In this document: positions 1 to 64,000 of the stretch, one piece after another
Numbering within the stretch: the first letter of the stretch is position 1
Layout: each line of letters opens with the position of its first letter
DNA from: Rhodamnia argentea
Taxonomy: Eukaryota > Streptophyta > Magnoliopsida > Myrtales > Myrtaceae
DNA length: 64,000 nt
Direction of reading: 5' to 3'
Assembly: GCF_020921035.1 (NCBI RefSeq)
Contig: NC_063150.1
Location: 6,758,001 to 6,822,000 of the forward strand
The notes under the pieces: model-generated
Seen by the model: only the letters and a program-made list of their open reading frames with translations
What the model was told of the DNA's origin: nothing
Databases searched by the model: none
Program-made: the position numbers and the translations under genes

Positions 1-540
1 CACGTCCCTCTTGGTGATATTGCTAGATACAACATGATATCCATTTATCGAATTTGGAAGATGTAACTACCATAGACAAACAAAAACAACCTGATATTGA
101 TTCCTCTTATATTTTCAAGTGCGAGAACATTAGAATAATTATTGAGAGCAAGTTTCTTTAGTTAGTTCTTTTTTTGCTCAGTATTTAGGGTAAGTCTGTT
201 TCATTAAAAACTGTAGATTTGAAAAATATTTTCTGAAAAAATGATTAGTTATATCGCTCGGAGGAATTACTTAATGAAAGTCATTTTTATTAGTGACAAT
301 AATTTATGCCTAACCAATTTCACGACTAGTGAAAATATTTTTCATTCATTCATTTTTTAAGTGATGCAAGAGATTATTTTAAATTTGCTCCACTTGAAAG
401 AAACGTTAGTATCCCCAACAGGTTTTCCACTCATGTTTGGGTAGAGCTTGGTTAGTAATTAGGGACTTAAAATTTGGGAAAAGAAAAGCTTAAATTAGTA
501 ATTAGCGATGCTTATTCCCTAAATTGGTAAAAGATCCTTC

Positions 541-725
541 TATAATCAAGATATTTAGATCTTCTTGCCAATCATAGAGAGATGCAAATCAAATTATAAA
601 CGTGAAGTTAGTAAATGCAACACTGCCAAGCTCTACTATATATTACCAATGAACTACCTATTTATCGTATCTTATCTCCTCTACTTAGATTTGTGGTCTT
701 ATACAGCATACGAGTCATGGAATGT

Positions 726-788
<63 letters not shown>

Positions 789-960
789 CACCTTGGGGTG
801 TTAATGGTTCGATTTTTCAAGAAATTGGCGTCAAACCAAACTTTTTAGATGTGCATTAGTTTCGAAACAACCCGCGATCCGAGCCGAATATGAACTAGGT
901 TCGGTTTGGTTTGGTTCGATTCATTTTGTCAATTTCTTTTTCATGCGAGAATGGTGTTTT
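541..960 (+). pseudogene. Truncated upstream copy of the defensin-like gene
   Basis: This stretch is a diverged tandem copy of the promoter, exon 1 and start of the intron of the intact gene at 1751-2571; the duplicated block runs roughly from base 48 to 975 and reappears at about 1085-2010. The copy keeps the TATA-like stretch near 640 and the ATGGA of the start codon near 718, but lacks about 57 bases that encode the signal peptide in the intact copy, so ATGGA runs straight into the ATGTTACTCT that marks the exon 1/intron junction. No second exon follows before the next unit begins. It cannot encode a secreted cysteine-rich peptide and is best called a partial duplicate. Confidence 0.7.
728..784. 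repeat. (CT)n microsatellite
   Basis: An uninterrupted run of about 28 CT dinucleotides sits just after the exon 1 remnant of the truncated defensin-like copy, in the same place as the (CT)n tract in the intact gene. Confidence 0.97.
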
Positions 961-1670
961 CAGATTAAATGACTTGATTTAGTGCAAAAACCCCAAAATC
1001 AATGTTTGACCCAAAGATTATTTCTCAATGGTAAATATTTTCATTTCAATTTGCCCCCCTCCCCCCCTCCCCGCAAAAAGTTGATGAAGTTTGATACCCA
1101 TTTATCAAATTTGGAAGATGTAACTGTTACAGACAAACAAAAACAACATGATATTGATTCCTCTCATATTTTCAAGCGCGACAACATTAAAATAATTATT
1201 GAGAACAAGTTTCTTTAGTTAGTTATTTTTTGCTAAGTATTGAGGGTAAGTCTGTTTTATTGAAAACTGTAGATTTGAAAAAATGATTAGTCATGTTGCT
1301 TAGAGAAATTACTTAACAAAATTTATTTTTATTATTGACAAAAATTTATGCTTAACCAATTTCGCGAATAGCGAAAATATTTTTCATTCATTCATTTTTA
1401 TAAGCGATTATTTTAAATTTGTTTCCACTTAAAAGAAACGTTGGTATCCACAGTAGGTTTTCCACTTGTGATTGGGTAGAGCTTGGTTAGTAATTAAGGG
1501 CATAAAAGTTGGGGAACGAAAAGCTTAAATTAGTAATTAGCTATACTTATTCCCTAAATTGGTAAATATCCTTGTATAATCAAGATATGGAGATATTCTT
1601 ACCAATCATAGAGAGATGCAAATTAAATTATAAAGGGAAAGTTAGTAAATACAACACTGCCAAGCTCTAC

Positions 1671-1679
1671 TATATATTA
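1671..1679 (+). promoter_or_regulatory. TATA box of the defensin-like gene
   Basis: The string TATATATTA lies 72-80 bases upstream of the ATG at 1751. That spacing fits a plant TATA box with a start site near 1700 and a short leader. The same string is conserved in the upstream truncated copy. Confidence 0.55.
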
Positions 1680-1750
1680 TCAATGAACCGCTTGCTTATC
1701 TTATCTTATCTCCTCTACCTAGATCTGTGTTCTTATACAGCGTACAAGAC

Positions 1751-1813
1751 ATGGAGAAGAAGACTTCATGCCATTTCACATTCGTAGTTGCATTGTTGCT
1801 CCTCGTAGCATGT

Positions 1814-1871
<58 letters not shown>

Positions 1872-2571
1872 ACCTTGGGGTGCCAATGGTTTGATTTTTC
1901 AGGAAATCGGCATCGAATTGAACTGTTTAGATGTGCGTTAGTTTCAAAACAACCCGCAATCCGAACTGAATATGAACTGGGTTCGGCTCGATTCGTTTCG
2001 GTTCATTTTATAGGTTTTCTTTTTCTCTCTTTTTTTTTTTTTTTTTTTGCCCCTGTTCAACTTACCATTCGGAGAATGTACCCAATTCATTCTATCTTTT
2101 CCTTTCCGCACTGCGGATTTGGTTGTGTATTAGCTCGATTCAGACAATGTGAAACTGGCAAAAAAAAAATTCAATTTTTTCATTTTCCTAACTGAAAATC
2201 AACGAAATTCAAATTAGTTTGGTTTGATAATCGGTTTTACATATATTTTTGGTTCGGTTTTTGAGACACATTATATTATCACCCTATAGCAACCACATAC
2301 TCCCTTATCGTTGACTTTGACAGACGTCCCAAGCTGTCAAGCCAAGTGCAGAACGAATGAAGACTGTATGTTTCAATGCCATAATCCAGATGCAATCTGT
2401 GTGAACCAAAACTGCGTTTGCTCGCCGAACGATGGGCCTCTTGTGGCGGTCGACGACATCGTAGGCCACCCTTGCACCGGAGATCAAGACTGCGGAGGCT
2501 TCTGCAGCTACTTCAAATGCCAGGTGAAGAAGTGTGAGAAGGGACTTTGTAGATGCACTTGTACCCACTGA
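1751..2571 (+). CDS. Defensin-like (DEFL) cysteine-rich secreted peptide, two exons
   Basis: Exon 1 (1751-1811) encodes a start methionine, a short Lys-rich stretch and a hydrophobic core (VVALLLLVA), a typical signal peptide. The intron (1812-2323) starts GTTACT and ends TTTGACAG; it carries a (CT)n tract and a GGTTCGG-rich repeat. Exon 2 (2324-2571) joins in phase to give about 102 residues. The mature part has 15 cysteines in two clusters, C-x3-C-x5-C-x3-C-x6-C-x4-C-x-C and C-x5-C-x3-C-x4-C-x4-C-x4-C-x-C-x-C, suggesting two tandem cysteine-stabilised folds. Plant DEFL proteins are secreted and act in defence or reproductive signalling; which applies here cannot be told. AATAAA follows at 2628. 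The splice is inferred from phase and from the matching junction in the duplicates. Confidence 0.75.
1816..1864. repeat. (CT)n microsatellite at the start of the DEFL intron
   Basis: About 24 CT units begin four bases after the predicted donor GT of the defensin-like gene. A variable pyrimidine tract this close to a donor is unusual and may affect splice-site choice. Confidence 0.97.
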
Positions 2572-2627
2572 AAATGCTGTTGAACGATGCGATGAGATGA
2601 GCATAGGAATTTTCTGCAGTAGATTCA

Positions 2628-2633
2628 AATAAA
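2628..2633 (+). terminator. Polyadenylation signal of the defensin-like gene
   Basis: AATAAA lies 57 bases after the stop codon of the defensin-like gene, at a spacing usual for a plant near-upstream element. Confidence 0.5.
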
Positions 2634-4985
2634 TGGAATGGAATTCTGCAAGAGGAATAAAAAATTAAGATTCGCAATTTTTATCTTTATTGATAACGAT
2701 TTCTTTTATCGATAACATCATTCATAATTTTTTTGTTAAATCTGTTCTAGAGTGATGTGTGCGACGTGTCGAGCTATGAGGATAATCAGGTCAACGCGAA
2801 TCGATTTAGAACACGCAACTCGAACAAGCTAGTTTTATTGAATAAACAAGCCCCAATATAGTGCGGATAATCCATTTACTTAAATGAGTCAAATTAGGTC
2901 TATCCGACACCAACACGCGCAAACATCGACATAACTTCCTTTAGATGAAACATTAGGATTGACTGAATACCAAAATAATGTAACTCTAAAATGCCACAAA
3001 ATAATGTCAAAGAGAAAAGGGATAATATATCCTTATCACCATATTATGACGAATTAATTTCATAAATCATAGTTATTTGCTAAATACATTTCCACCATAT
3101 GTTCATACTCAATCTTGCTAAAACATTACCAACAACCTCCCTTGCTATTGCTCCGTTTATTTTGCAGAAAATGTGATGTTTTTAGAAAATATTTTCTAAA
3201 AAGTTATTTTTCAGGAAAATAATAATCTTTTTTGATGTTTACCTGAAATATGAAAAAGGACATGGAAAATATTTTTCGTCATTTGGTAGGGAAAATCAGA
3301 TTTGATTTTCCTCCATGTACTCTTTTCAATAATTTTTTAAAATTTTCTTTTCATTTTAAATTTTCTTTTTAGAAAATTCAATTCTTGTAATTATTTGTAT
3401 TTTTTCTCTTCTTTTTTTTTCTATTTTTTCCCTTTTCCTTCCGGTTTCGACCGCAGTTAAGCTCGAGGCACGGCCAATCCCTACAATCTCGAGCTCGCCT
3501 AATCTCCAAATATTGAATCAAGCTAATGGATTACTAAGCCACCGGGACAGCTTAGCCCCGGCCCTCCCAGGCCCATATCAAGTCGCGGCGGGATAAATCG
3601 AATTCAATCTTAGTGTGATAGAATGATATGTCCAACGTGTGCATGCAAAAGGAGTTGCACCAGCCATTTTTGGGAGGCTGGTCGGATACCTTACCAAACG
3701 ATTGTGAGAAGTCGTTCGGTTATGCGGAATCAGAGACTTTGGGTTCATGGATTTGGTTACGCTGGTATTGCTACCAACGCCCTTTCGATACCCGAAGTCA
3801 AGTGGTTATCCTCACCAATATTTCACGCAGGCGCAGCTTTTAGGTGAGGCAAGTCTAAATTTAGGCTATCATGCAGATTAGGAATACTAATCTTATCAAT
3901 CGCAATCTATAAAATGGGTGCACAACCAAGGATCCAAAAAAAACACAAACGAATAAAACACATCAAGACAAGTCATGACATACTTAGTATAGCCCTAAAA
4001 GCTAAGAGAAATTGTGAGGAAAACCATTAGCAAAAAAGCGGACCTAAAAACACAATAAATGTCAAAGAAAACTAGCCCTGAAGTCAAGGGTTTGAGCTAT
4101 TAACACTTGGCAAAATTTCCATACCTGAAATAGCTAGTTCACACAAGCAACTTCTTGTGCGATTTTCATGCACTCTGATCGTAACCAACAACAAAGCGAC
4201 ATACCAATAGGAAGCGCCACGTACGAGGAACGATATGGAACAAAAACGACTCTTAAAGCACATAAGACGAAGGAGAAAAACGACCCCGAAGTAGGGGGCT
4301 CTGTCTATTTTACCAAAAACAGAGCTGAAATCAAACCAATGGGACATATTCCCGACCTCAAATCTCAACAACTGAGCACACCCAGTAATAAAACTAAGCA
4401 TCAGTATGTAGTTCTACGCACATAGAACAGAACCGAACAAGAAAGAACCATTAAAAGATGCAAAATCAACATGAAAACCGGCCTCGAAGTAGGGGTCTGA
4501 ACCAGCAAAGGCATTTAATCGATCACCTAACAAGCATTGGAGGAGACGCAAATCCAGAGCACAATGAGCGAAATCGAGATGCAAGGAGACTAACACGAAA
4601 CTAAATGAACACAGAACAACGTATATGAGCGATCTGTTTGCCTTCGTTTGACCCAAAAGTCAAACCGTGCCAAACTCGACCAAAAACGTAAAAATAGAAC
4701 AGGGAAATCAGGAAGGGGGGTTATGTGCTACATTTAGGGCGGCGCCGGCGATGGATGGAGCTCGGTAGTGACGCAGGAGATAGCCAAGGCATAGGTGAAC
4801 GTCTTTCAAATGCTCATGGCCTTGGAATCTCTCTCTCGGGCCCTCTATCCACTCTCTCTTTCACTATATCCCTCACTGTGTGCGAATGAGAGAGTCTCGG
4901 AAAATCGACCCCTCAACCCCTCTTCTTCGAAAATTCGTGGAACCCCGGACCTCTAGACCTCTCTCTCCTTTTATGCTCGTAATCT
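2634..4985. other. Gene-poor interval with repeat fragments
   Basis: No convincing gene is visible. The interval holds the end of an element also found at 5587 (see 3150-3400). A tract near 3600-3850 with short open frames in two phases, and another near 4080-4700, look like decayed repeat sequence but match no family I recognise. GA/CT-rich sequence follows at 4830-5020. Confidence 0.5.
3150..3400 (+). mobile_element. Fragment of the same TIR element family as 5587-6945
   Basis: The segment begins GCTCCGTTTATTTTGC and shares a long run of similar sequence with 5590-5775, including the GAAAATATTTT and TTTTCCTCCATGTACTC words. I cannot find a matching right end, so it is listed as a partial copy. 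Confidence 0.45.
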
Positions 4986-5590
4986 TCACCACGTAGCATG
5001 TCACTCTCTCTCTCTCTCACATATATCACCTTGGGGTGCCAATTGTGCGATTTTTCAGGAAATCGGCATCGAACCGAACTATTTAGATGTGCATTAGTTT
5101 CCAAACGACCTACGATCCGAACTGAATATGAACTGGGTTCGGTTCGGTTCGGTTCATTTTGTTGATTTTCTTTTTCTCTTTTTTTTTCCCCAGTTCAACT
5201 TACCATTCCGAGAACATGCCCAATTCATTTTATCTTTTTCGTTTCGCACTGCAGATTTGGTTGTTTGCTAGTTCGGTTCGGACCGAGCGGAATTTGCAAA
5301 AAAAAGTCAATTTTTTCACTTTCCGAACTAAAAACCACGAAATTCGAGTCAATTTAGTTTGATAATCGGTTTTAGGTAGATATTCAATTCGGTTTTTGAG
5401 ACAACTTATATTATCACCCCATAGCAACCCCATATTCACTTATCGTGCGTTGACTTCAACAGACGTCCCAACCTGTTGAGCCAAGTGCAGAACGAATGAA
5501 GACTGTATGTTTCAATGCCGTAATCCAAATGCAGTCCGTCTGAACCAAAACTGCGTTTGCTCGCCAAACGCTAGGCCTCCTCACAAAGGA
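4986..5590 (+). pseudogene. Broken third copy of the defensin-like gene
   Basis: The copy begins at the exon 1/intron junction (CGTAGCATGT), keeps the CT tract and the intron, and reaches an exon 2 remnant starting about 5463. That exon is clearly homologous to exon 2 of the intact gene, but a TGA replaces the codon after the first cysteine, and similarity stops near 5585, after the first cysteine cluster, where a TIR-bearing element begins. The signal peptide and the second cysteine cluster are absent. It is a non-functional duplicate. Confidence 0.75.
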
Positions 5591-6945
5591 GGCTCCGTTT
5601 GTTTAGCAAAAACATGTGACGTTTTTGTAAAATGTTTTTCGGAAAGTTATTTTTTAGGAAAATAACAATATATTCCGGTGTTTAACTGAAATATGTAAAA
5701 GATTTAGAAAATATTTTCCGTCGTTTGGTGGAGAAAATTAGACTTGATTTTCCTCCATGTACTCTTTTCAATATTTTTTTTTTTTTGGCTTTTCATTTTT
5801 AAATTTTCTTTTAAGAAAATTCAATTCTTGTTATTATTTATATTTTTTTCTCTTTTCTTTTTTTCTTTCTATTTTTTCCTTTTCCTTCTGATTTCGGCCG
5901 GCCATCGCCACTACGATTTCGGGCTCGCCCGATCTCTGACTCTCCCCCCTTCGCATGCAAACTGCACAGGACCAGCAGGACGACTGTCCAAGAATGCCAT
6001 CTCTTCCACTCTTGTTTCTTTCATGACATACGTGAGATTCTCGCGAACCGTTCTTCGTCTTGGTTTCTTATGAAGTGGATGAATTTTGTTCTCAGTTTCC
6101 CGTTTCCCTTTTCGTTCTTTTTTTGGCAGGGGACGTGCTCTTAAGTTTCTTTTCTCACCAGATCCAGGCGAGCCTGAACTCGTCCAAGGTCAGCCAAGCC
6201 TCGAGCTGGTTGGTCTGAATTATGGCCGATTGCCGGGCTATCAATAGTGGCCGAGGTCCGCGCTCGGTGGAGGAAGAAGGAGAAAGGAGGAATAAGGAGA
6301 AAAGAAAAAAAAAAGAATGAAAAGAAGAATGAAAAATAAAAAATTATATAAAAGAAAATGAACACAAAGGAATTAAAGTAGTAAATACGAGGAAAAAAAA
6401 AATTCTTCTCAAAAAGAGGAAATATTTTCCCCACTTTCGAAAGAATTTTTTCCATGGTGAAAAATATCTTCCTAGACTTAGCTTATTTTCCACAAACTAA
6501 GCCCGAAAAATCCAAAAAACGTTTTTCCAGAAGTTGTTTTCAGTCAGTAGATAGATCACACACATTACTTCTATCGGTAAAATTTGACCCATCAATTCAC
6601 ATTTTGAGATCAATCATATGTCAAATTGTGATGATACTCGGAATCACCAAAGTACAGTTTTTATTTATGGTTATGAGGAAAACCTACTATTATCTAATTT
6701 GCGAGTGAAAAGAAATACCATATATATTTAGGCTCCGCACATAAAATAAATGATTTGAAAAAAAATTCTTGAAAATGATTGTTTATATCATTTAAAATAA
6801 TCGGTCAACGAGAAATATTTGTATTATTTCGGTTGTAATATTTTTTATTAATTCAGTTTCGTAGGCGATACAAATAATTAGTTTTAGGAAAATATTTTTC
6901 AAATCAATCAATTTTGCGCGAAATAAATGGAGCAGTAGTTTGAAA
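5587..6945. mobile_element. Non-autonomous TIR element
   Basis: The left end reads GGCTCCGTTTGTTTAGC and the right end, read on the other strand, CTGCTCCATTTATTTCGC. These match as imperfect terminal inverted repeats. The interior is AT-rich with GAAAATATTTT-type words near both ends and has no transposase frame. It abuts the truncated defensin-like exon. The superfamily is not clear; no target-site duplication was identified. Confidence 0.45.
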
Positions 6946-8252
6946 CCATGTTCTTGCTATATTTAGGTTGGGCCAAAATGACAGGACGCGGGTGGGCTCG
7001 ATCGGGGCCTAAATGGGTGGGCTCAAGCCGAGGAGAGTGTACTCTTTACCCAGACCTCCTAAAAGCATGGGCCGGGTTTTGTTGGCCCGGAACTAGTCTT
7101 AGGGGCCCGCCACGCTCGTGATCAGGCCTCTTCGCAACCACGAACTCACCTTCCGCGATGAGATTTTTCAGAGTTTCCCATCCCGGACATAGCGATGAGG
7201 GAACGTTTGCGATTCTCGATCGGTTCACGACGTCGTAACTCGATCGCGATTGAGATTTATGATCTCCAGACCAAAAAGGTTGCGGCCGAAGCACTCAAAA
7301 ACACCTTCTGACTAAAAAAAACAAAAGGCACTCAAAACACGGACTTCATGGTCGTCAAGAATGACCGAGGGCACTTCCCCTCCTTCTTCGATGAAAGTTA
7401 ATTCCGTTCAAAAGGTTTTCTTCTTATTTGGAATGATTAAATTGGTTTTCATTTTCAATAAAACAAGGATGCCACGTCAAGGCTTATCAGCTCTCTTGAG
7501 GACCAAAATATCCCGACAGCCGTTCTCCGAAATAATACCCTTGGTCAAGCCAAAATGCCCTCGCTCGGGAGAGCCGGGAGCGGCCCTCGTCTAAAGTGTC
7601 TTTAGTCAGGCCTTTTTTTTAAATAACGAAGGCATTTTAAACTTTTTTTTGAAATAAGGTTAGCTTCTTCATATTTTTATTTAAAAAAATAATTACACTT
7701 CGCATCTTCATTTGAAATTTTTTTTTTATAAAATTGCACCTCTTTTTTGTATAAACAAGATAAAAAGGCCATCGACATCGGATAATAACTACTCCTCGGA
7801 TGCGAAATCACGACGGGAGGAGTTTTTTTCGGTCGGAAGAGTTTCAAATCACGTAAGATTTGATTATAAACGTTATCCAGCTCGGCCAACAACCAAATCT
7901 TTTGTAATTTGTTCAGGCCCACGTCGCCCGCTCCGGACAACTCCGGTGTCTCGCCGCCGCCAAAAAACGACTCTCCTCTCTCCTCCGTAGTCAACCCGTC
8001 TCTTCCTTCAGCCCCCTCCCTCCCGGTGCGTTGGCCTACGCGGAAATTACTATTCTGCCCATCCTTAATCTTCGCAGTCATCCACCAAAATCACTGCATT
8101 GCAAAGTGTCAATTTGGTCAAACCACCATCCAACCCATGTCCTAATAACCGAAGAAAGACTTTCCTTTTTCTCTTTCTCCGTCGCTCCACAGAAGGGAAG
8201 GGATACAGAAAGGGACAGAGAGACTCTCTCAGACATCGCGTTGAAGTAGAAG
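6946..8252. other. Intergenic region and SEC15B leader
   Basis: No gene is seen from 6946 to about 8100. The last 100 bases before the SEC15B ATG are pyrimidine-rich with CTCTCTC tracts and probably form its 5' leader. Poly-A/T tracts and TTTCAAATAA-type words near 7600-7700 resemble the small inverted-repeat element found later at 25709. Confidence 0.5.
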
Positions 8253-10667
8253 ATGCAATCCGCCACCAAGCCACGGCGCAAGGTGGTCCCCACCGCCGCC
8301 GCGGACCGCGGGGACTCGGCCGACAAGCAGGATCAGGTCCTCCTATCCTCCGCCATCTGCAACAACGAGGACCTCGGCCCTTTCATCCGCAGGGCCTTCG
8401 CCTCCGGCAAGCCCGACACCCTCCTCCACCACCTCCGCCACTTCGCCCGCGCCAAGGAGTCCGAGATCGAGGAGGTCTGCAAGGCCCACTACCAGGACTT
8501 CATCCTCGCCGTCGATGACCTCCGATCCCTCCTCTCCGACGTCGACTCTCTCAAGTCCGCCCTCTCCCGCTCCAACTCCACCCTCCAGTCCGTCGCCCTC
8601 CCGCTCCTCAACTCCCTCGACGCCTACCTCGAGGCTCGCAACGTCTCCGTCAACATCGACCTCGCCCTCGGCTCCGTCGGCTCCTGCATCGGCCTCATGG
8701 ATCTCTGCTCCAGGGCCAATCTCCACCTCTCCGATGGCAACTTCTACATGGCCTTGAAGTGCGTCGATGCCATCGAGGCTCAGTTCCTCGACAAGACGCC
8801 GTCGTCCACGATCAGAAACATGCTTGAGAAGAAGATATCGGAGATTCGATCCTACACAGAGAGGAAGGTGAGCAAGGAGTTCGGCAATTGGCTTGTGGAG
8901 ATCCGCGTGGTTTGCAGGAACCTAGGTCAATTAGCGATTGGGCAAGCTTCTGCCGCGAGACAGAGAGATGAAGATCTTAGGATTAAGCAGAGACAAGCTG
9001 AGGAACAGAGTAGGCTTAGCTTAAGAGACTGCGTTTATGCTCTGCAAGAGGAGGACGACGAAGATGTGCTCAGCGTAGGGAGTGAGAGTGATGGGAAGTC
9101 CGAGAATGGATTTTCAGGTTTCGATTTAACCCCGCTCTATAGAGCTTATCATATTCACCAGACGCTAGGGCTCCAGGACCGGTTCAAGCAGTATTATTTT
9201 GAGAACAGGAAGCTTCAATTGACGTCAGATTTTCAGGTATCGTCTATGACTCCATTTCTCGAATCGCACCAGACCTTTTTTGCGCAAATCGCCGGCTTTT
9301 TCATTGTTGAGGATCGTATTATGAGGACTGGAGGTGGGTTGATCTCGAAAATGGAAGTCGAGAATCTGTGGGAGACTGCGGTCAGTAAAATGTGTTCAGT
9401 TTTGGAGGATCAGTTTTCTAGGATGCAGACAGCGAATCATCTTTTGTTGATAAAGGACTATGTTAGCTTGTTAGGAGTAACTCTGCGAAGATACGGATAC
9501 CTGGTCGATTCATTGCTTGACGTATTGAGTAAGCATAGGGATAAGTACCACGAGTTATTGTTGTCTGATTGCCGAAAGCAGATCACCGAAGCACTTGCTG
9601 CCGATAAGTTTGAACAGATGTTGATGAAGAAAGAGTACGAGTATTCGATGAATGTGCTTTCTTTTCAGTTGCAAGCTTCGGATATCATACCGGCGTTTCC
9701 CTACGTTGCGCCATTTTCATCGACTGTGCCGGATTGTTGCCGTATCGTGAGGTCTTTTATTGAAGATTCCGTGAGTTTCATGTCTTATGGAGGGCAGTTG
9801 GATTTTTACGATGTGGTCAAGAAGTATCTAGACAGGCTTTTGGGTGAGGTCCTGGACGGAGCTCTGTTGAAAATTGTGAATACGTCCGTCCATGGGGTTT
9901 CCCAGGCAATGCAAATTGCTGCTAATATGGCCGTATTTGAGCGTGCTTGTGATTTCTTCTCCCGTCATGCAGCACAGCTTTCTGGCGTTCCTCTGAGAAT
10001 GGTTGAGAGGAGTCGGAGGCAGTTTCCTCTGATAAAGTCCCGTGCCGCAGCGGAGGAAATGCTATCTGGGTTGCTTAAACAAAAGGTTGATGGGTTCATG
10101 TCATTAATTGAGAATGTAAACTGGATGCCTGATGAGCCTCCACAAAGTGGGAACGAGTATGTAAATGAGGTGATTATTTATTTGGAAACTCTGGTTTCAA
10201 CCGCACAGCAGATATTGCCCGCCAGTGTTCTCAAGAGAGTATTACAAGATGTCCTATCTCACATTTCGGAGATGATAATTGGTGCCTTATTTGGTGAGTT
10301 GGTGAAAAGGTTTAATGTTAATGCAATCACGGGGATTGATGTGGATGTACGATTACTAGAATCTTTTGCGGATAATCAAGCTCCACTTTTCTCGGAGGAG
10401 GAAGCAAACCAGCTGAAAACAGCACTTGCTGAGTCGAGGCAAATGATCAATTTGCTTCTAAGCAATCATCCGGAGAATTTCTTGAATCCTGTCATCCGGG
10501 AGAGGAGTTACAACACTTTGGACTACAAGAAAGTTGTGACGATCTCAGAAAAGTTGAGGGATCCTTCAGACAGGTATTTCTCTTCCTTTACAACAAGAGG
10601 AGCCAAGCAAAACCCGAAAAAGAAATCTCTTGATACATTAATAAGAAGACTCAAGGATGTCAATTGA
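8253..10667 (+). CDS. SEC15B: Exocyst complex component SEC15B
   Basis: A single uninterrupted frame of 804 codons encodes a full-length plant Sec15. Sec15 is one of the eight exocyst subunits; it acts at the plasma membrane in tethering secretory vesicles, and in other eukaryotes links the complex to Rab GTPases on vesicles. The N-terminal part (about 30-260) is helical and contains highly conserved plant Sec15 stretches such as EEVCKAHYQDF and FYMALKCVDAIE. An acidic linker follows (about 265-285), and the conserved Sec15 C-terminal domain covers roughly 460-780. The start MQSATKPRRKV resembles the MQS-K-RRKV start I recall for Arabidopsis SEC15B, and the lack of introns also fits. Codon use is strongly GC-rich in the first 500 bases and relaxes afterwards. 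Confidence 0.95.
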   Translation: MQSATKPRRKVVPTAAADRGDSADKQDQVLLSSAICNNEDLGPFIRRAFASGKPDTLLHHLRHFARAKESEIEEVCKAHYQDFILAVDDLRSLLSDVDSLKSALSRSNSTLQSVALPLLNSLDAYLEARNVSVNIDLALGSVGSCIGLMDLCSRANLHLSDGNFYMALKCVDAIEAQFLDKTPSSTIRNMLEKKISEIRSYTERKVSKEFGNWLVEIRVVCRNLGQLAIGQASAARQRDEDLRIKQRQAEEQSRLSLRDCVYALQEEDDEDVLSVGSESDGKSENGFSGFDLTPLYRAYHIHQTLGLQDRFKQYYFENRKLQLTSDFQVSSMTPFLESHQTFFAQIAGFFIVEDRIMRTGGGLISKMEVENLWETAVSKMCSVLEDQFSRMQTANHLLLIKDYVSLLGVTLRRYGYLVDSLLDVLSKHRDKYHELLLSDCRKQITEALAADKFEQMLMKKEYEYSMNVLSFQLQASDIIPAFPYVAPFSSTVPDCCRIVRSFIEDSVSFMSYGGQLDFYDVVKKYLDRLLGEVLDGALLKIVNTSVHGVSQAMQIAANMAVFERACDFFSRHAAQLSGVPLRMVERSRRQFPLIKSRAAAEEMLSGLLKQKVDGFMSLIENVNWMPDEPPQSGNEYVNEVIIYLETLVSTAQQILPASVLKRVLQDVLSHISEMIIGALFGELVKRFNVNAITGIDVDVRLLESFADNQAPLFSEEEANQLKTALAESRQMINLLLSNHPENFLNPVIRERSYNTLDYKKVVTISEKLRDPSDRYFSSFTTRGAKQNPKKKSLDTLIRRLKDVN

Positions 10668-13600
10668 TTCAGACATGACTCTACTTGTGATATTTCCTTA
10701 TTTTAAATTGTCTCAGTCGATTGCGTTCTATTTACTGTGTAGAAAATCATTTCTGTTATTGTTAGTGGTAAAGGTCGTTCAGGTTTTTCTGTTTATTGTT
10801 TCGATAGTTTCATAAAGTTCTTTTTGGCTGTATAATTGTCCCTCTTGCATGGGTTGTATCAATTCTTTTAATTATAAGAGCATCTTTCAGCCGTGTGCTT
10901 CCAACATCCTTTGGAGAACTGATGCTGCTCTTGATATATCTTCTGTGAGTTGATGCGACATCGTTATGCGACATCGTTAATTCAAAATAGACCATCATTG
11001 AACCCTTGAATCTGGTTATAACTCGTTATTCATGTAGTAGAAATGGTATCAATTATCACCTTGTCTCTTGGTTATCAACCACAATATACTGATTACGAGA
11101 AGAAACTCTCTTCTCTCTCTTAGTACTTATGATCTCTTCCCTGTGTTGGGATTGAGTTGTCTTTCACATTTCCTTCTTTATAATGATCCCCTTATTTTGC
11201 ACGATATAATCATTTTGGTTGTCTAGAACTAAATTTGGCTTTATAAAAATCAGTCACTGGCCATGTATAAAAATGTGAAGAATGATTGGTCACTTTGGAA
11301 GAAACAGGATTGGATCCATTTGGTGGCTTCTGCTTACATAGACTTTTATCATGGACTTCCATGTTTTATGAAACATGGACTCCTATATTCATCTACGGTA
11401 GCATATGCTGGCTAAACGCTGGTTATCTCATAGAGCATTACGAGGCAGGATATATACATGATGTCTGTAGAACTAGCAAATTAGGGATAAATAACTGAGG
11501 TGGGTTCTGCTGAGAGCATATGCCCTGATCAGAGACTACTGAAGTTAATTACAGTATTTCCAGTTGCAACTTTGGAGGTTATATCATATAAAAAAATAGG
11601 CTTTTTGGTAGGAGACTGACTTGTTGAGGTTTTACCTTCTCTTTCACAATGCACTGCATGCAAATTTGTTGCTCACCCCTACTGGGGCAGGTTCCTACTG
11701 AATACAATAAGATGGATATCATTACCATTGCAGCATGTTATACTGAGGTATACCTAGTGACCATTTTGAGTTAAGGCCTTGTCCTTAAGGCTCGTCTCTC
11801 CGTGAACATCTGAATTGTCAAGACTAGCGAGCTTGTTTCCCCACTTATATAATGTAGAGAAGAAAAGTAAATTAAAGGCTGCATAATTGATCCCAGAAGT
11901 TGGGCATCATTCAAGACTTGAAAGAACCTTTAGATTTTGCTGCTATATATTCTGCCCCTTTTGCAGTGGCTGTCGCAGCTATTTTTATTCAATTGTTGGG
12001 AGCTTGATCTTCTCATGATGACATAAAAGCGTCCATTTTCATATCTTCGGATACAACCCATAAGTGGTTGCCGGTTCTTTTTACATAAAATGCATTCCTT
12101 CAAGTTCAGAATATGTGAACTCTTATGAATCTCTTGCTCTCTCTCTCTCTCTCTCTGCGCGGGCGCATGTGTATGGGGCTTTGAGTTTTCTGATCCTTGA
12201 TCCTTGTAAATCTATGCCTCAAAACATCCATAGAATGATCAGTGAATTTATCCAAAATCTGCCTTTCCGAAGGATGCTTCCAGTTTTAAATCATCAGATT
12301 ATTCTTGGTTGGTTGTCCATGACTGGCTAAATTCCTTGCCCACTCCATTCAAGAGGCATTCCACAAGCTTCCAAAATATGTATACCTTAATTCTATCCTG
12401 CATGAGAGTAGCTTTTGCCGATTTACAGATAGGCCTCTTCCTTTTAATGGGAGAAAACCGGCATGTTGCCCTCAGTTCTGGATCTTCTGGTGTTGCTGTT
12501 CTTTTCTAACATTCTATGAGATCAAGTTTTCTATATGCATCGAACCTAAACTCATCTTTTCCAAATTGCCTAGCTCATGTTAGAGAGAGAGAGAGAGAGA
12601 GAGAGATATGTCTGTCCTAAAGCAGATAAGAAAGGTGGAGTGGTTAAGCGACCAGAGAGAGAGAGAGAGAGAGAGAGATATGCCTGTCCTAAAGTAGATA
12701 AGAAAGATGGAGTGGTTAAGCGACCAAGTGTCATTCTCCTGAATATATCCTTGGGAAAGATACAATCAACACACGGACAGGGTGGTTGCTTTATGATGCC
12801 ACCTTAGAGAACCTATTAATGTCACATGGCCCCGACATAACATTGAAACCAAACACTGTTGTTCCCATGTGCCGCACTGTGGTTTGGATGTATGTCTTCA
12901 GTATCGATGTTAAAGCCACGGCTATGATATTTACTTCTTCCGAATTACTACGGTTGCTTTCTTCAATACCTATAAAACTGGAGTTCAAGAATTTTTTTAT
13001 CGTGGCGATTTTTTTTTTTTTTTTGGGCCATAGATTTGGAATATTGTGTAATAAAAGTAGCGCTCGGTGCTTCCGCTCCTTCATGTTAGCTAGTCCAGAT
13101 CAAGCGCATCATCCTCCTTAGTATTGTTCGTGAGTGTTGTTCTTAATGGAGTAACTATATGCGAGGGTCATGTTTCTCTGTGCAGGTTATAACGAGCTTG
13201 TTCTGAGATATCTGTTTAATTTGTCGTCGCTTTTTTTTATCTGTCAACCATCTAATGATCTGCTCTCTGTCGAAAAATGAAGTGTATGGTTAAGAATTTG
13301 CTGTGGTTAATGCCTTCTTTGCATATAGCATCTATTGTGTCTAGTTCACTGATCATATCGCGGCTTGGAGTCGGTGACTACTGAGGCAGTGTTCTATCTT
13401 CTATCTTGATTACGGTCCGGTTCGGTCGTCGCAATTCCGTGAACTATTTTTGGTACAGCTAGGTCGTTACTCACGTGATCTTACTAAATGCTTGAGTAAG
13501 TGTAAACTCGTTTCCCCACGTTTGCTTGGTGTGCGAGTGTAGTCAAGCAATTGCTTTTGTGTCTAGTGGTATTGTTCGTCTACCCAATACCATTGACAAA

Positions 13601-14210
13601 GTGTCAAAAGGTTTAAGACTAAATTGGCCAAAGTGCAATTTGCATAGGACTTTTTGGACATTTTGTCCCTATTCGTCGTGTCATAATGTCTAATTTAACT
13701 CTCTGGCTTTGCTTCCTTGTGCATTGATCAATCCTCTCGCTGCGCAACTCTACCAAGTCGACATCGAGCAGAAAACTGAAACGAGGTGGAATGTAGTAAG
13801 GTTTGATACCTTTTATCTAAAAAACCAGACTTTGGATACCGTACAAAACTATGCTTTCCATGCTAAGTAGTATCCAAAATGCGAATTACCTATCAAGTCA
13901 TCTTATTACCAAAACTTGATTACGGTGATCGGTCCATAATTCAAATCTAACCTTACAAAGGACATCAAAATTGCACATTCGGAACCTAAACCCTGATTCA
14001 AACGTACAAAAACCTGAACTAACTGTGCAGATCTGTTAAGATGTATCCATCAAACACACTAAATACCTCAGCAACTGCAAGTTGGTCCACCCTCATGGAA
14101 TATGCCATTATCCATTTCCATTTTATATTTCCCCATGACCAAACTCAATTGTACATAGTTTCCCGACCCCCTGCCTCTCAAAACCGACCAGTCAAAAGAT
14201 GTCCCTCCTC
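10668..14210. other. Intergenic region downstream of SEC15B
   Basis: About 3.5 kb without a convincing gene. The first few hundred bases are probably SEC15B 3' UTR. It contains a CT tract at 12129-12152 and a two-unit GA-containing minisatellite at 12582-12726. Open frames here are short and show no recognisable motif. Confidence 0.5.
12582..12726. repeat. Two-unit minisatellite, about 73 bp per unit
   Basis: Two adjacent near-identical units (12582-12654 and 12655-12726) each consist of a GA run followed by a sequence starting ATATG and ending GGTTAAGCGACCA. They differ at a few bases. Confidence 0.9.
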
Positions 14211-14274
14211 TTTAAATCTATACACAAAGAAGGTTAGACTTCGGATCATCCCCCCAACCAAGAACACATCGACC

Positions 14275-14814
14275 ATGTCCCTCCCAAAACATCTCCGTCT
14301 CCGCCTCTTTTCAATCCTCATCCTCACCGTCCTCTCGGCCTTCTCGGGCCCGCAGACACATTCCTCCTCTGCCGCCACCGCTGCCGACAACTCGCTGAGC
14401 GCCTACGAAGTCCTCGAGGAGTACGACTTCCCCATCGGCCTCCTTCCCAACGGCGTCCTCAGCTACGAGCAGGACAGCTCGACCGGCGAGTTCACCGTGT
14501 ACCTGAATGGGACGTGCACCTTCTCGATCGACTCCTACGAGCTCAAGTACAGCTCGACGATCACTGGGGTCATATCCACAGACGTGCTCTCGAGCCTGAG
14601 CGGGATCAAGGTGAAGGTGTGGTTCTTCTGGCTCAGCATCGTCAAGGTGGTCCGCGACGGCGACGAGCTGGAGTTCTCCGTCGGGATCGCATCCGCGGAC
14701 TTCGCAGTGAGCAACTTCGACGAGTGCCCGACCTGCGGGTGCGGGTTCGACTGCGATGGCGTGGAGAAGGAGAGGAAGTTCAGGGTCAAGAAGCCTTCTT
14801 GGGCGTCTTCCTAG
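14275..14814 (+). CDS. DUF538 family secreted protein, copy 1
   Basis: The frame is open from 14041, but the start is placed at 14275, giving 179 residues that begin with MSLPKHLRLRLF and a hydrophobic signal peptide (ILILTVLSAFS). The extra upstream residues do not resemble the family. The DUF538 core begins at SAYEVLEEYDFPIGLLPNGV and continues through the CTFSIDSYELKYSSTITGVIS and LSGIKVKVWFFWLSIVKV blocks to the Cys-rich CPTCGCGFDC end. DUF538 proteins are small plant-specific proteins, often stress-responsive, with no agreed biochemical role. A TATA-like TTTAAATCTATA lies near 14211. Its tandem partner is at 16703; the pair matches the two DUF538 genes (At4g02360, At4g02370) in the syntenic Arabidopsis region. 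Confidence 0.88.
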   Translation: MSLPKHLRLRLFSILILTVLSAFSGPQTHSSSAATAADNSLSAYEVLEEYDFPIGLLPNGVLSYEQDSSTGEFTVYLNGTCTFSIDSYELKYSSTITGVISTDVLSSLSGIKVKVWFFWLSIVKVVRDGDELEFSVGIASADFAVSNFDECPTCGCGFDCDGVEKERKFRVKKPSWASS

Positions 14815-16702
14815 CTTAAGCAAAAGAGAGAGATGTTTCGAGATCGTATGGAACAATTGAAATGTGGGAGCGATTGTATTGGCGAAAGCATGTTGACGAC
14901 CTTTTAATTGTGTTAAAGCGACCTTTTGACTGCTTCTTGGCATCACGAGGAACTTTCAGAAAATGTCGTTGTCCTTACGAAATGTGCTTTTTCCTTTTGA
15001 TGGTGTACATAGATTGTTACAACGTGGAATAATTAAAAAAAAAAAAAAACCTTAAATTAATTATAATTATATAATTCAATTCAGTTCTAAATTTTTCAAT
15101 TTAACTAATTTTGTCCTTAATAATTTGTAAATATGATCCTTTCGCCCAAATATGATCGTAAATCACATTGATTTTCCTTTTGGTTCTCCCATAAAACAAC
15201 GTTCATTTTTTGAACCCATTTTTAAAGAACTTAGAAAAAAAAATTATGAAATTGCAAAAGAATTCTTTTTTAGTTATACAGGTTTTAAAAGAAAAAATAA
15301 TTTTTTTAAACCTCTCAAAAGAAAAAAAAAATGGGTCATGAAAAAAATGAGTGGTAGAGTCGGTGGAAACACCACTTTCGTCCCTATTTTGGACCTTAGC
15401 TCCACGGAACAATATGCTACTGCTGAAACAGGGAAGAATTGAGATCTTAGATCAAAACACTATGTATGGATGGTATAAACTGCCTAAACAAGAATTTTTC
15501 AACAACGAATAACTAGAGCTATTACTCACTGTATCCAAAAATTTCCATTAATGAAATATGTAAATCCATTAGAAAATCAAAACTACGCATGTCAAATGAA
15601 ATGGTTGTTGTCATCTTACATGACATGATCGTCGACGTGGATAATTCTTTCAATTTTTAATATTCTAAGGATGTGTTCATTTTTCTTTTCTTCTCTTTTC
15701 CTTCTTTTCTTTTTTTTTTTTTTCACCATGCATGGTGAGAGTTGTTGGAGCGAGGCAATTGTGGCTGTGAGCCGGGTTGCCTTGCCCAAATCTAAGCAAG
15801 GCCATGGTAAGGCTTCACTAAGACAATCGCAACTGCGAGAGAGACCATGGTGAGCCTAACCTTGGCCAGATCTAGGCAAGACAGCCTTGTAGATCTAGGC
15901 GAGATTCGCAATGCTCGCCAGCCCGCAAGGGCTTTGCGTCCTTCCCTAGTAACCGACGAGCTCCGATAAACCTATCCAACCGCAATAAAACAAAAAAGGA
16001 AAACGGAAGAAAATGAAAACTACATCAATAAAAAAAAATTAGTAAAAAAATTGTCTACACTAACCTTGATCTTGTCAGATATAACGGCAGGTGTCCATAT
16101 TAGCAAGTTTCGATCAAAATTGATCGGATAAACTACATTGATGAAACTAAATCGAGTTGAATAGATTTAGATTTTTTTTTTCTGGTAATTTTCCCGTCAA
16201 CATGTTAATCGGGAAAGCAGTTCGTGTGTCGAGGTTGGTTCTCTTTTTTTTTTTTTTTTCCTTGGTGATCGGAGTCTCGAGCTTGGTGTGGCTTTCTCAA
16301 ATTTTGGGCCGGTTGATGCTCCATGGGCCTCTTAAATCTTATCACTGTGTGGAGGCATATGTATGTATGTACGTGTACGTTTGGCCCCTCCGACTAACCT
16401 CGATGAAGATTCGACACGTGTCGCTCCTTTCCATGTAATGTTCCGAGACCACGTGCGCGATCAAACGTCGACGTATTTGCACGTTCGATGGATGCAAAAT
16501 AAAGTTACGCGTCCAAAGTTATTGCCCCCGCGGTCCAGCGCACCGTCATCTGCCAGAAGCTCAACCAGACAAAGTATCCCGTTCAGAATCATCGTCATCG
16601 TCATCGTCATCGTCGTCCCCACCGCGTACAAACTCTCTCTCTCTCTCTCTGTGCACAAGTGAGACAAGCGGAGTCTTAGCGGACTGCCCCAAGAAAATCG
16701 CC
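14815..16702. other. Spacer between the two DUF538 genes
   Basis: Low-complexity AT-rich sequence fills 15000-15350, and no gene is seen. The last 300 bases hold the likely promoter of DUF538 copy 2, with two G-box cores and a CT tract next to the start of transcription. Confidence 0.5.
16413..16458. promoter_or_regulatory. Two G-box/ABRE-type elements upstream of DUF538 copy 2
   Basis: The palindrome GACACGTGTC occurs at 16413-16422 and CCACGTGCGC at 16449-16458, about 245-290 bases before the ATG. CACGTG cores are bound by bZIP and bHLH factors, and paired copies are common in ABA-responsive promoters. Function is inferred from the motif only. Confidence 0.4.
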
Positions 16703-17221
16703 ATGTCTCTCTCCCTCATCCTCACTCTCTCCCTCCTCCTCCTCCTCCTCTTCTCCGCCGCCGCCTCTCCTCTAGCGTCCTCCGGCGGCGACGACGACGA
16801 TAGCCCGTCGGCTTACGAGGTCCTCCAGGGATACAACTTCCCGGCGGGCATCCTCCCCAAGGGCGTGACCGGCTACGAGCTCGACCGCTCCACGGGGAGG
16901 TTCAGCGCCTACTGGGGCGGCTCCTGCAGCTTCTCTCTCCAAGGGTCGTACCAGCTCCGGTACAAGTCCACGATCAGCGGGTACATCTCGCAGAACAAGC
17001 TCACCAGCCTCAGCGGGGTCAGCGTCAAGGTGCTCTTCCTCTGGCTCAACATCGTCGAGGTCGAGAGGGTCGGGGACGAGCTCGAGTTCTCGGTCGGCCT
17101 CGCCTCGGCTTCCTTCACCATCGACAACTTCTATGAGTCCCCCCAGTGCGGGTGCGGGTTCGATTGCGTCGGCGGAGGCGCGAGGAAGATCAGGATGAAG
17201 ACTCTGGCTGCTTCGATTTAG
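16703..17221 (+). CDS. DUF538 family secreted protein, copy 2
   Basis: A 172-residue intronless frame starting MSLSLILTLSLLLLLLF, a strong signal peptide. The DUF538 core follows: SAYEVLQGYNFPAGILPKGV, a serine/aromatic strand with a single cysteine, LTSLSGVSVKVLFLWLNIVEV, and the C-terminal QCGCGFDC motif. It aligns along its whole length with the copy at 14275, with the same order of blocks and similar spacing, so the two are tandem paralogues. The first 30 codons are highly C-rich. A CT tract just before the ATG is probably part of the leader. The molecular role of the family is unknown. Confidence 0.88.
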   Translation: MSLSLILTLSLLLLLLFSAAASPLASSGGDDDDSPSAYEVLQGYNFPAGILPKGVTGYELDRSTGRFSAYWGGSCSFSLQGSYQLRYKSTISGYISQNKLTSLSGVSVKVLFLWLNIVEVERVGDELEFSVGLASASFTIDNFYESPQCGCGFDCVGGGARKIRMKTLAASI

Positions 17222-20200
17222 GGCTTTGCTCGGTAGGTGGAGATCGATCGTGCTGTTTCTCTTTCGTTCCTTTTTTTCCCCTTTTCTGGATTGGGTGATT
17301 AAACGGGTATATCGCAAACTGAATTCGAATTGCATTTACTGGCCGGTGGTGACTGGTGGTTGCTTATTGCTGATGTATTGCGATGAGTTGACTCAATTGT
17401 TGCTTTTCGGTGTATAATACATATAATGAAGATTATGACCAATCAAATTAACAGATCGAGAAAAAAACAAGGAGTTGAATTACTGGTAAGCAGATTGGTA
17501 ATTGAATTACAAACACGACGATGGCTGGAACTAAAGCCTTGGACTTGCAGGCGTGGTTTCAATCATGTTGTGTGGATCAATCCATTAACTGTTTAATTGA
17601 GATGAAACGAAGATTATAATCTGAAATGGGTATCTTGAGAAACTTTTGCCATTGTTTAGCACAATATGAGTTGCATAATCAAGAAATATATGCAGAGTCT
17701 GGGTTCCCTGACAGGGTATCACCTGATACCACATTGCCATTGATCGGCATGGGTAATATTCTATATTACAGTGCATTTGATCAGACTGACAAAGTTAGTC
17801 AAATTCTACTCATGGACTTTTGTGGCGACTCTTTTACTTAATGTCCTTTTGCGGCATGGAAGTCTGTGTGCATTTGGCGACTGATGAAAATTCTGGTATG
17901 GAATGTGATGCAGGCACCTCTAGTGGGAAGCTGTATAGTCACTTTCCTTGTGCATGTCTCGGAACATGGTTTTTTAAGGAGACATAAAATCTCTTTGGCT
18001 GAAACCAAGAAAGAGAGCTACTAATGAACTGGATGACTACTTGTGTCTGGTTTTCTGACACAATGATTCTTATTACTGTGTCAGGGCAAGTCATGGTCTG
18101 CTAATTCATCTCCACTCTGTTAAGCTGAGACAATTGCTAATAAGAAGAGAAAGCGAAAGTTGTTGACTAATCTGTGCATTTTGAGCACATATATCGTTCA
18201 ATTTCAGGATGTATTTTCCTAATTTGTAGGGCTTGCTGAAGGTTTTATTACCAAACTTCATGTAGTTCTCTTTTTGCCAAATCGTAGATGGTGAGTGCTT
18301 GAAATGAGCAAAAACTTGTAATCTTGGAGATCCTGGCAATGACAGGACGATGATGGGACTATATTGTTTTGCCAATGAGATCCACATTGACCCTATCCGA
18401 TCTTGCAATTCTTTGTCTCACTTTTTCTAAATGGCACACTCTGATGGTATGCTCCAGGGAGATCGTTTGGCCTCCTGGCTCTTTTTGGATGGAAACTGTG
18501 TGACAGTTGTAGGGCTTGACCCAATGTTGAACTTTGAATGATGACCATGATCAGCTGGAGAGTGCATAATGATGCTGTATAAGTTGCGAGGGAGTAGATG
18601 GTTCCTGAATAAGTAAGCTTCATAAGATCACCCATATTATGTCCCGATTACGAGAAATCTGCCACATTGAGAAACAGTAGACTTAACTTCCCTTGGAAAT
18701 GCCGAAGTAGTGACACCCTTCATTTATTCAGCTGAGGATTTTTTAGGAACCTTGGCCTCTTGAATATTGTGATACAAATAGTCGACCTTCCCTTCTAGCT
18801 GTCATCCACTGCAGGGCTATAGCAGTTAAATGATACTGAGACTTTCCTATACCGTGGCAAGCAACATGCTTAATATAGTAAAAAAGGCGAATAATAATCA
18901 TATGCAGGGCCATAGGAGTAACATTGAGAGTTTCTTATAATGTGGCTTTCAACTTGCTTAAGATAGTAAACTGTTGAACGATCATGCCCACGAGATGTGG
19001 CTTGATTGAGGATTGAGCATGATCATCCTTACATTCATCTCGGATGGATGTAGGATTAAGCCTTGGAATTTCCCTCAAAGCAGCCACCATGAACTGCTTT
19101 TTGACCCATTACTAATTGCATAATGAGCGATGCTGAAGCTGTGTAGAAGAGGAGAAGGATTTGGTAATATGTTTGAACTTAGTTTCTGTGATTCAGGCAC
19201 CTCATGACCAAAAGCGTTGCACGCCTCAGGTGGTCTTAATGATGTAAATCATGGACTTGCCACATTTTGTATCGATTTTCCGATCATGGTCTATTCTCCT
19301 GATTTGTCTGAATATTTCCCCTGTTTGTCAGGCAGCATTTGACAAAGCCAGTCCGACAAAATGCTGTGAGCTGCCAGGGCCACCATTATTCAGAAGTCCA
19401 TTGGTGTCTATGATTTGAGCAGAATGAGAAGTGGAAAGAATAGCCTGTAATATTTGGGTAGGCTCGAGGTCATAGTTCCTGATATGCTCTCTTTTGGGCA
19501 AGAGATGGCTTGCCTGTACTCTCCTATGAAAGAGATCCTAGAGATGGGCAGGTTGTTAAGGTCAGAATTACTTTGGTGATTTGCAGTTTCCGATTAGATT
19601 CGGCTGAATGTCAGTTCGGTCGCAACAGTTGATCAACTTGTGTAACTAACAATTTACTTTGCATTTTAAGAACTGAAGCAACTTTTGAAAAAATTGTCTT
19701 TGGCCTTGTCCAATTAGTATCTTTGTACTTCAATGAGAATAGCGTTAGTGTCATGTTCACCAACACCCAGAAAGAATAAGCTTGAGCAATGAAGAGTGCT
19801 GGAAAGTTAGAAAAGGATAGGCATTCTGGATGTAGTTGCTTGCTTTTAGCAGCATTGCCTGTGAAAAGAAATCGAGGAAGTACGTGACCAGAAGCACTAC
19901 TCCATTAAGATATTCGTCATGATGCAAAGTGCTGTTCATTCTGGATCTGATCTCCTTCATTCTTCATTTGAACGTGGAAATTGCTGTTCAAATTAGGGAC
20001 CATACCCTACTTCACCGATCTCTGATCTCACCCTTCTCTCTTTCTCATTCTCTCTCCTCACCTCTGCAGTCCAACTACCATCATAGTTTCTATCGGCTCC
20101 ACCTTGCCGCCACTGTCAGTCACCACGGCCACGAGTTCAACCTGCAACCACCATCTCCTCTCTCTGTGAATCTGTCTCGGCGACCACTGTTCTCCTTTTG

Positions 20201-23200
20201 TCATCCACACCAGCTTCCGGAGATTAAAGATCTGCAAATCGGTGATCCGGTTCTTAACTTGCAAATTATTAGCGGCCCTTATCTTTTATGTAAGCAACCT
20301 CATCATCCTCCAACATTAAGTCAGCTAACAGCTTTGCTATGGCCTTGAAGTGTGCCGACAGAGCTCATCGCCATCGGGGCTGATGGTGACACCAGATCTA
20401 GGTCTTCGACGTGGACAAGCTAAAACTGGCTTTAGCAACTTCCTCTAGGGTCGATCACCATCAACAATCCAACTAAAGATGAGAGACAGAAGTCTACCTA
20501 GAGATGGAAATGAAGAGTGAACCGAAAGAGAGTACTTATGGAGTCAAGTGGTGGCTGGCTGTGAGCAGAAGCTGCATAACGGCTGGATGCTCCGGTGTGG
20601 TGTTGGCGGTGGTGGTCAGAGGCGGTGGTTTCGCCATGTGGGGGCTGTTTGATTGACCGAAGGTGGAGGAGAGAGATTGAAGAGAGAGTGGGTCGATGGG
20701 GATGGTAATTCGGGTTTATTTTCGGTGCGTGTGATTCGCTGGCAAACTAGAATGGTAGTTTCTGAGCAACCGCACGGAATCTTCGACTTCATGCGATTGT
20801 CCACCTCGCCTGCCCAACTTTCATTGTTCGAACAATTTGTCTCGACTTGTTTCTTGTATGCCCTACTTGTTTCCCTAATTCTGTTTCTCGAAACAAAGCG
20901 GCAAAACCCGCTTCCGCGACATCATACTTCTCGTAACAGTTGAATTTACGAAGCGTCGCCTACATTTCATGGTCCCCGCGACTCCGGAATCATAACGGAA
21001 GAATTTCCAAAGACAGGTAGGCTACATACATACAGAGTCCTGTCACTCACGACTCCCAAGCAAAAACCAAACAGGTGGTCCTATAAGCCCCGTATGCAAA
21101 GGCCATGACAGCAGCACCCAAGTACGACTGTGGATGCAGTGAACTCTTGGTGCTGATCGCTCGTTCTACGGTGGAAGATGGTTTCGTATCATGGCCTAAC
21201 AAGACAGTTCTCGGACCTAAAAAGAAGGACCACCTAGGAAAGCTGTCCTTATCTCTGCTCCAAATAACATATTCTTCACGTCTTCTACAGTTGATGCTCC
21301 CAAAAAAGGACTTGAAGTTGCACAACTTGAATCGAGGACTCTTCCTAAACGCGTGCACAAACCGAACATAACACAGAGGGAGGACCCGGAAACTCCGCAG
21401 CGTACGAGACAGTAACTTTCCTTTCCAAACTCGGGAACTAGGTCAATCACAATCGCTGATGATGCGAATCGTCAACGAGCCCCACCTATGAGCATGAAAA
21501 GATCAGCGGGTGTGACCACGCCATGTTTCGTGAATTACGGGGCCGGACGAAGTTCGCCCCCTCGGACAACTTCATGTGTCGCGTACGTGAAATCTGGCAT
21601 TCTAACAACTTCATGTGTCGCGTACGTGGAATTTGGCATTCTAAGTTGCGTATGCATTTCGACCAAAAAAATAAAAAAAATAAAAAGAAGTTGCGTATGC
21701 ATATTCCAAATTCTGATAATTAGAAGAATATCATATTCAGGCAGGTGCTGGTCCCCCACGCAGCCAATATTCCCATTTTTAAACGTCTCTCTATGCAGCT
21801 GGTCGAAAAATATAATGTTATCTTCAATGTTTATCCTTTCTCTTGATGCATTGGAATAGAATTTTACGTACGGTCAACTCCGTTCGTGATTGGCAAATTA
21901 TATATTTATTCTACCAAAGTTGAGATATTTGCTAACCCAATCCCAAAGGCCTTTTAAGCCAAAATTTAGCATTTCCGAAGTTCCTTAACCCAATCTACTC
22001 CCTACAAAGCCAAAGCTGTTCGTTGCTCCGCCGAGGATCGCCGGCCGATGCTCGCCGAGGGTCCGCGGTCGACAAGATCGTGCTAGATCTATGATTGGAA
22101 TGACCATTTTTTTCCAATTATTCAGAGATGTGTTGGAGGGAAACTTGGCTCCTCCCAAACGACACTTTGCCATTGCCACCATCTTTGCGTCAACAAATAC
22201 AAGTTCCTTTCTCTTATATGAGCGAGCTCGAGACAATTCACCGCATCTTTAGCTTCACGTCACGAAGACATAAAAATAGAATAAATACGACCACGTGTAG
22301 TCTTTTCTTTTGTAATTTTGTATGACCACGGCACTGCCCCGTTGGCATTACACAACATGGTCACGGAGTTCTGTCGTAAGAATAATAACATGGAGAACTA
22401 GACATTCGCGAAGCAAACGAAAGCGAACAGGAATGGACGGCGATGAGTCTTTTTGCTTGATTGTGTGGTTGAATTCCCCTTCCCTTTCTCACCAATTCGT
22501 CTAACCATTTTTCCCTCGCCCTTCCCTTCGGATCGAAGAAAATCCCATCTTACCATATCTTTGGTCAAAACACGATTAAAGGAACCGACCGCGGCGGATT
22601 GACAAGTGATGCGAGATACTTTAAGATCCATTTGGCGTGCGAAGCCGAATTAGGAAGGACGCGTGGAATTTCGTGAACGGGGCCTTGCTCGCAAGGTAAA
22701 ACTTGGGGCGAAATCTAGTTCTGATGTCATGTCCAATCCGAAACAAACCGTGCGTATAGAAAAGAACATATAAAAATGTTTGGTTTTACTCGAGTTTAAA
22801 CACTTATTCCAGCAAGATAACTAGATTTATCTCGTAATTTGCAAGTAATCGGATGGCGTAGGCAATTTCTTCACCGCCAAAATAACAAGCAATTTCTGTG
22901 AAGGGTAGTTTGATCAGCAACTACGAGCGGACTAGACAAAATCAAGACGAAGACAAGTCGCAGCTTCTCTTCTAAAACTCTTTTTTTTTTTTTTTTTTGT
23001 GGAAAGCCGAAGCATTCCCATCATAATAAACAACAAAATTAAATTAAATTTCTCTTGTGGGATAATTTTTCTATTCAATCAAGGCAATCACATCATTTTA
23101 ATTGAAAAGAAAATTTAAAAGATCATACGACGTGCATGCGATAATTTTTTTGTTTTTATCAAGCATGCGATAATTAAGTCGGGTGAATAAAAGATATTAT

Positions 23201-24015
23201 ACCCGGAAATCTCTCACGTGCACGCTAGGATAATTCTTTTTCAAAGTAAATTATTAAAAAAAATTAAAAACCATTCTCTAGAAAAAAAAAATACAATAAT
23301 AATACAGAGTCCAATTTTAGTTTAAGAACTTTTCTTGATAAAATTTGAAATATCTCTTATCCTCCTACACGTTTTTTTTTTTTTAGATACACATCCACAA
23401 TTGCATATTTTTTGTCTAACAATGTTTTTTTTTTTTTTGCGCAACAAATACAAGTCGTGGCCAAGAACTAACGAAGAAACGAGACGGTAGATCCTTAAAA
23501 ATTTAAACACCACGTTGTTCGATGAACACGAACATCGTAATTGATCGATTATAACACCATAATTGTATGAATCGATACAAAAGTATGTTCTCGCTTTCCA
23601 TTGGAGGTCCCTTGGCACCGTATAATTAATTTAGGCCGGACCTAACTACGTGACTTTGGCATATCTAAACTAGTGCCTGGATCCCCATTAAAGAATCCTG
23701 CGAGAAGAAGCAAATAATGGCCAAATGGGTCAGGTGCTTGTTCCGAAAGGTAACGTCAACTTGTTGCGCCGCCCGGTCAGCAACACCATTACTGTGACTT
23801 GAATCCCGTGTGCCAATCGCAAGTCTCCGTCATTTATGGCATAGCCCTATTAATTGAAACAATCCTGCGTTTTCTCCAAATCTATCTAGGAATTTTGAAA
23901 ATTGTTGCTATTTAAAATCATTAGTTAATTGATAATCCCATAAAAAAGTAATAATTTTTCCCCGTCAGACACCAATAATCTCACACCTGCACCAATGACC
24001 CAAAAGTCACTTATC
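17222..24015. other. Long gene-poor interval
   Basis: About 6.8 kb without a recognisable protein gene, tRNA or rRNA. The 17400-19900 part has balanced composition and many short frames but no conserved motif. 19950-20350 has a C-rich strand resembling a decayed coding or leader sequence that I cannot assign. 22950-24000 is AT-rich with several homopolymer runs. Confidence 0.45.
21567..21644. repeat. Two-unit 39-bp tandem repeat
   Basis: Units at 21567-21605 and 21606-21644 each begin CAACTTCATGTGTCGCGTAC and end GGCATTCTAA, differing at two positions. Confidence 0.9.
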
Positions 24016-24708
24016 TTAGAGGTTGCATGTAACTACGCTTTAGGTCAATGTCGAGTATTAAATGTCATGTAAGGATAGTATTTTCGAGTTATTTGCGAGA
24101 CCGAAAAGAAATTTAGGATATTGAGTACCACAGAAAAAGAAATTATAATTCTTCTTGTGGGGTTATTCATAATTAAGAATACCCAGATGAGCAAATAAGT
24201 AATGTGATCGCCATTGATATAAAGCGAGACCGAGCAATTTACGTTTGTGATGACGTGTTCATGCGTCAACCTAAATTTCATTAGTGTAGAATTAGACGTT
24301 CTTGAAGGTGACCTTTTTAGGTGATTCGAGTCATCGTAGCCTATTTTTAAGTGTGTACCAACGTAAGGTTGAAATCGAAGCGATGTAGCTCATTAAGTGT
24401 TTTTGTTCGAATTTTAGTACACGAGATCTTGAGGTTAATTTGAAACATCGTCATCTGAACATAAAGCACGCACGAGATTAAAACGCAGAATAGCAAATCT
24501 AGTATCTACCCGCATGAATAGCGGAAATTCCGGGGTACAATAGATTAGTAACAATTTCCTAAAACAGCGGAGAGGGCGACGCAGATTTCCCAACTTCCAA
24601 ATCCAATCGAGTCATATCGCGGGACGAACGCGTCCGGAAACAACGGGCGTCGCCACAATCACGATCGAATCGGGGAGATCGGTTGCGATCGGATATTGTT
24701 AGGCGGGC

Positions 24709-25203
24709 TCAGTTCTTGTTCTTCAAGAGCATCATGCGCAGCTCGGCCACGTCGATCTCATCGGCGCGGTTCTCGGGCCTGTAGTACCCGGTCTTCGGGT
24801 CGGGCACCCACGAGACGCTCTCGGTGGATCTGGCCATCCCCTCCCCAGTTTTCTTCGACATCACGGCGCTCCTCGTCGCCCCTGTTTTCGCGAAGCTGGA
24901 AGCAACCCCTTGCGATGCCGCCGCGTACCCGCGCCTGCACGAGTATCATGCAACGCGTTAAGCAAGATAAACATGCAAACAAGCGCGAGGAAAAGGTCCA
25001 AACTTGAGTTTAGAAACCAAGGGGAAGGAAACGGAGGAAAAAGGACGCTCTGTTTACCCCTGTTTTCGAGGAGAGAAACAGAGACCCATCATCTAAAACG
25101 AGGAGGGGAAGCGAGAAAACGCGAAGTACCTGGCAATGGAGGCGGAGATGCCGTCGACGAGGGCGGCTGAGAAAAGCTTGGCGTTCGAGAGCGAGCGAGC
25201 CAT
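24709..25203 (-). CDS. LEA5/SAG21-type late embryogenesis abundant protein, copy A
   Basis: Exon 1 (25203-25130) and exon 2 (24934-24709) are joined by a GT-AG intron in phase 2 and give 99 residues. The N-terminus MARSLSNAKLFSAAL is the amphipathic, targeting-like start typical of the LEA_3 (Pfam PF03242) family; exon 2 begins RGYAAASQG and contains the family hallmark SWVPDPKTGYYRPEN followed by an acidic stretch and the KNKN end. Arabidopsis SAG21/AtLEA5 is 97 residues with the same two-exon structure; it is induced by senescence, drought and oxidative stress and is reported in mitochondria. A TATA box lies about 190 bases upstream. The copy looks fully functional. Confidence 0.92.
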
Positions 25204-25392
25204 TGGGTTGACGGTTGCACGACGAATCGAAGGAAAGAGGGGTTTGTCTGCCGTTTCTGGACGCTGCGCCGCTGAAGAAAGAGTCCTTTTCTGCAGGACC
25301 GAGAGGGAGGGAAGCTGCTTCTTGGTTTCTGGAAACTCTCTCTCTCTCTCTCTGCGCTAAAGACGGGTTGGAGAGAGAGAGGGGGGTTGGCC

Positions 25393-25402
25393 AATATATA
25401 TA
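25393..25402 (-). promoter_or_regulatory. TATA box of LEA5 copy A
   Basis: On the minus strand CTATATATAT lies about 190 bases before the LEA5-A ATG. Equivalent TATATAT strings stand at 29867-29873 for copy B and 33012-33018 for copy C, in conserved surroundings with a CT tract downstream. Confidence 0.55.
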
Positions 25403-25708
25403 GAGAGGTGGTGGGAGACGCGTTGTGAAGGAGGGTGCGAAGCGAAGGGACGGGGAAATAAGGTCCACAGGTTGGGGCCAGGTCAAAGACGCCTTTTCTG
25501 CTTTGCCCACTAGGTGACGTAGAGCCGTCTTGTGGATTTTTTTCTACTTATTTAATTCGTTTGCATGGATCCAAAATTCGAGCAACTTTCGTAAGAAAGC
25601 CAAAAAAAAAAAAAAAACTGATTTTTTTACTTAATGGCCACTTACACATTTTTATTTATTAAATACTATGCAAGTAACTTGATTTAAAACCCCATGTTAA
25701 AAAGAGAG

Positions 25709-26091
25709 AAAATTTCAAATAAGTGTCCGAAATGCCCTCGTTTTCTCAAATAAAGGTTTCAAGTGAATATTATTTCAAATAAGGATCTAAAGTGCTTTCA
25801 TTGTTTCAAGCAAGAGTTTAAAGTGTATAAATAAAGACTTGAAATGGCCATGTCGATCTGAAAAAATGGCATCTCACCAATTAGTTAGGTGCATTTTCGT
25901 CATTTAACTTTTTCTCTCTTTTATTTATTTTTTTTCCGTTTTTTCTGTTTTGAAAAAAAAAAAAAAGGAAATATAGGCGCCGTTATCCGAAACAGTCATG
26001 ATCACGTCGGACAATTATTTGAAATAAGGATAACTTCAAGTCCTTATTTGAAAAAATGAGGACACTATCGGGCCCCTATTTGAAATTTTTC
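25709..26091. mobile_element. MITE-like inverted-repeat element, copy 1
   Basis: The ends are inverted copies of each other: GAAAATTTCAAATAAGTG on the left and, read from the right on the other strand, GAAAAATTTCAAATAGGGG. The interior repeats TTTCAAATAA-type words and contains no coding frame. The second copy at 30216 was carried by the segmental duplication. Confidence 0.55.
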
Positions 26092-26349
26092 TTAAAAATA
26101 TATTTTCTACTATCGTTCTTATATTTTTCAGCTAAAAAAATAAATAGGCGCGTGATACAAATGAAACAATTTAGGTAGGGGGGGAGTATATTTTATGTTA
26201 ATCTGAGGATACTCAAAGAATTTTTTTTTTCTATGTTAGAGGTCGTATATGACTACGCTTTTGGTTGACAAGGCGAGTTGATCAATTGCGACAGTTGATT
26301 CATTTGGCCAGCGTCGTATATTAAATGTCGTGACATATTTACATGGCCA

Positions 26350-27212
26350 AGATTAGGGGTTTACCTTTCCCTAGGGTTTTTCTTCGCCCCTGCTGCCACT
26401 ACTAACCCCTACCAAAACAGACCTTCCTAAGGGTCACCCCCAGTCCTCCCCACCCCCCCCCTCCCCGCCCCCAAACCCCCCGTGTCTAGCTCCTTTTCCT
26501 TCCCCTCCATCTATTTCGTGTCTGTTTCTTTAATTTCTCTATCTTTTAGATTTTTCGTTGATTTTGTGGACGATGCGGTCAACATTTTCCATGAAAGCAA
26601 GTTCTGAAGTTTGAAGCGTGAGTGTCTCGAAAAATTCTGCTTTATCTGAATATGCTCGCTCACTTCGACTCGGGGTGCTTATTCTAGATAGTTAAGCACT
26701 GCATAAGTCTCGATGTTCATTTGCTACTATCCTCAGCAATCGGCTTATCCGAAAGTGATTTTACGATCGATTGTTATCTATTTTGCAACCCTTCTCTTCC
26801 GATCTAGAGTTGGGTCTATATTTGGATGTTCTTCCTTCCTTCCTTCCAGATATGGAGATTGATATGAGATTTACAAATATTTTTTATGTTCCTTCAATCT
26901 TTGGATGTTGTTATGGTCTTTATATGGCGATGTGTTGGGGACACCGAATCTAGGTGTATACCGCCTTTTGACAAAACCGTAGTTACTGGAAAGGAATGTG
27001 CTCATTAATAATAATAATATATCTGAGATTCAAAGATCAGCCGTTGTACGAGCTTTCATGCTACAACATATCCGTATTTGAAGAATGGATCCCGTCTTTG
27101 CAAGCAGTACCAAGTTGATTCATTTTTCAAATTTTCTTATTTTACTTATTTTGTCAAATTCACCTTCTTTTGTCATGTGAAATGAAGATTTTCATTCCGA
27201 TCAAAAAGAAAA
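26350..27212 (+). mobile_element. Retroposon-like insertion, copy in unit 2
   Basis: The 863-bp segment is bracketed by a perfect 15-base direct repeat, ATATTTACATGGCCA, at 26335-26349 and 27213-27227. It ends A-rich (TCAAAAAGAAAA), as expected for target-primed insertion of a reverse-transcribed RNA. It contains no intact protein and I recognise no parent gene. Unit 1 lacks it, while unit 3 has it with the same repeats, so it inserted before units 2 and 3 separated. Confidence 0.6.
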
Positions 27213-27902
27213 ATATTTACATGGCCATAGTAAACGAAGTACAAGGAAAGTACTTTCGGGTTATTTTCGAGACTGAAAAGAAATTCAGGACATTTACCAT
27301 AGAAAAAGAAATTGTAGTTTTTTTGTGGGATTGTTCACAATTAAGAATACCCAGATGAGCAAATATACAATGCGATATTGATATGACAGCTAACAATCCC
27401 GCTACGAGGCGAGACCGAGCGATTTATGTTTGTAATGACGCGTGTTCATGCGTGAACCTAAAAGTGGTTGCATTGGTGTAGAATTAGATGTTCATGATGG
27501 TGACCCTTTTAGGTGATATGAGTCATCGTGACATGTGCTTAAGTCTGTACCCAACTAAGTTTGAAATCGAAGCGATGTAGGGAATTAAGTTTTTTTGTTC
27601 GAATTTGAGTACGAGATCTTGCGGTTAATTTGAGATATCATCATCTGATCTGAACATAAAGCGCGCATGAGATTAAAACGCAGAATAGCAAATCTAATAT
27701 CTATCCGCATGAATAGAGGAAATTCCGGGGTTCGATAGATTAGTAACAATTTTTTAAACGGCGGAGAGGGTGACGCAGATTTCGCAACTTCCAAATCCAA
27801 TCGAGTCATATCGCGGAACGGACGAGTCCGGAAACGATGGGCGTCGCCACAATCACGATCAAATCGGAGAGATCGGTTGCGATCGGATATTGTTAGGCGG
27901 GC

Positions 27903-28348
27903 TCAGTTCTTGTTCTTCAAGAGCATCGTGCTAAGACCGGGCACCCACGAGACGCTCTCGGTGGATCTGGCCATCTCCTCCCCAGTTTTCTTCGACATCA
28001 CGGCGCTCCTCGTCGACCCTGTTTTCGCGAAGCTGGAAGCAACCCCTTGCGATGCCGTCGCGTACCCGCGCCTGCACGAGAATCATGCAACGCGTTAAGC
28101 AAGATAAACATGCAAACAAGCGCGAGGAAAAGGTCAAAACTTGATCGAACGAGTTTAGAAACCAAGGGGAAGGAAACGGAGGAAAAAGGACGCTCTGTTT
28201 TCCCCTGTTTTCGAGGAGAGAAACAGAGACCCATCATCTAAAACGAGGAGGGGAAGCGAGAAAACGCCAAGTACCTGGCGATGTAGGCGGAGATGCCGTA
28301 GACAAGGGCGGCCGAGAAGAGCTTGGCGTTCGAGAGCGCGCGAGCCAT
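27903..28348 (-). CDS. LEA5/SAG21-type protein, copy B, internally deleted
   Basis: Exon 1 (28348-28275) encodes MARALSNAKLFSAAL and keeps the donor; exon 2 (28071-27903) begins RGYATASQG. The predicted product is 80 residues, against 99 for copies A and C. A net 57-base deletion removes the segment after WVP, so the family hallmark (DPxTGYYRPEN plus the acidic stretch) is replaced by four residues, GLST, before the MLLKNKN end. The reading frame survives the deletion. A 1.33-kb insertion also separates the ATG from the conserved promoter and TATA box at 29867. The copy may be expressed, but with the best conserved motif missing it is probably not a normal LEA5 protein. Confidence 0.75.
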
Positions 28349-28382
28349 TGGGTTGACGGTTGGACGACGAATCGAAGGAAAG

Positions 28383-28811
28383 ACCACCCACGCTATGCAC
28401 GCGACTACTGCGAAGAAGTAGACAGCCCCGCTGAGGTTTGACTTATTGTAAAGCCATGAGAATGCTAATGCCATCAGTGCACTTGCCACTTGGTTCGCAC
28501 TGTGGGCAATTGCACATCCCCTCGCGCGCAACTTTATGGGGAATATCTCTGCAGTAAAAACTGAAGTGATCGGACTGATTCCGACCGAGAATGAAGCCAC
28601 ACAGAATGGGCCATTTCTCGGTTGGAGTCAGTCCGATCACTTCGGTTTTTACTGCGGAGATATTCCCACGAGGGGATGTGCAATTGCCCACGTTGCGAAC
28701 CAAGTGGCAAGTGCACTGATGGCATTAGCATTCTCATGGCTTTACAATAAGTCAAACCTCAGCGGGCTGTCTACGTCATTGCAGTAGTCGCGTGCATCGC
28801 GTGGGTGGTCT
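28383..28811. repeat. Inverted duplication of a transporter fragment (hairpin)
   Basis: The left arm (about 28383-28590) and the right arm (about 28617-28811) are reverse complements over roughly 200 bases with about 90-95 percent identity by eye, separated by a loop of only about 26 bases. The right arm has a 12-base deletion near 28668. Both arms encode, away from the loop, the same membrane segment of an MFS transporter, starting TAEIFP in the left arm. A transcript across the region would fold into a long near-perfect hairpin. Confidence 0.9.
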
Positions 28812-29715
28812 TCTTCATGATAATCCCGGGAGACGCAAGGGCGGACACTCGAAGAAATGGGGCAACTGTCATTGGCTGGGCTATTGGTGTCGGTGAACTT
28901 CACATACATTTTTTGTGGATAATCTTGGAGAGCAGGCAATTTCCGGTGCTTCTATGGCCACGTCCCACACAACAATTCTTCCTGCTTTAATCTTGAGATA
29001 AACCAGCTAAGAGATGCATGATTTTAAGAATCGCAAAGTAGCATCATACTATGTCACTTCTACGAAAGTATTCTTCAATGCTGTTATTTATCTTGAAAGA
29101 TCTATAGTGCCGCTTCTATTATTGACATGATCATAGCAGTTCTGTTTCCTGTTCAATAAACTGGGTGTAGCAATTTTTGGATCAATTCAGACTGCGTGCA
29201 CTTCTTCTTTCCGAGTACCATGAATAGATTGCTTGTCGATTAACCTTAGCTCCTTTTCAGATTATTGCAGTTTGAGAAAATTGATCTACTGGACACGTTA
29301 TCTGTCAATAAGCTCAGTGTACTAAGTGTGTGATTTTCACCCCTCTAGCTAGGTTTATCACGCCGAGATTGGAAACTTACTGTTGGGGTTTGTCACAAAT
29401 TAGGTCATTTGTTAACCGCACTTAAAAAGATTTGTTGGGGACCCCGGCCTGAAAATGAAACAGATCAAAGAATTTTCTTGTTCCATTAGATAGAGGTTGA
29501 GTGATCTATATGGCAATACGCTCCTGATTCTCCAAGCACGGTCTCATTTGGGTTCCTAGGATACAGTGACAAATTTCTTGAATTTCATTTAGGACATCTA
29601 TGGATATGCCCCAAACACCATCTTATAGAGATGCTCGGTCCATAACAGGTGCCGATGGCAAGTGCATTGGATACATTTCGTGGTCATTCTTACGGAGCTA
29701 AGCAATACCACATGC
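28384..29715. mobile_element. 1.33-kb insertion in the LEA5-B 5' leader
   Basis: Comparison with copies A and C shows that the LEA leader is continuous up to about 28383 and resumes at about 29716 (TTGTCTGCTG); everything between is foreign to the other two copies. The insert contains an inverted duplication of a sugar-transporter fragment (28383-28811), the rest of that transporter's C-terminus and an apparent 3' UTR with AATAAA near 29153, then about 550 bases of unknown origin. About five bases of the original leader are missing at the junction. No clear terminal repeat or target-site duplication was found, so the mechanism is open. Confidence 0.75.
28617..28922 (+). pseudogene. Sugar/polyol transporter C-terminal fragment
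   Basis: The plus strand encodes the last transmembrane region of a major-facilitator sugar porter: a segment including NQVASALMALAFSWLYNKSN, then VVACIAWVVFFMII. One extra G near 28832 shifts the frame; in the shifted frame the text reads PETQGRTLEEMGQ, the sugar-porter family PETxGR signature, and runs to a stop at 28920-28922. The N-terminal ten membrane segments are absent. It is therefore a captured, frameshifted 3' exon. Polyol or monosaccharide transporter is the closest family I can name; the exact subfamily is uncertain. Confidence 0.75.
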
Positions 29716-30215
29716 TTGTCTGCTGCTTCTGGGCGCAGCGCCGCTGAAGAAAGAGTCCTTTTCTGCAGGAGCGAGAGGGAGGGAAGCCGTTTGTTGGTTT
29801 CCGGAAACTCTCTCTCTCTCTCTCTCTGCGCTGAAGATGGGTTGGAGAGAGAGAGGGGGTCGGCCAATATATAGAGAGAGGTGGTGGGGGACGCGTTGTG
29901 AACGAGGGTGCGAAGGGACGGAGAAATAAGGTCCACAGGTTTCCCGCCAGGTCAGAGACGTCTTTTCTGCTTTGCCCACTTGGTGACGTAGAGCCGTCTT
30001 GTGGTTTTTTTTTTTTTACTTATTTAATTCGTTTGTATGGATCCAAAATTCGAGCAACTTTCATAAGAAAGCAAATAAAAAAAAACTCATTTTTTTACTT
30101 AATGGCCACTTACACATTTTTATTTATTAAATACTATGCACGTAACTTGATTTAAAACCCCATTGGACCAAAAAAAAAAAAAAACTTGATTTAAAACCCC
30201 ATGTTAAAAAGAAAG

Positions 30216-30593
30216 AAAATTTCAAATAGGCATTCGAAATACCCTCATTTTTTCAAATAAAGATCTCAAGTGAATATTATTTCAAATAAGAATCTAAAGT
30301 GCTCTCATTATTTCAAGCAAGGGTTTGAAGTGTATAAATAAAGACGTGAATACCCATGTCGATCCGAAAAAATGGCATCTAACTAGTTAATTAGGAGCAT
30401 TTTCGTCATTTAACTTTTTCCCTCTTTTATTTATTTTTTCCCTTTTTCGATTTAAAAAAAAGAAAAAAATATATATAGACGTCCTTATCTAAAACAATCG
30501 TGACCACTTCAGCACTTTATTTGAACTAATGACAACTTCAAGCCCGTTTTTGGAAAAATAAAGACACTACCGTGCCCCTTTTTGAAATTTTTT
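30216..30593. mobile_element. MITE-like inverted-repeat element, copy 2
   Basis: Colinear with the element at 25709-26091, with the same TTTCAAATA inverted ends. It is in the same place relative to the LEA5 promoter and so was duplicated with the unit, not inserted independently. Confidence 0.55.
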
Positions 30594-30851
30594 CTTAAAA
30601 ATATATTTTATGTTATCATTTTTATATTTTTCATCTACAAAAAATAAATAGGCACAGAAAACAAATGAAACAATTTAGGGCGGGGGAGTATATTTTATGT
30701 TATTTTGAGGATACTCAATGAAGTTTTTTTTTTTCTATGTTAGAGGTCGTGTGACTACACTTTTGGTTGACAAGGCGAGTTGATCAATTGCGACGGTTGA
30801 TTCATTTGGCTAGCATCGTACATTAAATGTCGTGACATATTTACATGGCCA

Positions 30852-31673
30852 AAATTAGGGGTTTACCTTTCCCCAGGTGTTTTCTCCGCCCTTGCTGCCG
30901 CCACTAACCTCTACCGAAGTAGACCTTCCTAAGGGTCACCCCTACTTCCCCCCGCATCTGGCTCCTTTTCCATCTCCTCCATCTGTTCCGTGTTTGTTTT
31001 CTTTAATTTCTCTATCTTTTAGATTTTTCGTTGATTTTGTGGACGGCGAAATCGATATTTTCCACGAAAGTAAGTTCTGAAGTTCGAAGCGTGAGCGTCT
31101 CGAAAGATTTTGCTTTATTTGAATATGCTCGCTCACTCCGACTTCGGGTGCTTGTTCTAGATAGTCGAGCACCGCACAAGTCTTGAGGTTCGTTTGCTAA
31201 TGTCCTCAACAATCGGCTTATCTTAAAGTGATTTTTATGATCAACTGCTATTTATTTTGCAACCCTTCTCAGTTAGTTCTAAATTTGGATGTTCTTCCTT
31301 CCGGATCTAGAGATTGATATGAGATTTACAAATATTTTTCTATATTTTTTCAACCTTTGAATGTTGTTGTGGTCTTTATATGGTGATGTGTTGGGAACGC
31401 CGAATCTAAATACGTACCGCCTTTTGACAAAACCGTAGTTCTTGGAAAGGAGTTTATTGACGTGTGCTCATTAATAATAATAATCCGAGATTCAATGATC
31501 AGCTGTTGTACGAGCTTTCATGCTACAACATATCCGTATTTGGAGAATGGACCCGTCTTTACAAGCAGTACCAAGTTGATTCACTTTTCAAATTTTCTTA
31601 TTTTACTTATTTTGTCAAATTCGCCTTCTTTTGTCATGTGAAATTAAGATTTTCATTCCGATCAAAAAGAAAA
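30852..31673 (+). mobile_element. Retroposon-like insertion, copy in unit 3
   Basis: The 822-bp copy is flanked by ATATTTACATGGCCA at 30837-30851 and 31674-31688, exactly as in unit 2. It is about 40 bases shorter, mainly through loss in the C-rich part. Confidence 0.6.
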
Positions 31674-32317
31674 ATATTTACATGGCCATAATAAACTGAA
31701 GTACAAGGAAAGTACCTTCAGGTTATTTTCGAGACTGAAAAGAAATTCAGGACATTTACCATACAAAAAGAAATTGTAGTTTTTTCGTGGGATTGTTCAT
31801 AATTAAGAATGCCCAGATGAGCAAATATACAATGCGATATTGATATGACAGCTAACAATCCCGCTCCAAAGCGAGACTGAGCGATTTATGTTTGTAATGA
31901 CGTGTTCATGATGGTGACCGTTTTAGGTGATCTGAGCCATCGTGGCATGTGCTTAAGTCTGTACCCAACTAAGTCTGAAATCGAAGCGATGTAGGGAATT
32001 AAGATTTTTTGTTTGAATTTTAGTACGAGATCATGAGGTTAATTTGAGACATCATCATCTGATCTGAACATAAAGCGCGCATGAGATTAAAACGCAGAAT
32101 AGCAAATCTAATATCTATCCGCATGAATAGCGGAAATTCGGCGGTACAATAGATTAGTAACAATTTCCTAAAACAGCGGAGAGGGCGACGCAGATTTCGC
32201 AACTTCCAAATCCAATCGAGTCATATCGCGGGACGAACGCGTCCGGAAACGACGGGCGTCGCCACAATCACGATCGAATCGGGGAGATCGGCTGCAATCG
32301 GATATTGTTAGGCGGGC

Positions 32318-32821
32318 TCAGTTCTTGTTCTTCAAGAGCATCGTGCGCAGCTCGGCCACGTCGATCTCCTCGGCGCGGTTCTCGGGCCTGTAGTACCCGG
32401 TCTTCGGGTCGGGCACCCACGAGACGCTCTCGGTGGATCTGGCCATCTCCTCCCCAGTTTTCTTCGACATCACGGCGCTCCTCGTCGCCCCTGTTTTCGC
32501 GAAGCTGGAAGCAACCCCTTGCGATGCCGCCGCATACCCGCGCCTGCACGAGAATCACGCAACGCGTTAAGCAAGATAAACATGCAAACAAGCACGAGGA
32601 AACGGTCAAAACTTGATCGAACGAGTTTAGAAACCAAGGGGAAGGAAACGGAGGAGCAAGGACGCTCTGTTTACCCCTGTTTTTCAAGGAGAGAAACAGA
32701 GACCCATCATCTAAAACGAGGAGGAGACACGAGAAAACGCCAAGTACCTAGCGATGTAGGCGGAGAAGCCGTCGACGAGGGCGGCTGAGAAAAGCTTGGC
32801 GTTCGAGAGCGAGCGAGCCAT
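32318..32821 (-). CDS. LEA5/SAG21-type late embryogenesis abundant protein, copy C
   Basis: Exon 1 (32821-32748) and exon 2 (32543-32318) have the same lengths, 74 and 226 bases, as in copy A and give 99 residues. The N-terminus is MARSLSNAKLFSAAL and the WVPDPKTGYYRPEN hallmark is intact; it differs from copy A by a few substitutions (for example FSAYIA in place of ISASIA at the end of exon 1, and EEID in place of DEID). The promoter, CT tract and TATATAT (33012-33018) are conserved, and the leader is uninterrupted. This copy and copy A are the likely functional paralogues, probably stress-inducible and mitochondrial as for Arabidopsis SAG21. Confidence 0.92.
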
Positions 32822-35800
32822 TGGGTTGACGGATGCACAACGAATCGAAGAGAAGAGGGGTTTGTCTGCTGTTTCTCGACGCTGCGCCGCTGTAGAAAGA
32901 GTCTTTTTCTGCAGGAGCGAGAGGGAGGAAAGCGGTTTCGTGGTTTCTGGAAACTCTCTCTCTCTCTCTCTGCGCTAAAGATGGGCTGGAGAGAGAGGAG
33001 AGGGTCGGCCAATATATAGAGAGGAGGTGGGAGACGCGTTGTGAAGGAGGGAGCGAAGGGACGGAGAAATAAGGTCCGCAGGTTGGGGCCAGGTCCAAAG
33101 ACGCCTTCCCTGCTTCGCCCCACTTGGTGACGATGACTACGTAGAGCCGTCTTCTGGATTTTTCCTTTTCACTTATTTTATTCGTCTGTTTGTGTGGAGC
33201 CAATCTTCGAAAAACTTCGCGAGGAAGATATTTGAAAATACTATGTACATAACTTTATTCAAATTGAGCAGAGCATTTTACTTAGGGTTTAGGTAGCGTG
33301 GTTGCTAGTTTGCTTTGATCGAGTCTCTTGGGTGGGTAAGAAGAGAATTTAATTAATAACGTGGGAACGAGGGTCGTTCGAGAACAAAAATCGCGTTGTC
33401 AAAAAATAGAGATGCGAGCATAATTGATATGAATATGTAAAGTGACTTCCTAATATAAATTTAGGCATTGCTCATTTGAGTGGCATCTCCGACCAAGCGT
33501 GCTCGAGACCGAACCTCCTAAAGGTTCTATACCCATGCCCTACCTAAGGTAAAAAACAAGTGCATGCGCAAGCGGGTCACTTTCATTCCTTATCATTTTT
33601 CATAGATTTTTCTATTAAAAAAACAGATCAGTGCATGAAATAATTTTGGGCCGGGAATGTACTTTATGTTATTCTAAAGAAACTCGATGAAGTTTTTTTT
33701 TTCAGTTGTGGGATAACTAATCATCACTTGTTAGGATTTGTGTGGAGTTAATAGATTTTTCATAATACTTGCAGTACTACCTGTATTGCGACTGAACATA
33801 GTTTCGACGCTACGAGCGCGAAGAAAAAACAAACACACTTCTTATCGGTTTTGAATATTCTTCGTTCTCCAATCTGTGGAAACAATAGAATTGAGAAACT
33901 TCTCGTCGGATTCCCGTCAAGTAAGGTCTTACTAAACGTGCTTTGAAAATTCGAAGGACTTCACTACCCGAAGTGAGTGACTTTAAATCACGAAAGAAGG
34001 CATAATATTTTACAATTTCAACGAATTTGTATGGGGATCAGCATCGTCAGTCAATGGGGCGCGGTCTAAAAGGACTTGCACGAGAAGTTTGACTCGTTCG
34101 TCCAGTTCGAAGGACGGCTGTCCCCATCCGAGCACGTGACACGGAGCTTTCCTTCACGAGGAATTTAACGGCGTTCCCCTGCGACTCCCGTGAATAATAA
34201 AAAAAGAAAGTGAGGTCACGGCCGTCGATGGGTGGAAGGGAGAGCGAAACGTGTCCGCACACGTGTCGAGCAGCAATAGGAGGATGCGCGGGCGGCGAAG
34301 ACGCTTCCCCGTGTTCTGGAAGGTCCCGCCCGACCACTCTCGCCTCGTGAAAGCAAAAATGCTTTTTTGAGTATTACCAAACAAAAAAACATGTAATGAT
34401 TTTCGGCGCATTATATGTACAAAATTCATGCTTTAAAATTTGAATGCTTTCGTGGGTTTCGCCGACCGAGAGTGTCCTGGGTGCTAATTAAGCAATTAGT
34501 CTTAAAACAATTACAATTTCCGTTGCGCATAATCATTATTTTAGAAAAATTTACGATCTTTTAACGGTTACTCTTGTATCGCGTGCCATAATTATATTAG
34601 AACGGACATAACTCAAAATTAAGTATGTTCATGCTGTAGAACAACTTGTTTATGGACTGCAGTATTATCGCATCAAGAAATGATCTGCGTACTGTTTTGT
34701 CTTCTTAGTGAGCGATACGACTCTGATTTCTTACGATGTTTCGTAAGGAATTTCGTGTTAATAGTTTGTACAGATGGATAATTAAACGTGGAGAGAAGAA
34801 GCGTCGGGGAAATGTCTTTGGTCATAGCTTTTGGGCAACTTGGGATGTGCCTTTGGTCACAGCTTTTGCCAACTTCGACAGAGCCGCCGGTGGGGCCAAT
34901 GAGCGCAGAGCGATGCCGGTTCGCCTCACGTGGTCGGGTCACGTCCGTGTCGTTTTTAGCTCAATGTTCGAGTTCGAGGAATGGTCGTCGCACGTGTTGA
35001 TGTCTGATTGCGCCTTTTTCGAGCTTTGCGAAAATTCACGAAAATAATAACAATCGGTTGTTTCACGTTATGCACGAGCACGTACGCCAAATTAGTGATA
35101 TTTTAGATAATCTTCAGAAGATATTTAAGATATATATATTTTTATATTTGTATATATTTTTTCGGAAAGCATATTTCTATACCCGTTTTGATTATAATTT
35201 TGTTTATTTTCTTAAATAGCCCTCCAATAAAATATATAAATAATCTAAAATTTATAGAAATTCCCTTGATTCTCTTTATTTGATCTATTCTTAAATTAGT
35301 ATTGACATCGTGGTCCCGAGAAAACTCTAACCTAATTGCACTGGCTGCACCATGCACCCCATGCACTCGTATCAAAATCACTCCATCCCCACTACTCGAC
35401 GGTCTTCATCTAAGTGCTTCATTACGTCCGAGTGAACGCTGCGTGGATTGGGTTATGACATCGATGACGCGTCGCCAAGTCGAGCTTTTCTTTTTCATGG
35501 AGGTATTTTTAAACACTGCGAAAACTCGTCATCGCACAGTAAACTTCGCTCAACGGTGCATGGCTTATTCCGCTTGTCGTAACCACGCCGGTCGCATAGG
35601 CCGCATAGCAACAATAACCTTATTTTTAGAATTACATGAAAAAAGAAAAAAAAAAGCATAAATGCCTCCTCGATGGGCAAAAATATCAAGCTCAAAGCTC
35701 ATAGCACAAACGGTCTCATTTTTTCAAAGGGATCAAGAAAAAGCACGGTTGCTCGAGGGGAAAGATTACCGAGCCAGACCGACATTATGTGCTTTAAATA

Positions 35801-36488
35801 AAAAGCGACATCGTTTTAGTAGTGTCTTGGCTCACTGTTATCAGTTAACGCAAACAAACTTCGACCACAAATGTAGGTGAGCATGTCCATGTCGAGCATA
35901 ATCGTATCGCCTAAAGAAGAAAGATTGGCGGCTTTCTTGTCACGAGTGAATCAATCCATTTGATATGCAAACATATAATAGCTTTAAACTGTTTATGACA
36001 CTCAAAAAAAAAAAAATTGTCCACATTAGTATGTTAGTTATTGTTAGAATAGTTAAATACTAAATCAAGCATTCATATAACCGCTTAAACTTTTAAAACA
36101 ATTGGCAATGGTCCCACAAAATTTCACATGATATCGGAGTATGAGGTATCGAGTTCAAATACGTCGTTGTTCAAACACAAAGTATGAAACCGCTAATCCT
36201 AAAACTTATGCCGAGTTCCTACAACGATATCTCGACACCGGATTTCGCCAAAGTATGTACTTATCGGCATGAGATCATTTGCGGTTCCAAAAAACAAATT
36301 GCTCATTTTGTCGACGGGGGTGCACTTTCACTTACAAAAAAGACTAAATAATACATCGCGAGTGCCGGTTGGCACGCCTCCGGTGACACCGACACGTGTC
36401 CGACACGCCGGGACATGATTCAACAACAATCCAAAATTAATTCCCGCAAATCTTATACTTCAAACTCATAATCTGCCCTAGTCCCTAT

Positions 36489-37595
36489 TAGGGGTGAGCA
36501 TATTGGATTGGACCGGCTCGGATCGACTCGAAACCGAACCGAACCAACCGGGTTGGTCCTGTCCTTGAGGGGGCAATCTGGTCCCCGGTCTCAATAAACG
36601 GGATCGGTGACCGGGCGGTCCAATCCTAGGTTGCAGGTGAATGGGATTGGCTCGGATCGCCTGGATTGGACCACCCATAATATATATAATTATTTATATA
36701 TAGATACATATAATTAAAAAATGAAGTTTTCATTTGTTTTCAATGTTCATTTCTCTAACCATTTTCATTGTTAGGCAGTACATTCTTGATAAGTTATCTT
36801 CGGAATATTCTGCATATAAGGCATGTCCTTTGCTTGTCAACAATGATAGGAATTGTGAAAGAATTGAGTGGCAGTTCAGTTGGAACCATGAAAGCATGTC
36901 CAAGTTGAATGCTAGTAAAACCACTTTAGAATAATGGTTTATATCAATTCCTTTTTGAAACTCGAACAACCCTTCAATGTTATGAATACAGTCTATCGTA
37001 TTTATTGTGGTCATTTCCAGTGTATTGTGTGGTGAGCGTACTTCGGCGTGTTCTTTTTAGAAATAAATGATTCAATCGGTTTATTTAATATAGTGATAGC
37101 AATTTCTTATTCTTCATGCGTTTCGGTTGTTCATTTCAATAAGTAGTTTTGTATTTTGTTTCTACACACTACTTGGATGTAGAATCCGTTTAATCAACAA
37201 CATCACTATTAATATGTCTTCGCTAGTTAGGTTTTTTCGATTCTAGCATGTATATATCTCTATTGTGTCGGCGGATAGACCGATGTCATTATTAAGCCTG
37301 CCATTCCGTGAAGACACGATTTTATTACGAAGGTGAGCAAACTAGACTAGAGTATTTTTTTATTCAACCGGAAGTATAGATTGTAAATTAACATGCAATT
37401 AAGGCATATTGTATTTCAAGGGTTAGATTTCTATAAGCGGCCGATATTAATGGTCTCACTAGGCCGGGATCGGGATCGGATCGGACCACTGGTCCCGATC
37501 CGGTCCTTGTTCTTGAAAATTTGGAGATCTAGACTACTAGTCCGGTTTCCGGTTTCATAGCGGGATCGGACTGGCTCGGATCATGCACACCCCTA
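36489..37595. mobile_element. Non-autonomous hAT-like element
   Basis: The left end is TAGGGGTGAGCATATTGGAT and the right end, on the opposite strand, is TAGGGGTGTGCATGATCC, both followed by CCGG/GGATC-rich subterminal sequence. The flanking octamers GTCCCTAT (36481-36488) and GTTCCCAT (37596-37603) match at six of eight positions, as expected for an old 8-bp hAT target duplication. No transposase frame is present; the middle is AT-rich and of unknown origin. Confidence 0.6.
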
Positions 37596-39076
37596 GTTCC
37601 CATGGGCCTTTAGCCTATCGACCCAAGCTTTCACATAGGGGACACGCTAGGCCTTTTTGATGGCCCATCAAACCCAAATGTGTTGCCTCAAGTGACTGAG
37701 CCTCCTTTTTATAAGAAGCTTTCTCTTACTTTCTTTGTTACATGGCCGATGTGAGACAAGGAAGTGCACAGGCAGACATAATTCCTTCATAGAGCATTAT
37801 TATTTAATTCTCTTAGTAGGTCATCCCTCCCTCACAGGAAGAGTTCCTGGTAATGAAACTAACAAAAGTTTGAGACAATTATTATGTAAATTTATTCAAG
37901 GGCTTTTATTATTATTTATTTATTTGTGACTTCAAGAAAATAATAATTTATCATGTATATATAAAAAAGATATATTTAATATACAACGTGTCCCAACGTG
38001 TCGAAATTCTCTATTTTTTGAGAATTCACGTGTCTACATGTCGTATCGCGTATCGTGTTCTGTATCCCTGTAACATAGCCAAGACCCAAGATACCAACTT
38101 TTAATGGTAAATGAATTGTCGAAACCTCTGTTCTCTCTTAGGAAAGTAAAAGAAAAAAACCTCTGTTCTTCTGTCGAAGCGAGCATTCACGAATTCCGAA
38201 CGGCGGCGCCGAGGTTTCGGGATTCGGGAACAGAAGAAAACGGTCAGAAACCCGCGGGGCTGCCAAGAAGGCCGTTTGGATTCATCGCTCGGTTTCTGAT
38301 CGCTGCATTTCCTAAGTTATGTTTTTCTGTTTTTTTTTTCTTGTTCTTTTAATGCATGTAACCTTTTCTTTTTCTTCATTTTTTCCCGGTTCTTTGGACA
38401 GCTTTGCTCAGCCCGCCTCCTACCAGTTTCTGTATCAACTTGCTTGCCCAGCTCTTGTGCTGGGGTCGTTCTTGCACAATCCCGGACACATGCTAGTCTA
38501 ATTCGCGCGCACCATCATATTATATGCGTCTCACATGGGGCGCGTCTCATCCAACGGTGTATATGAATCGAGCTCACATTCATTTATAGATCATGCGATA
38601 ATTTTTTCCAAGATGACCCGATTTGCCTATGAAAGAATCGTCTCCCTACACACGCGTGCCTATCTGCCTATGCAGAAACTACGCAACAACGAAGATAATA
38701 ATAAACAAAAAAAAAAAGAAATTTTGATTTTGATTATATTAAGAGGATTGGACCAACTGTTCCCGCACGCATTATGTGCAATTACTATCTAGAGAGTCTA
38801 GTGATTTCGATAGTACAGTTAACAAGTGCCCTTAGTTAGCATGACTAAATTACAGTATAGATCCGATAGTCTTGAGATAAGAAATATTTAACTTTTGCGG
38901 CGCCACGACGGGAAGCTCAATCCTTTGATGTTGTACTCGCCTTAAGCAAAGCAATTTACTAACAATGTCTTATCGAATTCCCTTGGTAAAAAAAAAAAAA
39001 ATTGCAGGCGGTTGATGGATTAGTTCTAGCAGGTCGGAGAGCACGTGTTGAGGTTAAAGGCTTCGGCCCATTTTTC

Positions 39077-39336
39077 TTTGTTGGGCTTCTTTGTCTGAGG
39101 TTGATCTGAAGGGTCCACAGGTTCTCTTGCAGGCGAGAAAACAGAGTAAAACCCCGCCAAGAATCGTGCTTTGCAAGCTCGGTTCGCTCCATCGGTCTCT
39201 CTCCCCTTTGTTGGGCTTCTTTGTCTGACGTTGATCTGAAGGGTCCACAGGTTCTCTTGCAGGCGAGAAAACAGAGTAAAACCCCGCCAAGAATCGTGCT
39301 TCGCAAACTTGGTTCGCTCCATCGGTCTCTCTCCCC
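39077..39336. repeat. 130-bp direct tandem duplication upstream of PARP2
   Basis: Units at 39077-39206 and 39207-39336 begin TTTGTTGGGCTTCTTTGTCT and end CGGTCTCTCTCCCC, differing at only a few bases. The downstream unit abuts the TATA-like box of the PARP2 gene. Confidence 0.92.
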
Positions 39337-39339
39337 TCC

Positions 39340-39347
39340 TTTAAATA
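39340..39347 (+). promoter_or_regulatory. TATA-like box of PARP2
   Basis: TTTAAATA lies 77-84 bases before the PARP2 ATG and is followed by a pyrimidine-rich leader containing a CT microsatellite (39391-39417). Confidence 0.45.
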
Positions 39348-39423
39348 CTTCTCCATCTTCCTCCCACCTTTTCCACCTTCCAGTATCACACAAACTCTCT
39401 CTCTCTCTCTCTCTCCGTTAAGA

Positions 39424-42400
39424 ATGGCCACAAGCCTCAAAGTGGACGAGCTTAGAACGGAGCTCGCCCAACGCGGGCTCAGTACCACCGGAACAAAACC
39501 AACCCTGGTTAGTACTGTCATCTCTCTCTCTCTCTCTCTCTCTGTCGAAGTAGAACGAATTTGAAACTGTCGCTACATTTCTACGTCGATTCGAGGCTTT
39601 CTTTCTCCCTTTTTCAGGCGAGGAGACTCCAAGCAGCTCTCACCAAAGAGAATAAGCAAGCGGCTGATTCTGGGGATCATGGAAAGAGAGAAAGGGACTT
39701 GGACACCCCAAATGGGGATTCGGATGGTCCGTCGAAACTCAAAGCGTTCGACAAGTTTCGCAAACTGGGCATCCAGCAACTCCGCGAAGAAGCCCAGAGA
39801 CGGGGCATCTCCTCATCTGGGTCGAAGAAAGAATTGCTCGAGAGGCTCTGCTGCGGTGATGCAGAGGAGGAACCGGCGACTGCAAATGAACGTAATCACA
39901 ACTGAACTTCTAGTGGTCTTTTTGTTTCTGTTAATAGCCGCATCTTTCTGCTATTCCCAACCGCCAAATGCGAAAGGGGAAGGTCTAAGATGTGGAAAGT
40001 TTCATACTTGAAAAGTTCAGTTTGCTGGTAGTGCGTCATTTCTAAGAAATTCGAAGGACGCACGAGTTAATGATGCATAATGGTGTTTGCTTTTATTTGT
40101 TCTATTTAGTTCCACTAACCAGGTGTATGTGTTGCTGCTTTTTTGGCCTCTCATTCATCTCATTCTGATTCTTTTTCTCTTGCCCTTTTCTCATTTGTCC
40201 TCATGTTTCAATGCTGTGGTGGCAGTGGCAGCGAAAGAAGAAGCAGCAGCAACAGATGAAGTGAAGACAGAGAAGTTAATTACTGCAACCAAAAAAGGTG
40301 TTGCGGTTTTAGATCAATGGCTTCCTGACCACATAAAGGCGAATTACCATGTTCTTCAACAGGCAAGTCTTTTGCTTTCAACTCGCTGTACTGGCTAAAT
40401 ACATGCCATGAGATCGTATTGAACAGCTCTATTGTTTGCAATGCAGGGTGATGATGTATACGATGCTATGTTGAATCAGACAAATGTCGGGGATAACAAT
40501 AACAAGTTCTTCGCAATTCAACTTCTAGGTTACATCTCTGAGTTCTGCATTTGCATATTTGATTCTCTCGCAAATAGGTAGAGTTCTAGAAAATTGATTT
40601 TGGTTGTACCTAGCATGTGCAACCAATGATATGTAGTTGGAGGAGCTAGTGATGTCCTTTGAGACGAGGTTAACCATGTCTATATCCTATATCAGTGAAA
40701 GGTCAAGAGTAAAAAGGAAGTAAGCCGTATCCACTGGAGCTCTATTTGTTAATAAATGCCATATGGCATGGGGATAACATATTGAAATACCTGCACAAGT
40801 ACAAATATTTGCATGTGGTATTTTTCTTTGTCTATATAGTGCTTGGCCATCAAGAGAACAAACTACCGTTAGATCTTATAGCTATGCCGGCAGAAACATT
40901 GAATTAATGACCAAAGAACAAACAATTTCTCTATAGCTCTAACTTTGTTATCCTTCATTTTCGCTAAAATTACATGCTTGTGAAGTCGGTCAATGAATCC
41001 ATGATAATTTGCTTGACCACTCTCACAGCTTCCTTTTATGTCATGGTTATGTTTCTCAGTGCCAAAACAATTGCTAATAAGTTAATAATCTTAATGGTGA
41101 TTTCTATTTGATTGCTTCCAGAATCTGATGACGGGGCTGCATTCATGGTTTATTATAGATGGGGGAGAGTTGGTGTTAGGGGTCAAGATAAACTTCAAGG
41201 CCCCTATACATCACAAGGTACCGCCATCAATGAGTTTGTACAGAAATTTTATGCCAAAACAAGAAATCACTGGTTCAACCGGAAGGAATTTATTTGTTAC
41301 CCTAAATGCTATACATGGCTGGAAATGGACTATGGCGGAAAGGAAGAACAAGAGGTGAGTGTTTGCATCCAAAAGCACAGTGTTCTTTCAGCTACATTAA
41401 TTTGATCGTCAGAGTTTGCTGGAGAAGGCGGGAACAAAATTATTAAAGAAATCTTGATCTCCACTTCTCATCTAACAACATAGTGTAAGAATGCCATTAT
41501 TGTTCTCAGGTCAGTACTGAACCTGCTGTTACTACAAGTCAACTGCGCGAATCAAAACTTGAGTCTCGTATTGCAAAGTTTCTCTCTCTCATATGCAATA
41601 TCAGTATGATGAAACAGCAAATGATGGAAATAGGTCAGTTCTTCAATCATTTCTTCTTGCATTATCCCATTTGTTCATATCCTAAGTATACGTCAGGATT
41701 CATTTAGTTTAATTTGTTTGGTTCTTTGTTCCCTTGGTAACTTTTTTACTGGATCTGTAGTTTGTATAATTGTTTTTCTTCTTTTTTGTATTAGGATATA
41801 ATGCGGAAAAGCTGCCCCTTGGTAAACTTAGCAAATCAACGATATTGAAGGCAAGTTTACAATTAATGCTCTTAATAGTCTCTAGTTGTTTACAATTCAG
41901 CTTTTTGTCTTTTAAGTTTTTTACATTTAAGCGTTGCTCGTTCTTTCATTTTTTGCACAAAAATTCTTTTGTGACTGTGCACTGGTTGCAAGACTACTTC
42001 AAAGTTGTGTTCTCCCATAATTTTCCTTCTGCACTGTTCTGGTATCACAATCCTACCTGTCTTCTGTCTGAGAAAACGCTATTTGCAGCAAGAATGTGCC
42101 ATTCATTGTGTGGCATGATCTTATAAATTTTTGTGCACTCATTTGGTCCCTTTCATGATTAAATTCTGTTAGACATTTTGATGAGAGAAGTCCCCTGAAC
42201 AATGCCACGAAAAAATGGTTGCCTTGTGCACCTGAAATTTGATGCTGTGAGGCTCATGGAGAGGTGCATCTGTGCTTCAGAACACATAGGGAATGCAAAT
42301 CCGTTTCACCACGTGCTTTGTTGCTAGCCTGTGTGGGCACAAGGAACTTGTATACATGCCTCAGTGTCCACTCCTTTCTACAGCAAACTATTAAGCATAT

Positions 42401-45400
42401 CATTTTGAAAGTTTAGAATTTATGAGAACTTCCACTTCCAATCCAAGTTATACCTCTAAATATACTGGACAATGCCGATCCATTCAGTCAATACTTGCTG
42501 CTTGTCCCTTCTCTCCCTGTGAGATTCATCCCTCTGCTTATGTCATATCAGCATTATGTTAATATTCTGTATGAATCAGCCAGAAAAGATGAATGAAGAG
42601 CTAGTTGTCTTTTCCTCTCCTGGGGATTGTAGTTCTTTTGATTGCAAAAATTGGTGTTAACTCTGCTCCTCCACTAGCTTTTTTCAATGCAATTGTTCAT
42701 CTTATTCAGGGTTATGATGTATTAAAAAGGATCGCTGATTTGATTGGACAGTCAGATAGGAAAAAGCTTGAACAATTAAGCAGGTAAAAATCTCTCTCTG
42801 TATATATATATCTATATATAGACACACATGTGATGAAGGATTGCTTTTTTTTTCTAATTGCATTGTTTATTGGATCAAAATGCAACTTCTTTTATGCATC
42901 TGGCAAAGCTGAGGCTCTTCGCCCTATTTTTGGCAGCGAATTTTATACTGTCATACCTCATGACTTTGGCTTTAAGAAAATGAGTGAGTTTCTCTTTCTT
43001 TCTTTTTATGTGTTCAGCCCATACACTGTGACTTCTGGAGTTTATACCAACTTGTAGATAATTTTGATTGATGAAGCATATGATAATTGCAGGAGAGTTT
43101 GTCATTGACACCCCTCAGAAATTGAAAAGCAAGTTGGAAATGGTAATTTATTGTTTTGTAAAAAATTATCTGAAGGTTCTTTTCTTACAATTACTTTGTC
43201 TCTTTTTTCGTTTCCTTATGGTTTTGAGCATGTGGCCCAATCTCTGCCATTTGGTTTGCTTCTCTTATATGTTATCCTTTTGGAAACTAAGGAGATAGAA
43301 TCTTCTTTTAGAACCTCAATTTATAAAGATGGTCTACATTCAGTAAAGCTCTGTTGGATGCAAATGCTTATTTCTGAGCAAGTAATGTTTGTAGTCGGAG
43401 TTTAGATCCATTGAGGGCTCCTAATGATCCATTATTTAATACTCCTGAATGAAATAATTACTAAGTGAAAGGCCCACACTAGCATTTCTTTCCAAATTTG
43501 TTCAAAGTTTCTCTATGCCACCATTGATTCTGCAATTCATACTTAGCTGTTCTTGCTTATGCAATTTCCTACTACGTGGTGTGGAAGAGCTATGCTCATA
43601 GTTCCATCTGTTGTCCATCTTGGTTCAAGACGAGTTTGTTGTCTATGGAATTGTTGCGAAGAATTAAGTTGGGAGAGAACGGGAAGAAGAAAGACAAATG
43701 TTGTTAATGTTTTGTAAATTCTACAAAAGACTCCTAAAAATCGACTTTCACTTAGTCACTTTCCATGAGATTTTCCATTTGATCATGGATCATTTTTCTT
43801 TACCGCTTAAACCCTATGCGAAATTCCTTCCTTGGAGAAACTTTAAAATTAGTGTTGCTATTGTGTTATCCCACAATGCTTGAATACAAGATCTCAATGG
43901 ACCTTATATATATGAGCCTCCCTCAACCTAATGGCTTAAGCTCACGGTTGGATTTTGTAGCATAGTATCAATGCCAACATTGCTCATCCTGCATGCCCCA
44001 TTGAAGTTTATTACGTGCGCGGTTCCTCGCTCTTCAATCCCACTTGCATTTTTTATGGTGTCAGCGCAGTTTATATTTGAGAAGGAGAAAGGGAGGTTGG
44101 GAGGCGGGGGGAGTTAATTTTTTATCCCACATTGCTTGCATGTGATTTCAAAGAGTCTTATATACACACGATCTTCCTACACTCAGTTGTCTGAGATTTT
44201 GGGTTTTCTTCTTAACAATTATAAATTCTTTGCACTTTATCTTTTTGACTTTTAACCTTCTGTATACGGAAGTACCCTTATGCTGTTGTTTGTAAAACGT
44301 ACAATAATACATCCTCAGCTGCTTATGTATTTTGAAGGTTGAAGCTCTGGGTGAAATAGAGGTTGCATCCAAATTGTTGAGGGATGATATTGGGACAGAG
44401 GTATAATTTTTATGGTTTCTTGCTGACTTATACATTTGCTCTAATCTGTAACTGAGAGTAGGGACTCAAGTATGGATGTAGACTAAAAATCCTTATTTAG
44501 GTACCTTGTGAGTCTATGCATGTGCTGGTCAGTTCGCTGTAATTTGTGATATAGGTGAATGCTAGTATGTGTCGAGCAGAAGAATAGAGGAAGGTGTTTT
44601 TTCTTGACCTTTACGGTTTCAACGCTGTTTTTTCTTGACCTTTTTGGTGGGGAGGTTTTAGATGTTGAGTAGATGTCAATCCTGTAGTAGGGAGCTTTCA
44701 AGATCGACATGCGCAAACCCAATAATTTGAGTTCTTGTGATTTTGTGGGATGGGGATGTCTTTTTGCTTTTTATCTTTGGGGGTTGTTTTTGTGTGTGTG
44801 TGTGTGTGTGTGTTTTTTTCTTTTATTTTTTTTATTCTGGGGGGGGTTTGGGGGGTTAGGTTCTAAGTTCCATTGTGCTTCTGCTCTGTCTATATGTTGA
44901 TCTGGCCCAAAATGAAACAGATTTTCCACCAATTTTTTTTTTCCTGTCAGGTCCTATCGTATTCCATCAAATTTTGTTTGTTCTTCATTATTTTTGTGAG
45001 TTTCTGGAATTGGAATACTATGTGGCTATTGGTTGAAAGAGGTTAGGGAAGGCTGCAGAAGACATACATGGAAACTGTAAGGAAAGATTTTGAGAACTCT
45101 ATTCACCACGTAGTGACCCCACTTATTATAAAAAGTTTTCTTCTGTTGTTGTCAGAACATCTACAAAATTGTAAGTGCAAACTAATTTCTTGAGTTAGTT
45201 GGACCTGTTTGCCTAGCTTCCGGGAAATTATACGTGCTATCTGATTTCATGAGTTATTTGGAACTATTTGTCTATAGCCCTTTTAATGGCTAATGACATG
45301 AAAAATGTGTCCTCTGGGATAGCGCATCAACTTCAACTGCTAATTGATATACTCACTCTGCAGTTTTGTCTTTCTTCTCCTCCTCTAAGAAACAAGGATA

Positions 45401-47859
45401 CAAGATAGTACTGAATTTGCCTTCTTGAAGATTTGCTTTGCTTGCTTAATCCTCTTTTGCAGGGATCTGCTGGTTCTTATTTTGATTGAGTGGCTTTTCT
45501 ACAAGTATTTTTTTTCTTTTAAACTATCTCAGTATTCGACCCAAAAGTCAAGTTTGTTTTGGCTCCTCACAGAGATGTGGATATATGTAGCACTCTTTCT
45601 GTTTGAGTTGTTTTTGACCGATTCCAATTCAGCTAATTTGTATGTCTTTCATCTTATAGGAGGATCCCTTGTATGCTCGCTATCAACGTCTTGGATGCAA
45701 ACTAACGCCACTTGAAGTCGGTTCTCAGGAATATATGCTGGTATCAATGTTTTTGTAAACGATGACTTCTATCATTCCCTTGCATGATTTCTATCTTCTG
45801 CGCTTGAAACTGTTCATTTGCTCCTGCTTTTGCCTCAATACCTGCATGTCTGCCTGATCTGATCCAGTTATGTATTGTGTCAAGTGCAGATTGCAACATA
45901 CATGCACAACACTCATGCGAAGACCCATTCTAGTTATACCGTTGATATTGTTCAAATATTCCGAGTATCACGAGAAGTGGAAACTGAACTCTTCAGTAAG
46001 GTCGTCACGCATGGACCTAGAATATCTATATCCTCAGAGCAATATTAGCTGTCATCAGTTTTCTTTAATTGATTCTATAATGGCATATGATTCAGCAATT
46101 GTGTGGCTATTCCAAGTAGCCAACTACTGACTACTCTCTAATTCTTTTTCAGTTCTCCAGTACCTCAAATAGAATGCTTTTGTGGCATGGTTCCCGTCTT
46201 ACAAACTGGACTGGTATTTTGTCCCAAGGTGTGTATGGTTGGCTGTTTTCTTGAGAACTCTATCCATGTATAGAACCATAAAGACTGAGTCGAAATTTCC
46301 TGCAACCACAAGGCTTGCGAATTGCTCCTCCTGAAGCCCCTGCAACTGGCTACATGTTTGGGAAAGGTGTTTACTTTGCAGATATGTTCTCCAAAAGTGC
46401 TAATTATTGCTTTGCCAATAGTGCTGCCACAGCTGGTGTTCTTCTTTTATGTGAGGTATAAATTTTTCCTAATACATTTTGCACTTAACGAACCAGAGTT
46501 AAAAGCACAACATCAGTATTTGTCCTTAAAAGCGCAACATCAGTATTTGTCCTGTTATGACCGTAGAAGCATGCTGGTTGCTTGACTGCTTGAGTGCTGC
46601 TTGTCAGGTGATGAAGAAGCTGTATGAATTCAAGTAATAAAACCATTTCTATACTCATTCGTGCAATTTGAGTAGCAATATCCTGCATGTATCATTGAGA
46701 ACTTGTTCAGAGTTTATATATGGTTACCGGTTTTATTTTTCGATGAGATTTCAGAAGCTCTGACTCCTTGTTACACAAAGAACTTGTTGTGGGAAAGTCC
46801 CTTTGTTACCATTGGTACACTGAAAAGTCTCTGGCTTTCAGACATAACTTTTCCTTACAAAATGTTTTGTCCACATTTGGAAGGCCCGATTTTTCGGCAA
46901 AATGAACAAAGACACACAGACTTGTGAAGTTTTCAATTTTTCTTGGCTGGAATAACATATATGTGGCTGCAAATTGCTTTTCTCCCTCTCTCTCTGAATC
47001 CATCAAATGCTCTTCAGGTTGCACTTGGTGACATGGTTGAGCTTCTACATGCGAAGTATGATGCCGACAAGTTGCCAGCTGGAAAGCTAAGGTTTGAATG
47101 CGAATGTAACTTCCATCACATCACATAGTAACAAATACCTCAGGGACAACAGTAAAGAGAAAAGTCCTTGTGTTTTGCTAAATAACACCACAAGCAAGAC
47201 CCTTGGCAGTCGGTCTAGTGGTCATGGATGGGTTGGGGTTGGGGGCGTTAGTGGGCAAGTAATTCCTTTTTAGATTATGAAATCCATTTGGAAATCTGAA
47301 CCAGTGACAAGTTCAGCTTTCAAACACTAATGATCAAGAATTTTGTCATATGCAGGTTCCATATCCTAGACATTTGCCACTCTTGACTTATTTTGCTTTT
47401 GCACTCTACAACATCATCTCATTGCTTTCGAATTGATCAACCCAGATAATTCAGAAGTACATAAAGTATTTGAGGTTCGACCTAATATTCCCAATATTGC
47501 AGTACGAAGGGGGTTGGTGCTACTTCACCGGATCCATCAGAAGCTCAGGCACTGGAAGATGGTGTTGTTGTTCCTTTAGGGAGGCCAAAGGAGCAATCAG
47601 ATTGTAAGGTAGATAATTACATACTCAAGCCTTTTCTTTCAGGTCGCATTATTGTTATATATATTTATCTAATGCATACTTTTGGAGGAATTTTAAGTAC
47701 TGACACATAATTCCAACTGAAAATCTTCTATGATCACTCTGGACTTTCTGTTCGTTGCAGGGGGCGTTGCTCTACAATGAGTACATAGTTTACAATGTCG
47801 ACCAGATTAGAATGCGTTACGTTGTTCAAGTTAACTTCAATATTCAAATAGTGGCATAA
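39424..47859 (+). CDS. PARP2: Poly(ADP-ribose) polymerase with two SAP domains, 18 exons
   Basis: Exons read in phase: 39424-39507, 39618-39891, 40226-40362, 40447-40528, 41122-41354, 41510-41633, 41795-41850, 42710-42783, 42937-42983, 43093-43142, 44338-44400, 45660-45740, 45890-46000, 46153-46228, 46313-46455, 47018-47091, 47503-47608, 47761-47859. They encode 637 residues, the length I recall for Arabidopsis PARP2 (At4g02390). SAP domains lie at about 1-36 and 70-106, a WGR domain at about 150-255 (YRWGRVG), the helical regulatory domain at about 270-400 ([15 protein letters not shown]) and the ART catalytic domain after that. The H-Y-E triad is intact: His484 in LLWHGSR, Tyr518 in GKGVYFAD and Glu612 in LLYNEY, so true polymer synthesis is expected. 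The enzyme is nuclear, senses DNA breaks and consumes NAD+. Introns 3 and 7 use GC donors (CAG/GCAAGT, AAG/GCAAGT). Exon 3 could alternatively start at 40232. Confidence 0.93.
46499..46552. repeat. 27-bp tandem duplication in PARP2 intron 15
   Basis: Two adjacent units, TTAAAAGC(A/G)CAACATCAG and so on to TTTGTCC, differ at one base. Confidence 0.9.
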
Positions 47860-50800
47860 TATGGGCAAAGCACCTTGCTAGTAAGCAAGTATTCATCAAG
47901 AGAAAGTGATGGCTTTTCTGCTGAATGAGATGCAGAAATTTCTCTTGAAATGTATCATAATTTGTTCTGTATGGTGAAAGTTCAAGAATTTCTACAAATC
48001 AAGCTGTGCATATAGCAAAGGTTTTTGTTTCGTTGGCGTGGCCTATTTCAACAAAGGCACAAGTATCTGTTAACGCATTGTAGCTTGTAGGTTGCATCTT
48101 CGAATCGTTGCTGTTCTAAAATAACCGCCACAGCTTCCTTTTGACTATGAGCTACACAATGTTAAACCTCATAAATTTTGTTCCTTGCATCTGTTCTCCA
48201 TTATTGATGTAGAAACACCTACTGCATTGCCTCACGAAGATCTATTCCGACCTACTTTGCCCTTGAATTTTGAAATCTCTCACTTCCGATTGACTTGCTT
48301 TTCGGCGCCAGATGTTGTTGCAGTGTGTGGAACAATCGCTGCGCGACATACTTCCTCAATTTCTATACGAATTCCATGTCGGGACTTCATAAACTGCTTT
48401 TTCTTCAAACTTCCACCTTATAGTTTTCTTCTTTTTATACGGACATGGTAGCATTTCAATGTGCGGGCATCATCTTCTTTTTAATCTTCACAGAGGGTCA
48501 CAAGAGGCAAAGCTAAGCAAAAGATAGCCTGTCTCCTGTCTGTGTTTGCAGCTTCTCGCTCTGCGTTTCTCAAGGACATGGGCATCCTCGAGCGGATGCA
48601 CCATGATCACAATGCCTGCGCAATGTGATGACTTCTGGAAACATGCGCTGGCTGAAAATGATGAATAGATGAATGTAGCGAAGAAGCAGAGGGACATATC
48701 TTTATCTGGCTACAAATATAAGCTAGAAAAATTGTAAGTGACGCTGATGGCGAGAAAAATTACTTCTAGACACCACCAATTGAAAATGCGCCCCAACAGA
48801 ATCTGCATTAGTCATTATTGTATCCGTCGATGTCAACTCCATTTAGATTGTCATTTTCGACCAGTATTGGTTGCCATCTACCTCTCGAGATAGATCATAT
48901 TTTGCTCAATACGAGCGAACTCTAGGACCATTCTTTCGCTCGTGCAACAGGTTACAACGAACACGATCTACCACGTTGGCCCTAGAACGAGCCTGTTTGA
49001 TTGTCCTTCTTTCTCCTCACCGCACTTTTGAATTTAAACCCAGGACGAAGAAGATCTTCATGGCCATTTTCTTTTTTTTTTCGGGGATACGAGCGTGCAT
49101 CGCCAATTTGTTGGGTTGCTGCTCTTGAGCTGCATTCAAGTCAAAGGTACACATCAAGTGGGGTTGGAAAAGAGTGAGCGGCCAAATAAAGCATTTACTA
49201 TGCGCACTCCCGCACGTACATGTTACACATGGCTCGTATTTATGTCTCTAGATTTTTTCATGATGAAATCATCCGAGAATCTATGTTCTTCCTCCGCAAG
49301 ACAAACGGGGAAGACAGTTTGCCATCAATTCCGGTCGGCAAAAGAAAGAAAAGGCAGACATGGATCTACTTGCCCATGTCATTGCAAGTGGAAGTCATGA
49401 CAAATGACCCAAGTGCATTCAAGGCTGGGGCTAAAAGGCCTTTTCCTTCTTTTAACAAACTATTTTGAGGCGTGGAGGCTTTTGAACATCAAACTATTAC
49501 GACATCGTCCGGATAGTTTTATTTTTGCAAGTTGCTAACTGGTGGGATCGATAACGATGAACGCAAAATGTGTAGGCACGAAGTTACGGAGATTCCGCAA
49601 CCCGTATCGACCCGCAACTTAGAACCTTTTCTTTTTTTTTCATTTGGGACACTGAATCTCTTGCATGAGATATGTTGGAGGAGAAGTCCTCTAAATTTTC
49701 ATCAAACCACCATAAATTTTTTGTTGGTTGGAAAAGAGGCTGAACGCACACCTACTTCTACTTCATATGCATAGGGGAATCATACCCTCAAGACTCACAG
49801 CTTTATTTCTCACCAAGAATCACACACACACAAACATGATCCCAGCACGCTCAAGAACCTTTGTTGCCCAACACGCAATGTCCTCGTGCACTCCTCTGCA
49901 TTATTAATGTCCTCACCTCTCCTCTCCCCTCTTCCCCTTTTCTTGCCCTCCTGTGGCGAAAGGTTTGTACTTCTCAGCCACCCTGGTGTGTGTGAATGTG
50001 ATATGTCAAGCCATTCATTATTTGGGTTCGCGTTCGATTGGACGCCGAGATCAGAGACCCCGGGTTTTGATCGGGATCGATGTCAAGCCACGGAAGATTT
50101 GCCGCCTTAAGCAAAGGTGACGGAGCAAACACCACAAAGGCAGCAACGAAACTAGCCCATGAGAGAGTTTGATATCTAGCGAACCTCAATTCGTCAAGGG
50201 ATCCGATGATTCAAACCGCCATCTTTTAGGACCAGAACTTTAATTTCAACCTCCGAAAGTTTGGCATGTACGAACAACGATCCACCCAGAATTTCATGCT
50301 TATTACTTGATATGAAAAGGAATAAACTACTAAGTTAGGATGTCTAATGAATGCACTCCGAGTCGAAAAACTCAAGAAACATCGTGTCATGGCTCACGTA
50401 ATGATGACAATATTCACTTAAACCCGTCCTGACGTAGTTATGGCCACCCGCCTATGTGGGTGGACTAGTTTTGCCGCTCTATCTTCCCAAAAATACATGT
50501 GCAACAGTCGCACAAGTACTTTCGGCACTAATAGCTATGCCACGGCACTCCAATATCACCGTAGCTAAAATGAGAACACAATAATAGAGGAAAAAGAGAT
50601 TTGTGCACTTGATTTAGAATTCATCGTTTTTTATGCAGAATAGCGATGATCCAAGACTCAAGTGTTTCTCATTTATTGCCTTCCGTATAGTAGCTCAATG
50701 AGACCGACTTTATTTGTGCGTCAGCATTAGAGGAGAGACTTAAGAACTATTTATAGAGTTTTAAACTATAAATCCTCTCATCCCATGTCGAGCTTCACTC

Positions 50801-51594
50801 GGCCCACACAAACTAGCCCCATATTAGACTAATTAAGAATTTTTATATTTTTCCTTTTTAAATAAATCCCATACAACAGTAAATTAAAAATTTGGAATAT
50901 GCTTATGTGACAATTTTTTTTATTTACCGTGAGATTGACAGCAATCATTGCGGGGTCCACTCTTTCAAGAATTTGTGGTCCACAGTCACCAAAAAACTGT
51001 TACGCTAGCAAAGTCCTAATTTTAATCAATATAACCCACATCAGAAAAATTCTCACATAGCATTCAAAAGAAGAATTTGGCAATCCATGTATGTGGTTTT
51101 TGTATGCGGGTCCTGCTAGCACGACAGTGTGATAGTATAACTGTGGAATATTAGGCATAAGATCAAAGATGGGTCCCGCCATGATTGCTATATATTTTTT
51201 ACCATTCATAACACTTGTGGTTGATATTGCACCGTTATACTATTACGTTGTTTGCTTCTCAAATCCCTTTGTATGCAATGGATCTACCTAGGGTTTCCAA
51301 GGTTTGTGCTTGTCTTGGGGGTGTTAAAGGAGAGAGTGGCGAGAGGAACAAAGGGTCGTTGGCTTTTTGGACCAGTTGGGTCTCCTTTCATCATAAAATT
51401 TTGTCTTGGGTGGTCCCTTAGGATTTAAGAGGGTTAGCTCTCTCTATCTCTATATCGCAGAGCATGATTTTGGAGGGAGATATACTTCTCTTATCCTCTG
51501 ATTTTCTCAACTCCGACGCAATCATAATGTGTACTCGATTGCTATGCCCGTCCATGACTCTTGTTACAACCCTCAAATCTCTCATTCTTCCACT
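47860..51594. other. Intergenic region between PARP2 and MIR164
   Basis: The first 250 bases are probably PARP2 3' UTR. No further gene is recognisable over the remaining 3.4 kb; the open frames are short and lack motifs. The gene that lies between PARP2 and the methyltransferase in Arabidopsis (At4g02400, a U3 snoRNP protein) has no visible counterpart here. Confidence 0.5.
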
Positions 51595-51602
51595 TATAAA
51601 TA
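51595..51602 (+). promoter_or_regulatory. TATA box of the MIR164 transcript
   Basis: TATAAATA is a near-perfect plant TATA box 121 bases upstream of the mature miR164 sequence and about 100 bases before the base of the hairpin. A start site near 51630 is implied. Confidence 0.6.
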
Positions 51603-51694
51603 CACACCAGTTTCCAGCTTCTTCTCTCGCTCATAACTCACCAGCAACAAAACAAACACACCCCAAGAGTCGAGAGACCAGCTCTCGTCCTTTG

Positions 51695-51835
51695 CAGGCG
51701 GGTAGCTTTCCTTGTTGGAGAAGCAGGGCACGTGCAAAAAAAAAAGAATGAAGCTCCCTTGCTTTCGCAATGCCGTTGCCTTGTTATTTGCACGTCCTCT
51801 CCTTCTCCAACACGGGTTCCCCGCCTTAGGCAACT
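51695..51835 (+). ncRNA. MIR164: MIR164 microRNA precursor
   Basis: Positions 51716-51736 match the conserved plant miR164 sequence, beginning TGGAGAAGCAGG and ending GCACGTGCA. Across a loop of about 50 bases, the arm at 51791-51811 (CACGTCCTCTCC then TTCTCCAAC) pairs with it, with mismatches at two positions and one G-U pair, leaving the 2-base 3' overhangs expected of a miRNA/miRNA* duplex. The stem continues outward: GGCGGG upstream (51699) faces CCCCGCC downstream (51819). miR164 guides cleavage of NAC transcription-factor mRNAs (the CUC1/CUC2, NAC1 and ORE1 group) and so controls organ boundaries, lateral roots and leaf senescence. The family member cannot be fixed by sequence alone, but its position near PHR2 matches Arabidopsis MIR164a. 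Confidence 0.93.
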
Positions 51836-54800
51836 CGATCCTTTCGACACGAACGGAGCGTTGGAGCTTATTCAATCTTTGTGTGTGTTTAGGTAAGGTG
51901 TCTTCCTCGTCACGTTTCGTTCGGCATTCGTGGGTGTTCATTGTATTGCGCAGCGACGATGATGTGTCTGTTTTTCTTCGACAAAGCTCTCTCGCAGATA
52001 CATCGGAGCTTTACAAGAGAGAGTACGAGGCTCTGTGGATCCCCTCATTGGCAACGTCGTAGTACCAGGAGGCACCCCCGCATGCACCAACGAAGGTTAC
52101 CTTGTGGGTACGTATGTATGCTTGCGAAAAGAATGGACAACTTCGAGTGAAAATCCAGCTTCCATTTCGGAAGGTCCACCCTCTTCGTGCAACTATGTTC
52201 ATCTAGATAACATTAAACTAAAGCAGATTGGACATAACTTGAGCATGGCGTATGTAATTCGTGCCGGTTCGTATTAATATCTATCTAGGATACTGTTTTT
52301 TCTTGAATCCGTAAGACACAAATGGAGAACAGATTGGATCGTGTTCGATATTGCTAGCCCTAGGGCAACTTACGCGCACACGAGTCATGAACAGGTCAAA
52401 TCCGGGTAAAGAAAAGGAAAAGGGTAGATACAAAACGCAGGAGTCTGTCATGTGTCGTGGGTTACGGATGGTACCCCGTTTTTGACTTCTTCATTTTGAG
52501 TCTAGACACCATGTGGGAGCAAGTCCGAAGGTTGACCATCTCCTCATTCATCATTTTGAGTCTAGACACCATGTGGGAGCAAGTCCGAAGGTTGACCATC
52601 TCCTCATTCATCATTTTACAATGCCTCATCTACTCAAGACAGTTGACTTTCGCATGCGGAAGCCATGAAAGCTTGCAAGCTTCGACTTTGCTGATTTCAG
52701 GGTATGCGATTGTAGGGTTTCACGGTTTCGGGCCTAGAATTAGAAGCCAACTCAGTGACTCCTGGTTCCAAAATTTGGAATTGGGAACTAAATCGGTCGG
52801 TTTTGGTTTCCGGTTCTACTCCGGAACTGGCCTAATTTTTGTTTTGTCCAAAAGAATCAAATAATTTCATCACAAAAACATTTGTCGGTCAAGTGGTTCT
52901 CAGATAGATTTGGCAGTTCCGGCCTCGAAAACGGGAATTGGACTAGGAATCGATTGGTTCCAGGGTCTCAAAATCGAGAACTATAACAGTTTCTCCCTAG
53001 AACCGACCTTGACCCGGCCAGATAGATCGGGTTCCCGGATTGAACCGGACCCAATTCTCACCCCAAAGATATCGCGAGAAGGGAAATATTCTTTGGTCCC
53101 CGGGGATCGGTCCTAGTCATTGCACATAGATCGGGAGTTTAGGGATGAGCCCAAGCCCATTTTGGGCTAGGCAAAGATGCAATGGGCCAAAGATCGTGGC
53201 AGTGGCATGGGCTGTCCTGACCAGCTGGCTCAGTAAGTTTTGTTTCGATTGGGGCCCAAGCCCGTGACTTTGTATGTATGTAATTGCTTAGGAATCTTTG
53301 AGGAGATTCACCAAGGAATCTTCCCCAAAATGAATAATATCCAGCATGTGCGTGTGTCTTCACACTCCAATGCTGACTCTATTTCGCCTCATCCTTCAAC
53401 CTTCTCTACGTACACTACAGCTATTACCGCCTTTAAGGGTTTGATGGTCAAATGCAATCACAAGACACTCCTAACCAATCCATCGACTCACAGGCATGCC
53501 GTGGGATCACCGAGCGTTTGATAGATAATAGTTAAATATGATAAACCAGTCAAAAAAACCAACTTGTTTTATACCACAATATGGTAGAATCTTGTTGGGT
53601 CATAAGTATAATCCCCTTGCTTAAATACCCACAAGCAATTTATCACACTAGTTCGTAAATCAACTTTGCAAACCAACCGGAGCATCTCTTGTTGTTATAG
53701 CATCTGCCTTTTCGAAGGCTACACGAATTATACATTATGTACACATCATCGAGTACCCAATACCCTTTTATAATCGCAGAGGTTATCGCAATCACAATCG
53801 CAATTCGCATGCTGGGACTCAAATTCAACGCCAAGAGTCGTTGATTGATTTGATTCGCCAAATAGAAACAAGGTGAGCAGCCGAGGCGCCATCACAAGTA
53901 TCCTCAGCTACAAAATATTTTCTTATTTTGGGGAGTTTCAACCGTTAGTATTCGTCCGACCCAAGTTTTTGTTATCGTACGATGTAATGTCGACAAGACT
54001 AGAATGGCCCTTTGAAGATTAGGTCGCACCAAGAGCGGCAAGCTCTCAGCTTCCGGGTTAGGTGGAACATACATTTGTTTGTTGGCTTGCCTCTACAGAT
54101 TCTGGAATCTGTACTACGTTGTCTGGTTCTTGAAAGTCAGGTGGCACTTTTCTACCGAAATCTAATGGGGCTTTCATATAAGCCACGTAGATCAGATGCT
54201 ACTGTTTCTCTGGTGGTTAACTACCCTTTCCCTCCTCCGGGGTTAGGTGGTGCTCCTACTCGGGTCTCGGCAGGTCCACCATTTCACTATTAGGAATGGG
54301 TCTCTCTCCCTGTCTCTCCTGCCAGCCTTCCCTGAGTGGAAAGCTAGCGCCTACCCTGTGCTCGACAACTGCCAGATCTCGTGGGACCACGCGAGACCTG
54401 CCTAAAGTATTCATTGCATTCAATTTAAATCAAAGGGATTTGAACCGTCACATCTTGTGAGAAGACCTATTTATTCCATGATCCGAGTTGAGAAGCATTC
54501 TCCTATGCTACATCGGAATGCTTATCTCATGTTAAATTGCTCATACATAAAATAACATTGCACAGAGAATATGTTCAAAGAGGAATTGAGAGAGAGAGAG
54601 AGAGTAAAAAGTATTGCCTTTCTTCATCTAAGTAAGGAATGGACATTCTTCCCCAAAATGCTTAAGCAAGCAATTGGAAAAGGGATTCCATACTGAAGTT
54701 CCAAACTATTCTTCTAGTACTATCTTGAAATCGCAACGTCCAGCAGCGGGCACACAGCAAGTGCTTCCTTGGCTGGTGAATCGCCAAAAGTTAAAGCCGT

Positions 54801-55222
54801 TGAGGAACTAAGCGAATATCATATGTGCATCCGCTCAATAAAATGTTATGCCATTATTTCCCACCAATAGATTGTTTCCCACAAACTACAGAGAGAAAAG
54901 GGACCATCTTCATCAGATGCAAACATCTGCTCAGAATGAGGTGAGAGGAATCCGGGAATCCCCTAGAACGGCGATCTTCCAATCGCGACCTACCGTTTAA
55001 TGACAAATGAAACATAAATTTGACACAACCATGTGTTTGTTCATTTCACATCTTAAATTATTCTGCATACTTAGCCAAAAGGTTGAGGAAGGTATATTCA
55101 CATACACATCAAAAAGTGAAGAAAAATGAACAAACATACTATTTCTGACAACAGCAAATGGGAGAGGCGTTGAAGCCTCTGACAAAGAGAAGGAATAGAG
55201 GGATTAAGATTGCCTTTGCATC
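51836..55222. other. Intergenic region downstream of MIR164
   Basis: No gene is recognised. The MIR164 primary transcript probably extends some distance into it. It contains a perfect 60-bp-scale duplication at 52501-52620 and a tract at 52700-53110 rich in GGTTCC/CCGGTT words, similar in style to the subterminal parts of the element at 36489. A GA run is at 54589-54604. Confidence 0.5.
52501..52620. repeat. Near-perfect 60-bp tandem duplication
   Basis: Units 52501-52560 and 52561-52620 both begin TCTAGACACCATGTGGGAGC and are identical except for the last three bases. The near absence of differences indicates a very recent duplication. Confidence 0.95.
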
Positions 55223-57932
55223 TCAGAGTTCCTCAAATCCTTCTTCATCCCCCTCTTCCTCGACTCTCTGGAATTCTCTCCTCCACGTTTCCATCTGCCA
55301 TCGTGTTGAATACAGCAGAGTCAGAATATAAATCTAGTCATTCCTTGACATGAATATGAGGAAACCAGACATATAGTTAAGTCGACCCATCTCTTGTCTC
55401 AGGTCCTCAGGCTTTACACAGTGAAGAAAGCAAGGCAGGATGGTCTACGAATTATTTGTCCTCAGAACAAACACATTAAGTATAGAAAATGAATTCTATG
55501 GACCTGAACAGAAGCCATCTTTCCAAAAATATCACCTCATAAAGATGCATAGTAGGGCAATCATAGGACTATTGTCATATTAATCATGCACTGTTTAAAG
55601 GAAAGGACAATTCAATGCCATTCCATTCTCCAAGATAGTTGTTCACTCGGTGTAATTTAACAAAATGAGTCAATGAACACACTGTTTGCATGCCCCTCCA
55701 GCTTATATATCACCATCAGAAGTACTTATCTTTGACCAAAAGAAAGTACTTATCTTAGTCAAAGCAAAATCAAATTCTCACAAAGCACAGAGTAATTGAT
55801 GTGAATGTGGTTTAACAAAAAAATTGACTTGGAATACCAATAAATACATGGAGGGAATGCTTAAATAACAGCTGGAGACGGAGCAAAAGGTGGTCTAGGA
55901 GACAAGCCATCATACCTGGGCATCAGAAAATCGCAACTGCTCTGCAACAAATAGTATTTTGCTGTATTCTTCTGATGTCAATTGCTTGCCAAAGTTCCTT
56001 GCAACTTCGTCGTAGCTAATTATGTTCACTCGAAAACCATTGCTCATGAAAAGCTTGTCCATCCATTTTCCAGAATCAAACTAACCAGGAGAAACCCTAA
56101 CGTTTGAGTGTCTCATATAAACTGTCAATGGCTAGGATATATGAATTGCATGTATACATGAATCAAATTTGAGACCACCATCAAACTACTAAAAAAGCTC
56201 ACATTTCTTCCGATTCCAGTCTCTGCCAGCCAGCCAGGCAACTCCCCCAAGAAAAGGCTACCATTCATGGCCATACTACTAACAACAAACAAGATATCCT
56301 TGAAACTTGTCACATTTATAAGAGGCAAGCCCTGCAAGAGTATACATAAATGAGCTACTAAATTCATTCCACAACTCCACTCTGCCATCCATCATCAGCT
56401 TGAACAGTTCCAAGGAGAACATTACCTGGATGACCCATATACTTGGTCGACTTCCATTGAAGCCCTGTGTGTGCAAAACCTGCTGCAAATTGGATGACAC
56501 CAAGGGGATGTGATAGAACAAGCAACTTCTTGAAATTTTAGCCCCAACACCTGGTAGTTTGGACATTGAAACAATGTAGCTCATGAAGGAAAGACAAATC
56601 TCTGTAACATATAAGGAGTTTGTGATGGCGGGAAACCAAAAGCCAACACTATGACTCTTCAAAAAAATCTCACAGCTTAAACTAACATTTGGTAAGTGAA
56701 TATGACATGGTTCTTTTGCGTAAACACCATTACACGGCCTATCCCTACACAAACTATATAAGATGGGAGCTCATGAAGAATGCGGAAAGGAAATCTCTTG
56801 CATCAAATCTTTAATTCGAAACTTCATAAACCACCAAACCAGTTAAAAAGGGCACCTTCAAGTTTTTCGGCTGCTTTTTTGTACAATTCATCTGGAGATA
56901 TGTCAAATATCAAGGTTGAACTTGGCCAATTAAGTCTATAAGGACGAGTATCCATGCCATCTGTTAGCAAAACAATCTACATAACGTAAGTAGAAAGCAA
57001 TAATGTTTTCCAATAACGACTGTTGTTTAGTTTGTCCTGCCACGATGAGCAAAATTTACCTGCTTGAGCCCATCCATACGATGGATAGTATGAAGCAACT
57101 TGTCATCGATATATTTAGTTGCAAGACAATAATGGTGTGTCTGCTTCTTCATGTCCACTTCATTATCAGTAGAGACAAAACAACCGGCATATGGATCGAC
57201 AAAAAGAGGCTCTATGAACAAAGGCATTAATCAATCTCAAGCTTGCCAATGCAATGTCTACAACATGAATCTTCATAATAGAAGTGGTGGATTCAGAGGT
57301 AAGCACTACTCCAAAGCTAATAAACATATTCAAAAGAGTACAATCAGGCTTAGACATTAACATAAGGAAGACCAACTAATTAGCAATCACTAAAAGGGCA
57401 TGAAGGTTGGACTGGAATCGCGATTCTCGTTCTATTATTATTTATCATTTTTGCCTTCATTAAAACCAAACATAAATTTGAAAATCTACATTTCATTTTC
57501 TTTCATTCTTAGCCTCGTATCCTTATTTCCTCCGTTCCAGTCCTGTTCCGTTACTTAATATCATACGCGCAAGAGAGACCTTCCTTCGTGGCCAAGATAT
57601 TCCTTTTACTTTTAATTTTCCTCTCATTTTTCAAAGTCCAGCGTATAACCCTGAGAAAACAGGAGGCCAAAACACATGACACCATCGCTATCACGCCCTC
57701 ACCGTGTTCGATGAAATGCCTAAAGCCGAAACCGAAGAGGAATCTACTTGCCTGGTTGAAGGGTCTCTCGGAAACGAAGAGACGCGGCATTGAGGGCAGA
57801 TTGGAGGAATGGTTCACTCTCGTCGCCGAGTTTTGCTCTCAGTCGAACAGCATAAGCACCCATTAGCTTCGGCCGCCAGGCAGGAGTGGCTGGGGCAACT
57901 CCGAACCCCATCAAATACTCCGTTCTCATCAT
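55223..57932 (-). CDS. SAM-dependent methyltransferase, leucine-carboxyl-methyltransferase type, seven exons
   Basis: Minus-strand exons: 57932-57752, 57211-57060, 56976-56856, 56550-56426, 56331-56203, 56080-55916, 55294-55223; all join in phase and give 314 residues. The start used is the first of two adjacent ATG codons. Exon 2 carries EPLFVDPYAGCF, exon 3 the SAM-binding-type loop IVLLTDGMDTRPYRLNWP, exon 4 CLFYHIP and FNGSRPSIWVIQ, and exon 6 ILFVAEQLRFSD; the protein ends EEEGDEEGFEEL. These blocks are those of the plant branch of the LCM/PPM methyltransferase superfamily (Arabidopsis At4g02405 and At5g42760 group, as I recall). The natural substrate is unknown; carboxyl methylation of protein phosphatase 2A is the role of the founding members only. 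Intron 1 has a GC donor (CAG/GCAAGT). Confidence 0.87.
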
Positions 57933-58114
57933 GGTCAGACAGCGAACTGAATCGAAGGTCTCATCGTCCCGTCTTTCGCTCTCTATACGTGGGCCTCTAT
58001 GGGGAGGAACTTCTACGACGCCTGTTGAGCCGAGTTCAATCCGCAGTCAATGTCCTGGACCCTGGTTGCCCCGAGCACCGAGCCAGCGTCTATCTTTTTC
58101 GAGACGTCGTTTCA

Positions 58115-58940
58115 GCATCGAACCGGTGGCTGAATGGAATCAGGCCGACCGAATCGAACAGATTGTGCGGTCTGGAGCTCCAAACGGTCCGAATAGACCT
58201 CACCGAGTTGATTGAACCGACTGGGTTGGCATCCATGAAATTACGGGTGTACCCTTTATCGAACCAAGCCACCGATAAATTTTCGATGTTTTTTTTTTAT
58301 TATTTTTTTTTGCAAGCGATGGATCGAGAAAAAGTTCTCCACCAGCGCTTTGTCTTTGCACCTTGATACGTCTTTTTATTTTAGAGATAATATGACGAAA
58401 AATCTTAAATTAGCATATTTGTGATAGATTTATTTTAAATTATTTTTTTAACTATAAAAAATCATAAACTAATAGACCTATGATAATTTACCTCAAACTA
58501 TTTTTTCCGACGAATTTACCCACACTGGTACACATGTGACGAATTTACCCTCCACTAAATTTTGTTAAATTGGGCTAACGCCATGAAAAATCTCAAACCG
58601 ATATACATGTGACAAAAAAAGGGTAAAAACCCCAAATTATACACCCGTCAATTTTCACGTATCATCCAACTTAATAATTTGATGATAAAAAGCAGACACA
58701 CCATTATCTTCTTCGAGACGTCATCTTAGCAAGCATTGAACCGGTGGATGAATAGAATCATATCGACCAAATCGAACAGATTGTGCGATCTGAGCCCCAT
58801 CGGTTGGAATAGACCTCACCGAGTTGACAAATGAGACGCCCTCCGACTCTTTAGGCCGAACGATCAAACCGATTGGGTTGGCATCGATGAAATTACGGGT
58901 ATGCCCTTTATCGAACCAAGCCACCAATAGATTTTCGATT
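58115..58940. repeat. Direct duplication flanking an inserted element
   Basis: The segment 58115-58288 (starting GCATCGAACCGGTGG) recurs at 58731-58940, with the words AATCGAACAGATTGTGCG and TCGAACCAAGCCACC conserved. The two lie in the upstream region of the methyltransferase and are separated by an AT-rich element at 58381-58720. Confidence 0.8.
58381..58720. mobile_element. Partial member of the tandem-repeat foldback family
   Basis: It consists of degenerate units of the form (A/T)AAAAATC-CAAA-T-GTATA--TGTGACAAATTTACC, the same unit that makes up the element at 61340-61856. The inverted right half seen there is not evident here. Confidence 0.5.
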
Positions 58941-60179
58941 TAGAAGCGATAAATTGAGAAAAGGTTCTCAATAAACAATGAAACTAAAAACAAATCCAGT
59001 GGACAAATGTGAGCATTCCGAGCCTTCGAATCGATTCGGCTCATTCCCATATAAATCTCTAATTTCATTTCATATGCGTTTGGTAAGTTTCACTCACAAG
59101 ATAATCGGAGAGGCCCTCGCGATCGTTACTTGAATATAAAATCTACCTTTTTACACCAGCTAATCCCACGAGAGCAGTTTCTTTGTTTTCGCTTCTTGGA
59201 TTTAAATTTCCATTTACACTATCAACAAGCCAATAGATGTGGAAAGCAAAAAATAAAGATTCCTAGTGAATGGTTATTGCTATTCCGTGTGTTGTCATGA
59301 GAAGAAATGACTTCCCATCATTTGCGTATGATCTCTTATTTTCTTCATTTTATATCTTATATTGTAAAGGGCGTCTAGTCACCTAATTTCCCAATATAAT
59401 AGCATTTCTCTGAGTCGCATTCGCAGCTGACGTGGAGGGGCTAACGAATTTTTAAGGTGGGGCTTGCCTTTGAAGCGCAAGGAAGTTCGGATGATCAATG
59501 GTCAACGGGAAGCATTTGGACGAAATCGTGCACGAGAAGGTAATTTAGGAGCATGACGCCGGCTACCCTTTGTCCTAAATTCACGCTGTCAATGCTGAGT
59601 ATCGAGGGCATAAAATGCCGCCCACGAGGCATTCGGCCCTACTGGCAAAGCGATTAGGGGCTGGGATCGGAGAGTACCAAGTCAGGGGTTCGATCTCCGG
59701 GAACACCGCACACCCCCAACGAATACACAAAAAAGAGGAACCAGACCCAAAAATAAGAAGAGAGCACAGAGTGCCGACGGATTGAGAGTTTGTAACATGG
59801 AGGAGTTGCACGAGGACACGCCTTGTTATAGAAAGTGGTGCTAAGATCTTTAGTGTAGACGTGGGTAGGATTTAACCATAGAATGGTTTGACTTCAATTG
59901 CGCACCGCGCTCTATTAGTTTGCGTAAGTTGCCCACGAATCCCTGGATTCTTTCATTTATGACTCGAGAGTATGACGACTTTTGTAGCTCGACTAATCAC
60001 CAAATAATCGCTTTGTGGATTGAGCGTGGGGACGGTGGATGGCGGTGCGAAGGCGGTGATCGGGAGAAACTTGAACTGAGTTTACAACCTCGTATTTTCG
60101 AAAAAGGATCACGGTAATTATCGCCCTCTTCCGAAACCTGTTTAGCATACCTAACTAGGATTAGCCCACTCTCTAAAAC
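58941..60179. other. Intergenic region with a possible SINE
   Basis: No protein gene is visible. A tRNA-like pol III promoter pair lies at 59643-59698 (listed separately); the rest holds only short frames without motifs. Confidence 0.45.
59630..59800 (+). mobile_element. Possible tRNA-derived SINE
   Basis: TGGCAAAGCGATTAGG (from 59643) resembles a pol III A box and GGTTCGATCTCC (59687-59698) closely resembles a B box, about 40 bases apart as in tRNA genes. The flanks do not form a tRNA cloverleaf. No poly-A tail or target-site duplication is obvious, so this is a tentative call. Confidence 0.3.
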
Positions 60180-61330
60180 AGTTGTTATTTCGCGAGAATG
60201 CTTGTAAAGAATATTTTACAGGAAGTTATTCTCCGGGAAAGTGGTAATATTTTTCGGTGTTTGGTTGAAATCTGAAAATGGAATGGAAAATATTTTATGT
60301 CCTCGAGTAAGGAAAAAATTGTTTGATTTTCCTAAATAGACATGCATTATTCAAACACTAGTGACTTGTGCATGGGTAGCCGGAGATACCGAGTATTGAT
60401 ACTAGGATCTCGGGTTCCACCTCGATGGACCTTGACCCGAGTGCCGGGGAGCATGGGCACTGGGTCCCGAGCATAGGCACGAGCATCCGCCCCCTGTCCA
60501 CAAAAAAAATGCTAGAGAACCCGATGCCCATGCTCGGGCCTAGGTCACAAAGTCTAGTCGAGGCACAAACGCCCGTGCTTGAGGCCCCAGCACTCATGCC
60601 TATACCCCTGCACCACAAGCTCGAGTCCATTGAGGCTGGGCTCGTGTTCACAAAGGGCAAGTGCGGGACCCTAGTTTTTGGGCCGGGGAACTCGGCTGCT
60701 GTGCTTGGCCCCCTGATGCTTGAGCTTGAGTCCCTAACGCTCGAGCCTTGATCCATTGAGGTCGGGTTCAAGACCCCAGTACCCATTCCCGGGTCCTCGG
60801 CACCCGGGTTCAAGACCCTAGTGCCGTGCTTGGATCCCTTGAGCCCGAATTGGGGTTTATGGTGGCCAAGGCCCATGATCCCGGTGTCAATGCTTGGGTC
60901 CATCGGACCGGGCTCAACACTTCGACGATCGAAATTGGTCCGATGGATTTGTGGGTGAATCTTGGGGATCAAGGCATAAGCATCGAGTACTCGAACTTGG
61001 TCTCGATTGATTTGGGCACAGGTGTTGAGGTCCCACACCCAGCCTCGAAGGGTTTGGGTTACCCCAAGCCCAACTTTGTGGATTTGCGCTTGAACACCGG
61101 GGTTTTGGGCTATGCTTCTTCGAACTCGGGCCTGGCCTCGGTAGACCGTAGTTAATTGTTCCCGGGCTCTAGTCCCGAGTCCACTATCAAGGGTCCGAGA
61201 ATAAGCCTTGGGGTTCTCGTGCGGAAACACATAATCTCTAGTCCAAGCGTTGATTTCTCATAATATTTTAAAAAATAATTTTTGATTTTTCAAAGATAAA
61301 TTTATTTTCACAAATTGAAGCACAGATCTT
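60180..61330. repeat. GC-rich degenerate repeat flanked by element-like termini
   Basis: 60180-60350 resembles the ends of the element at 5587 (GGAAGTTATT, GTAATATTTTTCGGTGTTTGG). From 60358 to 61230 the sequence is rich in recurring words such as CCCGAG, GGGTCC, ATGCC and CTTGAGC, and is open for 290 codons on the minus strand and for about 109 codons twice on the plus strand. The translation is Gly/Pro/Ser/Arg-rich without any known domain, so it is treated as a degenerate repeat and not a gene. Confidence 0.45.
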
Positions 61331-61339
61331 TTGTTCTAG

Positions 61340-61856
61340 GGTTAATACCATGAAAACCCTAAACTAGTATATTTGTGACAAATTTACCCTAAAATATTTT
61401 TTTGACCACGAAAAACCTCAAACTGGTATACCTATGACAAATTTACCCCGAATTATTTTTTTGACCACAAAAAATCCTAAACCAGTATATCTGTGACAAA
61501 TTTACCATAAACTAATTCTTTTGACCACGAAATACCCCAAATTGGTACAATTGTGACAAATTTACCCCGAGTTAAATTGATTTAATATCACGAAAAATTT
61601 CAAATTGATAAACCTGTGACAAACAGAGGGTCAAAACTCCATAATAGTATACTTGTCGATTGTCACGTGTCACCAAATCAGAAATTTGTGAGTTAAATTT
61701 AACGAAAATTAACGGAGGGTAAATTTGTCACATGTGTAATAGTTTAGGGTAAATTTGTCACAGGTATATCAGTTTGGGGTTTTATGTGGTCAAAAAAATA
61801 ATTTGAGGTAAATTTGTCACAAATGTACTAATTTGAGATTTTTCGTGGTATTAACC
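61340..61856. mobile_element. Foldback element built from about 62-bp tandem units
   Basis: The ends are inverted repeats: GGTTAATACCATGAAAA on the left and TTTTTCGTGGTATTAACC on the right. The left half has about four head-to-tail units of about 62 bases, each containing GTGACAAATTTACC and a GACCACGAAAAA-like string; the right half (from about 61715) has about three units in the opposite direction. TTTGTTC occurs just outside both ends and may be a decayed target duplication. It lies about 330 bases upstream of the PHR2 ATG. Confidence 0.75.
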
Positions 61857-62187
61857 ATTTGTTCCATCTCGTCAATAATCAATTTGTGATTAGCCACGTG
61901 CGACGCACCACACTCACGCACAGCACCAAACCGAAGGACATGCAGAATCCCCAAAACACCCCCAACGCCCCGAGGAGAAAACCCCCAGCCATTGAAAGTT
62001 AGCAGCAGCCCAAGAAAGATTGGCGAAAGAGGTGTTAGGTGGTCAATCAGTTGGAGGAGGAAGAAGAAGGACAGAGGATTTGCAATAGTATTAAACCCCT
62101 CACCTCGCACCCCATCTCTCACCTACTCTTTTCCCATCCTCAAATTTCACTCCCATTCTCATCTCCTTCCTCGGTGACACTCCGGCC

Positions 62188-63892
62188 ATGGACTCCCACC
62201 ACCAATTCGCCGAGAAATCCCAAGATAACGCCGCCCCCGAGGAGCACACCCACCAGCTCGCCGTCGTCCCCGCCGCCGCCCCTCCTCCCTTCGCCACCGC
62301 CTCCCTCTCCCTCTTCGCCGCCGTCCAGCCCGCCACCCATTTCTTCCAGCAGCCCAAGATTGCGTCTTTGTTCGCCGCCGCCCAGCCCGCCAAGGCCCGA
62401 GTCCCCACCCAGGCCTCCTCCCTCGCCCACCTCTCCCTCTCCGCCTCCGCCGTCTCTCCTCCCAAGATCTCCTTCAAGTCCACCATCTCCGCCAACCCCC
62501 TCCAGAGCCCCCTCACCCTCGGCCCCCACCGCCCCCTCGACCCATCCGGCGCCGCCGGCCTCCGCCGCGCCTCCGTCGTCTGGTTCCGTAGCGACCTCCG
62601 CGTCCACGACAACGAGTGCCTCAATGCCGCCCATAATGAGTCCATGTCCGTCCTCAACGTCTACTGCTTCGACCCCCGCGACTACGGTAAGTCCTCGTCC
62701 GGCTTCGATAAGACCGGCCCCTACCGCGCCTCCTTCCTCCTCGAGTCCGTCTCCGACCTCCGCCGCAGCCTGCGGGACCGCGGATCGGAACTCGTGGTCA
62801 GGGTGGGCCGCCCCGAGGAGGTGCTCGCGGAGATGGCCAAGGCCGTTGGAGCCGAGGCTGTTTACGCCCACCGCGAGGTGTCGCGGGATGAGGTGAAGTC
62901 GGAGGAGCGGATCGAGGCCGCAATGAAGGAGGAAGGGGTAGAGGTCAAGTACTTCTGGGGGAGCACGCTGTTCCACGTCGACGACCTGCCGTTCAAGGTG
63001 GAGGACATGCCGACGAACTACGGCGGTTTCAAGGAGAGAGTGCAGGGGTTGGAGGTGAGGAAGACGATGGCTGCGTTGGACCAGCTGAAGGGATTACCCA
63101 AGAGGGGCGACGTGGAGCCCGGAGAGATGCCTTCCTTGACGGACTTGGGTGTGAATCCTAGTGCCTCCATGGCTCAGGTTTGTCTCTTTTGCTTAGGGAA
63201 ATCGATCTCATTTCGGTAATTCCAAGTACGATTAGATACGTTGACAGGTTCGTTGAGATTGATCTTGGCCTCTGCATAGCATAGTGTAGCGTTCCTCGAG
63301 CAGTCCATTTGAGTAGATTCTGTCTTTGAGATGCCTAGTTTGAACAGGTCGAAGCTGGTAATGTTTCACCGAGTGAAGTAGACGGGTCCGATGCAAAATT
63401 TGGTTGGATCTTCTGGAGGTTGCTTTGTATGATTATCTAATTCGAGCTTGAGCATTTTGTCTTTTCTTATGTGATCTTGCGCCGTCTACCTGGAGGAAAG
63501 ATGTAACAGAAATCAAGAGCGAAGCTTAACTACAGTGCTTGTTAGTTTTTTATTGTTCAATCTCTGAACTTGTGGTATTAGTATTTCATGGATCATTTGG
63601 TAATCACTAGAGCGAATTGGTTATATTTGATTTTGGTTTTTTGGGTAACAGCATGATGGCCGCTTTTTTCATGTATGCAGGACGGTAAGGCGCCTTCTAT
63701 TGTAGGAGGTGAGGCCGAAGCTCTTCAGAGGCTCAAAAAATTTGCCGCCGAGTGCCAGGCACAGCCAAACAAGGGGACCAACAATGATAACATCTATGGA
63801 GCCAACTTTTCTTGCAAGATCTCGCCGTGGCTTACCAATGGATGTATCTCTCCTCGTGCCATGTTTGAGGAGCTAAAGAAAACTGCCTCCAA
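62188..63892 (+). CDS. PHR2: Photolyase/blue-light receptor PHR2, 5' part
   Basis: Exon 1 (62188-63177) and exon 2 (63681-63892) are complete; the gene runs off the window. The start MDSHHQFAEKS and the following conserved blocks, TQASSLAHLSLS and ISFKSTISANPLQSPL, identify the PHR2 type (Arabidopsis At2g47590), distinct from CRY-DASH and the CPD photolyases. The alanine/proline/serine-rich first 120 residues may be an organelle-targeting region. The photolyase N-terminal domain begins VVWFRSDLRVHDNE at about residue 129 and includes YCFDPRDYGKSSSGFDKTGP and REVSRDEVKSE. Exon 2 reaches the linker and the start of the C-terminal region (NFSCKISPWL, ISPRAMFEELKK). The exon 2 donor is taken as AA/GTGAGC. 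PHR2 proteins are poorly characterised; repair or light sensing is inferred from the family. Confidence 0.9.
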
Positions 63893-64000
63893 GTGAGCTT
63901 CTAACCAGATTAAATTCTTGTCTCGTTTGGCTGTCTTAGGTCAGATAAATCTCAGTGATATGAGGAGTACTCATTGCAATTGAATCACTTGATTGACAGC

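Follow-up and report, generated by a model that had tools for sequence, protein, structure and literature searches.

The long hairpin in the leader of LEA5-B, one of three tandem LEA5 genes in a 64,000-nucleotide stretch of the Rhodamnia argentea genome (positions 6,758,001 to 6,822,000 of NC_063150.1, hereafter the window), is one end of a larger mosaic insert, the remainder of which is ~0.85 kb of MATE-gene sequence on the promoter side. The insert probably arose when a DNA break in the LEA5-B leader was repaired with errors, and the hairpin is likeliest to be, at present, a decaying by-product of that event. Both the damage to LEA5-B and the mechanism of origin are fairly well supported. 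Judged by its structure, the hairpin is a candidate hairpin-siRNA or proto-MIRNA locus of a known kind, for which a regulatory role is possible, although not favoured by the evidence at hand.

A transporter hairpin in the leader of a damaged LEA5 gene

Self-comparison of the window identifies the three LEA5 genes, all on the minus strand, with LEA5-B spanning 27938-28383 between LEA5-A and LEA5-C (Table 1). LEA5-B, an LEA_3a gene by Pfam, has 94-95% identity to A and to C, falling to 83-85% in the flanks of the repeat units. The hairpin consists of three collinear inverted-repeat blocks that together pair 28380-28591 with 28615-28812: one of 98 nt and 98% complementarity (28427-28524/28669-28766), one of 53 nt and 92% nearest the centre (28539-28591/28615-28667) and one of 49 nt and 92% at the outer end (28380-28428/28764-28812). 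An alignment of the two arms over 195 columns has 11 substitutions, in addition to 14 internal gap columns made up of one gap of 13 nt and one of 1 nt in the right arm; the substitutions amount to a divergence of 5.6% (Jukes-Cantor (JC) 0.059). The nearly identical arms of about 200 bases that the original prediction had described are indeed there, 23 nt apart, and their ascription to the last membrane segments of a sugar/polyol transporter agrees with the match of the left arm to positions 359-433 of the 452 in Pfam Sugar_tr (E 3e-8).

Table 1. Features of the LEA5-B locus, in window positions, and palindromic Sugar_tr places elsewhere in the genome.
Feature	Position	Strand	Remarks
LEA5-A	24801..25238	-	tandem copy, leader uninterrupted
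LEA5-B exon 2	27903..28071	-	lacks most of the C-terminal block DPKTGYYRPENRA(D/E)EIDVAELR found in A and C
LEA5-B exon 1	28275..28348	-	ATG 28348-28346; GT...AG intron placed by eye
Insert missing from LEA5-A and LEA5-C	28384..29715	.	~1.33 kb, replaces ~5 bp of leader (GGGGT)
Left arm	28380..28612	-	paired portion to 28591; Sugar_tr last-exon fragment, sense on minus, open frame
Hairpin loop	28592..28614	.	~23 nt, largely left-arm transporter sequence
Right arm with additional sequence of the same exon	28615..28862	+	extends ~50 nt further toward the exon 3' end than the left arm (to ...RTLEEM codons); 13-nt deletion, other frame breaks
MATE (DTX) transporter fragment	28861..29718	+	exon 1 end, intron, exon 2 start; decayed; layout by eye
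LEA5-B promoter region	29711..30060	-	retained; TATATATT at 29866-29873
LEA5-C	32410..32856	-	tandem copy, leader uninterrupted
Palindromic Sugar_tr places	L015, L016, L023, L028, L032, L041, L044-L046, L048-L052, L054		C1:14.69, C4:6.08-6.27 and 23.11, C5:24.1-25.3 Mb

The fold of the predicted transcript, computed for 28370-28825 on the LEA5-sense strand, has an energy of -371.9 kcal/mol against a mean of -137.3 (sd 6.6) for shuffled controls (z -35), and 0 of 100 shuffles were as stable. The hairpin combines a long inverted repeat with a near-perfect stem, the structure expected of an hpRNA locus, and this stem of ~200 bp ends ~35 nt before the LEA5-B ATG. A fold-back chimeric read was considered as the source of the structure and rejected, since the arms carry 11 substitutions and a 13-nt deletion; an assembly artefact is also countered by a second place, on C11, that has the same junction of LEA5 and left arm. 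The transporter frame of the left arm is open through the leader and in frame with LEA5-B (ORF 28238-28627, minus strand, 129 codons). A protein fusion of left arm and LEA5-B would be one reading of this, but being in frame has a one-in-three chance.

The position claimed for the hairpin, between the LEA5-B start codon and the LEA5-B promoter, is borne out, with the MATE sequence also intervening before the promoter is reached. The leader from TATA to ATG is unbroken in A and C; in B it is interrupted after ...GGAAAGA, and homology resumes past 29715. Beyond that point the promoter region of ~350 bp is 89% identical to that of A and 83% to that of C. Assuming a start site 32 nt below the TATA, the leader of B would be 1492 nt long and contain 30 upstream ATGs, and those of A and C would be 165 nt each with none. 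With so long a leader, so many ATGs and a stem close to its start, LEA5-B is very unlikely to be translated, except if splicing removes the insert. The coding region has also suffered: the protein of B, with its exons joined manually, has 80 residues, 19 fewer than the 99 of A, and the loss of a block near the C terminus cuts its LEA_3a match short at profile position 69 of 98 (53.6 bits), compared with positions 1-97 of 98 (123.5 bits) for A. LEA5-B is probably a broken gene, a failing copy whose protein is very probably no longer made. To our knowledge, cases in which an inverted duplication has come under a foreign promoter rarely have uninterrupted paralogues alongside. At LEA5-B there are two of these within 5 kb, and they allow a direct reading of the states before and after, of the junctions and of the damage to the host gene.

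Junctions and the proposed repair origin

As read by eye from the aligned junctions, that of LEA5 and polyol sequence has a microhomology of TCTT, that of MATE and LEA5 sequence one of TTG, and the joint of polyol and MATE sequence 2-6 bp in common, a range that reflects the lack of a parent sequence. The centre of the palindrome, again by eye, allows a reading in which an inverted CAT/ATG pair, with one T in excess, encloses a loop of ~18-23 nt. A scan for target-site duplications around both insert ends returned five chance-like repeats of 4-5 bp, the longest of which (ACCAC) lies inside the polyol and MATE homology, and a scan for terminal inverted repeats at the ends gave a best match of 7/15. 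The terminal inverted repeats with target-site duplication that define Pack-MULE and other TIR transposons were thus not found at the insert ends. Foreign segments, short microhomology, a small target loss and no target-site duplication, the marks of microhomology-mediated templated insertion, are all present as judged by eye. Junction microhomologies, loss of ~5 bp of target and the lack of target-site duplication and terminal inverted repeats are what the repair of a break with template switching would be expected to leave.

From this structure we infer the repair mechanism and the enzymes it would involve. In an error-prone repair of a break in the LEA5-B leader, the last exon of a sugar/polyol transporter would have been copied by fold-back, which gives two arms head to head, and part of a MATE gene would have been joined to them at microhomologies of 2-6 bp, with ~5 bp of target lost, so that the promoter of LEA5-B came to be separated from its coding region by a 1.5-kb leader. 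If this promoter is still active, its transcript would contain antisense MATE sequence followed by a long near-perfect stem, which Dicer-like enzymes, by analogy with known pathways, would be expected to cut into mixed siRNAs. As the arms bear no sign of selection for pairing, the likeliest present state is that of a decaying by-product, perhaps yielding some siRNAs, rather than a selected regulator.

Experiments in yeast provide a precedent, in that fold-back insertions and distant inverted insertions with such microhomologies are described in the passages of PMC11724301 on break insertions. The LEA5-B insert shares with these the copying by fold-back at an inverted microhomology, the inverted insertion of distant sequence and the short microhomology at junctions, but differs in its arms of ~200 bp and in the addition of a second gene fragment; the fold-backs given in those passages reach up to ~150 bp and are mostly shorter than 14 bp. 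Several observations count against the proposed origin. Short microhomologies can also arise by chance, and since the parent exon was not found, the joint of polyol and MATE sequence and the centre of the fold-back cannot be placed to the base. The order of polyol palindrome and MATE gene also occurs on C4 and C5, and the mosaic may have formed elsewhere and moved as a block. The well-conserved promoter, in turn, leaves room for a transcribed function and counts against a mere by-product.

Relatives, age and small-RNA potential

The genome of the species itself (346.7 Mb in 74 contigs, the window lying on C1) was searched with the hairpin, and the best-scoring candidates were considered. The best intact relative among them is a transporter at C5:22.117 Mb, 77% identical to the left half of the query and 72% to the right. 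No parent transporter above 77% identity was present among these candidates; for this assembly and its best candidates, that agrees with the absence of a close parent which the original prediction had named as refuting it. The search also matched a stretch on C11 at 79-81% over 94-96 nt. This stretch is a decayed copy of the LEA5-B locus, which carries the C-terminal deletion of B and the junction of LEA5 and left arm, reaches through LEA5 and its 3' flank, and stops ~100 bp into the arm. The copy (L034:4277-5014, at C11:23,252,576-23,253,313) is riddled with small deletions. Because it carries the junction, the insert must be older than the copy.

In an arm tree rebuilt from 21 rows, for which L014 was turned, the C11 fragment added and L018, L020, L027, L029 and L030 left out, both arms and the C5:22.117 Mb gene form a trio without inner resolution (support 97/92), so that the tree is no proof that the arms are sisters. 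An earlier tree of 25 rows, in which L014, L027, L029 and L030 were reversed, had made them sisters, though weakly supported (80/38). In the rebuilt tree the C11 fragment lies immediately outside the trio (94/92), unlike a plain copy of the left arm; it is badly decayed and fills only 30% of the tree columns. Given this poor placement, its kinship rests on the common junction and C-terminal deletion. On this sequence evidence the insert appears to be recent but not new. The original prediction of a young locus holds as far as recency goes, but the arms have diverged by ~6% and a copy already decayed has the junction of the insert. An age based on the arms would require the mutation rate of the species, and gene conversion between the arms could make the insert look younger than it is.

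With a transporter exon duplicated inversely between a start codon and a conserved LEA5-type promoter, the geometry of the locus fits the inverted-duplication model as set out in the relevant part of PMC1790633, where inverted duplications of gene fragments are an accepted raw material of new plant small-RNA loci. That part of the paper also has young loci of this kind pass through a mixed-siRNA stage first, with drift, decay and death as perhaps the commonest fate. Arabidopsis MIR161, MIR163 and others resemble the LEA5-B hairpin in having an inversely duplicated fragment of a coding gene beside a promoter and a long near-perfect stem; the LEA5-B hairpin differs from the account given of them in being known from sequence alone, in its lack of a close genomic parent and in a promoter that comes from the unrelated LEA5 gene (PMC1790633). 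Antirrhinum SULF and Mimulus YUP, as summarized in the section of PMC12371187 that deals with them, are likewise taxon-specific loci derived from incomplete or inverted duplication of coding genes, but small RNAs, targets and effects on flower colour are on record for those two. Maize Mu killer is a partial inverted duplication beside a gene, for which a hairpin made by read-through from the flanking gene has been proposed, and it differs in that its silenced target is a transposon (PMC3440606, on the passages describing the locus). Its read-through transcripts are, in the same passages, not the silencing ones, which advises caution for a model in which the LEA5 promoter drives the hairpin.

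Rfam, applied to the whole window at gathering score, returned 0 matches, and a new MIRNA need not match. The foldback of ~430 nt is longer than the 300-nt limit for MIRNA precursors, which for plants is a warning and not a failure in the guidance excerpted from PMC12594335; the same guidance asks of a MIRNA gene precise miRNA/miRNA* processing, with at least 75% of reads. A literature search on the combination of a polyol-transporter origin with hairpin siRNA listed 8 of 2,018 papers, none of which names a polyol transporter, and we do not claim that the locus is unpublished.

The locus could nevertheless be a functional hairpin-siRNA or proto-MIRNA locus, transcribed from the LEA5-type promoter, in which the diced stem represses the C5 transporter under stress and the antisense MATE sequence acts on MATE mRNAs. 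The stability of the ~200 bp stem and the conserved promoter with its TATA are in keeping with such a function, as are the published loci of like geometry that work, in the parts of PMC1790633 and PMC12371187 that treat them. So are some near matches to possible targets: 21-mers of the left arm fit the C5:22.117 Mb gene within one mismatch in 4 of 198 cases and within two in 25 of 198 (15 of 179 for the right arm), the exon stretch beyond the stem fits a gene at C11:20.54 Mb within two mismatches in 7 of 69, and 38 of 825 21-mers of the MATE fragment are exact in the C4:6.21 Mb MATE copy. The left-arm count within two mismatches is, however, similar to that of one pair of paralogues about 73% alike (L038/L039), which shares 20 of 200 21-mers, although two more distant pairs share none within three. 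No arm 21-mer matches the C5:22.117 Mb gene exactly, and with the nearest intact relative at 77%, the claim that the locus silences a transporter family is not upheld; the lack of a close parent or target among the best candidates likewise speaks against function. Nor do the arms show changes that preserve pairing on the LEA5-sense strand: wobble pairing is kept by 1 of the 11 differences on that strand and by 6 of 11 on the opposite strand, one of the 11 being alignment-dependent because it lies at the edge of the 13-nt gap. With 11 scattered changes, a longest exact run of 70 columns between the arms is unremarkable (P 0.076 in a permutation that ignored gaps). A further difficulty is that ~0.85 kb of MATE sequence precedes the stem. 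A functional locus of this kind is therefore, in our judgement, unlikely, and the bolder proposal, in which the repair event set a transporter hairpin and antisense MATE sequence under a seed/stress promoter and so made of a LEA5 gene a noncoding, stress-induced regulator acting on two transporter families, is quite improbable. Detection of siRNAs would make LEA5-B a clear example of promoter capture; their absence would make it an illustration of how births of small-RNA loci can lead nowhere.

Palindromic transporter exons elsewhere in the genome

Decayed Sugar_tr exons recur as head-to-head, almost spacerless palindromes at 15 distinct places besides the LEA5-B hairpin (Table 1). Polyol similarity was detected by tblastn on both palindrome arms at 13 of the 15 and on one arm only at L023 and L041; the arms are ~66-73% identical, and the centres fall at differing points of the exon. 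A protein search returned 25 places other than LEA5-B. Among these, a palindrome across the exon is seen in five of the eight whose frames are broken or short (L015, L016, L023, L028 and L032) and in none of the 17 with frames of at least 371 aa. Palindromes are also present in 13 of the 19 MATE-associated loci L041-L059, several of which overlap, representing ten distinct places on C4 and C5, where they lie just upstream of MATE genes. Of these ten MATE-associated copies, eight belong to a single clade and probably descend by duplication from one event. In the rebuilt arm tree, the two arms group together at L015 (92/84) and at L023 (99/98) but not at L016 or L032; grouping would be expected if the palindromes arose in separate events or if their arms exchanged sequence. 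The flanks of L017, L031, L034 and L037 contain spacerless palindromes that lack polyol sequence, so palindromes are not confined to the Sugar_tr family. Six arbitrary 4-kb control pieces, which at 24 kb are too little for a rate, contained 0 spacerless palindromes and one region of inverted pairs (117 nt spacer, 76%). On the boldest reading, the Sugar_tr palindromes would be a lasting reservoir of hairpins that could give rise to small-RNA loci.

The MATE fragment has 32 matching stretches listed in the genome, including the window itself, the others lying on C4 (6.05-6.35 Mb) and C5 (24.1-25.3 Mb). Matches of at least 200 nt are 76-86% identical, and the MatE Pfam domain is present in one relative (L042). 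In a MATE tree of 15 rows the insert piece is sister to the C4:6.21 Mb copy, L041 (99/98).

These relatives bear on two other accounts of how the insert was assembled. A palindrome with its MATE neighbour may have pre-existed in the transporter clusters of C4 and C5, a piece of which then moved into LEA5-B. The order of polyol palindrome and MATE gene at the ten C4/C5 places is that of the insert, the closest MATE relative, L041, is itself one of the ten, and the palindrome of L016 on C4 has its centre around polyol residue 230, near that of the LEA5-B hairpin. The MATE-associated palindromes, on the other hand, are centred near polyol residue 91-110, as opposed to 237-241 in LEA5-B, and their arms are just ~66-71% alike. 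The arms of LEA5-B, moreover, group with the genes at C5:22.117 Mb and C5:23.48 Mb (98/98), apart from the four palindromic pseudogenes with overlapping exon that could be used in the tree, L016 included, and we give a transferred block a low probability. Alternatively, the fragments may have been carried in by a gene-capturing transposon (Pack-MULE, Helitron or similar), which would account for pieces of two unrelated genes in one insert and would fit the decayed LEA5-B-like sequence on C11, where the left junction recurs. That copy spans LEA5 and its 3' flank, however, and so duplicates the host locus rather than the insert; only one full copy of the insert was present among the best-scoring genome candidates, and its ends have neither target duplication nor terminal inverted repeat. 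A Helitron would be expected to have a 5' TC and a 3' hairpin followed by CTRR at its ends, set between A and T. We rate a transposon as highly improbable, and error-prone repair in the LEA5-B leader itself remains the reading we prefer.

Two further inverted repeats were observed. At L037:8696-9132 an 80% palindrome over 437 bp flanks one of two near-identical duplicated loci, L036/L037, and none is listed for L036. Within the window, 61340-61856 holds a cluster of tandem and inverted copies, the best inverted pair of which extends over 119 nt at 86%, 281 nt apart.
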